From an uncultured Methanobrevibacter sp. (GTDB lineage Archaea; Methanobacteriota; Methanobacteria; Methanobacteriales; Methanobacteriaceae): a stretch of 42,597 nucleotides of DNA. The translations under genes were made by a program, and so were the position numbers. Under the pieces are notes generated by a model, which saw only the letters and a program-made list of their open reading frames with translations, was not told where the DNA came from and did not search any database. How positions within the stretch are numbered: position 1 is the first letter of the stretch; every line of letters starts with the position of its first letter. Shown piece after piece: positions 1 through 42,597 of this stretch. The stretch spans positions 1-42,597 of the forward strand of contig CADBPS010000120.1 of assembly GCA_902796575.1 (NCBI GenBank), written 5' to 3'.

Positions 1-22
1 ATCTGCCAGGATCAAACAGAAT
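1..22 (-). rRNA. rrs: 16S ribosomal RNA, 5' end (partial)
   Basis: Read on the minus strand, these bases are the conserved first nucleotides of archaeal small-subunit rRNA (core TTTGATCCTGGCAG, as in Methanobrevibacter-type 16S). The gene runs off the left edge, so only about 22 of roughly 1480 bases are present. The exact mature 5' end is uncertain by a few bases. The TTTGATCCTGGCAG form, rather than TTGATCCTGCCGG, agrees with Methanobacteriales. Confidence 0.85.
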
Positions 23-548
23 TGAACACATAACAGAACATAATAAAAATTATTATGAAGTACGCTAAAAAAACATAGACGAGTAATACACTGAAAATTG
101 ATAGTATCAATAATCACCACATCTACAAAACCAACATCATACTTGAACAACTCAAGTACTCATAAATCGTATTACTACATGTGGAAAGCAACCATCATTG
201 TCATGATTGTTATCTACAATTTGACTTAGGTCATCGCCATAAAACACATAGCACATCCAATAGACAGACTTATTTAATTAACAAAATTAATTAAAAATAA
301 TTGCAAAAATTTATAAAAAACAATATAACAAAAGATTAACATTAATATTCGAAAAGTAAATTAAAATAATAATTAAAATAGAAAAATATATTCTAAAATA
401 CAATAATTATTAATCATTAAATTGAAATTAAAAAAGTAATCAGAGCAAAAATCACATGACAAAAAATAAATAAAAAATCAACGGCAAGGAAAAAAGTAGT
501 GTAGTATATAAATAAAGAAAATGGTGAAAAACTACTACTATATAAATA
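23..548 (-). promoter_or_regulatory. rRNA operon leader and promoter region
   Basis: This gene-free stretch precedes the 16S 5' end and has no credible ORF. The part nearest 16S (about 100-215) holds inverted repeats: CTTGA/TCAAG around 144-158, flanked by CCACATCTA near 116-124 and TACATGTGG near 175-183, and an imperfect AACCATCAT/ATGATTGTT near 187-212. They fit a structured pre-rRNA leader. A TATA-like TTTATAAA at 310-317 would place initiation near 285. The rest (320-548) is very AT-rich, with nothing else recognisable. Promoter placement is inference. Confidence 0.5.
310..317 (-). promoter_or_regulatory. candidate TATA box of the rRNA operon
   Basis: TTTATAAA lies in an AT-rich tract about 290 bases upstream of the 16S 5' end on the minus strand. 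A leader of about 260 bases is plausible for an archaeal rRNA operon. Other AT-rich matches are present upstream, so this is a best guess. Confidence 0.3.
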
Positions 549-1589
549 TTATCTATTTTTGGATTTTTTGATGACTGAAATAATTCTTGTTAAACTTCGA
601 TGCATTTTTATAGAATATTGCTCAACAAGCTCAAAGCCAAGCTCATCAATCATCGGATCCAAATCTACATAATGCGGACTTGCCATACAAAGATATGCAT
701 CATCCAACATATTATCGTAAATAACATTCAAAAATTCTTTAAAAATATCATCGCCCTCAATGTCACCCGTAGATGTGGAGATACCATATGGCGGATCCGT
801 TACCACAGCAGCCACCTTTTCATACATTTTAAGTTCACGAACATCTAAATGAAATGTTCTATAATCCTTAATGCCACAGTATTCCAAATTAATTGCAGTT
901 CCATTTTTCATTTTCCAATTAATGTCTGAACCTACAACTTTGCATCCGATTAAGCCTGCCTCAATCAATATTCCCCCAGTTCCACAAAACGGATCCAAAA
1001 CAAGCTGATTTTCCTTTACTCTAGATAAATTAACCATACATCTTGCAAGTTTCGGATTCATTGAACCAGGGTAGAAAAATGGCCTTTTATGAGGCTTTAT
1101 CTCTTCAAAATGTCTTTTATTCAAATGATATTTCTCAATTGCAATATAAATTGTTTCATCATAAGATACTAATCGTACTAAAGTCTTTGGTTCTTTTAGT
1201 TTAACTTTTATATTATCGGTTTTTTGTAGTATTAGTGAACCTGCCCTTCTTTCGACATCAACTGTATTAATTTCTGAATTGAATCTTTTTACCCTCACTG
1301 CAAAATTTTCATCAATATACTCTTGCCATTCAATTGATAACATATCTTCATCCATATTTTCCACAGTAGATGTTTTAATAACCTGATGAACTTCATGTGT
1401 ATATCCTAGTCTTCTGGTTAAAATGCGATAATACTGATCCAAATCATGCACGGATATATGTTTTAAAATAACTAATCCTTCTGTTATGACATCTATCTCA
1501 ACATCCATTTCTTCACATTCTATTACTGCTTTCAATTCGTTTAAAGGTAATTCAGGATGTTCTTGTGACTGTATACATAATAGTTCCAT
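549..1589 (-). CDS. tRNA (guanine(10)-N2)-methyltransferase, Trm-G10/Trm11 family
   Basis: A THUMP-type RNA-binding N-terminus (about residues 50-155) is followed by a class I SAM-dependent methyltransferase domain. Motif I is DPFCGTGG (residues 199-206). The catalytic amino-methyltransferase motif is DPPYG (265-269), as in N2-guanine methylases. Archaeal members mono- or dimethylate the N2 of G10 in tRNA. The 346-residue length fits the family. The start is supported by AGGAGA just upstream, which overlaps the stop of the preceding flavoprotein gene (12-base gap). It is the last gene of the 3595-549 operon. Whether the product is m2G or m2,2G cannot be told from the sequence. Confidence 0.85.
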   Translation of the reverse strand: MELLCIQSQEHPELPLNELKAVIECEEMDVEIDVITEGLVILKHISVHDLDQYYRILTRRLGYTHEVHQVIKTSTVENMDEDMLSIEWQEYIDENFAVRVKRFNSEINTVDVERRAGSLILQKTDNIKVKLKEPKTLVRLVSYDETIYIAIEKYHLNKRHFEEIKPHKRPFFYPGSMNPKLARCMVNLSRVKENQLVLDPFCGTGGILIEAGLIGCKVVGSDINWKMKNGTAINLEYCGIKDYRTFHLDVRELKMYEKVAAVVTDPPYGISTSTGDIEGDDIFKEFLNVIYDNMLDDAYLCMASPHYVDLDPMIDELGFELVEQYSIKMHRSLTRIISVIKKSKNR

Positions 1590-1601
1590 TTTTTTAGTCT
1601 C

Positions 1602-2786
1602 CTAGATTCCAAAAATTTTTTGATATTTCTTGATAAAAAATGAAGGTATTATCTTCAATGCTAATCCTCTTTTTATAAATTCTTTTACAAGAATTGACTG
1701 ATTATCCATATCGCCATATTCAGATATTAATTTTTCTCCATCATTTCTTTTCAATTTATAAAATAAATAATCAAAATCATCATCTGACAACATACTAAAT
1801 ATTTTCTGGACTTTTTGCTGGTAATTTATTTCCTTTAGATATTTTTTCTTGAATATTTTCTCATATTCATTGAGAATATTAATATCATTTTCATCAACAG
1901 ATTTGACAATATATTCAATAGCTATTTTACAGGCATCAAATCCCATTAAAAGACCTCCACCGGATGTTGGTTTTATCTGAGCGGCAGCATCACCAATTAG
2001 CATTGCCCTATTTTTAACTAAAACATTGTCTTCATCAAATATTGGAATAAATCCTTTGTACTTTTCCTTAACTTCGTAAGTAAAATTCTCATCAAGAAAT
2101 TTTTCAATATATCCATTTTGAAGTTTGTGGGTACAATCCGAGAATAGACCTACCCTGTACAAATTGTTCTTTATAGGAATTATCCATAGAAATCCAGGTG
2201 CAAGCTCTTCTGTGATGTATGTATCAACATATTCATCATTGCTTTCATTTGATTTTCTGTATTTTTCAATGCCATCTATTTCAACAAGAATTTGTGTTGC
2301 ATTAAAATTTTTTTGTTTGTTTCCCATCGATTTAGATATTGTTGAATTATATCCATCACAGCCTATGATTATTTTAGAAGTTAATTTTTCACTGTTTTCC
2401 AAATATACAATTCCCTGCTCTATATCACAGGACATTACTTTTTTATTAATAACTTTTACTCCACAATCAATACACCTTTGGATTAAAAATTGATCATAGG
2501 CTATTCTATCAATAACATGTGCAACTGTTTTATCTTTTTGAACTTTCAGTTGCTTATTTTTAGAGTGTAAGTATGCTCCTTTTACATCATTTAAAATGAT
2601 ATTTGATGGCAATTCATTCAGATTATGAATGTTGGTGGATATTATTCCTGCACATTGAAGAGGATATCCTATATAGGTTTTTTTCTCAACAATTACAACA
2701 TTTAAATTCTGTTTTACTAAATGGTATGCCATTGTTGAGCCAACAGGCCCTGCTCCAACAATTATTACATCGTATTGAAAATTCAT
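1602..2786 (-). CDS. geranylgeranyl reductase family FAD-dependent oxidoreductase
   Basis: The 394-residue flavoprotein opens with a Rossmann FAD-binding motif VGAGPVGS (about residues 10-17). Near residue 270 it has GDAAAQIKPTSGGG, the FAD-ribityl motif typical of the geranylgeranyl reductase family. The central FLWIIPIKNNLYRVG matches the family's substrate-cavity motif (WxxP...RVG). Characterised archaeal members saturate geranylgeranyl chains of ether lipids. This one may instead act on another isoprenoid, since methanogens carry several paralogues. It lies 11 bases downstream of the PH-domain membrane protein and 12 bases upstream of the tRNA methyltransferase. A membrane or lipid role is inferred from family only. 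Confidence 0.8.
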   Translation of the reverse strand: MNFQYDVIIVGAGPVGSTMAYHLVKQNLNVVIVEKKTYIGYPLQCAGIISTNIHNLNELPSNIILNDVKGAYLHSKNKQLKVQKDKTVAHVIDRIAYDQFLIQRCIDCGVKVINKKVMSCDIEQGIVYLENSEKLTSKIIIGCDGYNSTISKSMGNKQKNFNATQILVEIDGIEKYRKSNESNDEYVDTYITEELAPGFLWIIPIKNNLYRVGLFSDCTHKLQNGYIEKFLDENFTYEVKEKYKGFIPIFDEDNVLVKNRAMLIGDAAAQIKPTSGGGLLMGFDACKIAIEYIVKSVDENDINILNEYEKIFKKKYLKEINYQQKVQKIFSMLSDDDFDYLFYKLKRNDGEKLISEYGDMDNQSILVKEFIKRGLALKIIPSFFIKKYQKIFGI

Positions 2787-2797
2787 ATAAAATCAGA

Positions 2798-3595
2798 CTA
2801 GTTTTTAAATTTATCAAAATGTCTTCGAACTACATTTTCACTTGAATCTTCCTGTGTGGAGCTGCTTTCTTCATTAACCTCATTTTCTTCACCAGCAGGA
2901 AAATCCTCATAAAGGTCACTTTGCCTTGTGTCAAAATCATCATAATTATTATAATTATTTTGAGGATATGTTTCGTTAGGATAATAAGTATATCCCTGAT
3001 TAGTCTCAGCATGTTCCGGTGTTATTACATCATCATAATATTGGTTATTCATATTCAATCTTTGAGGCTGACTTCGAGACCCTGTAATTTTATTGAATAT
3101 AATGTCTTCTACTTCAGAAGGATTGTTAATATCCTCAATAAAAATCTGGTTATTGTCATATGCATTATAAACACTGATTGAACCTACATTAAACATCCTG
3201 GCAAGAAAACTCTGACTAGTGCTGACATCCTGAATGGTTGCAAAAGGCATATAGTTTTTATGAGTAACCAATACCCCGGACTTAATTATAATCTTTGATT
3301 CCGTTAGAATATATTCTTTTGAATGCCATGAGATAGCTTGCCAAACTATGTAAATCGATATAGCAATCATTGCCACAAACATAGCAATAGTTACATATCT
3401 TGTCAACGGTAATTGGACAAATGATATCATATATACTTGCATTTCTCCAATAAACTTAATAATAATCCCAGTAAGGAATAAAAGAACAAATAATAGTATA
3501 ATTCCATAAATAACCTTCTTACAGCCAAAAACAACATTTGCTTTTGCCTGATAGATGATTCTTTCATTATTTTTATTATCCTTTTTACCGAACAT
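2798..3595 (-). CDS. PH-domain (bPH2/YdbS-like) membrane protein
   Basis: Two hydrophobic segments (about residues 26-52 and 65-90) form a hairpin. After it comes a bacterial-type PH domain (about 90-165) with the usual segment in which a locally synthesised property such as IIIKSGVLV follows the second helix. The C-terminal ~95 residues are polar and rich in Asn, Tyr, Asp and Glu and look disordered. It heads the 3595-549 operon. Its promoter TATA (TTTATATA, 3641-3649) overlaps the 3' end of the adjacent guide RNA. Function is unknown beyond membrane association. Confidence 0.7.
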   Translation of the reverse strand: MFGKKDNKNNERIIYQAKANVVFGCKKVIYGIILLFVLLFLTGIIIKFIGEMQVYMISFVQLPLTRYVTIAMFVAMIAISIYIVWQAISWHSKEYILTESKIIIKSGVLVTHKNYMPFATIQDVSTSQSFLARMFNVGSISVYNAYDNNQIFIEDINNPSEVEDIIFNKITGSRSQPQRLNMNNQYYDDVITPEHAETNQGYTYYPNETYPQNNYNNYDDFDTRQSDLYEDFPAGEENEVNEESSSTQEDSSENVVRRHFDKFKN

Positions 3596-3640
3596 AATAA
3601 TACATTAGTTTTCAATTTTAAATAAATTTCTATAAAAAAA

Positions 3641-3649
3641 GTATATAAA
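3641..3649 (-). promoter_or_regulatory. candidate TATA box for the PH-protein operon
   Basis: TTTATATAC on the minus strand sits about 50 bases upstream of the ATG at 3595, predicting a start near 3615. It overlaps the 3' terminal stem of the C/D guide RNA. A T-run directly after it could also serve as the RNA's terminator. Confidence 0.4.
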
Positions 3650-3713
3650 TAAGCCTCAGCTCGCCCATCATTCATCACATATCAGAGCTCATAGGGTTCA
3701 TCATAGGCTTATT
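3648..3713 (-). ncRNA. C/D box guide RNA (2'-O-methylation guide)
   Basis: On the minus strand every C/D element is a perfect consensus match in the correct order: box C ATGATGA (3698-3704), D' CTGA (3682-3685), C' GTGATGA (3672-3678), D CTGA (3656-3659). Both guide spacers are exactly 12 nt, the standard archaeal length, and D' and C' are 3 nt apart. The ends form a 9-bp stem, AATAAGCCT with AGGCTTATT. The gene lies 29 bases after the pan stop, so it may be excised from pan readthrough or have its own promoter; a T-rich run follows it. The D guide pairs with CUCGCCCAUCAU. Allowing two G-U pairs, that resembles the A-loop (helix 92) of archaeal 23S rRNA as I remember it. The D' guide recognises AGCUCAUAGGGU, with no firm target. 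Confidence 0.92.
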
Positions 3714-3742
3714 GTTTAAATTACAAAGAATAAAAGGAGTGT

Positions 3743-4996
3743 TTAACCGAACATCACACCCGCTTCTTTTTTAAATTCTTCATCATGCTCTGAATCCATA
3801 ACTTTATCAACAGCATCCATGAAATCGGCTACAGTAACCTTATCTCTTTTTTCACGAATTGCAAACATACCGGCCTCAGTACAAACTGCCTTTAAATCAG
3901 CACCTGAAAGGCCATCTGTCAAATCTGTTAAAAAGTCAATATCTGCCTCTTCATCGAGAGCCATTCTTTTAGTATGAATCTTAAGGATTTCTTTTCTTCC
4001 ATCCTTGTTTGGAAGTGGGACTTCAATAAATCTATCAAAACGGCCAGGTCTTAATAGTGCAGGATCCAATATATCAGGCCTGTTTGTTGCACCAATAATA
4101 CCAATGTCTCCTCTAGATTCAAAACCATCTAATTCAGCAAGTAATTGCATTAATGTCCTTTGAACTTCCCTATCACCACTTGTTGAACTTTTGAGTCTTT
4201 TTGCAGCAACAGCATCAAGTTCATCAATGAAAATAATAGCTGGAGCTTTTTCTTTTGCTAAATCGAATACTTCACGTACAAGCCTTGCACCTTCACCGAT
4301 GTACTTCTTGACAAATTCAGATGCAACAATTTTAATGAAAGTTGCATTGGTTTCATTAGCAACAGCTTTTGCAAGTAAGGTCTTACCGGTTCCAGGAGGA
4401 CCGTACAACAATATTCCTTTAGGAGGATCAATACCAATTTTTTCAAATAATTCCGGTTCTTTTAATGGCAACTCAACAGTTTCCTTTACTTCAACGATTT
4501 GATCTTCCAAACCGCCTATTTGATCATATGTAACATCAGGTTTCGCTTCAATTTCCATACCCGAAACATTAGCATCTTTTTCCGATGGAAGAACCTCAAC
4601 AATACCAAATGTCTGTTGGTTGAGCGCAACTCTTGAACCAGGAATCAATAATTTTTCATCTAAAAATCTAGAATAGTTAACAAGAAAACTTGGACCAGTG
4701 CTACTTTTTACAGTCATTCTATTTTCATCTAAAACTTCAGTTATAGTAGCTAATACTAAAGGAGGAGATCTGAATCTTTCTACTTCTGAACGTAATGATT
4801 TAGTTTCTCTTTCTAATCTAATCTTTTCATTCTCAATTAGAACTTTATCTTTTTCTAATTTTCTAACTTTCCACATCAAGTTACTTTTGGCTTTGGATTT
4901 TTCTTCACGAACCAAATCAATTTCTTCTTGCAGTGATTCTATTTTTTCAATTAATTCTTTCTTTGAAGAAGTCTCCAAATCATCAAAATCATCCAT
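3743..4996 (-). CDS. pan: proteasome-activating nucleotidase (PAN)
   Basis: This AAA+ ATPase forms the hexameric unfoldase that feeds substrates to the 20S proteasome. It has an N-terminal coiled coil (about the first 75 residues), an OB domain (about 80-150), then the AAA+ module with Walker A GPPGTGKT, Walker B IIFIDE and the arginine-finger region [10 protein letters not shown] place the start at the ATG at 4996 (MDDFDDLE). GGAGATGAT, almost the full archaeal ribosome-binding consensus, ends 4 bases before it; an in-frame ATG lies upstream at 5011. The C-terminus is VMFG, so the HbYX gate-opening motif reads M-F-G with Phe in place of Tyr. It is divergent from aMBF1. Confidence 0.93.
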
Positions 4997-5163
4997 GTGA
5001 ATCATCTCCATGTAAAAATTTATACAACTAAATTACTTTTAAAATAACATTTTGTAATTATATTATTTAAAGTTATTTATTGTAGGGTCATGAAACAAAA
5101 TTTATTAATATTATAAAAATAAACCAAATACATAAGCAAAGAAAAATTAAAGAAATGATTATT

Positions 5164-5652
5164 ATGGAATGCGAAATTTGTGGCAAAGAAGTAGATGAAA
5201 GAAATCCTACAAGAGCAAAAATTGAAGGATCAGTCATGGTTGTTTGTAAGGAATGTGCAAAATTAGGAAAAATACAAAAAGCACCTCCAAAGCCAAGATT
5301 CCAGAAAAAAACAAAAGGAAAAAAACAAAATAAAGTTAAAAAAAGTTATAAAGATAATAATGAACCAAAAGAGGAATTAATAGAAAACTACAATACAACC
5401 GTGCGAAACGCAAGGGAAAGAAACAACTGGTCAAGAGAAGATTTAGGCAAAAAAATCAATGAGAGAGTATCTGTTATTAACAGAATAGAATCTGGAAAAA
5501 TGATTCCAGATATAAAACTTACAAAAAAATTGGAAAAAGCATTAGACATCACATTACTTGAAAAAGTTGGAGATATTGATTTAAACCAGTATATCAATAA
5601 ATCAAGCGGCGAGAGAACCTTGGGAAATATGGTAAAAATAAAGAGAAAATAA
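5164..5652 (+). CDS. multiprotein-bridging factor 1 homologue (aMBF1)
   Basis: An N-terminal zinc ribbon (CEIC ... CKEC, about residues 3-30), a basic linker rich in Lys, and a C-terminal Cro/C1-type helix-turn-helix (about 80-135, including NRIESGKMIP) are the archaeal MBF1 arrangement. Archaeal MBF1 is a transcription- and ribosome-linked factor. I choose the ATG at 5164 because family members begin M-x-C-E-x-C-G; an in-frame ATG at 5155 would add three residues. No ribosome binding site is visible. A TATA-like TATTATAAAA about 45 bases upstream implies a short leader. It is divergent from pan with a 158-base shared promoter region. Confidence 0.87.
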   Translation: MECEICGKEVDERNPTRAKIEGSVMVVCKECAKLGKIQKAPPKPRFQKKTKGKKQNKVKKSYKDNNEPKEELIENYNTTVRNARERNNWSREDLGKKINERVSVINRIESGKMIPDIKLTKKLEKALDITLLEKVGDIDLNQYINKSSGERTLGNMVKIKRK

Positions 5653-5666
5653 AAAATTATAAGATA

Positions 5667-6098
5667 TTATTCAATATAACTGTTTAATTTATCATTTTGA
5701 ATATATCTTTTTCTACCTTTAACAGAATAATCAATTTTACCAGCATTTAAAGCTCTAAATGATTGATATTCTTTAATTTCATGAGCGATAGTCAATTTTT
5801 CTTTCAGCTCATCATAACCCCTATACTCATCACTGACAACAACGACATGAGCAGGAGGATGAATCTGCTTAATTTTTAAAATACTTAATGTAGTATCTTC
5901 TTTAACAAAAAAAGCAGTAGCTATATTAGAATTAGTTTTAAGTTTTGATTTTAAAATCTGTTCAACTAAAGAATCAGCAAATTCAGCACTAACTAACTTA
6001 GGCTTAGATGTTAAAGTTAAAGATCCGTGTCTTTCCATATCTGAAATAGCACTCAGCAGTTTAGATTTATTCTCCCCTCTAATTAAAATTAATGCCAT
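5667..6098 (-). CDS. DUF356 family protein (methanogen-specific)
   Basis: This is a 143-residue soluble protein that begins MALILIRGEN and fits the DUF356 family, a conserved group of unknown function largely confined to methanogens. No catalytic motif is evident. The mixed alpha/beta pattern includes a hydrophobic HVVVVS strand near residue 83. It is convergent with aMBF1 (14-base gap) and the nearest gene downstream of the exported-protein pair on the same strand (36-base gap). Family assignment is from memory of the N-terminal pattern. Confidence 0.65.
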   Translation of the reverse strand: MALILIRGENKSKLLSAISDMERHGSLTLTSKPKLVSAEFADSLVEQILKSKLKTNSNIATAFFVKEDTTLSILKIKQIHPPAHVVVVSDEYRGYDELKEKLTIAHEIKEYQSFRALNAGKIDYSVKGRKRYIQNDKLNSYIE

Positions 6099-6134
6099 AA
6101 AAAAACCTCACAAAAAAAAATAAAAAGTGAAAAA

Positions 6135-7394
6135 TCATCTATTTTGAAATGATTTTAAAAGCCTACTTCTAAAGATAACCAATAATATCAGAATAATACC
6201 CACAACAGTTTGGATACTACCCAAAATATTTAAAACATTCTCGTCAACAGGTAAATCCCATGGAGGCGACGAACGATCACCTGGAAGTGAATTATAATAA
6301 ACACCAACAGCTTTTGAATCTTCTTTTACATTGATATCTTTAGGTTCAACATGGTCAACACCCATCAGTAAACCATTGTTAATACCTTTATTGATTGAAC
6401 CTGCAATAGCTGACGCATCATATCCATATTTATTTACTGATGCTTCGACAATTTCTTTGGTGGTTGAGGCAACACCTGCTTTACCACTACCGTAGACAGA
6501 AACACTGACTGCATCTTCACTTACTGTAATCGCATTACCTAGGGCCTCATAAGCATATACAACCTTTAAATCGCCGTTACACATAGGACATTTATCATAA
6601 TTATCAGCAGTAGGGTAACCTACACCCCATCCGCAGTTGTCACAAGTTTTTGAATAAGGGTCATCCATAGGAAAACCAGTTTCATTCATATCCTCCGGAG
6701 TGAACATGTCCGAAGAAGATAAACCTGAAACCAAATTAACCCCACCACCACCGTATTTTTCACCGGAATCACGGGCAACTTCACCCATAGCTTCTGAAAG
6801 AATAGTGGTTGCAGGATAACCATCCCTAATCATCTTACCAATGTTCATTGCTGTTTCTTTACGAACACCATCTGCAGTACCGTATAACGGATTTCCAGCA
6901 GTGTTTCTTAAGTGAATAATAGCTCCTTTTTGACCCGGCTCCAGTGTAGCGACACCACTGGTATATGGAGTAACAGTGATTGAATTGTCAGCATCACTTA
7001 CAGTAATAACATATGCATTAAATGAACCTCCAACTGAAGCTCCAATATATGGACCTCCAACAACCAGACGAGCCCCATCGTAGCCACCTGCCAAGGATGC
7101 AGCTGAAGCCGCTGAAGCATTATTTTCAAGATTAGAAACTGCATCTACAATAGAATCTAACCTGGTATCCGAACTACCGGTACCCCCTGAGAGAACTGCA
7201 AAATGATGTTCTTTTGACATCAGGAATGTCGACTGAAACATATTTTCAGCAAAAGACATACTTCCAGCAGCTGCACCGTTAGGGTCTTTACCTGTAGGAT
7301 CAGTAATAACAATAATGTTACAGGTAGCTGCGACACTATTCATGGTCAATAATAATATAATAAAAGAAACGATTATTAAGCTTGATTTCTTCAA
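6135..7394 (-). CDS. exported, C-terminally anchored protein with CxxC pair; unknown function
   Basis: A signal peptide (about residues 1-23, ending SVAA) and a C-terminal membrane helix (about 391-410) followed by Arg/Lys imply a large outward-facing domain of about 365 residues. The ectodomain is rich in Gly, Ala and Ser and contains a possible zinc ribbon, CDNC ... CPMC, near residue 250. The start codon is TTG. GAGGGATG, which includes the upstream gene's TGA, precedes it, and the two genes are separated by 3 bases, so translation is probably coupled. I do not recognise the family. Its place downstream of cell-wall genes suggests an envelope role (inference). Confidence 0.7.
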   Translation of the reverse strand: MKKSSLIIVSFIILLLTMNSVAATCNIIVITDPTGKDPNGAAAGSMSFAENMFQSTFLMSKEHHFAVLSGGTGSSDTRLDSIVDAVSNLENNASAASAASLAGGYDGARLVVGGPYIGASVGGSFNAYVITVSDADNSITVTPYTSGVATLEPGQKGAIIHLRNTAGNPLYGTADGVRKETAMNIGKMIRDGYPATTILSEAMGEVARDSGEKYGGGGVNLVSGLSSSDMFTPEDMNETGFPMDDPYSKTCDNCGWGVGYPTADNYDKCPMCNGDLKVVYAYEALGNAITVSEDAVSVSVYGSGKAGVASTTKEIVEASVNKYGYDASAIAGSINKGINNGLLMGVDHVEPKDINVKEDSKAVGVYYNSLPGDRSSPPWDLPVDENVLNILGSIQTVVGIILILLVIFRSRLLKSFQNR

Positions 7395-7397
7395 AGT

Positions 7398-7859
7398 TCA
7401 TCCCTCTATTGTTTGATTGTCTTCAGCAACTGGGTGTTCCTCCATCTCTATGGATGAAAAATCCTCAATTACAGTAACAGTGACAATCCCCGTGTTTTTA
7501 TCTACCTGAACATCAGCAGCTGTAATGGGCTGAAGGGAAGTACCGGGAACTGTCGACTCCTTTGTAAATTCCTGCGCCGTTTGTATCGCATCCTTCAGTG
7601 AAACTTCTCTTTTGGAAGTTTTCAAAATATCGCCGTAGATAACACTGCCATCCCTTAAACCGGATTGCATAACATTACCACGGATAGTATCTACAGGAAC
7701 AATATCATTACCTTTAACGATGATTCCTGAAATAGGTACACCATTGTTAATCTCATCAGAAGATGCGAATGCAACATAGGTAATCACACGACCACAAAGA
7801 ATCAAAATAAACGCCAATAATAGTATAATTAATGTGTCTCTTCTAATCTTAATAAACAT
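7398..7859 (-). CDS. membrane-anchored extracytoplasmic protein, unknown function
   Basis: One N-terminal hydrophobic segment (about residues 10-30, containing a Cys) is followed by about 120 outward-facing residues. The segment GIIVKGNDIVPVDTIRGNV looks loosely like the opening of a POTRA-type fold, but this is weak. The ATG at 7859 has GAGG 8-9 bases upstream. It is translated just ahead of, and nearly touching, the larger exported protein, so the two probably act together. It is 250 bases downstream of the pMurE-like gene on the same strand, with its own TATA-like AT tract near 7930-7940. Confidence 0.6.
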   Translation of the reverse strand: MFIKIRRDTLIILLLAFILILCGRVITYVAFASSDEINNGVPISGIIVKGNDIVPVDTIRGNVMQSGLRDGSVIYGDILKTSKREVSLKDAIQTAQEFTKESTVPGTSLQPITAADVQVDKNTGIVTVTVIEDFSSIEMEEHPVAEDNQTIEG

Positions 7860-8109
7860 GTTATTATCCTCATTGATTCATGTCCTTCAAAAAAGAACAA
7901 GTTATCAATTAATAATATTTGGTTAATATTATATTTAAATTTATCAATATGAGACTTAGTTGAAAATTTGCAAAAAAGAGTTTTTTATGCTTAAAAAGCA
8001 ATTTTAAGTCAGATTTATTTTATATCAAATAGTATTTTGCCATATTTTAATTTATAATTATTGAATATAACAATTTAATCAAAAGAAAGTATATAAATTT
8101 TATAAAGCA

Positions 8110-9537
8110 TTAGGCGGATAATAATTTGTCTAATATAAATCCTGCGAGATCCATACCTTGAGCACCGATTAATAAAATAATATCATTATCATTAGCCGAA
8201 TTATAAGTTTCAAATAAACATTCTTTCAGATTATCAAAATGCTTATAATCAATATTGTTTTTATCTAAAACATTGAAAAAAATATTTCTCTCATCATCGG
8301 AGACATAATTCAAATTGTCAACAACATCATTGCTTGAAGATAAAATCAGTTTACAATCATCATTTAAAACATCTACAAGAGCATTTACATTTAATTTATT
8401 GATTTCAACCCCTCTGGAACCACGTATTGAACAAACAACAAACAAAGTCTGATTGTCCTTTAGAAGTTTGATTGATTCATTAACTGTATTTTTAATTCCA
8501 TCAGGATTGTGAGCAAAATCATCAATAATTAAAGGTTTGTCATGTAATTTCATGAAACGTCGGTTAAGAGCAGTGTAGGATTTAACTCCATGTTTAATTG
8601 AATCCAAATCAATGCCTAAACTTATACATGCACCAACTGCAGATAAAATATTCTGAATAAAATGATTGCTGGAAAACGGCAAATCATCAAAATCAATTAT
8701 TCGGTCCCCTTCATAGTAAATACCGTCATCAAAATATAAATCAACGTCATGATTTGTCATTGACCAATAAAATGAATTATTGGAATTCAATTTTCGAACA
8801 AGCTCATCATCATAATTAAGAATGCAAATACCGTCACCAAGAACATCAGGGACTTTTGATATTTCATTGAACACATCTTCAACTGAATTAACAAGACCAA
8901 TATGATCCATTGCAATATTGGTTATAACTGCAACATCAGGACTGATTGCATCTGACATTAAAGCAGCATGATTTTTCATTAATTTATCCAACCATCCCTG
9001 AACTTCCGATACTTCAACAACAAGATAATCAAGATCACCTTTATTTTTAACCTCATCGGAAATCATTTTGGAAACCATCGGATCAATTAGCGTATTGAAT
9101 TCGGATTCACTGTCAGTATTTGTAAATACTTTAAATCCTGCATTGTCGAGAATATGATAAATTAAGTGTGATGTAGTTGATTTTCCATTGGTTCCAGTAA
9201 TTATAATGTTGGTTGAGTCTGGAGAGTAGTTATTAATAGTCCATTTAAGTGCGTAAGCGTTAGCTAATTCAATTTTATCAGTGACTATTAAAGGAAAATT
9301 CAATCTATCAGCTGTTTCAACAGCACCATCCTTAGGATTTTGTGTAATCAAACAGGAAATTTTCTTATCGGCAGCTATTTCAATTCCTTTACCATTAATC
9401 CAGTGCCTGATAACTATGTCTCCTGTTGAAGAATCATTTAACAGTGTAAACCTTCCTGTAAATTCCTGATTCTGATAATAATCATCACTGCCAACTATTT
9501 TACCTTCAATGGAATTGGCTAAGTCATTAATATTCAT
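8110..9537 (-). CDS. pseudomurein Mur ligase (pMurE-like)
   Basis: This 475-residue Mur-ligase-fold protein has an ATP-binding P-loop TGTNGKS (residues 114-120), the conserved Asn/Asp-His motif TNIAMDHIG (about 205-213), and DDFAHNPDG in the C-terminal domain, the counterpart of the bacterial D-Y-A-H-x-P motif. Such ligases add amino acids to nucleotide-linked peptide precursors. Pseudomurein homologues with solved structures are called pMurE. It lies 12 bases downstream of the MraY homologue with a good site AGGTGG before the ATG, a pairing that supports wall-precursor synthesis. Which amino acid it adds is not readable from the sequence. Confidence 0.82.
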   Translation of the reverse strand: MNINDLANSIEGKIVGSDDYYQNQEFTGRFTLLNDSSTGDIVIRHWINGKGIEIAADKKISCLITQNPKDGAVETADRLNFPLIVTDKIELANAYALKWTINNYSPDSTNIIITGTNGKSTTSHLIYHILDNAGFKVFTNTDSESEFNTLIDPMVSKMISDEVKNKGDLDYLVVEVSEVQGWLDKLMKNHAALMSDAISPDVAVITNIAMDHIGLVNSVEDVFNEISKVPDVLGDGICILNYDDELVRKLNSNNSFYWSMTNHDVDLYFDDGIYYEGDRIIDFDDLPFSSNHFIQNILSAVGACISLGIDLDSIKHGVKSYTALNRRFMKLHDKPLIIDDFAHNPDGIKNTVNESIKLLKDNQTLFVVCSIRGSRGVEINKLNVNALVDVLNDDCKLILSSSNDVVDNLNYVSDDERNIFFNVLDKNNIDYKHFDNLKECLFETYNSANDNDIILLIGAQGMDLAGFILDKLLSA

Positions 9538-9549
9538 TTAACAACCACC

Positions 9550-10620
9550 TTAACCTAAAAACATTTTAACAGCTAATCCTATTACACATAATATTACCGT
9601 TGAAAGCCAGTAAGTAAGAATTATCTTCTTTTCAGACATGCCGTAATGGTTTAATGTGTGATGCAGAGGTTCAACAGGAAGTTTAATGATATGTGCCCTG
9701 TGCAGTAAACTGACAACAACCGATATTATAGGAACTCCTAAAGCAAGAACTCCAAAGTAAGGTATATCACAGACTAAAACTGCGGCAGCATATCCCGTAC
9801 CCAGTACAAATGAACCTGTATCTCCCATGAAAATTGATGCCGGATACCTGTTGAAAACTAAAAATCCGAAACATAGTCCTGCAATTACAACAAACGGCAG
9901 AAGGGAGTTAATATGTCCGAACAGAACCCCATATACACAGCATGCGACTGAAGCGATTCCGACAATTCCCGCAGCAAGACCATCCATACCATCAATCAGA
10001 TTAACTGAGTTTATACAACCTAAAATAGCTATTATAACAACAGGAATAGCAAAAATACCTAATTCAAAACCACCTAATGTAGTTACAATTCCGGTTAATC
10101 CGAAAAATAGTCCCAAAACAATCTGACAAATTATTTTTTCTACTTCACCAGGTTCGGTTTTAATAGGAACTTCTCCAACTACCTTGACCTTGCCTTCCTT
10201 CAGTAATTTGTCAACCTCACTTTTAGCTTTAGGGGTTGCAACACGAACCTCTTCATCAGGCGAAACATCAAGTCTGCCTAACGTAATAGTTTCATCGGAA
10301 ATGTTAACAACAACTTTTTGAACTTCCTTAACTTTAAGACCGATTAAATCATCAACTAAACCTACCATACCACCAGCAAGCATGATAAATGAAACAATTA
10401 AAATCGGAGTATGATGATAATAAAGAGATATTATTAAAGAAAGTGTAAAAAGAAAGGCAATTCCACCCATTGTAGGTGTTCCCTGTTTATGCCTGTGTTC
10501 ACTGACTATCGGATTATCCACAATCTTTGATTTAATCAGTATCCTTTTAATGTAGAATGTGAAAAATACCGTTGCAAAAAATGTTATTAAAAAAAGAATT
10601 AATATCTCCTCATAACTCAT
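9550..10620 (-). CDS. pseudomurein MraY-like glycosyl-1-phosphate transferase (pMraY)
   Basis: This polytopic enzyme transfers a sugar-phosphate (-peptide) precursor to a polyprenyl phosphate carrier. MraY family motifs are intact: LVDDLIG (about residue 90), NLIDGMDGLAAG (about 207-218), FMGDTGS, and a late HRAHIIK...PLHHTLNH histidine region. About 65 polar residues (about 98-162) are inserted after the DD motif and look like a soluble cytoplasmic domain absent from bacterial MraY. I chose the ATG at 10620 (MSYEEI), preceded by GTGAT. An ATG at 10623 and a TTG at 10692 (AAGGAAA upstream) are alternatives, the latter adding about 24 residues. It is coupled to the pMurE-like gene. Confidence 0.82.
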   Translation of the reverse strand: MSYEEILILFLITFFATVFFTFYIKRILIKSKIVDNPIVSEHRHKQGTPTMGGIAFLFTLSLIISLYYHHTPILIVSFIMLAGGMVGLVDDLIGLKVKEVQKVVVNISDETITLGRLDVSPDEEVRVATPKAKSEVDKLLKEGKVKVVGEVPIKTEPGEVEKIICQIVLGLFFGLTGIVTTLGGFELGIFAIPVVIIAILGCINSVNLIDGMDGLAAGIVGIASVACCVYGVLFGHINSLLPFVVIAGLCFGFLVFNRYPASIFMGDTGSFVLGTGYAAAVLVCDIPYFGVLALGVPIISVVVSLLHRAHIIKLPVEPLHHTLNHYGMSEKKIILTYWLSTVILCVIGLAVKMFLG

Positions 10621-10764
10621 CATTATCACATCATTCAATAATATATAAACAATACTATTTAAATTATCATATATTGTTTTGAAGAATGCCAATCCAAAGC
10701 TTTCCTTGAAAATATATGATGTTAAATGGGCTGTATATTGATACTATATAAAATTGTAATATGA

Positions 10765-11859
10765 TTAAGTTAATTCATCGATTAAATTTTCAAGTTCTTT
10801 TTTGGAATCGGCACGTATTGTAATTCTTTGATAACCTTCAGGACCGTGAACAACAAAATTATTATTATCAAAGGATTTCAAAGGTTCACTGGCATCAGAC
10901 CCTTCATAATTGCCTACGGGAATTTCACATGAATAATGATATTCAAGTTTATCAAAAATGCTGGCCAGGCTAAAGTCACCGCATGCCATATTAATCAGCT
11001 CACACAAAGAGTTAACACCACATGTGGCTGTTGTTAAATATCTGGTTCCGTTTGGCCTTGTATTAACTTCAATAGCATATAACTGATTGTTTTTAGTAGA
11101 GTACATGAAATCCATTTCAAAAATTCCATCAGAGCCTAAATTTTTAGCTATTTTATAAGCTGTCTGCTGAATCAGATTATTATCCAAACCATCAATCAGA
11201 CATGGCCCCAATTTTGTTTTATTTAGGGGATGAGTTCCTTCAAGTGTTGTTTTCCCTTTAAATATAGGTGGAAGAGCAACATATTCGCCTTTAAATCCCA
11301 GGACTTCAATGGAAATCTCATAACCTTCTACAAATTTCTCACACAGGGCATAGTCAAATTCTTTAAAATACTGATCAACATCATCAAGATTACGGGCAAC
11401 TTTAATATCCTTGCCTCCCTGACCTTCACCCTGTTTTAAAACAACAGGAAAACTTAAATTCAATTCATCCGGACTATTTAATACCTGATATTCCGGAGTG
11501 TTAACATTAATTTGTGAGTAGAACTTTTTTGTGTTGATTTTATTTGAGGTCAATTCAACTGAACGGACATCAGCTGCAATAACAGGAATCCCATAATCAT
11601 TTTCAAGTTCTTCCTTTAGTTTGGCAACTTCAATTAATGGAGGGTCAATACCTATTAAAGGAACAACAGCATCAACATTCTGATTGATTGCAATCTGCTT
11701 TGGACCACCCATTCCTCTTGGAACAATAAAAACTTTATCAGGCAAATCCAAATTAACAGCATTTTCATTTGATTCAGTTAAAATACTTTCAATATTTTTT
11801 CTCTTAACATAATAGTCAACATCATCATATAAACGTGACCCAATGAATAAAATTTTCAT
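10765..11859 (-). CDS. ATP-grasp ligase (CPSase large-subunit-like) linked to pseudomurein genes
   Basis: This 364-residue ATP-grasp protein has a pre-ATP-grasp Rossmann part (about 1-100) and an ATP-grasp fold with a glycine-rich loop LKQGEGQGGKD (about 141-151), metal ligands FEMDFMY and AIEVNTRPNG (about 245-275), as in carbamoyl-phosphate-synthase-type domains. It lacks the glutaminase and the second half of CarB, so carbamoyl phosphate synthesis is unlikely. A carboxylate-amine ligation is expected. The start overlaps the hydrogenase protease stop by ATGA with AAGGAGAT upstream. Next to pMraY and pMurE it may attach a peptide residue to the wall precursor (inference). Confidence 0.72.
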   Translation of the reverse strand: MKILFIGSRLYDDVDYYVKRKNIESILTESNENAVNLDLPDKVFIVPRGMGGPKQIAINQNVDAVVPLIGIDPPLIEVAKLKEELENDYGIPVIAADVRSVELTSNKINTKKFYSQINVNTPEYQVLNSPDELNLSFPVVLKQGEGQGGKDIKVARNLDDVDQYFKEFDYALCEKFVEGYEISIEVLGFKGEYVALPPIFKGKTTLEGTHPLNKTKLGPCLIDGLDNNLIQQTAYKIAKNLGSDGIFEMDFMYSTKNNQLYAIEVNTRPNGTRYLTTATCGVNSLCELINMACGDFSLASIFDKLEYHYSCEIPVGNYEGSDASEPLKSFDNNNFVVHGPEGYQRITIRADSKKELENLIDELT

Positions 11860-12377
11860 AATATCTCCTTTAAAACATTAATAAGATAATCAGCACCTTT
11901 TTGAACGTTACTGGTTAATTGACCATTGAATTCATAATCTATAACTTCGACACCCAGTGAATCTGAATCGATTAATTCCAAATTCTCCGGTTCAATACCA
12001 ATAAACAGTACATTATCATTATTTAAAAATTTTACAAAATAATTTAAAGACATTGAATGAGTTGAAATTCCAATGTTTACAAAATCTTTCCTGTCAACAA
12101 TTTTAACATCCCCCGCTTTTAAACCCATCAGACAGGCATCAATAATGATAATATGAGAAGGATTTTCCGCTCTAATCTTACCCGTGAAATTTTCAGGAAC
12201 AGTAAAAGCATTGATAAGTAGGATGTTAGAATTTAATTTAAAATCATTTAATTTGGAGATTATAAAAGGACCAACACCATCATCAAATTTTAATTCATTG
12301 CCGATTCCCAATATAATCAATTTTTCATAACCTTCTAAAAATTCTGACAACTCATTTTCCAGATTAATGCAAATCAC
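11856..12377 (-). CDS. [NiFe]-hydrogenase maturation protease (HycI/HyaD family)
   Basis: These endopeptidases trim the C-terminus of the hydrogenase large subunit after nickel insertion. Family landmarks are LGIGNELKFDDGVG (about residues 22-35, the first metal-binding acid), IIDACLMGLKAGDV (about 95-108), STHSMSLNYF (the conserved His) and IGIEPENLEL. The length (173 residues) is normal. The start is GTG at 12377, overlapping the TGA of the upstream methyltransferase as GTGA, and its stop overlaps the ATP-grasp start. The presence of NikR three genes up makes nickel enzyme maturation a natural theme for this part of the operon. Confidence 0.82.
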   Translation of the reverse strand: MICINLENELSEFLEGYEKLIILGIGNELKFDDGVGPFIISKLNDFKLNSNILLINAFTVPENFTGKIRAENPSHIIIIDACLMGLKAGDVKIVDRKDFVNIGISTHSMSLNYFVKFLNNDNVLFIGIEPENLELIDSDSLGVEVIDYEFNGQLTSNVQKGADYLINVLKEIL

Positions 12378-13138
12378 CTTTCAGCTTCAATCGTTTCAAT
12401 ACCTTCTCCCATAATATATCTTAATTTAAGATTAATTAAATCATTGCATTTAACGGGAATCTCATCAATAGGTATTAACAAAGGCGGGTTTAGCATAGGG
12501 GTTGGACCACATATAATGTCATCAGTCAGTAATGTATAAGTGGTTATTTTAATTCCATTAGCAATTCCATCTTTATTGACCTTGAATTCAAGGGTTTTAT
12601 TAAAATCAGGATCAACATATTCTGTTAAATCAATATTTGAATAATTAATTGTATAAGACAGTGTTTCATATTTTGCATCCTCATCCCAGTGAATATAATC
12701 TCTCTGCATACTAACCAATTCGGCAGTGTTAAAAATAGCTTTTGGAATGATTTTACCGTCTTTTTTAAGATATTTGCGGGCATGATTTAGAGCCTGGACT
12801 TCACCTTCATCAATTAAAGCAGTATCAAGCATTTCACATACTATTAAATCAGCTTTTTTGGAAAAATCATACTCTAAAACATCTTTATTTATCACCCTCA
12901 CATTATCAAAATCTTTCAAATTGTTAAAGGCACATCTGCTTGTTTTTGAATCAATTTCAATAGCAATAATTTCATCAAACTTCCAAGCCAAAAAATAAGA
13001 CAGTATTCCGCTTCCACAACCCAGGTCATATGCCAACCCCATATTACCAGAATAATCTTTGATTGCTTCGCGAAAAACTGATAATCTGCTGTTATCTTTA
13101 ACTAAATCAAAGTGATAAGGTGTTGTTTGAAATTTCAT
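12374..13138 (-). CDS. class I SAM methyltransferase, PRMT-like
   Basis: Motif I is YDLGCGSG (about residues 36-43), followed by an acidic post-I residue in IAIEID. The segment CEMLDTALIDE (about 98-108) carries two glutamates ten residues apart, resembling the double-E loop with which protein arginine methyltransferases hold guanidinium groups. The C-terminal half looks like a beta-sandwich, as in PRMTs. The substrate is unknown. There is a 9-base gap from NikR and a 4-base overlap with the hydrogenase protease, so it belongs to the same transcript. PRMT identity rests on the loop pattern and is tentative. Confidence 0.7.
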   Translation of the reverse strand: MKFQTTPYHFDLVKDNSRLSVFREAIKDYSGNMGLAYDLGCGSGILSYFLAWKFDEIIAIEIDSKTSRCAFNNLKDFDNVRVINKDVLEYDFSKKADLIVCEMLDTALIDEGEVQALNHARKYLKKDGKIIPKAIFNTAELVSMQRDYIHWDEDAKYETLSYTINYSNIDLTEYVDPDFNKTLEFKVNKDGIANGIKITTYTLLTDDIICGPTPMLNPPLLIPIDEIPVKCNDLINLKLRYIMGEGIETIEAER

Positions 13139-13147
13139 ATAGAAAAA

Positions 13148-13594
13148 TTAATGGGAATGACCATGCGAATGCTGCTCAACTTCACTGAGTTCTTCCCCAT
13201 TTGCAGTACTTGTTAATTTAACGTGTTCAACACCTTTCAGCCTCATAATTTTCTCTGTTAAATCCCTTATTTCAACAATATTTCCATTTACAACAACAAT
13301 CTCCATACAATACTTTTCTGTCATATGAATATGCATACTTGTGTTAATTTCATTTCTAAAGCTGTGTTGAATCTCCGCAAGATTTTCCATTACACCATTG
13401 TAGTGATGATCATATATAATCGTTATGATTCCAATTCTGTGACCTTCCATTGAGTTCATCCATTGATAACGAAGAATATAATCCTGTAGTGCATCCCTAA
13501 TACCTTTGGAACGGGACTGATACCCCCTTTCTTTCAACACTTCATCGAAATCTGCCAACAGCTTTTTAGGTAAGGACATACTTATTCTCATCAT
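13148..13594 (-). CDS. nikR: nickel-responsive transcriptional regulator NikR
   Basis: An N-terminal ribbon-helix-helix (about residues 1-45, RISMSLPKKLLADFDEV) is joined to an ACT-like nickel-binding domain. The high-affinity Ni ligands are visible as a His in the 62-66 region, HIHM (near 88) and Cys near 95. It ends in a His-rich tail, HSHGHSH, which is an unusual potential metal-binding extension. Its promoter TATA (13639-13648) and an inverted repeat over the predicted start site suggest autoregulation. It heads the minus-strand train that continues through the hydrogenase protease toward the pseudomurein genes. Confidence 0.92.
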   Translation of the reverse strand: MMRISMSLPKKLLADFDEVLKERGYQSRSKGIRDALQDYILRYQWMNSMEGHRIGIITIIYDHHYNGVMENLAEIQHSFRNEINTSMHIHMTEKYCMEIVVVNGNIVEIRDLTEKIMRLKGVEHVKLTSTANGEELSEVEQHSHGHSH

Positions 13595-13599
13595 AAAAA

Positions 13600-13622
13600 A
13601 TACCTTTGAATTTTTATGGTAT
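13600..13622. promoter_or_regulatory. candidate NikR operator (ATACC-N13-GGTAT)
   Basis: An inverted repeat with 5-bp perfect arms lies between the nikR ATG and its TATA box. Its centre is near the transcription start expected 25-26 bases from the TATA box. Arm spacing is close to that of bacterial NikR sites (two half-sites separated by about 16 bases), but the half-site sequence differs. Confidence 0.35.
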
Positions 13623-13638
13623 AATGTTTATAATTAAC

Positions 13639-13648
13639 TTATATAAAT
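13639..13648 (-). promoter_or_regulatory. candidate TATA box of nikR
   Basis: ATTTATATAA on the minus strand lies about 45 bases before the nikR ATG, predicting a start near 13617 and a leader of about 20 bases that contains AAAGGTA. Confidence 0.5.
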
Positions 13649-13706
13649 AGTTAATATAAAATTAAAAAAAAATAATAAATACATAATAAAAATTAGAAAA
13701 TAAATA

Positions 13707-14183
13707 TTACTCAAGAATCAGATAATATTCACCGTCAGATTTGTGAATCTTCTTCAAAAGCCCCTTGTTTTCAAGGGACAAAATAATGTGAAACATTCTA
13801 AAATTAGTTAGTTTTAAATCTCCATAAAGAAGATTACCTTCCAAAACATATCTGGAAACCAAATTTTTCTCATTAGCTAGTGATTTAATCATTTCGAAAG
13901 AATTTTTTTCCTTAATACTCAACTCCAATTCTTTCAGATCACTTTTAGAATTAACTGTATTGATTTCTATATCCCGGTTAACAGATTTAATCTGAGTATT
14001 ATCAAATTCAATGAGATTTTTACTTGAAAGGGAATTTAAAACCTGAATCAAATCGTACTCATGGAAACTCCCTGTACACAATTCCCTCTTGAGAGATTCC
14101 AGTGGAATACCATCGTCTGACTCAACATCAAAAATCTTAATTTTATCAAGGACAGTTTCTTCTTTTCGGGTAATGTTAATCAT
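13707..14183 (-). CDS. hypothetical protein with two winged-helix-like halves
   Basis: This 158-residue soluble protein has no recognised family. Both the N-terminal (about 5-65) and C-terminal (about 95-155) parts have the helical spacing and hydrophobic ending of winged helices (for example LSSKNLIEFD and LENKGLLKKIH, each a helix followed by a beta wing). A DNA- or RNA-binding role is therefore plausible. It stands alone between nikR (112-base gap) and the divergent DUF2115 gene. Confidence 0.55.
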   Translation of the reverse strand: MINITRKEETVLDKIKIFDVESDDGIPLESLKRELCTGSFHEYDLIQVLNSLSSKNLIEFDNTQIKSVNRDIEINTVNSKSDLKELELSIKEKNSFEMIKSLANEKNLVSRYVLEGNLLYGDLKLTNFRMFHIILSLENKGLLKKIHKSDGEYYLILE

Positions 14184-14249
14184 ATAAGTGATAATTTGAA
14201 TTTACTATTACTTAAATTTAATTAACAGGAAACAAATAAAGATATAAAT

Positions 14250-14801
14250 ATGGAAGCAGAAGCTATTCTAGAAGAATTAAAAATATGTCAAAAAAAAGAA
14301 GAAGTTAAAAAAACTGAATTGTTAATGATACTAAAAAAGTATGCTCAGATAATATCGGTTCATGATTTAATGCTTGCAACTTCCGCAATGAGAGAAGATG
14401 GAAAATATGTTCAGGCACAATATCGGGAAAAATACCTGAAAATATACATCAAATACTTTATAATGAGAATGAAAGAAGTATTGGATTATGAAAATAAAAA
14501 TGATGAAAAAATAGATATGAATAAACTCAGAGATTCATTTCATCTGCTGGAAACTACTTTCGAAAAGGAAAGAAATGAATATTTCAATTCAGATAAATTT
14601 CCATTGATATATGTTATAACATCACTTTACACAACATTCATTCTCGAAGAGCCGATACACCCTGTCGGGAGTGAATTTCCAGGAAATCTGAAAGTGACAC
14701 AGGAAAAAGGAATTTATTACTGTCCGGTGAAGGATAATCAGAAGGACAATCCAAGTGCAATATGCCATTTATGTCTGGCGGAACAGACTCCTAATATTTA
14801 A
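14250..14801 (+). CDS. DUF2115 (UPF0305) family protein
   Basis: This is a 183-residue, mostly helical protein with a conserved C-terminal block: HPVGSEFPG, then YYCPVKDNQ and CHLCLAEQ. The three cysteines (CPVKD ... C-x-x-C) could bind metal. The pattern matches the archaeal DUF2115/UPF0305 family of unknown function, common in methanogens. No membrane segment or signal is seen. The leader is short and no clear ribosome binding site precedes the ATG. It is divergent from the winged-helix-like gene. Confidence 0.68.
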   Translation: MEAEAILEELKICQKKEEVKKTELLMILKKYAQIISVHDLMLATSAMREDGKYVQAQYREKYLKIYIKYFIMRMKEVLDYENKNDEKIDMNKLRDSFHLLETTFEKERNEYFNSDKFPLIYVITSLYTTFILEEPIHPVGSEFPGNLKVTQEKGIYYCPVKDNQKDNPSAICHLCLAEQTPNI

Positions 14802-14840
14802 TAATCACAACATACAAACAGTTTAAATGGATGGATAAAA

Positions 14841-15575
14841 ATGAGAATAAGTAAGAAAAAAATATTCACAGTACTTGCAGTACTGTTGTTTATAGGATTA
14901 ATAGGTGCATCATTTGCATACACCGGAACCGGATTTACAACAAGCAAAACAGCTGCAGATTACCAATCCCAGACGACAGACAGCATACTGAATAAATACA
15001 ATAACACACCATGCAGCGCTGAAGCAAGCGGAGTATGCAGTAAAGTAAGCGACGGGGACACAATACATGTAGAAGGTGTAGGAAAAGTAAGATTAGTAGG
15101 AGTTAACACCCCTGAAAAAGGAGTAGCCGGTGCAGATGCTGCAAAATATTTTGTTGAAAAATTATGTTTAAACAAAAAGGTAAGTTTAGACATAGACAAT
15201 TCAAAACATTCAGACAAATATGGAAGAACTCTGGCGGTAGTAATAGTTGACGGCAAAAATCTGAATGAAATGCTTTTAAAAGAAGGGCTGGCTGAAGTAA
15301 TGTACATACCGCCAAGTGAATTCAATCCGAACAGCTGGTCATATGGTACAACTGCAAATACAGGCAATAACCAAGCGACAGATACACATACAGATAATAC
15401 CGCAAGCGATTCAGGTTCATCATCAACATATGTTGGAAATTCAAACTCACATAAATTCCACAAGCCAAATTGTAGGACAGCACAGAAAATATCCGAAAAC
15501 AATAAAGTATCTTTTAACACACGTGAAGAAGCTATTAGTCAGGGATATGAACCCTGCAAAGTCTGCGGCCCATAA
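14841..15575 (+). CDS. secreted thermonuclease-like (SNase) protein with Ada-type metal-binding tail
   Basis: An N-terminal signal or anchor (about residues 7-27) precedes a staphylococcal-nuclease fold. The catalytic residues of SNase have counterparts: Arg in VRLVGVNTPE, Glu in the same motif, and Arg in DKYGRTLA; the Asp of SDGDTI fits the calcium site. A Ser/Thr/Asn-rich linker (about 172-200) leads to a C-terminal module with HKFHKPNC and CKVC, resembling Ada-type zinc-binding tails found on bacterial secreted nucleases. An extracellular nuclease or scavenging role is likely. The architecture is common in Firmicutes, so lateral transfer is possible but unproven. Confidence 0.8.
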   Translation: MRISKKKIFTVLAVLLFIGLIGASFAYTGTGFTTSKTAADYQSQTTDSILNKYNNTPCSAEASGVCSKVSDGDTIHVEGVGKVRLVGVNTPEKGVAGADAAKYFVEKLCLNKKVSLDIDNSKHSDKYGRTLAVVIVDGKNLNEMLLKEGLAEVMYIPPSEFNPNSWSYGTTANTGNNQATDTHTDNTASDSGSSSTYVGNSNSHKFHKPNCRTAQKISENNKVSFNTREEAISQGYEPCKVCGP

Positions 15576-15775
15576 ACAAACATATTACTAATAACCGTCA
15601 CCAATAACATACCTCACTTCAAAACCATTTAAATTAAAATAATGATAAATTAAATAAGATACAAATTGAATAAACTATAAAATAATCAATAACAAATATT
15701 ATTAAATTAAAATAAATGGCAAATAATACAAAGCATAACAAAGCAATATATATCTAAAAATACAAAAACATAATT

Positions 15776-16288
15776 ATGAATTCGGTTCGAGAAGGATATG
15801 AAAAGCACGGGGTTGAAAAATATTATGAACTCCACAAAGACGACTATGAAAATCCTCATGAGTACACAATCAAAAAGCTGCTTGTGAAAGCAAAAGAGGA
15901 ATGGAATATACACGGCAGCATTTTGGACTTATGCTGCGGTAGCGGAGAAGTTTCAAATTGTTTTAATGACTGTGAAGTAGAAGGAATAGACCCCTATACT
16001 AAAGATCTCTACGAAGCAAAAACAAAAAACAAATGCAGCTCCATGACATTCAAGGATATCATAAAAGAAGGATTAAACAGAGAATACGACTACATAATAT
16101 CCTCCTTCGGAATGCATTTATGTGAAGAATCCATGCTTCCAATGCTACTGTACCAACTAAGTCAGAGCAGTGAAAACCTGATAATATTGACCCCCCATAA
16201 ACGACCCGACTGTAATGGAAGCTATTTTAAAGAAAAAAGTCGAATGAAAATGGATAAAGTTTCAATAATATGGTATAAAAAACATTAA
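15776..16288 (+). CDS. small class I SAM-dependent methyltransferase
   Basis: SAM-binding motif I is LDLCCGSGE (about residues 48-56), with an acidic residue at the end of the next strand (VEGIDPY). The protein is short (170 residues) and has a minimal Rossmann fold. The substrate is unknown. A TATA-like AATATATATC at 15745-15754 lies about 26 bases before the ATG and there is no ribosome binding site, so the mRNA may be leaderless. The gene is separated from the nuclease by 200 AT-rich bases and sits just before the DUF169 gene (20-base gap), with which it may be cotranscribed. Confidence 0.7.
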   Translation: MNSVREGYEKHGVEKYYELHKDDYENPHEYTIKKLLVKAKEEWNIHGSILDLCCGSGEVSNCFNDCEVEGIDPYTKDLYEAKTKNKCSSMTFKDIIKEGLNREYDYIISSFGMHLCEESMLPMLLYQLSQSSENLIILTPHKRPDCNGSYFKEKSRMKMDKVSIIWYKKH

Positions 16289-16308
16289 AATGATAAGAGG
16301 TGGCTGCT

Positions 16309-17109
16309 ATGGAAAGTATAATCTCGAAAAATTTGGAAATGAAATTTCCTCCAATCGTATTACTTAAATCAGACATTAAACCAAAAGATGCAATTGGTCC
16401 AAAAACAGAAAATGGTGGATGTGCAATGAGTTTTGTTGCACAAACAATAGCTAAAAGAAAAACCACATATTTTGGTCGTGAACATATTGCCTGCGGTGGA
16501 ATATCAGTAGGTTTTGGATGGGGATCGGGTATGGCCAATGAAGACGCAATTGATTTTCAAGCATCGTTTTTATCATTGGGAGTTAATTCAGCTCCAGATA
16601 GGGAAGAATATGAAAAAAGATTAGAAAAAATGCCAAAATCCACACAGGAAATGTTTAAACATGGTGAAAGAATATATTGTGATTTTGATACTGCCAAAAA
16701 AGCTATTGAATCAAGACCCGTTTATGATGAAGGAAAATATGTGATTTTTAAAGGCCTTGAAGATTTAAGCGAAGATGAAATTCCAAAATCAGTTATATTC
16801 ACTGTTAATCCAATTGAATTAACAGTACTGATCCAGATTAATTCATCATTTAGAGATAATAATGCCTGTATTTTAACACCACAGGCATCAGCATGTCAGG
16901 CTATTGGAAATTTTGTATTTAGAGAAAGTGAAAGTGATAATCCAAAACCTATTTTAAGTCCAATTGATTTTGCAGGACGCTCAAAAATGAAACATTTCAT
17001 CCCCAATGATTATATGATAGTTTCAATGCCTTGGGAGTTATTTTTAAAACTTGAAAAGATAAGTGAAAACAGCATTATTCAAACAGATTTATGGAAAAAA
17101 TTCAGATAA
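16309..17109 (+). CDS. DUF169 family protein
   Basis: This is a soluble protein of 266 residues matching the DUF169 family found in archaea and anaerobic bacteria; its function is unknown. The N-terminal half has GGCAMSFV and CGGISVGFGWG, with two cysteines and many glycines. A later segment, LTPQASACQAIGNF, is typical of the family. I place the start at the ATG at 16309 (MESIISKN) because GAGGTG lies 7 bases before it. An in-frame GTG at 16300 is part of that ribosome binding site. Confidence 0.72.
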   Translation: MESIISKNLEMKFPPIVLLKSDIKPKDAIGPKTENGGCAMSFVAQTIAKRKTTYFGREHIACGGISVGFGWGSGMANEDAIDFQASFLSLGVNSAPDREEYEKRLEKMPKSTQEMFKHGERIYCDFDTAKKAIESRPVYDEGKYVIFKGLEDLSEDEIPKSVIFTVNPIELTVLIQINSSFRDNNACILTPQASACQAIGNFVFRESESDNPKPILSPIDFAGRSKMKHFIPNDYMIVSMPWELFLKLEKISENSIIQTDLWKKFR

Positions 17110-17335
17110 CAATTAAGTGTAATATTTTTATAGAATATACAATAACTGAAGTCCAATCTGTTAAAAAAAAAGCATAATTTAAAAAAGCAGAACCACAAAT
17201 CATGGCGAAAATATTCGGAAAATAATATGAACAAAAAAGAGATGATAAATAAATACCTGCAAAACAATCAGCTGTTTTTTATTAAAAAAAATAATATAAT
17301 GATGATGAAACTAATTTTACGTTAAACATCACCAT

Positions 17336-17800
17336 TTAGTCTCTGTTGAGAGTTGCTATTGCACTTTGTGCACCAGATTTTACATAACCGCTTTCATCAT
17401 CCAGTAATGCTTCCAGCGGTTCAATAGCTCTTTTTTCACCTAAGTTACCAAGTGCCCATGCAGCAGCTCCCCTAACTCTCCAGTCAGGATTATTTAATTC
17501 TTCAATTAATGGATCAACTGCAGCATCACCCATTCTACTTAGTGCTGTTGATGCTTCACGCCTTACAAGTTTATTATTATCACTTAATGTTAAAATTAAT
17601 GGTTTTATTGCTTTTTCATCATTTATTGCACCTAAGATGCTTGCTGCATGTAAACGGATATTTTTTTTCCTGCTTGATAAAGCAGATATTAATGGGTCAA
17701 CAGCTTCCTCACCTTTTAGTTCCAATGCTCCAACTGCATCTTCAACAACAAAATCATCTTTATCATTTAATTTTTCTATTAATTCATCTATTTCAGACAT
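17336..17800 (-). CDS. HEAT-repeat (PBS lyase HEAT-like) protein
   Basis: The 154 residues form about five tandem HEAT repeats of about 31 residues, each ending in an A-x-x-A-L-x-x-(M/L/I)-(G/N) helix pattern (for example HAASILGAINDEKA and GAAAWALGNLGEKRA). Such proteins are binding scaffolds. They sometimes regulate modification enzymes, but no catalytic residues are present. It is encoded alone, divergent from the isopropylmalate-type dehydrogenase gene, with TATA-like tracts between them. Confidence 0.8.
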   Translation of the reverse strand: MSEIDELIEKLNDKDDFVVEDAVGALELKGEEAVDPLISALSSRKKNIRLHAASILGAINDEKAIKPLILTLSDNNKLVRREASTALSRMGDAAVDPLIEELNNPDWRVRGAAAWALGNLGEKRAIEPLEALLDDESGYVKSGAQSAIATLNRD

Positions 17801-17889
17801 AAACTATCCCTCACAGTATAACAATCATTATATATAACTATATCTTTATATCTATATGTATAAAAGCATTTTGATGAAAGTGATATTAA

Positions 17890-18882
17890 ATGTATGATAT
17901 TGCAGTTATAAGTGGAGACGGAATTGGTTTGGAAGTTATGGAAGCTGCTGAATTTTTACTTGATAAGTTGGATTTAAATTTCAATTTTAATTATGGTGAA
18001 GCAGGATTTGATTGTTTTAATAAGAATGGCACTACTTTACCTGAAGAAACTGTAAAGATTGCAAAATCCAGTGATGCAGTTCTTTTTGGTGCATCAACAT
18101 CAACTCCTAACCAGCCAAGTCCAATAATTAATTTAAGAAAAGAATTAGATGTTTATGCTAATTTAAGGCCAATAAAATCCTATAAAGGAGTTAAATCAAT
18201 TGCTGATGATATTGATTTTATAATAGTAAGAGAAAACACAGAAGGATTATATTCTCAAAATGAATATTGCGAATGCGATAAAATGATTGCCGAGCGAGTA
18301 ATTACTCGAAAGGCCAGTAAAAAAATATCAGACATGGCTTTTAAATTAGCTGAAAGAAGAAATAAACTTAATAAGGTTACCTGCGTTCATAAAAGTAATG
18401 TTTTGAGAAAAACTGACGGTGTTTTCAGGGACTGCTTCTATGATGTAAGTAAAAAATATCCCGAAATAGCTACTGAGGATCTGTATGTTGATGCAACAGC
18501 AATGTATCTGATTACAAATCCGCTGGACTTTGATGTTATTGTCTCTACGAACTTATTTGGAGATATATTATCTGATGAAAGTGCAGGCCTTGTTGGAGGT
18601 TTAGGTCTTGCTCCATCAGGAAATATTGGTGATAAACATGGATTGTTTGAACCAGTTCATGGCTCAGCTCCGGATATTGCCGGAAAAAATATTGCTAATC
18701 CATGTTCAATGATACTGTCTGTGGCTATGATGCTTGAGTATCTCGATGAAAATGCAACCGCAACCATGATTAAAAATGCTGTTAGAAAAGTTGTTGAGGA
18801 AGGTAAAGTATTAACTCCTGATTTGGGAGGTAGTGCAAAAACAATTGAAATGACTGAAGAAATAATAAGGGAGTTAAATTAA
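17890..18882 (+). CDS. 3-isopropylmalate / homoisocitrate-type dehydrogenase
   Basis: This NAD-dependent beta-decarboxylating dehydrogenase (330 residues) has GDGIG near the N-terminus, the substrate motif LRKELDVYANLRP (about 84-96), RENTEGLYS (about 118-126), and metal/substrate residues in STNLFGDILSDE (about 220-231) and the cofactor segment EPVHGSAPDIAG (about 257-268). It could be LeuB (leucine synthesis) or AksF (chain elongation toward the 7-mercaptoheptanoyl group of coenzyme B); the sequence alone does not decide. Ribosome binding site GTGAT precedes the ATG. It is followed 1 base later by an acyl-CoA ligase gene. Confidence 0.85.
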   Translation: MYDIAVISGDGIGLEVMEAAEFLLDKLDLNFNFNYGEAGFDCFNKNGTTLPEETVKIAKSSDAVLFGASTSTPNQPSPIINLRKELDVYANLRPIKSYKGVKSIADDIDFIIVRENTEGLYSQNEYCECDKMIAERVITRKASKKISDMAFKLAERRNKLNKVTCVHKSNVLRKTDGVFRDCFYDVSKKYPEIATEDLYVDATAMYLITNPLDFDVIVSTNLFGDILSDESAGLVGGLGLAPSGNIGDKHGLFEPVHGSAPDIAGKNIANPCSMILSVAMMLEYLDENATATMIKNAVRKVVEEGKVLTPDLGGSAKTIEMTEEIIRELN

Positions 18883-18883
18883 T

Positions 18884-20350
18884 ATGCTGAATATTACAAC
18901 ATTTCTTGATGCCAATTCCAAGAGACTAAATAAGAATGTATTGTATAATCCCCGAAAGAATACCAAATATACTTCACGAGAAATATTATCAATTGTCTCG
19001 GAAATTGGGCGTGAATTAAAATCATTGGGGATAAAAAAAGGAAATAGAGTCATAATTTATTTAAATAATTCGACTGAATATTTGTTCTCATTATTTGCAG
19101 TATGGAGAATAGGTGGAATAGCTATTCCAACAAACAGAATTTACACCAGAACTGAACTGGATTATATTATCAATGACTCACAGGCAAAGCTGATAATAAC
19201 TGACTGTGAGCTTGATGGTATAAATACATACATTCCCGCAAACATCGATGAGTATAAAGATTGTGAAATTTTAGATGCGACACAAACTGAATGGAATGAT
19301 TTATGCCAGTTACAATATACTTCAGGAACAACAGGCAAGCCAAAAGGAGCCATGTTAACTCATGGTAATTATTTCACTGCAATACATAATGAATGTGATG
19401 TATTAACATTAAAACAGGATGATATATTTCTTGGAATCTATCCTATGGCGCATGTAGGACTGTCCTGGGCAATTGCCGCATTAAGGGTAGGAGCATATTA
19501 CATTTTAATTGAAGAATTTAATATGGATGAATACATTGAGCTGTGTGAAAAAGAAAAAGTCAGCATTTTAACTGGAATGCCTCCGGTAATTCATTCACTT
19601 ACAACAATGAATAAAACAAAAGAGCTGACACATGTACGTGAAATGATAAGTGGCGGAGGACCTCTGCATAAGAAAATATGGAAAGAATTTAATGAAACTT
19701 ACAATATTCCAATAATAAATGCATATGGCCTTTCTGAAACAATAGTAATCGGAACCGGAACTGTAATAAGACCACAGGATTATGAAGAAGCAGACCGCTA
19801 CGAAAGTGTTGGTCATCCAGTCTGTTTCTCAGAAGTTAAAATAGTAGACGAAGACAACCCGTTAAAAATTATGGGAAAATATGAACAGGGCGAAATTGCA
19901 CTTCGAGGTCCGGGAATAGCTAAAGGTTATTGGAGAAGAGAAAAACAGACAATTGAAGCATTTTTGGATAATGGTTGGTTTTTAACAGGGGATATCGGTT
20001 ATTTGGATGAAGACAACAGATTGTTCATAACAGACCGTAAAAAAGATATGATTGTTATGAGCGGATGGAAAATCTATCCGACCGAAGTTGAGGAAGTACT
20101 TCTCAAATATCCGAAGTTAAAGGAAATTGCAATATTCAGTGTAGAAGACAAACACAGGGGTGAAATACCTGTAGCGGCAATTGTATGGCATGATGATGCT
20201 GATCATGAAGGATTACTGAAATATGCACGTGAAAATCTGTCAAGATACAAAATTCCAAGAAAAATCTTCGATGTAGATGAACTGCCAAGAGTAAACGGAT
20301 GGAAATTACTTAGAAGAGAATTAAGAGAAATATATGGAAATAAGTGTTAA
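18884..20350 (+). CDS. AMP-forming acyl-CoA synthetase/ligase
   Basis: This ANL-superfamily enzyme activates a carboxylic acid through an acyl-adenylate. Signature motifs are YTSGTTGKPKGAML (about 144-157), YGLSET (near 280), TGDIGYLDEDNRLFITDRKKD (A7/A8 region, about 367-388) and a C-terminal Lys within NGWKLLRREL. The length of 488 is slightly short for the class. The start is one base after the dehydrogenase stop with GGGAG upstream, so the two are co-transcribed. The substrate is unknown; a 2-oxoacid-pathway intermediate or a branched/short acid is possible. The gene ends inside a perfect hairpin shared with argB. Confidence 0.8.
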   Translation: MLNITTFLDANSKRLNKNVLYNPRKNTKYTSREILSIVSEIGRELKSLGIKKGNRVIIYLNNSTEYLFSLFAVWRIGGIAIPTNRIYTRTELDYIINDSQAKLIITDCELDGINTYIPANIDEYKDCEILDATQTEWNDLCQLQYTSGTTGKPKGAMLTHGNYFTAIHNECDVLTLKQDDIFLGIYPMAHVGLSWAIAALRVGAYYILIEEFNMDEYIELCEKEKVSILTGMPPVIHSLTTMNKTKELTHVREMISGGGPLHKKIWKEFNETYNIPIINAYGLSETIVIGTGTVIRPQDYEEADRYESVGHPVCFSEVKIVDEDNPLKIMGKYEQGEIALRGPGIAKGYWRREKQTIEAFLDNGWFLTGDIGYLDEDNRLFITDRKKDMIVMSGWKIYPTEVEEVLLKYPKLKEIAIFSVEDKHRGEIPVAAIVWHDDADHEGLLKYARENLSRYKIPRKIFDVDELPRVNGWKLLRRELREIYGNKC

Positions 20351-20365
20351 ATTTTAACACTTATT
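20339..20365. terminator. bidirectional hairpin across two convergent stop codons
   Basis: AATAAGTGTTAA and TTAACACTTATT form a perfect 12-bp stem with a 3-base loop. The hairpin contains the TAA of the acyl-CoA ligase gene (20348-20350) and the stop of argB (20361-20363). It would fold in transcripts from either side. Confidence 0.6.
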
Positions 20366-21230
20366 CAAAAATCATTGTTCCAATGCCATTGGTAGTAAAA
20401 ATTTCAAGTAAAAGAGAATGTTTAATACGGCCGTCAATAATATGACAGGATTTAACACCATTTTCAATAGCTTTAACACAAGTTTCTATTTTAGGAATCA
20501 TCCCGCCTGTGATAATGCCTTCATCAATTAAATCCGGAACCTCACTTATCCTAATTTTTTGAATGAGTGAACTTGGATCGGAAGGATCTCTTAAAACACC
20601 TGGAACATCTGTCAGTATAATTAATTTTTCAGCATCACAGGAACTTGCAACTTCACCTGCAGCAGTATCAGCATTTAAATTTAAGCTAGTTCCATCTTCA
20701 GCAATACCTACTGGAGATATAACAGGAATATAATCATTTTCAACAAGCATATCAACCAAATCAGTATTAATCGAATCGACTTCACCGACTAAACCTAAAT
20801 CAACTTCCTCATCAAGACCGTCAACTTTGCTGGCACCTTTCCTGTGAGCATAAATTAAACTTGAATCTTTACCTGACAGACTGATAGCATCTCCATCATG
20901 CTTAATCAGTTCAGAAACAATATCTGTACTTATTTTCCCGACTAGAACCATTTCAATAATTTCCATTGTTTCTTCATCAGTGACTCTTAATCCCTGTATG
21001 AATTCCGGTTCTTTTCCTAATTTATCCATTGATCGGGATATTTCAGGACCTCCACCATGAACAATAATTGGTTTCATTCCAACATATTTAAGTAAAACAG
21101 TATCACGAGCAGTAGAGGACATTGCATCATCGTCAATCATTGCATGTCCGCCATACTTAATTAAAATTTTTTTACTATGAAACTTTTTGATATAAGGTAA
21201 AGCTTCAATTAAAACATCAATATCTTTCAT
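20361..21230 (-). CDS. argB: acetylglutamate kinase
   Basis: This amino-acid-kinase-fold enzyme phosphorylates N-acetylglutamate in arginine synthesis. Visible family motifs are [10 protein letters not shown] (about 22-31, catalytic Lys), [10 protein letters not shown] (substrate loop), FIQGLRVTD (conserved Arg), [11 protein letters not shown] (about 205-215) and LTDVPGVL. I choose the ATG at 21230 (MKDIDVL), preceded by GTGAT; the longer frame starts at a GTG within that site. argJ of the same pathway lies about 10 kb away on the same strand, so the arg genes are dispersed. Confidence 0.93.
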
Positions 21231-21272
21231 TAAAATCACTAAAATAAATATTTAATTCTTCATATTTAAAAG

Positions 21273-21854
21273 TTATTGATTTAAAAGAAAAACACCCGTC
21301 ATGAAGCTCCATACTATTAATGTATAAACAGATAGTCTTTCTAAAATAGGCATATAAATGGAATCCATGTTGAAAAACATAATCCAAAAGGCCAATAATC
21401 CAATGATTCCTAAAGACAATGTTAATTTTTGATATCCTGCAAAATCGGCCATTGATTTTGATATTAAAACAAGTAATATATTTCCGCCAAGAATAGCCAT
21501 TACTGCTCCAAAAGTATGGTATCCAGAAGTCAGAGGATTTCCGCCATGGATTAAACCTACAATAATAACGCCTAATGCAGTAACAACAGTCAATATATAA
21601 AATATACTCTTATTTTTAACAATATAATCCTTAAACTTAAAATAAACACCCAATAATAGTGTTAATCCAATAATTACAAAGGCAGAATTCATTAAAAATG
21701 AAAGTGGCGAAACTCCTGGAAATCCAAGTTCTGAAATGGTATGGACAGTATATGTATTCATCAGCACATCGTGAAAGTAAAATGCTGAAACTGCCTCTGC
21801 AATTAGATAATAAATGCTTCCAATCAGAAAAATATAACTTTTTTTATTTGTCAT
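21273..21854 (-). CDS. DUF998 family integral membrane protein
   Basis: The 193 residues comprise about six transmembrane helices. Between helices 1 and 2 is a conserved loop with TVHTISELG, and later HTFGAVMAILGG. These are features of the DUF998 family of uncharacterised membrane proteins. Its first 11 bases overlap the end of the large SAP/GNAT gene, so it is translated from the same message. Confidence 0.72.
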   Translation of the reverse strand: MTNKKSYIFLIGSIYYLIAEAVSAFYFHDVLMNTYTVHTISELGFPGVSPLSFLMNSAFVIIGLTLLLGVYFKFKDYIVKNKSIFYILTVVTALGVIIVGLIHGGNPLTSGYHTFGAVMAILGGNILLVLISKSMADFAGYQKLTLSLGIIGLLAFWIMFFNMDSIYMPILERLSVYTLIVWSFMTGVFLLNQ

Positions 21855-24408
21855 ATGCCTTGATACGCCGTTCTAACTCAATATTATGCTTAGTGCAATC
21901 CGGATTAACCAATAATTGTTCTAAAATATCTTTTGCTTCTTTTTTATCAAAGAGATACTCATCAAATCTAATATCCTCCCATGTATCATCAAAGCATTTG
22001 AGAATTTCTTTTTTAGAAATAACCTCTGATAAATCCTTTAAATTTTCAAAAACTGATGTTCTTAAAAGAGAGTGATATTCAAAACCAATAGGATTTAAAC
22101 TTAAACAGAATATTCTTAATATACATTTTAAAGCAGAACACTTATCATATTTATCTATATATAATCTGCTCTTGATACTTAAACAGTCAACCATATACTC
22201 CAAATCTTTAACTTCATAAGCCTTTTTAATGTGGGCATCAAGATATTCATGTGCCATATCATAAGGTTCACCGTCAGATGATAAACAGAACTTGTTAAAA
22301 TCGGCAAAGTTAAAATTTTTTAAAAATTTGTCATATATTTCAATCCACTTGTGATCCTCTAAAAATGCCCTTCCTTTTTTAGTGATGAAAAATCTTTCAT
22401 TATAAAATTGGCTGTAATCAATACCATCAGCAGCCAGCCTGTCAATGAGTTCCTGCTTTCTGCCGGAAACCTTCAATCCCCTGTTCTTCAACATCTCTTT
22501 TAACTCTTTGACAGTATAAATATGTGCATACTCACCCCAAGTCTCATCATTAACTTCATCTGTTGTTAAACCTTCATTGATTACATGTTCCCTTAAGGAA
22601 GGATCGTGAGAATTAGAATAAAATGCAACATCTATAGAATTGGAAATATCAATAACTTTCAAAATTTTGAAAATGTTAAGTTCTTTTCTTGAAGATGAAT
22701 CTGCCTCATCATCAAGAGCATAATTTTTAGCGAACAAGACATAAAAATCATCTAAAGTCAAATTATTAATATCATCAACAGGCTGAATATTATCTGAATA
22801 ATCATCTAAAGTCGTGTTATAGCTAGTGTCTAAAGACTGATTATTATCAAGATATCCGTACTTCTCAAAAAAACCATTGAAATCATCATTATCTGAAATT
22901 TTGGAGTCGAATTTTTCTAAAAATTCGTCTTCATCATAGTTTTCATCAAGCAATGAAGTGGTTACAAATTCCTTTAAATCTGGATTTTTGTCAATCATAT
23001 CAAAAAATTCAGACATTTCCGCATTATCCTTGCAAAAATCATCCCTTAATTCTTTGTTTTCTAATAATAAATTAACAAAAAGTGCAAAGTTTTTATCATC
23101 TTCTTCAGTGAATAATTCATTATCAGACATACCCTCTTTAAAAGAATTTTTTAAAAAAGGATTAGTAGCTATTTCATTAATCAATTCTACAGCTTCATCA
23201 TCATCTTCAAGAGAATCTAAAACACTTTCTCTGAACTTTTCATCATCAATTAACTTGGATAAAAACATGTCAAATTGTTTTTCTTCATCATTTTCAGTGT
23301 ATATATCCATGAAGGAATCTATCAATTCCATATCATCAAATTCTGATAAATCGACATCAAATAATGTGTTGAAACCACAGTTTAAACAGAATTTATTAGA
23401 AAGTGAAATCGGTTCACCACAATAGGGACACAATATTTCACCGATATTTTCTGCATCTGGAATTTTATTAAGATTATTATCAGATTCAGCTAGAAAAGTC
23501 AAACGTACCATTAAACCCTCATCAGATACAATTCCATCATTATATTCTTCAGTTAATTGATTTTTAATATCATAAGCCTTATCTATTGGAAGAGTACCTT
23601 CATCAACCATCCACCGCATATATGGAGATAATTCATCACCCCTACCAACAATTTCATCAAAATCCATTTCACAGGCAGGCAATTTTTCTTTTAAAGAAAG
23701 AATTGTAGAAATTACTTCTGCCTGATTCGAGAGGAATATGTCCTTGATATCTAAAAAATAATCTTCATTCAATAAATCCCGTCTTTTATTAACACAGTCA
23801 TGATCCAGGACATCATCATCTAAAAAATTGGAATACAATATTATACATGTATTTGGTGTTGAAATGTCTTCAACAATTAAAGTAGCGCATAAATCCAGAT
23901 CGTAAATATTGGAAGCATAGATATTATTGTCATCTACATCATAGGAATCATCAAGAGATTTAATGCAATGTGAAGGAATCTCAAAGGCAATAGCAGATAT
24001 AACAATATTGTCACTAATTTTTTCAGCAAGACCGTGGTGAATGAGAATTTCCACTACTTTACGGTTAGGCTGTGATATGAAAAGTTCACTGCCCCATCGA
24101 TAAAACATTAATACTTCGTTTAAAAACAGATTATTTCCCCTGAATTCAGGCAGTATATAAATTTCATTTAATGATACGCATCCAGGAGCGTTTTGTTCAA
24201 AGCATGAAAACCCAACAACCTTGTCTTCAAATAAAATTTCAGTAAAATAATCACCGTATGAATTTTCAACAGTATGTCCTTCATCCTTAATAGAATCTAA
24301 AATGTAAGGGTAAAACTTCTCTAAAATATCAGTACAATTAACCTGGTGTTCACCATCAATTGTAACCGGAATTTTATCCTCCCTAATTACATAATTTATT
24401 TTATTCAT
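21844..24408 (-). CDS. multidomain protein: GNAT-like, zinc ribbon, acidic region, SAP module
   Basis: The protein has about 854 residues. In order it shows a GNAT-like N-terminal domain (residues about 35-115; acetyl-CoA loop signature in ILPEFRGNNLF), a zinc ribbon with CPYC ... CLNC (about 325-345), a long Asp/Glu-rich middle (about 355-560) and a SAP nucleic-acid-binding motif (YTVKELKEMLKNRGLKVSGR, about 635-655). A ~190-residue C-terminal module follows. The same SAP-plus-C-terminal module makes up most of the next gene upstream. I choose the ATG at 24408 (MNKINY), 6 bases after GGGAG; upstream in-frame codons lie within that site. It overlaps the upstream gene by 8 bases. Function unknown; nucleic-acid-targeted acetylation is speculation. 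Confidence 0.65.
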   Translation of the reverse strand: MNKINYVIREDKIPVTIDGEHQVNCTDILEKFYPYILDSIKDEGHTVENSYGDYFTEILFEDKVVGFSCFEQNAPGCVSLNEIYILPEFRGNNLFLNEVLMFYRWGSELFISQPNRKVVEILIHHGLAEKISDNIVISAIAFEIPSHCIKSLDDSYDVDDNNIYASNIYDLDLCATLIVEDISTPNTCIILYSNFLDDDVLDHDCVNKRRDLLNEDYFLDIKDIFLSNQAEVISTILSLKEKLPACEMDFDEIVGRGDELSPYMRWMVDEGTLPIDKAYDIKNQLTEEYNDGIVSDEGLMVRLTFLAESDNNLNKIPDAENIGEILCPYCGEPISLSNKFCLNCGFNTLFDVDLSEFDDMELIDSFMDIYTENDEEKQFDMFLSKLIDDEKFRESVLDSLEDDDEAVELINEIATNPFLKNSFKEGMSDNELFTEEDDKNFALFVNLLLENKELRDDFCKDNAEMSEFFDMIDKNPDLKEFVTTSLLDENYDEDEFLEKFDSKISDNDDFNGFFEKYGYLDNNQSLDTSYNTTLDDYSDNIQPVDDINNLTLDDFYVLFAKNYALDDEADSSSRKELNIFKILKVIDISNSIDVAFYSNSHDPSLREHVINEGLTTDEVNDETWGEYAHIYTVKELKEMLKNRGLKVSGRKQELIDRLAADGIDYSQFYNERFFITKKGRAFLEDHKWIEIYDKFLKNFNFADFNKFCLSSDGEPYDMAHEYLDAHIKKAYEVKDLEYMVDCLSIKSRLYIDKYDKCSALKCILRIFCLSLNPIGFEYHSLLRTSVFENLKDLSEVISKKEILKCFDDTWEDIRFDEYLFDKKEAKDILEQLLVNPDCTKHNIELERRIKAYDK

Positions 24409-25324
24409 AGCCATCTCCCAGGAATTTTTCATTGAAATATCTTTCTCTCAAATCAAAATTTAAAACCTCGATATCCTCACCGGAAAGTGCTTTCATTAAT
24501 ATTTTGTATGAAATATTTTTAGGAACAGTAATATTGGAAATATTCGATTTTTTCCAGATTTTATTAAACCTTTTTTTCAAGTTTCCAAAATCAAAATGAT
24601 CAATTACATTTTTCAAATTTATAATATTAGCAGAGCTGATAATTTCATAAGTGGAGTAAGTCTTCGAATCCATATTAAAAGGATTTAAACCTAATATGAA
24701 ACGTTGTAAATCATAATCCAGGAATGATTCATAATCCTGGGCATATGCATAAACATGGGCTTTTGCGGATAATGCATCGATGAAAACTATAAACTGATTA
24801 CTGATTAAAGCACGGGATAATACCTCATCACAGAAATTCAATGCAGTATGAAAACTGTCCTCGGATGAATTTTCATAGAATAATTCATAATCACTAAATC
24901 TGAATGCTACAAGAGCAAACATATACAAATCTATCCATTCGTTTTCTTTAAGGAATTCTTTTCCCTTATCTGTTAATTTAATTTCTTCAGGTTCATCATC
25001 CATCAGCAGTACAAATTCCCGGTCAATCTTTTTTGACAATATTGGCATCGCTCTTTCAACAAGTTCGTGTTTTTTTCCCGAAACCTTTAAATTGTTTTCA
25101 CGGAGAATGTCTTTTAATTGTGCAACAGTATGTTTTTTAGAGATGATTTCAAATGCTGCTGAATTATCCCCTTTAGAAAGATAACCATTTTCAATTAAAT
25201 AATCAACACATTCATCAGCAGAAGAGAAAGTACCAAAATTACCTTCTTTTAGAATATAATCCAATTCATAACCTTTATCCAAAAAATTTAAAACATTAAA
25301 TACTTCTAATTTTTTTTCAGTCAC
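24401..25324 (-). CDS. SAP-domain protein, paralogous to the C-terminal part of the neighbouring multidomain protein
   Basis: This 307-residue soluble protein has a SAP motif HTVAQLKDILRENNLKVSGK at about residues 69-88. After it comes a segment LTDKGKEFLKENEWIDLY, which parallels ITKKGRAFLEDHKWIEIY in the downstream protein, and further helical similarity continues to the end (LSAKAHVYAY versus LSIKSRLYID; LNPFN versus LNPIG). SAP motifs usually bind AT-rich DNA. The two genes overlap and appear to have arisen by duplication, one copy having gained the GNAT and zinc parts. Biological role unknown. Confidence 0.65.
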   Translation of the reverse strand: MTEKKLEVFNVLNFLDKGYELDYILKEGNFGTFSSADECVDYLIENGYLSKGDNSAAFEIISKKHTVAQLKDILRENNLKVSGKKHELVERAMPILSKKIDREFVLLMDDEPEEIKLTDKGKEFLKENEWIDLYMFALVAFRFSDYELFYENSSEDSFHTALNFCDEVLSRALISNQFIVFIDALSAKAHVYAYAQDYESFLDYDLQRFILGLNPFNMDSKTYSTYEIISSANIINLKNVIDHFDFGNLKKRFNKIWKKSNISNITVPKNISYKILMKALSGEDIEVLNFDLRERYFNEKFLGDGYE

Positions 25325-25341
25325 TTAAACACCATTCATAT

Positions 25342-25692
25342 TTATTTTAAAGGGTCAACGTTTTTAAAAACATTAATGTTAAAATTCGTTTTCCAAGCAA
25401 ACTTTAAAAGACCGGCATGAATTAATTTTAAATCCTCATCGGAAATATCATTGATATAATATATCTTATCCGGAACATTATCCGCCCTAATCATGAATCT
25501 AAACATGTTTTGAAAACACCTAACAGAATATGGTTTCACAACAAAGATATCGTCGAGAATATATTCTATTAATTTATCCAATTGCCAGTCACTGGCATTT
25601 AAAATTTCTATCTCACAATCAGGATATTTATCAGCCAAAACTTGATTACATTCACTATCAATCATGAAAATTTTCATCCGGTCGTTATACAT
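25342..25692 (-). CDS. hypothetical protein
   Basis: This 116-residue soluble protein heads the minus-strand group with the two SAP proteins (17-base gap). I recognise no family. It has an alpha/beta pattern, with strands at MKIFMID and FVVKPYSV and a late Trp. The start is uncertain: ATG at 25692 or the second ATG at 25677 (MKIFMI). Neither has a strong ribosome binding site. It is divergent from the first Rpn-like paralogue, with 170 bases of AT-rich promoter DNA between them. Confidence 0.45.
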   Translation of the reverse strand: MYNDRMKIFMIDSECNQVLADKYPDCEIEILNASDWQLDKLIEYILDDIFVVKPYSVRCFQNMFRFMIRADNVPDKIYYINDISDEDLKLIHAGLLKFAWKTNFNINVFKNVDPLK

Positions 25693-25870
25693 TAGGTACT
25701 ATGTTTATCATATTAAAAAAAATTTACCATTTAAAAACAATATTGCATTAAGGTTATTATTTTGTATAAAGCCGTAATATTGTATGAAATTAGATTATAC
25801 TAATTTATAAATAATAAAAACCAATATTAATACACAAAATAAATTAACTTGGAAAAACAAGGTGAATAAA

Positions 25871-26413
25871 ATGAATGATAAAAAAGATGTTGAAATGACT
25901 GATAAACTGATATCCATGCAGTTTGATGATATTAGACACATCGTGAAAAAATCAGATGATGAAATACAAAAAATTGCACAAAAACATAAAATAGAAGCAA
26001 CAATCTATGAAACAGATAGAAAAGAATTAATATCATATGGAATTCAAAATGAAGATTTGACAACACACGAATTGGATAAATATGTAAAATATGGTGAAGA
26101 ATTGTATGAAATAAGTGGAAAAACAGTATCCATATACCTCATGGGACCACCAAATATAGAATGTAAAACTAAAAGGAAAATGGAATCAAATGCACCAATA
26201 GTATTGAAATTAGCAATTAGTTCCTATTCTCAAACATATGATGTTTTAAGACATATAAAAAATCTTGTAAAAAATAAAAAAAAGCTGGACAGAGAAGATT
26301 TGTTTGCATTATCAATGATTCCACTAATGGGACCTCCCGAAGACAGAAGAAATTTACGGGTAGAATGTTTAACACTTTGGAAAGAAATTAACCAGAAAAA
26401 GATGATACAATGA
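25871..26413 (+). CDS. PD-(D/E)XK (Rpn-like) paralogue 1, catalytic residues lost
   Basis: This is the first of three tandem paralogues (180 residues). The region that reads LIDLEIQ in paralogue 3 reads LISYGIQ here, so both the Asp and the Glu expected for a PD-(D/E)XK nuclease are absent. The surrounding scaffold is kept (KYGEELYE against KLAEELYK; the final LSMIPLMGPPEDRRNLRVEC against LMMIPDMVPKRDKERVSVEC). I choose the ATG at 25871 (MNDKKD), five bases after GGTGA; the longer GTG start lies within that site. The stop overlaps the start of paralogue 2 (ATGA). A non-catalytic partner or decaying copy is likely. Confidence 0.6.
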   Translation: MNDKKDVEMTDKLISMQFDDIRHIVKKSDDEIQKIAQKHKIEATIYETDRKELISYGIQNEDLTTHELDKYVKYGEELYEISGKTVSIYLMGPPNIECKTKRKMESNAPIVLKLAISSYSQTYDVLRHIKNLVKNKKKLDREDLFALSMIPLMGPPEDRRNLRVECLTLWKEINQKKMIQ

Positions 26414-26796
26414 ATGAAAATGAATTATTACTTATAAAAAAAGCATTCAATGATGAGAGGAGAATAATAGAAAAAACACCTGATGAAGAAAGAAGAATAG
26501 GTGATGAATATTATCAGGGAGGCTCTGTATATTTAACTGAAGATAACGAATATATAGATTTGGAAATTCAGAACAGGGATTATGATATAGAAGACCATAT
26601 TAATTATATTGAATTCGCTGAAGAGCTGTATAAAAAACAGAAAAAGAAAGTGAATGTCTACATTTATTGTGATCCTAGAATTAAAATAAAAATTAAAATG
26701 TATAATATAAAATCCCATGCAGATTTTAAATTGAAAATAGCACAACTGCAGAATCAAAGTACAATTGACAAGATAAAACGAAAATTAGGAAAATAG
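26410..26796 (+). CDS. PD-(D/E)XK (Rpn-like) paralogue 2, C-terminally truncated
   Basis: This 128-residue copy keeps the putative active-site strand YIDLEIQ (Asp and Glu-x-Gln) and the EEL-Y helix. It ends after KIKRKLGK and lacks the last ~40 residues (the MIP ... VEC block) present in paralogues 1 and 3. It starts inside the stop codon of paralogue 1 (ATGA overlap). A hairpin spans its own stop codon. No remnant of the missing C-terminus is evident in the following 310 bases. Whether it is functional is unclear. Confidence 0.55.
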   Translation: MNENELLLIKKAFNDERRIIEKTPDEERRIGDEYYQGGSVYLTEDNEYIDLEIQNRDYDIEDHINYIEFAEELYKKQKKKVNVYIYCDPRIKIKIKMYNIKSHADFKLKIAQLQNQSTIDKIKRKLGK

Positions 26797-26805
26797 ATTT
26801 CCTAA
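26785..26805. terminator. hairpin across the stop codon of paralogue 2
   Basis: TTAGGAAA and TTTCCTAA form a perfect 8-bp stem with a 5-base loop that includes part of the TAG stop. A T-rich tract follows within 20 bases. A terminator or mRNA-end-stabilising element is the simplest reading. Confidence 0.5.
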
Positions 26806-27106
26806 TAATTTATCTTTTATAAAAAAAATAAAACTTAAGTTAATTTTTTATTTTTACTTATTTTTTATCAGGTATCCACTGATTTTAGTACAAAAATAAT
26901 CTATTTTTTATTGTCCATAGTGATTTTCATATTTTCATGTCAAGTTTACCTCAGATGAAAAAAATATCCCAATATTAAAAAATACTAATAAGCTGTAAAA
27001 ATACAAATAATCTAATAAAAATGCTTTAATTTAAAACAAACTAATTTATAAAGCATGAAATACAATATAAATATTTATAAATTACTTTCAAAGAGGTTAG
27101 ATTAAA
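26797..27106. other. AT-rich gap between Rpn-like paralogues 2 and 3
   Basis: There are 310 bases with no credible ORF. The left end holds the hairpin and T-rich runs. The right end (about 27040-27106) holds AT-rich promoter-like sequence and AAAGAGGTTAG ahead of paralogue 3. I searched for a remnant of the missing C-terminus of paralogue 2, for terminal repeats and for C/D box motifs, and saw none. Confidence 0.5.
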
Positions 27107-27643
27107 ATGAATGAAGAATTAAAAGCAAAGGAAATCCGAGTAATAAAGGAAGTATTTGATGATGAAAGGGAAGTAATCGGTTATGCACCCGAAGATATGA
27201 TAACCATAAATGGACATCGCTATGAAAAGGGAGACATATTTTTAACAGATACAGGTGAATTAATTGATTTGGAAATTCAAATAGAGGATTTTGATAAAGA
27301 AGAACTATGCAATTATGTTAAACTGGCTGAAGAGCTTTATAAAATAAATAAGGTAGAAATTTCAATTTATATCCTGTGTTCAAAAGAAATAAAAATAACC
27401 TCACCGGAAGGTCTTATCAATTCAAAAGCAAATTTCTGTATTAGAATAATTTGTCTTAATGAAAATCCGATTTATGAATTATTATCGGGTATCAAAGAAA
27501 AAATTGATAAAAAAGATTCATTAAATGATGAAGATTTGACAACACTTATGATGATTCCAGATATGGTTCCCAAAAGGGATAAGGAAAGAGTAAGTGTTGA
27601 ATGTTTTGAACTACTGAAAAAAAGTCAAATGAGGAATATTTAA
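27107..27643 (+). CDS. PD-(D/E)XK (Rpn-like) paralogue 3, apparently intact
   Basis: This 178-residue protein has the segment IFLTDTGELIDLEIQIED (about residues 45-62), an Asp followed by E-x-Q on the next strand. That is the arrangement of Rpn/transposase-like PD-(D/E)XK nucleases. It also has the helix KLAEELYK and a C-terminal block LTTLMMIPDMVP. The family call is by pattern and is moderate. AGAGGTTAGATTAAA precedes the ATG. The stop codon abuts the stop of the convergent tarJ homologue with no base between. It is the reference copy for judging decay in the other two. Confidence 0.6.
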   Translation: MNEELKAKEIRVIKEVFDDEREVIGYAPEDMITINGHRYEKGDIFLTDTGELIDLEIQIEDFDKEELCNYVKLAEELYKINKVEISIYILCSKEIKITSPEGLINSKANFCIRIICLNENPIYELLSGIKEKIDKKDSLNDEDLTTLMMIPDMVPKRDKERVSVECFELLKKSQMRNI

Positions 27644-28660
27644 CTATATTTCCCATTTCAAAATTGTTTTACCGAATTTTGATACATAATCGCCATCAAA
27701 TGCATCCCTTAAATCATTGATTGATTTAATTATATATGTGTTTGTTATTAATCTCGATAAAAAGTTAAAAATTTGAGGATGGGAATTAAGAAGATTGACA
27801 ACTTCTTCAAAATCCTCCCTTTCAGATCTGCTATTTCCCTGCAAGGTCAATCCTTTTTCTAAAATCATTCGGGTATTAATAGGAATTGGATATTCACTGA
27901 CACCAAATAAATTAATTGTACCCTGAGGATTAATAATATCAATCATTTGATTAATAGCAGATTGTGAAGAAGCTGAACCCACACATTCAAAGCAGTGATC
28001 AACAGACAAATCATCAGGAATATGATGAATCATATAAGTTTTATCAGCAAATGAGAAGAGATTTAAATTTTCCAGATGTTTTCCAAAAACAATTATTTTA
28101 CTGTCGGGACATAATATTTTAAGCAAAAGGGATGTTATATAACCGAGGTTTCCATCACCCCACACACCTAAAACATCAACAGGAGTACATTTCAATTCAA
28201 AAAACTTTGAAATCCCCTGATAAGCAACACTTATCAATTCTATAAAGGAGGATACTTTTAAATTAAAGTTATCTGGAATTTTGACTAATCTATCTGATTT
28301 CAGAGAAATTAATTCAGAAGTGAAACCGTCAAATCCGCTGCCTCTGAATTTTGATGATTTTGAATAGTTGGCCTTGTAACGATCATCACCAAAGGGCGTG
28401 TTAGGTATCATTACAACATTATCTCCTACTTTAAAATCACCGTTTCCGTCATGAACAACTTCTCCAACCCCTTCATGAATAAGAGCCATAGGCAGTTTTT
28501 GAGAAAGTATTTTAGGAGGCCTTGACCCCTGATAATATCTTTGATCCGCCTGACATATAGAGAGATATTTAGGCCTTACAATAACATCATCCAATTCAAT
28601 ATCATCAATTGATTCTTCAAAAAATTTAGGAGCCTTCAAACGATAAACAATATTAATCAT
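27644..28660 (-). CDS. tarJ: ribitol-5-phosphate dehydrogenase, TarJ-like (NADPH-dependent)
   Basis: The 338 residues closely follow Staphylococcus-type TarJ as I recall it: LSICQADQRYYQGSR (about 34-48), LSQKLPMALIHEGVGEVV, the nucleotide-binding VWGDGNLGYITS, FECVGSASSQSAINQMID and the C-terminal GKTILKWEI. TarJ reduces ribulose 5-phosphate to ribitol 5-phosphate. It belongs to the medium-chain dehydrogenase superfamily; zinc-ligand Cys and His/Glu positions are present. It sits 3 bases after the tarI homologue with AAAGGA before the ATG, so the two are one unit. In an archaeon this is unexpected and suggests acquisition from Firmicutes. Confidence 0.83.
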   Translation of the reverse strand: MINIVYRLKAPKFFEESIDDIELDDVIVRPKYLSICQADQRYYQGSRPPKILSQKLPMALIHEGVGEVVHDGNGDFKVGDNVVMIPNTPFGDDRYKANYSKSSKFRGSGFDGFTSELISLKSDRLVKIPDNFNLKVSSFIELISVAYQGISKFFELKCTPVDVLGVWGDGNLGYITSLLLKILCPDSKIIVFGKHLENLNLFSFADKTYMIHHIPDDLSVDHCFECVGSASSQSAINQMIDIINPQGTINLFGVSEYPIPINTRMILEKGLTLQGNSRSEREDFEEVVNLLNSHPQIFNFLSRLITNTYIIKSINDLRDAFDGDYVSKFGKTILKWEI

Positions 28661-28663
28661 GAT

Positions 28664-29368
28664 TTATTTTTCCTTTAAAATTGTGTTAGCTAATTTTAAA
28701 TCATAGGGGTAAGTTACTTTAATATTCGTTATATCCCCGTCAACAAGATGTACATCCTCACCCTTAAGTACAAATATTTTACATGCATCTGTCAGTATAT
28801 TAGTTTCATCATCATTTAAACATAAGATAAGTTCAAAAAGTTTATTTATTTTAAAGCTCTGAGGTGTTTGACCTTGATAAAAATTATCCCTCAATGGAAT
28901 ATTACTGATTAACCTGGAGTCAGTACTTTCAACAATAGTATCAGTAGCAGGAATAACTGTATCACATGCCCCGTACTTCTGTGCAGCATCAATATTATCA
29001 TTGATTATTCTGTGTGTCACAAAAGGTCTGACAGAGTCATGAGTAACAATAATGGAGTCATCATCAATTTCATAATTGCTTCTGATATATGAAAGTGCAT
29101 TTATCAGAGTATCATTTCTGGTTTCTCCACCTTCGATAACAACAATATTTTCAACATCACCAATATATTCCTTAATCAAATCCTGAGTATGATTAATAAA
29201 TGATTTTGGAGATAAAACAATAATTTCATCAAATTTTGAGTTAATAATAAATTTTTCGATAGTATGAATGATAACGGGCTTATCTGCCAAATTTAAAAAT
29301 TGCTTGGGAGTGTCAGTTCCGCCCATTCTGGATCCCACTCCTCCAGCCAATATTGCTGCAAAAATCAT
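28664..29368 (-). CDS. tarI: ribitol-5-phosphate cytidylyltransferase, TarI-like
   Basis: This 234-residue IspD/TarI-family nucleotidyltransferase has the CTP-binding N-terminus ILAGGVGSRMG, PKQF, VIEGGETRNDT, THDSVRPFVTHRII and YQGQTPQSFKIN. The TarI-type extension SVRPFVTHRII and the pairing with a TarJ-like gene favour ribitol-5-phosphate over the methylerythritol phosphate substrate of IspD. Archaea make isoprenoids from mevalonate, so IspD activity would have no use. The product would be CDP-ribitol. GGAG lies upstream of the ATG. It follows a methyltransferase gene after 5 bases. Confidence 0.83.
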   Translation of the reverse strand: MIFAAILAGGVGSRMGGTDTPKQFLNLADKPVIIHTIEKFIINSKFDEIIVLSPKSFINHTQDLIKEYIGDVENIVVIEGGETRNDTLINALSYIRSNYEIDDDSIIVTHDSVRPFVTHRIINDNIDAAQKYGACDTVIPATDTIVESTDSRLISNIPLRDNFYQGQTPQSFKINKLFELILCLNDDETNILTDACKIFVLKGEDVHLVDGDITNIKVTYPYDLKLANTILKEK

Positions 29369-29373
29369 TTTTA

Positions 29374-29976
29374 TTACTCCTTTTGAAAAACAATGAAGAA
29401 ATGTGATTTGCCTTCAGGGATATCTTCACCAATCTCTTCATTTAAATATGTCATTTTAAGATTATGTACTTTAAACACATCTTCAAGTTCTTCAGGTGAG
29501 CTTCTGAATTGTGTTGGAGGACCTTTAGGAACCTCCCACTTTTTATAATCCATAATAGCTATTTTACCATCATTTTTGATTAGACGTGATAATTCAATTA
29601 TTGCTTCATCAATTTTTCTTGATGCCTTAAATCCGTGAAATACATTAACCATCAATATTACATCCAGTGTTCCGTCATCAACTTCAGTAACTTGCCTAGT
29701 AATATCTGCCCGGATATTAACCAGATTTTCAATATTATTTTCCAGTCTGTATTTCTCCATATCCTCTATGGATGCATCATATATATCAACTGCATAAACG
29801 GTACCTGAAGTAATGTATTCGTCAAGGAGTTTGATTGCAATATGCCCGTCACCGCAACCTGCATCCATAATTATTTCTGATCCGTCAAGATTCAATTCAT
29901 CTAAAATTTCATTGTCATCTAAAAAAAATGCACTTGAGAATCCATGTGCTCTGTGTCCATTTGCAGGTATCATCAT
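29374..29976 (-). CDS. class I SAM-dependent methyltransferase upstream of tarIJ
   Basis: Motif I is MDAGCGDGH (about residues 37-45), followed by VYAVDIYDAS with the ribose-binding Asp. The 200-residue length and the general fold fit the UbiE/Methyltransf_11 group. The substrate is unknown. It is the first gene of the methyltransferase-tarI-tarJ set (5-base gap). A role in modifying a ribitol-containing product, or simple co-transcription, are both possible. The start is ATG 29976 or the adjacent ATG 29973, with GGGGAT upstream. Confidence 0.75.
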   Translation of the reverse strand: MMIPANGHRAHGFSSAFFLDDNEILDELNLDGSEIIMDAGCGDGHIAIKLLDEYITSGTVYAVDIYDASIEDMEKYRLENNIENLVNIRADITRQVTEVDDGTLDVILMVNVFHGFKASRKIDEAIIELSRLIKNDGKIAIMDYKKWEVPKGPPTQFRSSPEELEDVFKVHNLKMTYLNEEIGEDIPEGKSHFFIVFQKE

Positions 29977-30068
29977 TTCATTAATCCCCTATTAAATGTG
30001 TGTAAAAATAAGATTTTTGGGTAAATGGTTAAACTTTGATATTAAAAAAAGTGTTAAATCAGAGGAAT

Positions 30069-30173
30069 TTATTTTTTCCAAACTTGTTTAACTCCTCTTC
30101 CTCTTTTACTACCAGGTTTAGTGTAACTTCTTTTTTGTCTTGTTCTTCTATTAGTACCTTTAACTTTTGCCAT
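30069..30173 (-). CDS. very basic 34-residue protein, candidate ribosome- or nucleic-acid-associated
   Basis: A short ORF on the minus strand encodes 34 residues, starting MAKVKGTNRRTRQKR and ending QVWKK. It has 15 Arg/Lys and no acidic residue. The strongest sign that it is real is AAAGGAGGG placed about 8 bases before the ATG, among the best ribosome binding sites in the window. Composition resembles tiny ribosomal proteins (bacterial Thx, eL41), but I do not recognise it as either. It lies 85 bases downstream of argJ on the same strand, with a TATA-like tract and an inverted repeat between. Confidence 0.7.
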   Translation of the reverse strand: MAKVKGTNRRTRQKRSYTKPGSKRGRGVKQVWKK

Positions 30174-30205
30174 AATCTACCCTCCTTTAAATTAATAATT
30201 GTAAT

Positions 30206-30263
30206 CTTAAGTTACATATAACATAAAAATATTTGTTTTTAAAGTATATATATGTTTCTTAAG
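30206..30263. repeat. imperfect inverted repeat between argJ and the 34-residue gene
   Basis: CTTAAGTTACATATA (30206-30220) and TATATGTTTCTTAAG (30249-30263) are reverse complements at 13 of 15 positions, 28 bases apart. The right arm includes the argJ stop. It could end argJ transcripts, regulate the small basic gene, or both. Confidence 0.45.
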
Positions 30264-31482
30264 TTGTATACTCTGCATTGATTTTTACATAGTCATATGT
30301 TAAATCACAACCCCATCCGGTTGCCTCACCATCACCTAGAGATAAATCAATATTAACTGTAATATTTTTGGACTGCATGACTTCTTCAGCATGTTTTAAA
30401 TTGCTGGTATTATCAAAAGCCAGAATTTCACCATCTTTTACAAGATCAACGTTATCCTTATCATCAGAAATAGTTATAGTTATTATATCTGGGTTTAATT
30501 CACACCCAGAGTAGCCGACAGCCGATACAATTCTGCCCCAGTTAGGGTCTCCACCAAAGACAGCCGATTTGAATAACGGAGAAGTAATGATTGATTTAAC
30601 AGCAAGTTTAGCATCATCTTCATCTTTAGCACCGACAACATTAGCTTCGATGAATTTGGATGCTCCTTCACCATCCCGAGCCATTTTTTTTGCAAGGTTA
30701 ATACATAACTGATTTAAGGCATTTTGAAAATTAACATCAATTTCACCATCACATGCAGCATCGACATCTGACGCACCATTAGCCAACATCAGACATGTAT
30801 CATTGGTACTTTCATCACCGTCAACAACAACCATGTTGAAGCTTAAATCACAGGCTGTCCTAATGGCTTTATTGATGGATGATGAATCCATAACTGCATC
30901 AGTTACTATGAATGCCAGCATTGTTGCCATATTAGGTGCAATCATACCACTTCCCTTACATATTCCGGCAATCCTAACAACTTCACCAGTAGTTAATGTT
31001 ACTTCCAAAGCCTCTTCTTTTGGAAAAGTGTCTGTAGTCATTATTGCTTCAGCAGCTGCAAGAGAATTATCTGCATCACATCCAAGCTTTGAAATTGATT
31101 CATGAGCAACCTTTGAAATAATATCCATTGGCATTTCACGTCCAATAACACCAGTTGAGCAGATTGCAATTTCATTATCAGGCACATTCAAATCTTTTGA
31201 CAATAATTCAACTAAAGATTCGCAGTCTTTGACACCCTGTTCACCAGTAAAACAATTAGCATTACCACTGTTTACAAAAATAGCTGATAGCAAACCGTTT
31301 TTAACTACATTCTTACTAAATGTAACCGGAGCCGCCACTACTTTATTGGATGTAAAAACACCGGAAGCAGTACTTCCAGGTGCATATATTATACTTACAC
31401 CATATTTTCCTTCACGACCACCAGATACTTTTAAATTTTCTATATTGGAAAATCCTCCAGATAATTCTTTAATATAATCCAT
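30259..31482 (-). CDS. argJ: glutamate N-acetyltransferase / ornithine acetyltransferase
   Basis: ArgJ cycles the acetyl group from N-acetylornithine back to glutamate in arginine synthesis. It is an N-terminal-nucleophile enzyme that cleaves itself: the site is within KGSGMIAPNMATMLAF (about residues 176-191), where the Thr of A-T-M-L becomes the new N-terminus. Other family motifs are VNSGNANCFTG, DGDESTNDT and GGDPNWGRI. I choose the ATG at 31482 (MDYIKELS), preceded by GTGAT; a GTG at 31491 lies in that site. It follows the small repeat-bearing membrane protein gene within about 12 bases, so arginine synthesis is transcriptionally tied to the nuclease/cyclase operon. Confidence 0.93.
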   Translation of the reverse strand: MDYIKELSGGFSNIENLKVSGGREGKYGVSIIYAPGSTASGVFTSNKVVAAPVTFSKNVVKNGLLSAIFVNSGNANCFTGEQGVKDCESLVELLSKDLNVPDNEIAICSTGVIGREMPMDIISKVAHESISKLGCDADNSLAAAEAIMTTDTFPKEEALEVTLTTGEVVRIAGICKGSGMIAPNMATMLAFIVTDAVMDSSSINKAIRTACDLSFNMVVVDGDESTNDTCLMLANGASDVDAACDGEIDVNFQNALNQLCINLAKKMARDGEGASKFIEANVVGAKDEDDAKLAVKSIITSPLFKSAVFGGDPNWGRIVSAVGYSGCELNPDIITITISDDKDNVDLVKDGEILAFDNTSNLKHAEEVMQSKNITVNIDLSLGDGEATGWGCDLTYDYVKINAEYTT

Positions 31483-31494
31483 AACAATCACGAA

Positions 31495-31818
31495 CTAATA
31501 CATATACTCTTCTTCTTGCCAGGCTTCCTCCTGTAGGGCTTCCTCCTGTAGGGCTTCCTCCTGTAGGGCTTCCTCCTGCAGGGTCGAAGGATCGTTATAA
31601 TCCACGGCATCCAATCTTTCATCATAAACGGTATCGTTAACCTCACTCAAATTAGATGTCATTTCAACAGTAACATTTTCAACATGAGATGTATTTGTAT
31701 CATTAACAACCTCATGTTCTCCCATACTAGTCATAATTCCAACAGCCGAACCAATAACAAATGCAATAAGTGCAAATACCATTAGTATAGCTATTTTTCC
31801 TTCGCTTACCTTTCGCAT
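31495..31818 (-). CDS. small membrane-anchored protein with LQEEA repeats
   Basis: The 107 residues comprise a short basic N-terminus, one transmembrane helix (about 9-31) and an outward-facing acidic tail with several N-x-S/T sites. It ends in four tandem LQEEA-type pentapeptides. The pentapeptides are encoded by a 15-bp DNA repeat, so copy number could change without frameshift. No family is recognised. It lies between the cyclase-like gene (23-base gap) and argJ (about 12-base gap). A structural or surface role is possible. Confidence 0.6.
   Translation of the reverse strand: MRKVSEGKIAILMVFALIAFVIGSAVGIMTSMGEHEVVNDTNTSHVENVTVEMTSNLSEVNDTVYDERLDAVDYNDPSTLQEEALQEEALQEEALQEEAWQEEEYMY
31522..31581. 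repeat. four tandem 15-bp repeats inside the small membrane protein gene
   Basis: The unit GGCTTCCTCCTGTAG occurs four times head to tail; the last copy has one change (GCAG in place of GTAG). The period is a multiple of three and encodes LQEEA on the minus strand. Near-identity at the DNA level shows recent expansion. Confidence 0.9.
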
Positions 31819-31841
31819 GATTAAATTCTCTTTTAAATTAA

Positions 31842-33044
31842 TTAAGCAATAAAAGCATAAATCAAAACAAATATTATAGTTACAAAACTAAATATTCCTA
31901 ATCCCAATACACATAGCAAATATGTGATTATAAATACAAATGCAAAAATTCCTATTAACTTTTGCTTTTCATTTTCAAATAAGTTAATTAAAGTACGAGT
32001 AAATTCTGATGGTACATTATATGCATATAATCCGTTAGCCAATTCAAAAACAACCAGTGACAGTGGAGAAACAGAAGAAATGCTGTCAACAAGTTGAGCT
32101 CTTTCACCAGCTTCACGTCGAGTTTTTCCAATACCTGCACGTATTTTAGCACCATTATCCAAGGCAAACCATGCAGCATCAAGACCTGCACGAATAGCTA
32201 AATCTTTAGACGGGAAACTAGCAATAAAATCATCCCCACCTTCTCGGTATCCCTCAAGCTGTCCGCCACATTCGCTTTCAATAAAGTACTTTATATCACT
32301 CATCAAATCAACCAACTGATTCTTGCCGTACTTCTGAGTATAGTTAGTTGAATCAATTAAATCTACAAATAAATAATTTTTAATTTCAGATGGTCGGGAT
32401 TGAGCCAATTTAAATGGTTCATCGAAAACAAGTGCATACTCCCCACCAAGTTTTGTAAAAGCGACACCTGGAAAATTGCCTAAAGTTTTACGATAATTAA
32501 TTGATCTTTCAATTGAAGCCGCACCAGTCATTCCAACAGCAGAAATAACTTCAACATCCCTTTCATAACCAATACCAATTAATTCAACAGCCACCCTAAT
32601 AGCATCATTTTTACTCAGCATTTTGGCAACAAGTTCAGTTGAACTTTTTTCGATGATTTCCCCTTTTTCGTTTTCAATAATTTTGACAAAAATATTAATT
32701 AAATTAGATGGATTTGGAAGTTCAACATAAAAATAACGGTCACTACCCATAACGATATTACTTACAAGCGCATATTCTTCGATTTTATCCTCTGCAGATT
32801 GAATTTCATGAAATGTATACTTTTCGGGAAAATTATCGCCACCAACATCCCTAATAAGATTTTCCTTAATTGTTTCTGAATTAATATCTGCCTTTTTAAG
32901 CTCAAACAGGATAGTTTGAGTGTAATTGAACAGTTCTACATATTCATTCTGTACCGAATCTGTCGGGAAAAATCTGGTTCCAACACTGATAGGTGTGAGT
33001 TTGGTAGTCAGTTTAATGACTGTTGCAGATAAACTGTTAACCAT
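31842..33044 (-). CDS. membrane-anchored GGDEF/nucleotide-cyclase-like protein (RxGGDDF)
   Basis: This is a 400-residue protein. Its N-terminal ~215 residues match no family I know. Residues about 222-330 form a nucleotide-cyclase/GGDEF-like palm: the strand FVDLIDST with Asp228 and Asp231, then REGGDDF (267-273). Asp228 and Asp272 are 44 residues apart, the spacing of the two metal-binding Asp residues in class III cyclases; RxGGDDF is closest to GGDEF and Cas10 palms. The class III transition-state Asn/Arg pair is not evident. Two C-terminal helices (about 362-400) anchor it in the membrane. It overlaps the NYN nuclease gene by 8 bases. Product and activity unknown. Confidence 0.65.
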   Translation of the reverse strand: MVNSLSATVIKLTTKLTPISVGTRFFPTDSVQNEYVELFNYTQTILFELKKADINSETIKENLIRDVGGDNFPEKYTFHEIQSAEDKIEEYALVSNIVMGSDRYFYVELPNPSNLINIFVKIIENEKGEIIEKSSTELVAKMLSKNDAIRVAVELIGIGYERDVEVISAVGMTGAASIERSINYRKTLGNFPGVAFTKLGGEYALVFDEPFKLAQSRPSEIKNYLFVDLIDSTNYTQKYGKNQLVDLMSDIKYFIESECGGQLEGYREGGDDFIASFPSKDLAIRAGLDAAWFALDNGAKIRAGIGKTRREAGERAQLVDSISSVSPLSLVVFELANGLYAYNVPSEFTRTLINLFENEKQKLIGIFAFVFIITYLLCVLGLGIFSFVTIIFVLIYAFIA

Positions 33045-34062
33045 CTAATTTTCCCCCTTTTTCTAATTCTATTTCGAATTCACCTGATTTTTCCAAAAGA
33101 ACATCAGGTTTAACTGAAACAAATGGGAACTTCCATGATCCTAGTCTGCCTGCAATTGTACTTGCAATATTTCTGGAATTCTTTTTAATGAAAATCTCGT
33201 CATTTGCATTGACACGGACCAAAATGTTATAAGGGGCATTTTGAGTTACTTCATCAGCCAGCAGAATGTTTAATTCAAAAGTTCCCTGTTTAGTGAATAA
33301 ATCATTACGAACTGCAATCAGTGGTTTTTTCTCGAGTCCTAATCTGTCTGCAACAGTAACGGAAATGTTACCTGCATTTTTAACAGTTACCTTATAATCC
33401 TTAGGATGAACCAGAACAAAAATTACATAAGGTGCAGCTACTTCAACATCATCAACCATGTCTAAAATCTTATTGAACATTGGTATTTTGGAAAAAACAC
33501 TTTCAACTTTAGAATTAATATTTGTATCATCATCAATACGGATAATAGCCTGTTTGGCAATGTTTAATGGCGAAATCTTTAAGCCTTCCTTTCCTGTGTA
33601 GACTTCCCATTTTCTAAAGTTTAACTGTTTGATAATCTCATCAGAGATATTCTGTAAAATAGTTTTATTACGCTTAGGTTTTTTAGATCTTCCAAAAAAC
33701 AACCTGTTATTTTTAATAGTAAATGGAATTCTAAATGAATTAATATTTTTAAATTCATCAGCGTAATCCCTAAATTTATCGTTGGATAAAATTTTAGCCT
33801 TTTCATTATAAGCGATATCTAAAATAAAATGATCAGCATCATTACCTGGAGGAACTTCTTCTACATTATCATTTTCTAGAAGTTTATCAAATTCTTCCTT
33901 GTTATCAATCTCATGACGAAGTGATGCATCGGCTATAATAACAAATTCATCTTCACTCTCTTCAAGAGCTTTAACAGCAGCTAAAATATTTACCATTTGA
34001 GGCTGAGATTCCTCATTCTTGATATGGTACGCAACATTAGAAGCATCTACAACGACTTTCAT
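33037..34062 (-). CDS. NYN/Zc3h12a (Regnase)-like ribonuclease with duplicated C-terminal domain
   Basis: Residues 1 to about 140 look like the PIN-fold NYN domain of Regnase-type ribonucleases: VVDASNVAY (Asp6, Asn9), VIIADAS (Asp45), GNDADHFI (Asp75, Asp77) and LSNDKFRDY (Asp95, Asp99), an acidic set consistent with metal-dependent RNA cleavage. Residues about 201-258 and 267-324 are an internal duplication (PYVIFVLVHP/PYNILVRVNA; VADRLGLEKKP/IAGRLGSWKFP). I choose the ATG at 34062 (MKVVVDAS) behind GGTGAT. Upstream is the phosphodiesterase gene (54-base gap); downstream is the overlapping cyclase-like gene. Substrate unknown. Confidence 0.75.
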   Translation of the reverse strand: MKVVVDASNVAYHIKNEESQPQMVNILAAVKALEESEDEFVIIADASLRHEIDNKEEFDKLLENDNVEEVPPGNDADHFILDIAYNEKAKILSNDKFRDYADEFKNINSFRIPFTIKNNRLFFGRSKKPKRNKTILQNISDEIIKQLNFRKWEVYTGKEGLKISPLNIAKQAIIRIDDDTNINSKVESVFSKIPMFNKILDMVDDVEVAAPYVIFVLVHPKDYKVTVKNAGNISVTVADRLGLEKKPLIAVRNDLFTKQGTFELNILLADEVTQNAPYNILVRVNANDEIFIKKNSRNIASTIAGRLGSWKFPFVSVKPDVLLEKSGEFEIELEKGGKLDG

Positions 34063-34116
34063 AATAATCACCAATAACCTAATTCAATCATTTGTATATA
34101 TTAATAATCCGAATAT

Positions 34117-34857
34117 TTAATATTTTCTTTGGAACTTACCAAACAAAAACTTCTCTCCACCAACATGGTTAAGAAAAACCTCAATTTCCTTGTCATTTAT
34201 ATTATAAATAATATATGAATTACCAATTTTACCTCTCAGCTTATTAGAACAAAGAGAACCTGAATTAACAACAATTGTATCGTTAATTTTCCAGATATTT
34301 GGAACATGTTTGTGACCGCACAGTACCAAATCAACTTCGTGAGTAGTTAAAGTCTTTAAAATATCTCCTGCATCCGATAAAACATTACGTTCACGGCCAG
34401 TATTAGGTATCGGAATAACATGATGGTGAAGTGCTACAATGGAAAATCGCTCAGCAATGACACAGTCATCCAACTGATGTTCCATCCACAGATGTTGAGG
34501 AAGACCAATATGGCCTCTGTTTTCATCAGGAATACTAGAGTCAAGACCAATTACCGTAAATTCATTATCTTTTGTTAGTTTCCAGCTTCTCTCACCGACC
34601 AATTCCTCAAAACTCTGATTACCTAAATTACGGGAATCATGATTACCTGGAATGGCGAATAATGGAGATTTAAACATATTCAAATATTCCATCGCTTTAA
34701 CAAATTCACCATAATAACCCCTATTGGTAATATCGCCCGTTAAAATAATCATATCTGGTGCCAATGCATTAATCTCTTTAATAGCATCCATCAGAACAGA
34801 TTCACTAAATGAACCACTGCCGATATGCAGATCCGAAATGTGTACTATAACTGTCAT
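34117..34857 (-). CDS. calcineurin-like metallophosphoesterase (CpdA/Icc-like)
   Basis: All metal-ligand motifs of the class are present: SDLHIG (Asp9, His11), TGDI (Asp42), PGNHD (Asn72, His73), ALHHHV (near 144) and CGHKHVP. The overall layout is that of the CpdA/Icc group, some of which hydrolyse cyclic nucleotides, though others act on different phosphoesters. The length (246 residues) fits. It lies 5 bases after the NAC gene and 54 bases before the NYN nuclease gene, two genes from a cyclase-like protein, so a nucleotide-signal-removing role is a reasonable inference but not shown. Confidence 0.8.
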   Translation of the reverse strand: MTVIVHISDLHIGSGSFSESVLMDAIKEINALAPDMIILTGDITNRGYYGEFVKAMEYLNMFKSPLFAIPGNHDSRNLGNQSFEELVGERSWKLTKDNEFTVIGLDSSIPDENRGHIGLPQHLWMEHQLDDCVIAERFSIVALHHHVIPIPNTGRERNVLSDAGDILKTLTTHEVDLVLCGHKHVPNIWKINDTIVVNSGSLCSNKLRGKIGNSYIIYNINDKEIEVFLNHVGGEKFLFGKFQRKY

Positions 34858-34862
34858 AATAT

Positions 34863-35213
34863 CTACAATGTTAATTTCATAATAGCTTCAGCCAAATCCC
34901 CTTTACAGTCAATTAATGCCTGTTCAGCTTCTTCTTTGGAAACTTTAGCCTGATTGGCAACCATTTCAATATCATCATCAGGAATTTCAATTTCATATTC
35001 TATTTCAACTTCACGGGCAGTACCGTCAATCTGATAGGTTTCCTGACCGCCAACATTCATCACACTGACACTGGGATTATCAATAATTAACTCCTTATCA
35101 TCGAAACGAATAATAACCTCTATTGCACCATCAAGATTGTCCATTTTCATTCCCATTTTCTTCATTTGCCTTTCCATCTGTTTCATTTGTTTTCTGTTCA
35201 TTCCAGGTATCAT
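34863..35213 (-). CDS. nac: nascent polypeptide-associated complex protein (archaeal NAC)
   Basis: Archaeal NAC is a homodimeric ribosome-associated chaperone. The N-terminus MIPGMNRKQMKQMERQMKKMG is Met/Lys-rich, the NAC beta-barrel (about 30-75) follows, and a UBA domain closes the protein (VSKEEAEQALIDCKGDLAEAI, about 90-111). I place the start at the ATG at 35213, about 8 bases after GGAGGATATT; a TTG 15 bases upstream falls within that site. It is the first gene of the operon that continues into the phosphodiesterase, NYN nuclease and cyclase-like genes, which puts a ribosome factor at the head of the set. Confidence 0.92.
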   Translation of the reverse strand: MIPGMNRKQMKQMERQMKKMGMKMDNLDGAIEVIIRFDDKELIIDNPSVSVMNVGGQETYQIDGTAREVEIEYEIEIPDDDIEMVANQAKVSKEEAEQALIDCKGDLAEAIMKLTL

Positions 35214-35356
35214 AACAATATCCTCCAAAAAATAATGTTCTATGTAGTAATTTATATTTATTAGTATTATTAAAATTTTAGGCCAAGTCCCTATTGTAAT
35301 CTATAATATCTTTCAAATTTATTTATTGAATTTTACTAAAAAAACTTGAAAATTAA

Positions 35357-36493
35357 TTAAAATCCATAAATATCTCTTTCAAATCTTTCAGCAACTTTTT
35401 TCATAACTTCAGGAATATTTATATGCTGCGGGCATTCCTCAATGCAGTCTTTACAATATATACAATCAGAAGCCAGACCTGCACCGGGGATTTTCGAATA
35501 ATTAACATATGCATTGCCTACAGCAGTCCATTGATCCAGATTTTGTATCATATCATTATTGTATAAGTCAAAGAGTTTAGGAATATTAATGGATACTGGG
35601 CATGCCTCCAGACAATATTTGCATTTGGTACACTCAACAGTGATGTTGGAGTTAATAATTTCTCTTGCCTTTTCAATGATTTCATATTCATCATCATTGA
35701 GAGGGGTGAAATTTTCATAATCATCAATATTCTGCTGTAGCTGTTCAAGACTGCTGGCACCACTTAGAACCATACAAACCCCGTCAAGGCCATTTACAAA
35801 ACGCATTGCCCACGATGCTACTGATGCATCAGGATTATAATCTTTCATTAATTTTTCAGCTTCATCAGGAATATCAGCTAAAAATCCTCCTTTTAAGGGT
35901 TCCATTATAAGAATTGGTAAATCATATTTTCTTGCAACTTCATAGCATTTTCTTGACTCAACACCTTCATTTTCCCAGTCAAGATAATTAATCTGCAGCA
36001 ATACAAATTCCATCTCCGGATGTAGGTTCAAAATATTCTCCAGATACTCAGCATTTGCATGTGTTGAAAGACCCAAATGTTTAATTTTACCTTCTGCCTT
36101 CATTTTATTTGCAAATCCAAATGAATTAACATCAAGAAACCCCGTTTCTGAAAATCCGCTTACATTATGCAGTAAATAATAATCAAAATAATCTACACCC
36201 GTACGTTCTAATTGCTCATTAAAAATAGGTTCCAATTGGTCTTCACTGTTAATTGAGAATAAAGGTAGTTTATCTGCAATAACATAGGATTCACGAGGGT
36301 ATCTTTCACTTACAGCTTTTCTAAAAGCAACTTCAGAATTGCCCATATGATAGGGATAGGCAGTATCAAAAAAATTAAATCCCCTATCCATAAATAAATC
36401 AACCATTTCGTTTACACTTTCAAAATCCACACTTGATTCATCATTAACATCAAGCAAAGGCAATCTCATCATTCCAAATCCTAATTTTTTCAT
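35357..36493 (-). CDS. ferredoxin-fused aldo/keto reductase, intact tetrad
   Basis: This 378-residue protein has an AKR (beta/alpha)8 barrel (about 1-275) with the tetrad Asp and Tyr in FFDTAYPYH, Lys in VIADKLP and His in YLLHNV. A C-terminal 2[4Fe-4S]-type region follows: CTKCKYCLEACP and CIYCKDCIEECP. Such fusions occur in anaerobes and probably pass electrons between ferredoxin-like clusters and a nicotinamide or other cofactor. The substrate is unknown. It lies 18 bases downstream of a divergent paralogue, forming a two-gene operon. Confidence 0.82.
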   Translation of the reverse strand: MKKLGFGMMRLPLLDVNDESSVDFESVNEMVDLFMDRGFNFFDTAYPYHMGNSEVAFRKAVSERYPRESYVIADKLPLFSINSEDQLEPIFNEQLERTGVDYFDYYLLHNVSGFSETGFLDVNSFGFANKMKAEGKIKHLGLSTHANAEYLENILNLHPEMEFVLLQINYLDWENEGVESRKCYEVARKYDLPILIMEPLKGGFLADIPDEAEKLMKDYNPDASVASWAMRFVNGLDGVCMVLSGASSLEQLQQNIDDYENFTPLNDDEYEIIEKAREIINSNITVECTKCKYCLEACPVSINIPKLFDLYNNDMIQNLDQWTAVGNAYVNYSKIPGAGLASDCIYCKDCIEECPQHINIPEVMKKVAERFERDIYGF

Positions 36494-36511
36494 AAAACAA
36501 CCACCAATAAT

Positions 36512-37657
36512 TTATTGAGTAAATAAATCATAAGCATCCAGCATTATATCAACTATTTTAACGTTAAACGGACATCTGTCCTCACATTCACCGCATGCAA
36601 TACAGTGTGAAGCATTGTAAGTTAAATTATTGTAATGCTCACTGACACTTGAAGGAACATCATCATGAATTCTGGCCAAATCAAAGAGTTTAATCAGCAT
36701 TGCAATATCAATTCCTGAACTGCAGGGTGCACAGTGACCGCAGTACATGCATTTACCCTCGAAGGAATGTTTTGGAGCATTGGCTAAAATATCCCGGTAA
36801 TCCTTTTCACTTTCAGATGCATCTTCATATTTAACGGCTTCAGCCATTTCATCAATATTTTCTACACCTACAAATATGCTGCAAACACCTTTTTGAGATA
36901 AAGCATAATGAATACACTGGACAGGAGTTAATGCAACACCAAATGGAGATTCATTTTCATCAAATAATTTTCCACTGGCATATCCCTTCATTACAGTAAT
37001 AGGAATCTGATTATCTTCACATATCTGATAAAGTTCAGCTCTTTTGGAATCCAGTCCTGCAAGTCCATCATATTTATCATCATCCCTGTAATCCTCCAAA
37101 GTTCCAGTTGAAGGAAACATATCATATGCAGGATTGATGCTGAACATCAGCAATTCAATTTCAGGATTGTTGACTGCTAAAAGTGCGATATCAGTATTAT
37201 GGGTACTTAAACCAATATGTTTTATTATTTTTCTGCTTTTCAAGTCCATGACATAGTCCATAAATTCTCCGGACATTATCTCTTCATAATCACTTAGTTC
37301 ATCAACATAATGAATCATTCCAAAATCAAGACTTTCAATCTGAAGACGTGTCATTAAATCATCAAATGCCTCTTTAACTTTTTTGATATCACGGGTTCTT
37401 ACATACTGATTGTCCTGCCAGGTAGCTCCGATATGTCCTTGAATAATCCACTTATCACGACTTTCCTTAATGGCACGACCTAAATTTGTCCTGACGGTGG
37501 GTTCACTCATCCAGCAGTCAAGAAAATTAATCCCCATATCTTCACAGTAACGGATTATTTCTTCAACCTCACAGAAAGGCCTTTCAACATACCATTCAGC
37601 ACCAAAAGCTATTTCACTTACTTCCAAACCTGTTTTACCCAACACATTATATTTCAT
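36512..37657 (-). CDS. ferredoxin-fused aldo/keto reductase-like protein, tetrad incomplete
   Basis: This 381-residue protein has the same layout as its neighbour, with a barrel followed by CMYCGHCAPCSSG and CIACGECEDRCP. The tetrad is degenerate. Where the family has D-T-A-x-x-Y-G, this protein has FLDCWMSEP, with Asp kept but Tyr absent. Where the catalytic Lys is expected it has IIQGHIGA, with no Lys. His in GMIHYVD is kept. A similar QGH subgroup occurs in clostridial proteins as I recall. The true activity may not be carbonyl reduction. It is the first gene of the pair. Confidence 0.78.
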   Translation of the reverse strand: MKYNVLGKTGLEVSEIAFGAEWYVERPFCEVEEIIRYCEDMGINFLDCWMSEPTVRTNLGRAIKESRDKWIIQGHIGATWQDNQYVRTRDIKKVKEAFDDLMTRLQIESLDFGMIHYVDELSDYEEIMSGEFMDYVMDLKSRKIIKHIGLSTHNTDIALLAVNNPEIELLMFSINPAYDMFPSTGTLEDYRDDDKYDGLAGLDSKRAELYQICEDNQIPITVMKGYASGKLFDENESPFGVALTPVQCIHYALSQKGVCSIFVGVENIDEMAEAVKYEDASESEKDYRDILANAPKHSFEGKCMYCGHCAPCSSGIDIAMLIKLFDLARIHDDVPSSVSEHYNNLTYNASHCIACGECEDRCPFNVKIVDIMLDAYDLFTQ

Positions 37658-37733
37658 TAAAAAAACCTGACCTCAAAAAAATACTGACTAACACTGTAAT
37701 GTTTATAAATCAAAATATATAAATCAATTTATC

Positions 37734-38276
37734 ATGAAAAAAAGATGTTTCTGGGTGAATAAGGAAGAAATATACATTAAATATCATGATGAGGAATGGG
37801 GTGTTCCTGAGCATGATGATGATAAGCTATTTGAATTACTGGTTCTTGAATCCTTTCAGTCAGGATTGTCATGGATTACCATTTTAAAAAAACGTGAGGA
37901 TTTCAGAAAAGCCTTTGATGGGTTTGATATTGATTGCATCACCAAATATGGTGAAGATAAAATCAATGAACTGGCTGAAAATGAAAAAATAATACGCCAC
38001 AAAGGAAAAATTAGAGCAACAATAACTAATGCACGCGTTTTTAAAGAAATACAAAAGGAATACAGTAGTTTCAACAAATATATATGGGGATTTACAGACG
38101 GTAAAATCATATACAATGAATATTTAACCAAATCAGAATTGTCTGATAAAATAGCTGAGGATTTGAAAGATAAAGGTATGAAATTTATCGGTTCAACTAC
38201 AGTATATTCATATCTGGAAGCTATTGGAATTATTAACAATCATACAAAAGATTGCTTTAAATACAAAGCCCAATAA
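37734..38276 (+). CDS. tag: DNA-3-methyladenine glycosylase I
   Basis: Tag removes 3-methyladenine from alkylated DNA. The N-terminus MKKRCFW and YHDEEWGVP carry the zinc Cys and the signature of the family. SGLSWITILKKR and the glycosylase Asp/Glu region follow, and the C-terminal NNHTKDCF supplies the remaining His and Cys zinc ligands. The length (180 residues) is typical. The family is mostly bacterial, so acquisition by transfer is possible. It is followed 23 bases later by a flavin-binding protein gene on the same strand. Confidence 0.9.
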   Translation: MKKRCFWVNKEEIYIKYHDEEWGVPEHDDDKLFELLVLESFQSGLSWITILKKREDFRKAFDGFDIDCITKYGEDKINELAENEKIIRHKGKIRATITNARVFKEIQKEYSSFNKYIWGFTDGKIIYNEYLTKSELSDKIAEDLKDKGMKFIGSTTVYSYLEAIGIINNHTKDCFKYKAQ

Positions 38277-38299
38277 AAAAAATAAACAGGTGATTTAAA

Positions 38300-38713
38300 A
38301 TGTCAGATATCAAAAAAGTGGATGATTTCATAGATGAAGCAGGAGTATTTTTCCTTGCAAGTATTGACGGCGACCAGGCAAAATGCAGACCATTAGGTTT
38401 TCATATGCTGGTTGATGACAAAATATACTTTGGAGTTGGAACATTCAAAGATGTTTACAAACAGATTATGGAAAATCCGAAAATAGAAATTGTAGCTTTG
38501 AACAATGAAAAAGACAAATTCCTCAGATATTACGGGGAAGCAGTAATCGACGAAAATCCTGAACTGGTTGAAAAAACCTTTGAAATAATGCCTGAAATCG
38601 GTGAAATCTATAAGAAAAACAACTGGGAAATGGGAATGTTTTATCTGGACAATGCAACAGCAGAATTCAGAAACCTCTTCGATGCTGAAGAAACCTTAAA
38701 ATTTAAATATTAA
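38300..38713 (+). CDS. pyridoxamine 5'-phosphate oxidase family (FMN-binding split barrel) protein
   Basis: The 137 residues have the split beta-barrel pattern: GVFFLASIDGDQAKCRPLG at residues about 14-32, IYFGVG, and NPKIEIVALN, where bound flavin or F420 phosphate would lie. CRPLGF matches the usual R-P-(L/M) phosphate-contact motif. Substrate and cofactor are not certain. AGGTGATTTAAA precedes the ATG. It is probably cotranscribed with tag. It is not a true PdxH, which is longer. Confidence 0.78.
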   Translation: MSDIKKVDDFIDEAGVFFLASIDGDQAKCRPLGFHMLVDDKIYFGVGTFKDVYKQIMENPKIEIVALNNEKDKFLRYYGEAVIDENPELVEKTFEIMPEIGEIYKKNNWEMGMFYLDNATAEFRNLFDAEETLKFKY

Positions 38714-38747
38714 TAAAAAAAAATAGTGGGGATTGATTATTTGCAGA

Positions 38748-38864
38748 TTAATCTCCCTTATTCCAATTTAAAATACCATAAACAATACATAGAAGTGTGG
38801 ACAGGATAATTCCAACATAAACTCCCCAAATCCATGGATCTTCAATTCCAAGAATCACCATCAT
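38748..38864 (-). CDS. symporter small accessory protein (38 residues)
   Basis: A 38-residue single-helix protein has IEDPWIWGVYVG near the N-terminus and ends LNWNKGD, matching the small accessory proteins encoded next to sodium:solute symporters. Its first ATG overlaps the symporter stop as ATGA, and the symporter's last codons GAAGTGATGC include a GTGAT-type ribosome binding site, so it is translationally coupled. It would sit in the membrane with the transporter. The next ATG (38861) is an alternative start. It is too short for the usual gene-length cut-off. Confidence 0.82.
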   Translation of the reverse strand: MMVILGIEDPWIWGVYVGIILSTLLCIVYGILNWNKGD

Positions 38865-40471
38865 GCATCACTTCCTTTATTATCAATGTTTACAAATGCC
38901 TTGTCAATAACTTCCTGTGATAATGGTTTTGTAAGCAAGCTGACAACAATTGTGAAAACAGCAGACACAGGTACTGCAATTAACATAACATCAATGAACG
39001 GCCATGGTGCAGCCTGAATTAATGATTCAACACCAAATAATGACATGCATATTCCTATTCCTTTTGCAGTTTTTGCGAAAACGAAAATCAGCCAGAACAA
39101 GCTGACAAATGTTCCTGACAGGATTCCTGCAATGGCACCGGCTTTTGTAATTCCTTTCCAGTATAAAGCTCCTAAAAATACCGGTAAAAATGCAGCAGCA
39201 CAGATTTCGAAGAATAAACTTGTTCCAAGCGCAACAACACTTCCAGGTAATGAAAAAGCCATAATTAAAGCTAATATAATAGCTATTAAAATACCGACTC
39301 TGGATATTGATATCTGATCCAGTTTCTGTTTGGATTTTTTCCTTAGAGTACCGTATATATCTACACCAAATGCAGTTCCCTGAGTATGAAGCTGTGAAGA
39401 TATTGTAGACATTGCAGCTGCAATCAAAGACAATAAGAAGATATACACAAACCATTCAGGCAAAGCCATAGTAATAAATGTTGGTATAATCTTATCAATG
39501 TTTCCTCCAACTACATCAACAGCAATTTTACCCAGTTTATCATAGAAATAAACATTTGAAAGTGATCCGACAATATATGCTGTTGTTGGCATTATAGCAA
39601 TGAAAATTCCACCAATCAAAACAGACCTGTTTAATTCCTTGTCGGATTTTACTGTCATGAATCTAACAATAAGTGACGGCTGTGCAAGTACACCTATTCC
39701 AACACCGATTAATGTTGAAGATACTAAACTCCACCAGAACGGAGTTCCAAACTCGGGAAATGTAGTCCAACCCGTACCGCCTGTTGAAACAGCACTTGAA
39801 GGATATAAACCAACCATATTGGAAAGAGCAGTATTTGCATGGTCTACACCACCAAGCAACCAGTATACAAATGCAAGTAAAAACAGCATTGCAACAACCA
39901 TAATTGTACCCTGCAGTGCATCAGTATACATAACACCACGTATTCCACCAAACAGCACATAGAAAGTAATAATAATAGAAAGAATAAGAAGTGCAACACT
40001 AAAATTTATTAATAAAGAAGATTCTAAAAATCTTGCAGCACCAATAAGTACAACAGCGGCATACAAAGGCATTGCAAGGAATATAATCAAACCTGAAACG
40101 TAATGAATAAATTTAGAGTCAAAACGTTTGCCTAAAAACTCAGGGAATGTTAATGAATCAAGTGCATGTCCCATTCGACGAGTCCTTTTTCCTAAAAATA
40201 CAAATGCTATGAATACACCAATGATAATGTTTAAAAATGCCAACCACAGTACACTCATACCATATTCACCAGCAACTCCTCCAAAACCCACAATAGCTGC
40301 CGTCGATATGAAAGTAGCCCCATAACTCATTGCCATGATAAATGGATGTGTATCCTTACCAGCTATCATAAAATCTTCTGAGGAATTAGTTTTCTTATAT
40401 GCATAATAACCCACAGCAACCAAAGCAAAAATGTAGATTATAAATACAATAGTTAAAATCATAATGTCCAT
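38861..40471 (-). CDS. sodium:solute symporter (SSS) family transporter
   Basis: This 536-residue polytopic protein has about 13 transmembrane helices. Family features are GGIRGVMYTDALQG (about residues 173-186), the early substrate-region segment SYGATFISTAAIVG, and SLIAAAMSTISSQLHTQGT. It would import an organic solute with sodium. The substrate is not readable; SSS members include acetate, proline and pantothenate carriers. The gene is divergent from the aryl-acid-type CoA ligase gene and shares an upstream palindrome with it, so an aromatic or other organic acid is a reasonable guess. Confidence 0.88.
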   Translation of the reverse strand: MDIMILTIVFIIYIFALVAVGYYAYKKTNSSEDFMIAGKDTHPFIMAMSYGATFISTAAIVGFGGVAGEYGMSVLWLAFLNIIIGVFIAFVFLGKRTRRMGHALDSLTFPEFLGKRFDSKFIHYVSGLIIFLAMPLYAAVVLIGAARFLESSLLINFSVALLILSIIITFYVLFGGIRGVMYTDALQGTIMVVAMLFLLAFVYWLLGGVDHANTALSNMVGLYPSSAVSTGGTGWTTFPEFGTPFWWSLVSSTLIGVGIGVLAQPSLIVRFMTVKSDKELNRSVLIGGIFIAIMPTTAYIVGSLSNVYFYDKLGKIAVDVVGGNIDKIIPTFITMALPEWFVYIFLLSLIAAAMSTISSQLHTQGTAFGVDIYGTLRKKSKQKLDQISISRVGILIAIILALIMAFSLPGSVVALGTSLFFEICAAAFLPVFLGALYWKGITKAGAIAGILSGTFVSLFWLIFVFAKTAKGIGICMSLFGVESLIQAAPWPFIDVMLIAVPVSAVFTIVVSLLTKPLSQEVIDKAFVNIDNKGSDA

Positions 40472-40538
40472 AATCTAAACCTCAATAAAGTAGTTTATAA
40501 TAGCATTTATTTAAATATATTCATAAAAATGAATAACA

Positions 40539-40552
40539 GTACAGATTTGTAC
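40539..40552. promoter_or_regulatory. palindrome GTACA-N4-TGTAC between divergent symporter and CoA ligase genes
   Basis: The perfect inverted repeat lies in the 144-base divergent promoter region. It is about 12 bases upstream of the ligase TATA box and about 25 bases upstream of AT-rich TATA-like sequence for the symporter. The position suits an operator acting on both genes. Confidence 0.45.
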
Positions 40553-40563
40553 ATCTAAAAAGA

Positions 40564-40571
40564 TTTATAAA
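40564..40571 (+). promoter_or_regulatory. candidate TATA box for the CoA ligase gene
   Basis: TTTATAAA is about 50 bases upstream of the ATG at 40616, predicting a start near 40592 and a short leader containing AGGTTAGGG. Confidence 0.5.
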
Positions 40572-40615
40572 CATAAAAATAATAATATAATGTATAAATT
40601 AGGTTAGGGATAAAA

Positions 40616-41911
40616 ATGGTTTGGAATGAAAACGAATGTTTAAGTAAAGACGAAAAAGAAAAAATTCAGTTGGAAAGATTGAAAAAAACCGTGAAATTAG
40701 CATATGAAAATGTTGAATTTTACAGAAAAAGATTTGATGAAATAAGTTTGAAACCTGAAGATATTAAAACATTAAAGGATATCGAAAAAATTCCGTATAC
40801 AACAAAAAGTGATTTGAGGGAAGCTTATCCATTAGGTCTGCTTGCTGTATCAAGGGATGAAATAGTGGAAGTCCATGCTTCTTCGGGAACAACCGGAAAA
40901 CCGACAGTAACAGCATATACACAAAATGATTTGGATATATGGGGAGAATGTATAGCACGTGGTTTGACAATGGCTGGAGCCAAAAAAGATTATATAATTC
41001 AAAATGCATACGGATACGGATTGTTCACCGGAGGATTTGGAATACACCATGGAGGAAATAGATTAGGAGCAATTACAATACCAATATCTGCTGGAAATAC
41101 CCGAAGGCAACTGGATACTATGGTCGATTTTCAAAGTGATATAATAACGTGCACACCATCATATGCAATGTATCTTGGAGAATCACGCCAGAAAGCAGGA
41201 ATTCCACTTGAAGACATCAACCTGAAAGTAGGAATACACGGTGCTGAAATGTGGACCGATGAAATGAGAAAAAGAATTGAAGAATCTCTCGGCATAAAAA
41301 CCTATAATATTTATGGTCTGACCGAAGTAATGGGGCCTGGAGTTGCACAGGAATGTAGCCAGCAGAACGGAATGCACATTCAGGATGACCATTTCTATCC
41401 GGAAATCATAGATCCAAAAACAGGAGAAACCCTGGACTATGGAGAACCGGGAGAACTAGTATTAACATCACTTACAAAAACAGGAATGCCCATAATAAGG
41501 TTTAGAACAAAAGATTTAACGACATTGACAGAAGAAAAATGTGAATGTGGAAGAACAACTGTAAGAATGAGCAGAATAACTGGAAGAAGCGACGATATGC
41601 TTAAAATCAAAGGAGTAATGGTTTTCCCATCACAAATAGAAAAAGCATTGCTTAAAATTAACGGAATAACTCCAAACTACCTAATCCATGTAACAAGACC
41701 AGATATTCTTGATGAAGTTGAAGTGAAGGTTGAAACAACAAAAGAATTATTCTTTGATGAAGTAAAAGAAATGGAAAAACTAGAAAAACAAATTCAAGCA
41801 TCAATCAGATCAGAAACTGGTTTAAGAGTAGATGTAACATTATGTGAACCAGAAACACTTCCAAGAAGCGAAGGAAAAGCCGTACGTGTAATAGACGAAA
41901 GGAAATTATGA
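40616..41911 (+). CDS. phenylacetate-CoA ligase family (PaaK-like) enzyme
   Basis: This AMP-forming ligase has 431 residues. Signature motifs are [12 protein letters not shown] (about 84-95, the phosphate-binding loop), [10 protein letters not shown] (about 236-245), and [21 protein letters not shown] (about 323-344), as in PaaK. In methanogens such ligases activate arylacetates, which indolepyruvate:ferredoxin oxidoreductase can carboxylate to make aromatic amino acids; this link is known for other methanogens and inferred here. AGGTTAGGG precedes the ATG. Fifteen bases downstream is a tandem ACT protein, a frequent partner of this gene. Confidence 0.85.
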
Positions 41912-41926
41912 AAAAGGTGAAATAAA

Positions 41927-42355
41927 ATGGTAAAGCAAATCTCAGTTTTTATTGAAAACAAAGAAGGAAGAATAAAAGAAGCTATAGATATATTGGCAAA
42001 AGCAGATATTAATATACGAGCATTATCTGTTGCAGACACATCAAAATATGGTATTTTAAGATTAATCGTTTCAGATAATGAAAAAGCAATTGAAGCATTA
42101 GAAAATGAAGGATTTATTGTAAAAGAAAGTGAAGTAATTGTAATTTCAGTTCCAGACAAGCCAAATGGTTTAAATTCCACATTAGCCATATTGGATAATG
42201 AAAATATCAACTTAGAATACATATATGCATTTGTAAGCAGTCAAATAGATGAAGCTATTGTTGCAATAAAAGTAGAAGACAATGAAAAAGCAATAAATGC
42301 ATTTGAAGCAAACAATGCAAAACTCCTTAAAAAAGAAGATATAGAAAAGATTTAA
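41927..42355 (+). CDS. tandem ACT-domain protein
   Basis: The 142 residues form two ACT domains (about 1-68 and 70-140): KQISVFIENKEGRIKEAI and then NGLNSTLAILDNENINLEY show the shared ligand-site glycine/asparagine turn. ACT domains bind amino acids. Next to a PaaK-like gene it is likely an aromatic amino acid sensor for the ligase, or for the IOR route (inference). It follows the ligase gene after 15 bases with AAAGGTGAAATAAA before the ATG. Its stop codon lies within a hairpin. Confidence 0.85.
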   Translation: MVKQISVFIENKEGRIKEAIDILAKADINIRALSVADTSKYGILRLIVSDNEKAIEALENEGFIVKESEVIVISVPDKPNGLNSTLAILDNENINLEYIYAFVSSQIDEAIVAIKVEDNEKAINAFEANNAKLLKKEDIEKI

Positions 42356-42368
42356 ATATCTTTTCTAT
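42341..42368. terminator. hairpin across the stop codon of the ACT gene
   Basis: ATAGAAAAGAT and ATCTTTTCTAT form a perfect 11-bp stem with a 6-base loop that includes the stop TAA (42353-42355). It is likely to end or stabilise the ligase/ACT message. Confidence 0.55.
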
Positions 42369-42510
42369 CAACACATTTTCCATTTACCAAAAAAAATCAG
42401 TTTCATTCTTAATAAATAACATAGATATCTTATTTTGAAAAATTATCCAATAATAAATCATTTCAAAAAAAGAAAACAGCTATTAAATAATGAATTTTGA
42501 TAAGATTTCA

Positions 42511-42597
42511 AGGGTGTCCGCCAAAATTAATTTTGATATTGGAACCTATTTTATGGTCACATCAAGCTTTAATTGATGTGTAGTTGATATACTTTCA
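42511..42597. other. possible end of a mobile element or other repeat, right edge
   Basis: After an AT-rich stretch comes AGGGTGTCCGCCAAAATTAATTTTG, which contrasts in composition with its surroundings; the palindrome CAAAATTAATTTTG is at 42522-42535. CACATCAA/TTGATGTG forms an 8-bp stem at 42558-42580. GGGTGTCCGCC resembles the ends of some insertion sequences. No transposase is in view because the window ends. Low certainty. Confidence 0.2.

What the first reader, a model, noticed from the sequence alone, without database searches (positions are those of the whole stretch)
30259..35213. Operon linking NAC, a CpdA-like phosphodiesterase, a Regnase-like NYN nuclease and a membrane GGDDF cyclase-like protein
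Seen: six genes on one strand with gaps of 5, 54, an 8-base overlap, 23 and about 12 bases: nac, calcineurin-like phosphoesterase, NYN-domain ribonuclease, membrane-anchored protein with RxGGDDF (Asp pair 44 residues apart), a repeat-bearing membrane protein, then argJ. Known: GGDEF/Cas10-type palms make cyclic or linear nucleotide signals, CpdA-like enzymes can destroy them, and Regnase-like NYN domains cut RNA. Inference: a signal-maker, signal-remover and RNA-cutting effector arranged together look like a nucleotide-controlled RNA-decay or stress/defence circuit, with a ribosome factor at the head. I know of no described system with this layout. It may also be housekeeping in Methanobacteriales.
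Basis: partly seen in the sequence, partly recalled or inferred. Interest (0 to 1): 0.85.

Follow-up and report, generated by a model that had tools for sequence, protein, structure and literature searches.

The report
Archaeal cyclase-like protein with RNase partner
Nearly every genome examined from one large group of methane-making archaea carries, side by side, a membrane protein that looks like a nucleotide-making cyclase and an RNA-cutting protein; the pair has been listed before but never studied, and it looks like a core cell function, perhaps linking a small nucleotide signal to RNA turnover, rather than a virus-defence system.

Summary
Six same-strand genes lie at the stated positions and gaps. 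The GGDDF protein carries two tandem palm domains (D1, D2) and a C-terminal membrane hairpin. By fold its nearest solved relatives are class III adenylyl cyclases, then GTP cyclohydrolase III; GGDEF and Cas10 entries are not among the best matches. The metal Asp and the GGDD motif are intact in 107/107 homologues.

It is single-copy in 147/151 Methanobacteriales genomes and lay directly behind nyn in all 103 loci checked. Outside the phylum only one genus (inferred Methanopyrus) has it, again adjacent, but there the partner lacks the NYN nuclease domain. What stays linked is the nuclease's C-terminal half, a duplicated domain that is probably tandem KH-like (RNA-binding).

The CpdA-like gene is looser: unlinked in several genomes and not found in one complete genome that keeps the pair. 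argJ is incidental. Single copy, vertical inheritance, no viral relatives and no PADLOC match for the pair argue against defence.

Lupo et al. 2025 already listed the pair as "cluster D" (NYN + nucleotide cyclase), specific to pseudomurein archaea and uncharacterised. Best reading: a lineage-wide housekeeping module in which a membrane-anchored pseudo-heterodimeric cyclase-like enzyme works with an RNA-binding ribonuclease. Its product is unknown.

The parts
31842..33044 (-). cyc: membrane-anchored tandem-palm, cyclase-like protein (400 aa)
   Evidence: ORF; 147/151 Methanobacteriales genomes; AF2 model pLDDT 78, pTM 0.70; class III adenylyl cyclase fold
32424..32738 (-). cyc domain D1 (residues ~103-207): degenerate palm; no GGDD, but invariant K145, E179, R180, K198, E202
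   Evidence: hhalign D1 vs D2 probability 96.8%, E 2e-10; conservation; AF2 secondary structure
32016..32378 (-). cyc domain D2 (residues ~223-343): palm with D228 and R267-E-G-G-D271-D272
   Evidence: D228, D271 and D272 in 107/107; Rv1900c profile match E 0.0014
32226..32240 (-). GGDDF motif codons (residues 269-273)
   Evidence: sequence; GGDD invariant
31848..31964 (-). C-terminal transmembrane hairpin (residues ~361-399)
   Evidence: two helices in the model; hydropathy up to 2.86 over 19 residues; Lupo et al. report >1 TM for the orthologous group
33037..34062 (-). nyn: NYN ribonuclease with duplicated C-terminal domain (341 aa); overlaps cyc by 8 bp
   Evidence: PF11977; Regnase/ZC3H12C PIN fold; adjacency in 103/103 loci
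33655..34059 (-). NYN (Regnase-type PIN) catalytic domain, acidic residues D6, D45, D77, D95
   Evidence: each residue kept in 103 or 104 of 104 homologues, the exception for D6 being an unread (X) stretch
33061..33432 (-). duplicated C-terminal domain, probable tandem KH-like RNA-binding module; the part kept beside cyc in the outgroup genus
   Evidence: repeat 1 vs repeat 2 hhalign 96.4%, E 1.2e-9; weak NusA (tandem KH) similarity; helix-turn-helix between strands
34117..34857 (-). calcineurin-like metallophosphoesterase (CpdA/Icc-type fold), metal ligands intact
   Evidence: PF00149; 66/66 ligands conserved; linkage lost in several genomes
34863..35213 (-). nac: archaeal nascent polypeptide-associated complex protein (general housekeeping), head of the ancestral four-gene operon
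   Evidence: TIGR00264; synteny
31495..31818 (-). small TM protein with acidic EEALQ repeats (fast-evolving neighbour, probably not part of the module)
   Evidence: low identity and patchy presence
30259..31482 (-). argJ (arginine biosynthesis), incidental neighbour
   Evidence: TIGR00120; cyc-argJ distance varies from 298 to 7510 nt; unlinked in G151

Best explanation
nyn and cyc form a lineage-wide housekeeping module of Methanobacteria and the Methanopyrus-like genus, inherited vertically. SHOWN by sequence and model: Cyc is one chain with two tandem palm domains of the class III nucleotidyl cyclase / GGDEF / Cas10 / GCH III superfamily and a C-terminal membrane hairpin. Only the second palm (D2) keeps the metal Asp and the GGDD motif. 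The first (D1) has no GGDD but has its own set of invariant residues. This is the layout expected of a single-chain pseudo-heterodimer with one active site at the D1/D2 interface, as in mammalian adenylyl cyclases. Nyn is a Regnase-type ribonuclease fused to a duplicated, probably KH-like domain, and the duplicated domain is the part never seen separated from Cyc. INFERRED: Cyc uses an NTP in a two-metal reaction at the membrane (cyclic mononucleotide, or di/oligonucleotide), and it and Nyn act in one pathway, with the KH-like part binding RNA and either reporting RNA to Cyc or being recruited to and tuned by it. The NYN domain, where present, then cuts RNA. The phosphoesterase may clear a product in some species but is not obligatory.
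For: Single-copy presence in 147/151 genomes of the order, with the three >=85% complete genomes lacking cyc being the same three lacking nyn. Adjacency on the same strand in 103/103 loci, 96 with a gap of at most 5 nt, mostly an 8-nt overlap. In 200 and 249 archaeal relatives, the cyc profile and the nyn C-terminal profile hit the same set (54 Methanobacteria and the three genomes of one outgroup genus), apart from a few marginal hits; in the outgroup the genes are again within 1 nt. D228, G269-D272 and K280 in 107/107; D1 K145, E179, R180, K198, E202 in 107/107. AF2 palm topology; Foldseek to Rv1900c 9.5e-6, Ma1120 2.4e-5, GCH III 1.1e-4. D1/D2 duplication E 2e-10. D2 and D1 are the most conserved segments, the TM part the least. 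Nyn: Regnase fold 3.2e-7, acids conserved. No other class III cyclase (PF00211) was found in Methanobacteria, although cAMP has been reported in Methanothermobacter (Leichtling 1986, cited in PMC8646023).
Against: No biochemical data were found for any member. D1 and D2 could bind a nucleotide without catalysis. Best Foldseek TM-scores are modest (0.5-0.57 of the target) and residues 94-101 of the model are low-confidence. Adjacency does not prove a shared pathway. The NYN domain is missing from the outgroup partner, so a direct cyclase-to-nuclease signal need not be the ancestral role. The KH assignment of the C-terminal domain is only suggestive (hhalign 41%; about 0.15 such hits expected over the genomes searched). 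The active-site interface was not inspected in coordinates.
Confidence: 0.45

Rival explanations
1. Cyc is a catalytically silent or slow nucleotide sensor: a membrane anchor whose palm pair binds GTP/ATP and holds or gates the KH-NYN ribonuclease, a functional parallel to the membrane-bound, KH-containing RNase Y of bacteria.
For: Membrane hairpin and invariant, probably KH-like partner; no signalling domains and no dedicated effector or receptor around the pair; D1 already shows loss of the metal motif.
Against: The metal motif D228 / RxGGDD is kept over 107 sequences including the far outgroup (R267 is K in two), stronger than nucleotide binding alone usually demands.
Confidence: 0.25
2. 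Cyc is an RNA- or nucleotide-metabolic enzyme (GCH III-like hydrolase or Thg1-like nucleotidyltransferase) rather than a messenger synthase; with the KH-NYN protein it processes or repairs an RNA class.
For: GCH III is among the fold matches (2qv6, 1.1e-4); RNA-type partners.
Against: Profile comparison with GCH III is essentially nil (hhalign probability 4.9%), no PF05165 match, and a true GCH III gene lies elsewhere in the genome. Class III cyclases score better than GCH III.
Confidence: 0.2
3. The six-gene stretch is a nucleotide-controlled defence or stress circuit (maker, remover, RNA-cutting effector).
For: Component types resemble those of CBASS/type III CRISPR-like circuits; phosphoesterase distantly matches anti-phage phosphoesterase models.
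Against: Near-universal, single-copy, vertically inherited (pairwise distances correlate 0.75-0.88 with each other); no viral relatives of cyc; nyn and cyc match nothing in PADLOC; remover not obligatory; nuclease domain not obligatory.
Confidence: 0.04
4. The pair serves pseudomurein wall or envelope physiology, since its range equals that of pseudomurein archaea.
For: Lupo et al. 2025 recovered it as pseudomurein-archaea-specific cluster D; range consistent here; membrane location.
Against: No link to wall gene clusters A/B is reported; the range equals one clade, so any lineage-specific trait fits; the authors themselves set cluster D aside; RNA-type domains.
Confidence: 0.06

Closest known systems
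Cluster D (OG0001213 NYN + OG0001214 nucleotide cyclase), Lupo et al. 2025, PMC11915815
   Same: Very probably the same gene pair: Zc3h12a-like NYN ribonuclease and multi-TM nucleotide cyclase, clustered in synteny, specific to Methanobacteriales and Methanopyrales among the archaea compared.
   Different: They annotated it by InterPro only and set it aside. Not reported in the text read: the tandem palm / pseudo-heterodimer, the KH-like domain, the missing NYN in the Methanopyrus-like partner, the four-gene operon, or the residue conservation.
Class III adenylyl cyclases (Rv1900c, Ma1120)
   Same: Palm fold, first metal Asp in a D-I-V-x-S-S/T context (outgroup: LDIVGSS), GD motif 43 residues on.
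   Different: Two palms in one chain with only one metal site; GGDD instead of x-G-D-x; membrane hairpin after, not before, the catalytic part; fails the PF00211 model.
GGDEF diguanylate cyclases and Cas10/mCpol polymerases
   Same: RxGGD(D/E)F/L motif shared literally with GGDEF (RxGGDEF) and Cas10 (GGDD), from knowledge of these families; same superfamily fold.
   Different: Fails the GGDEF model (whole genome); best solved folds are class III cyclases; no CRISPR, CARF or PilZ context; universal, not patchy.
GTP cyclohydrolase III (MJ0145, PF05165)
   Same: Archaeal protein of the same fold superfamily with a GGDN motif and an AGIG strand.
   Different: Profile comparison negative; a separate true GCH III exists in the same genome.
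KHNYN / Regnase family ribonucleases
   Same: Regnase-type NYN domain, and (probably) a di-KH module in one chain; human KHNYN has an amino-terminal extended di-KH plus NYN (PMC11997328).
   Different: Reversed domain order, archaeal, KH loops degenerate, no zinc finger; likely an independent fusion.

Membership tests
Class III nucleotidyl cyclase | Palm fold with two metal-binding Asp in canonical places | tested here: met
Class III nucleotidyl cyclase | Match to the family profile (PF00211) | tested here: not met
   no PF00211 match or in own genome
Class III nucleotidyl cyclase | Transition-state Asn/Arg and base-selecting Lys/Asp supplied by the partner subunit | tested here: inconclusive
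   D1 R180, E179, K198 invariant, but equivalence to the AC residues was not established without coordinates
Class III nucleotidyl cyclase | Makes 3',5'-cNMP | not testable with these tools
   needs assay
GGDEF diguanylate cyclase | PF00990 match and GG(D/E)EF | tested here: not met
   motif is GGDD[F/L/V]
GTP cyclohydrolase III | PF05165 profile similarity | tested here: not met
   hhalign 4.9%
Cas10 / mCpol | GGDD palm | tested here: met
   GGDD in 107/107
Cas10 / mCpol | CRISPR, CARF or OptS-type neighbours, patchy defence distribution | tested here: not met
NYN/Zc3h12a (Regnase) ribonuclease | PF11977 above cut-off with conserved acids and PIN fold | tested here: met
KH domain (C-terminal part of nyn) | strand-helix-turn-helix-strand core, with sequence similarity to known KH proteins | tested here: inconclusive
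   order of elements in AF2 model (partly low confidence); NusA similarity 18-20 bits against a shuffled maximum of 11.6; no Pfam KH match
CpdA cAMP phosphodiesterase | NF008359 equivalog cut-off 225 bits | tested here: not met
   64 bits
Anti-phage defence system | PADLOC model match or patchy, mobile distribution | tested here: not met

The most novel reading that the evidence does not exclude
A non-CRISPR, RNA-gated nucleotide messenger system serving everyday physiology: the KH-like partner senses RNA and switches on the membrane-bound GGDD pseudo-heterodimer to make a cyclic or oligo-nucleotide, which in Methanobacteria feeds back on the fused NYN ribonuclease. It could be the unidentified source of the cAMP reported in Methanothermobacter.
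Probability: 0.15. Interest if true: 0.9.

Novelty: new variant of a known kind. Interest (0 to 1): 0.6.

Why it matters
Archaeal nucleotide signalling is poorly mapped: PMC8646023 names only cAMP, c-di-AMP and cOA as previously reported in archaea. Here is a near-universal, single-copy cyclase-like gene with an intact active site in a lineage where no other class III cyclase was found, inseparable from an RNA-binding/RNase partner and restricted to the pseudomurein methanogens, which include common gut and rumen methane producers. A biochemical assay on a stable thermophilic orthologue would settle it.

Tried and rejected
Defence reading: rejected on near-universality, vertical inheritance, and absence from viral contigs and PADLOC. 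GGDEF and GCH III membership: rejected by profiles. Identification with 'MK0296', the archaeal GGDEF relative of PMC2904730 and PMC1183210: not verified. From its genome position the outgroup gene (about 101-103 kb) does not look like MK0296, so I do not claim it. Dedicated promoter for nyn: TATA-like boxes are enriched (68% vs 39% in shuffles) but not at a fixed distance, so inconclusive. Weak hits of the Nyn C-terminal profile in other archaea: two related NusA proteins (kept as a lead), one unrelated protein of a different kind and one frame with a stop (dropped). PDB search with the C-terminal domain profile: nothing convincing. DUF2286 match of one member (E 0.005): not followed.
Full report
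OBSERVATION. The GGDDF protein has none in Pfam, NCBIfam or PADLOC. The Asp pair is D228 and D271/D272, 43 or 44 residues apart.

DISTRIBUTION. The cyclase-like gene (cyc) is found in 147 of 151 Methanobacteriales genomes, as a single gene (one draft shows it in two fragments). Among genomes at least 85% complete, profiles of cyc and nyn each miss the same three drafts and both hit the one further class member, G151 (1,243,342-base contig; inferred Methanothermus fervidus). A search over 200 archaeal relatives found cyc elsewhere only in one outgroup genus of three genomes, E 1e-29 to 1e-33; G174 has a 1,694,969-base contig, which I take to be Methanopyrus kandleri. Two further hits (E 0.005-0.008) are marginal and carry stops. 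No viral contig was found to encode a relative.

NEIGHBOURHOOD. In 103 of 103 loci nyn precedes cyc on the same strand, 96 with a gap of 5 nt or less, 81 with exactly the 8-nt overlap. nac and the phosphoesterase usually precede them. In G151 all four genes overlap or abut, so nac-phosphoesterase-nyn-cyc is probably ancestral to the class. argJ is elsewhere in G151, at 298-7510 nt in other loci, and is incidental. In the outgroup genus only nyn-cyc remains adjacent; the phosphoesterase orthologue lies elsewhere. It is also unlinked in G118 and G121, and in G023, a single-contig 99%-complete genome with both nyn and cyc, no orthologue passes 1e-10. The 'remover' is therefore not a fixed part.

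THE PARTNER. The outgroup partner is 241 aa and aligns only to the C-terminal half of Nyn; no PF11977 match exists in the outgroup genomes. The C-terminal profile hits exactly the genomes that have cyc (54 + 3 of 249), apart from four marginal hits. So the element inseparable from Cyc is the C-terminal domain, not the nuclease. That domain is an internal duplication (hhalign 96.4%, E 1.2e-9). Each unit is modelled as strand-helix-turn-helix-strand, although the model is weak there. Its best outside match is archaeal NusA (TIGR01952), a tandem-KH protein, at 18-20 bits against a maximum of 11.6 in 3000 shuffles and 8.4 for the next background proteins of the loci held. hhalign gives only 41%. 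I treat tandem KH-like as probable, not shown. The N-terminal half is a Regnase/ZC3H12C-type NYN domain with its acids kept in practically all of 104 homologues.

THE CYCLASE-LIKE PROTEIN. The AF2 model (pLDDT 78, pTM 0.70) shows an N-terminal alpha/beta part, two tandem palms and a C-terminal helical hairpin that hydropathy marks as membrane-spanning. Foldseek ranks class III adenylyl cyclases first (Rv1900c 9.5e-6; Ma1120 2.4e-5), with GCH III of M. jannaschii at 1.1e-4. The family profile picks out Rv1900c by sequence (E 0.0014). D1 and D2 are homologous (E 2e-10). D2 keeps D228, S232, GGDD and K280 in 107/107. D1 has no GGDD but has invariant K145, G171, T173, A175-A176, E179-R180, K198, G200 and E202. 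One metal site plus one specialised partner half is the arrangement of heterodimeric adenylyl cyclases (general knowledge); that D1 supplies catalytic side chains is inference. GCH III is excluded as the family (hhalign 4.9%; the genome has a real one), and GGDEF is excluded by profile.

FUNCTION. Distances of all five neighbouring proteins correlate at 0.75-0.88, which is what vertical inheritance gives. With near-universality and single copy, this points to a housekeeping role. No other class III cyclase was found in Methanobacteria, while cAMP has been reported in Methanothermobacter (cited in PMC8646023). The most economical reading is a membrane-anchored two-metal nucleotide enzyme working with an RNA-binding protein that in Methanobacteria also carries an RNase. 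The reaction product and the direction of control are unknown.

PRIOR WORK. Lupo et al. 2025 (PMC11915815) list cluster D: OG0001213 'Zc3h12a-like ribonuclease NYN domain' and OG0001214 'Nucleotide cyclase' (>1 TM), specific to pseudomurein archaea, judged probably unrelated to wall synthesis and not studied. Galperin 2005 (PMC1183210) stated that archaea lack AC3 and diguanylate cyclases apart from highly diverged, probably inactive ORFs. Anantharaman 2010 (PMC2904730) noted a small archaeal GGDEF-like family typified by MK0296; whether it is this family is unverified.

VERDICT. New here are the pseudo-heterodimer architecture, the invariant active site, the probable KH-like domain as the true constant partner, and the dispensability of nuclease domain and phosphoesterase.

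Noticed in passing
31522-31583: 15-bp in-frame tandem repeat (4.1 copies, 97% matches) encoding EEALQ in a small single-TM protein between cyc and argJ; homologues in other genera are short and poorly conserved.
   Followed up: partly
L106:9514-10239, L107:9893-10618, L108 (C-terminal part of 6974-7936): In the inferred Methanopyrus genomes the nyn orthologue consists of the C-terminal domain alone, and no NYN (PF11977) protein is detected anywhere in those genomes.
   Followed up: yes
G023 (single contig, 99% complete); locus L091: This genome keeps nyn and cyc but has no hit for the phosphoesterase orthologue at 1e-10, and nac is not near the pair.
   Followed up: partly
28664-29976: Downstream of argJ on the same strand: an IspD/TarI-like cytidylyltransferase (28664-29368, by eye) and a class I methyltransferase (29374-29976, by eye); the methyltransferase is duplicated in tandem in many Methanobrevibacter loci.
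   Followed up: no
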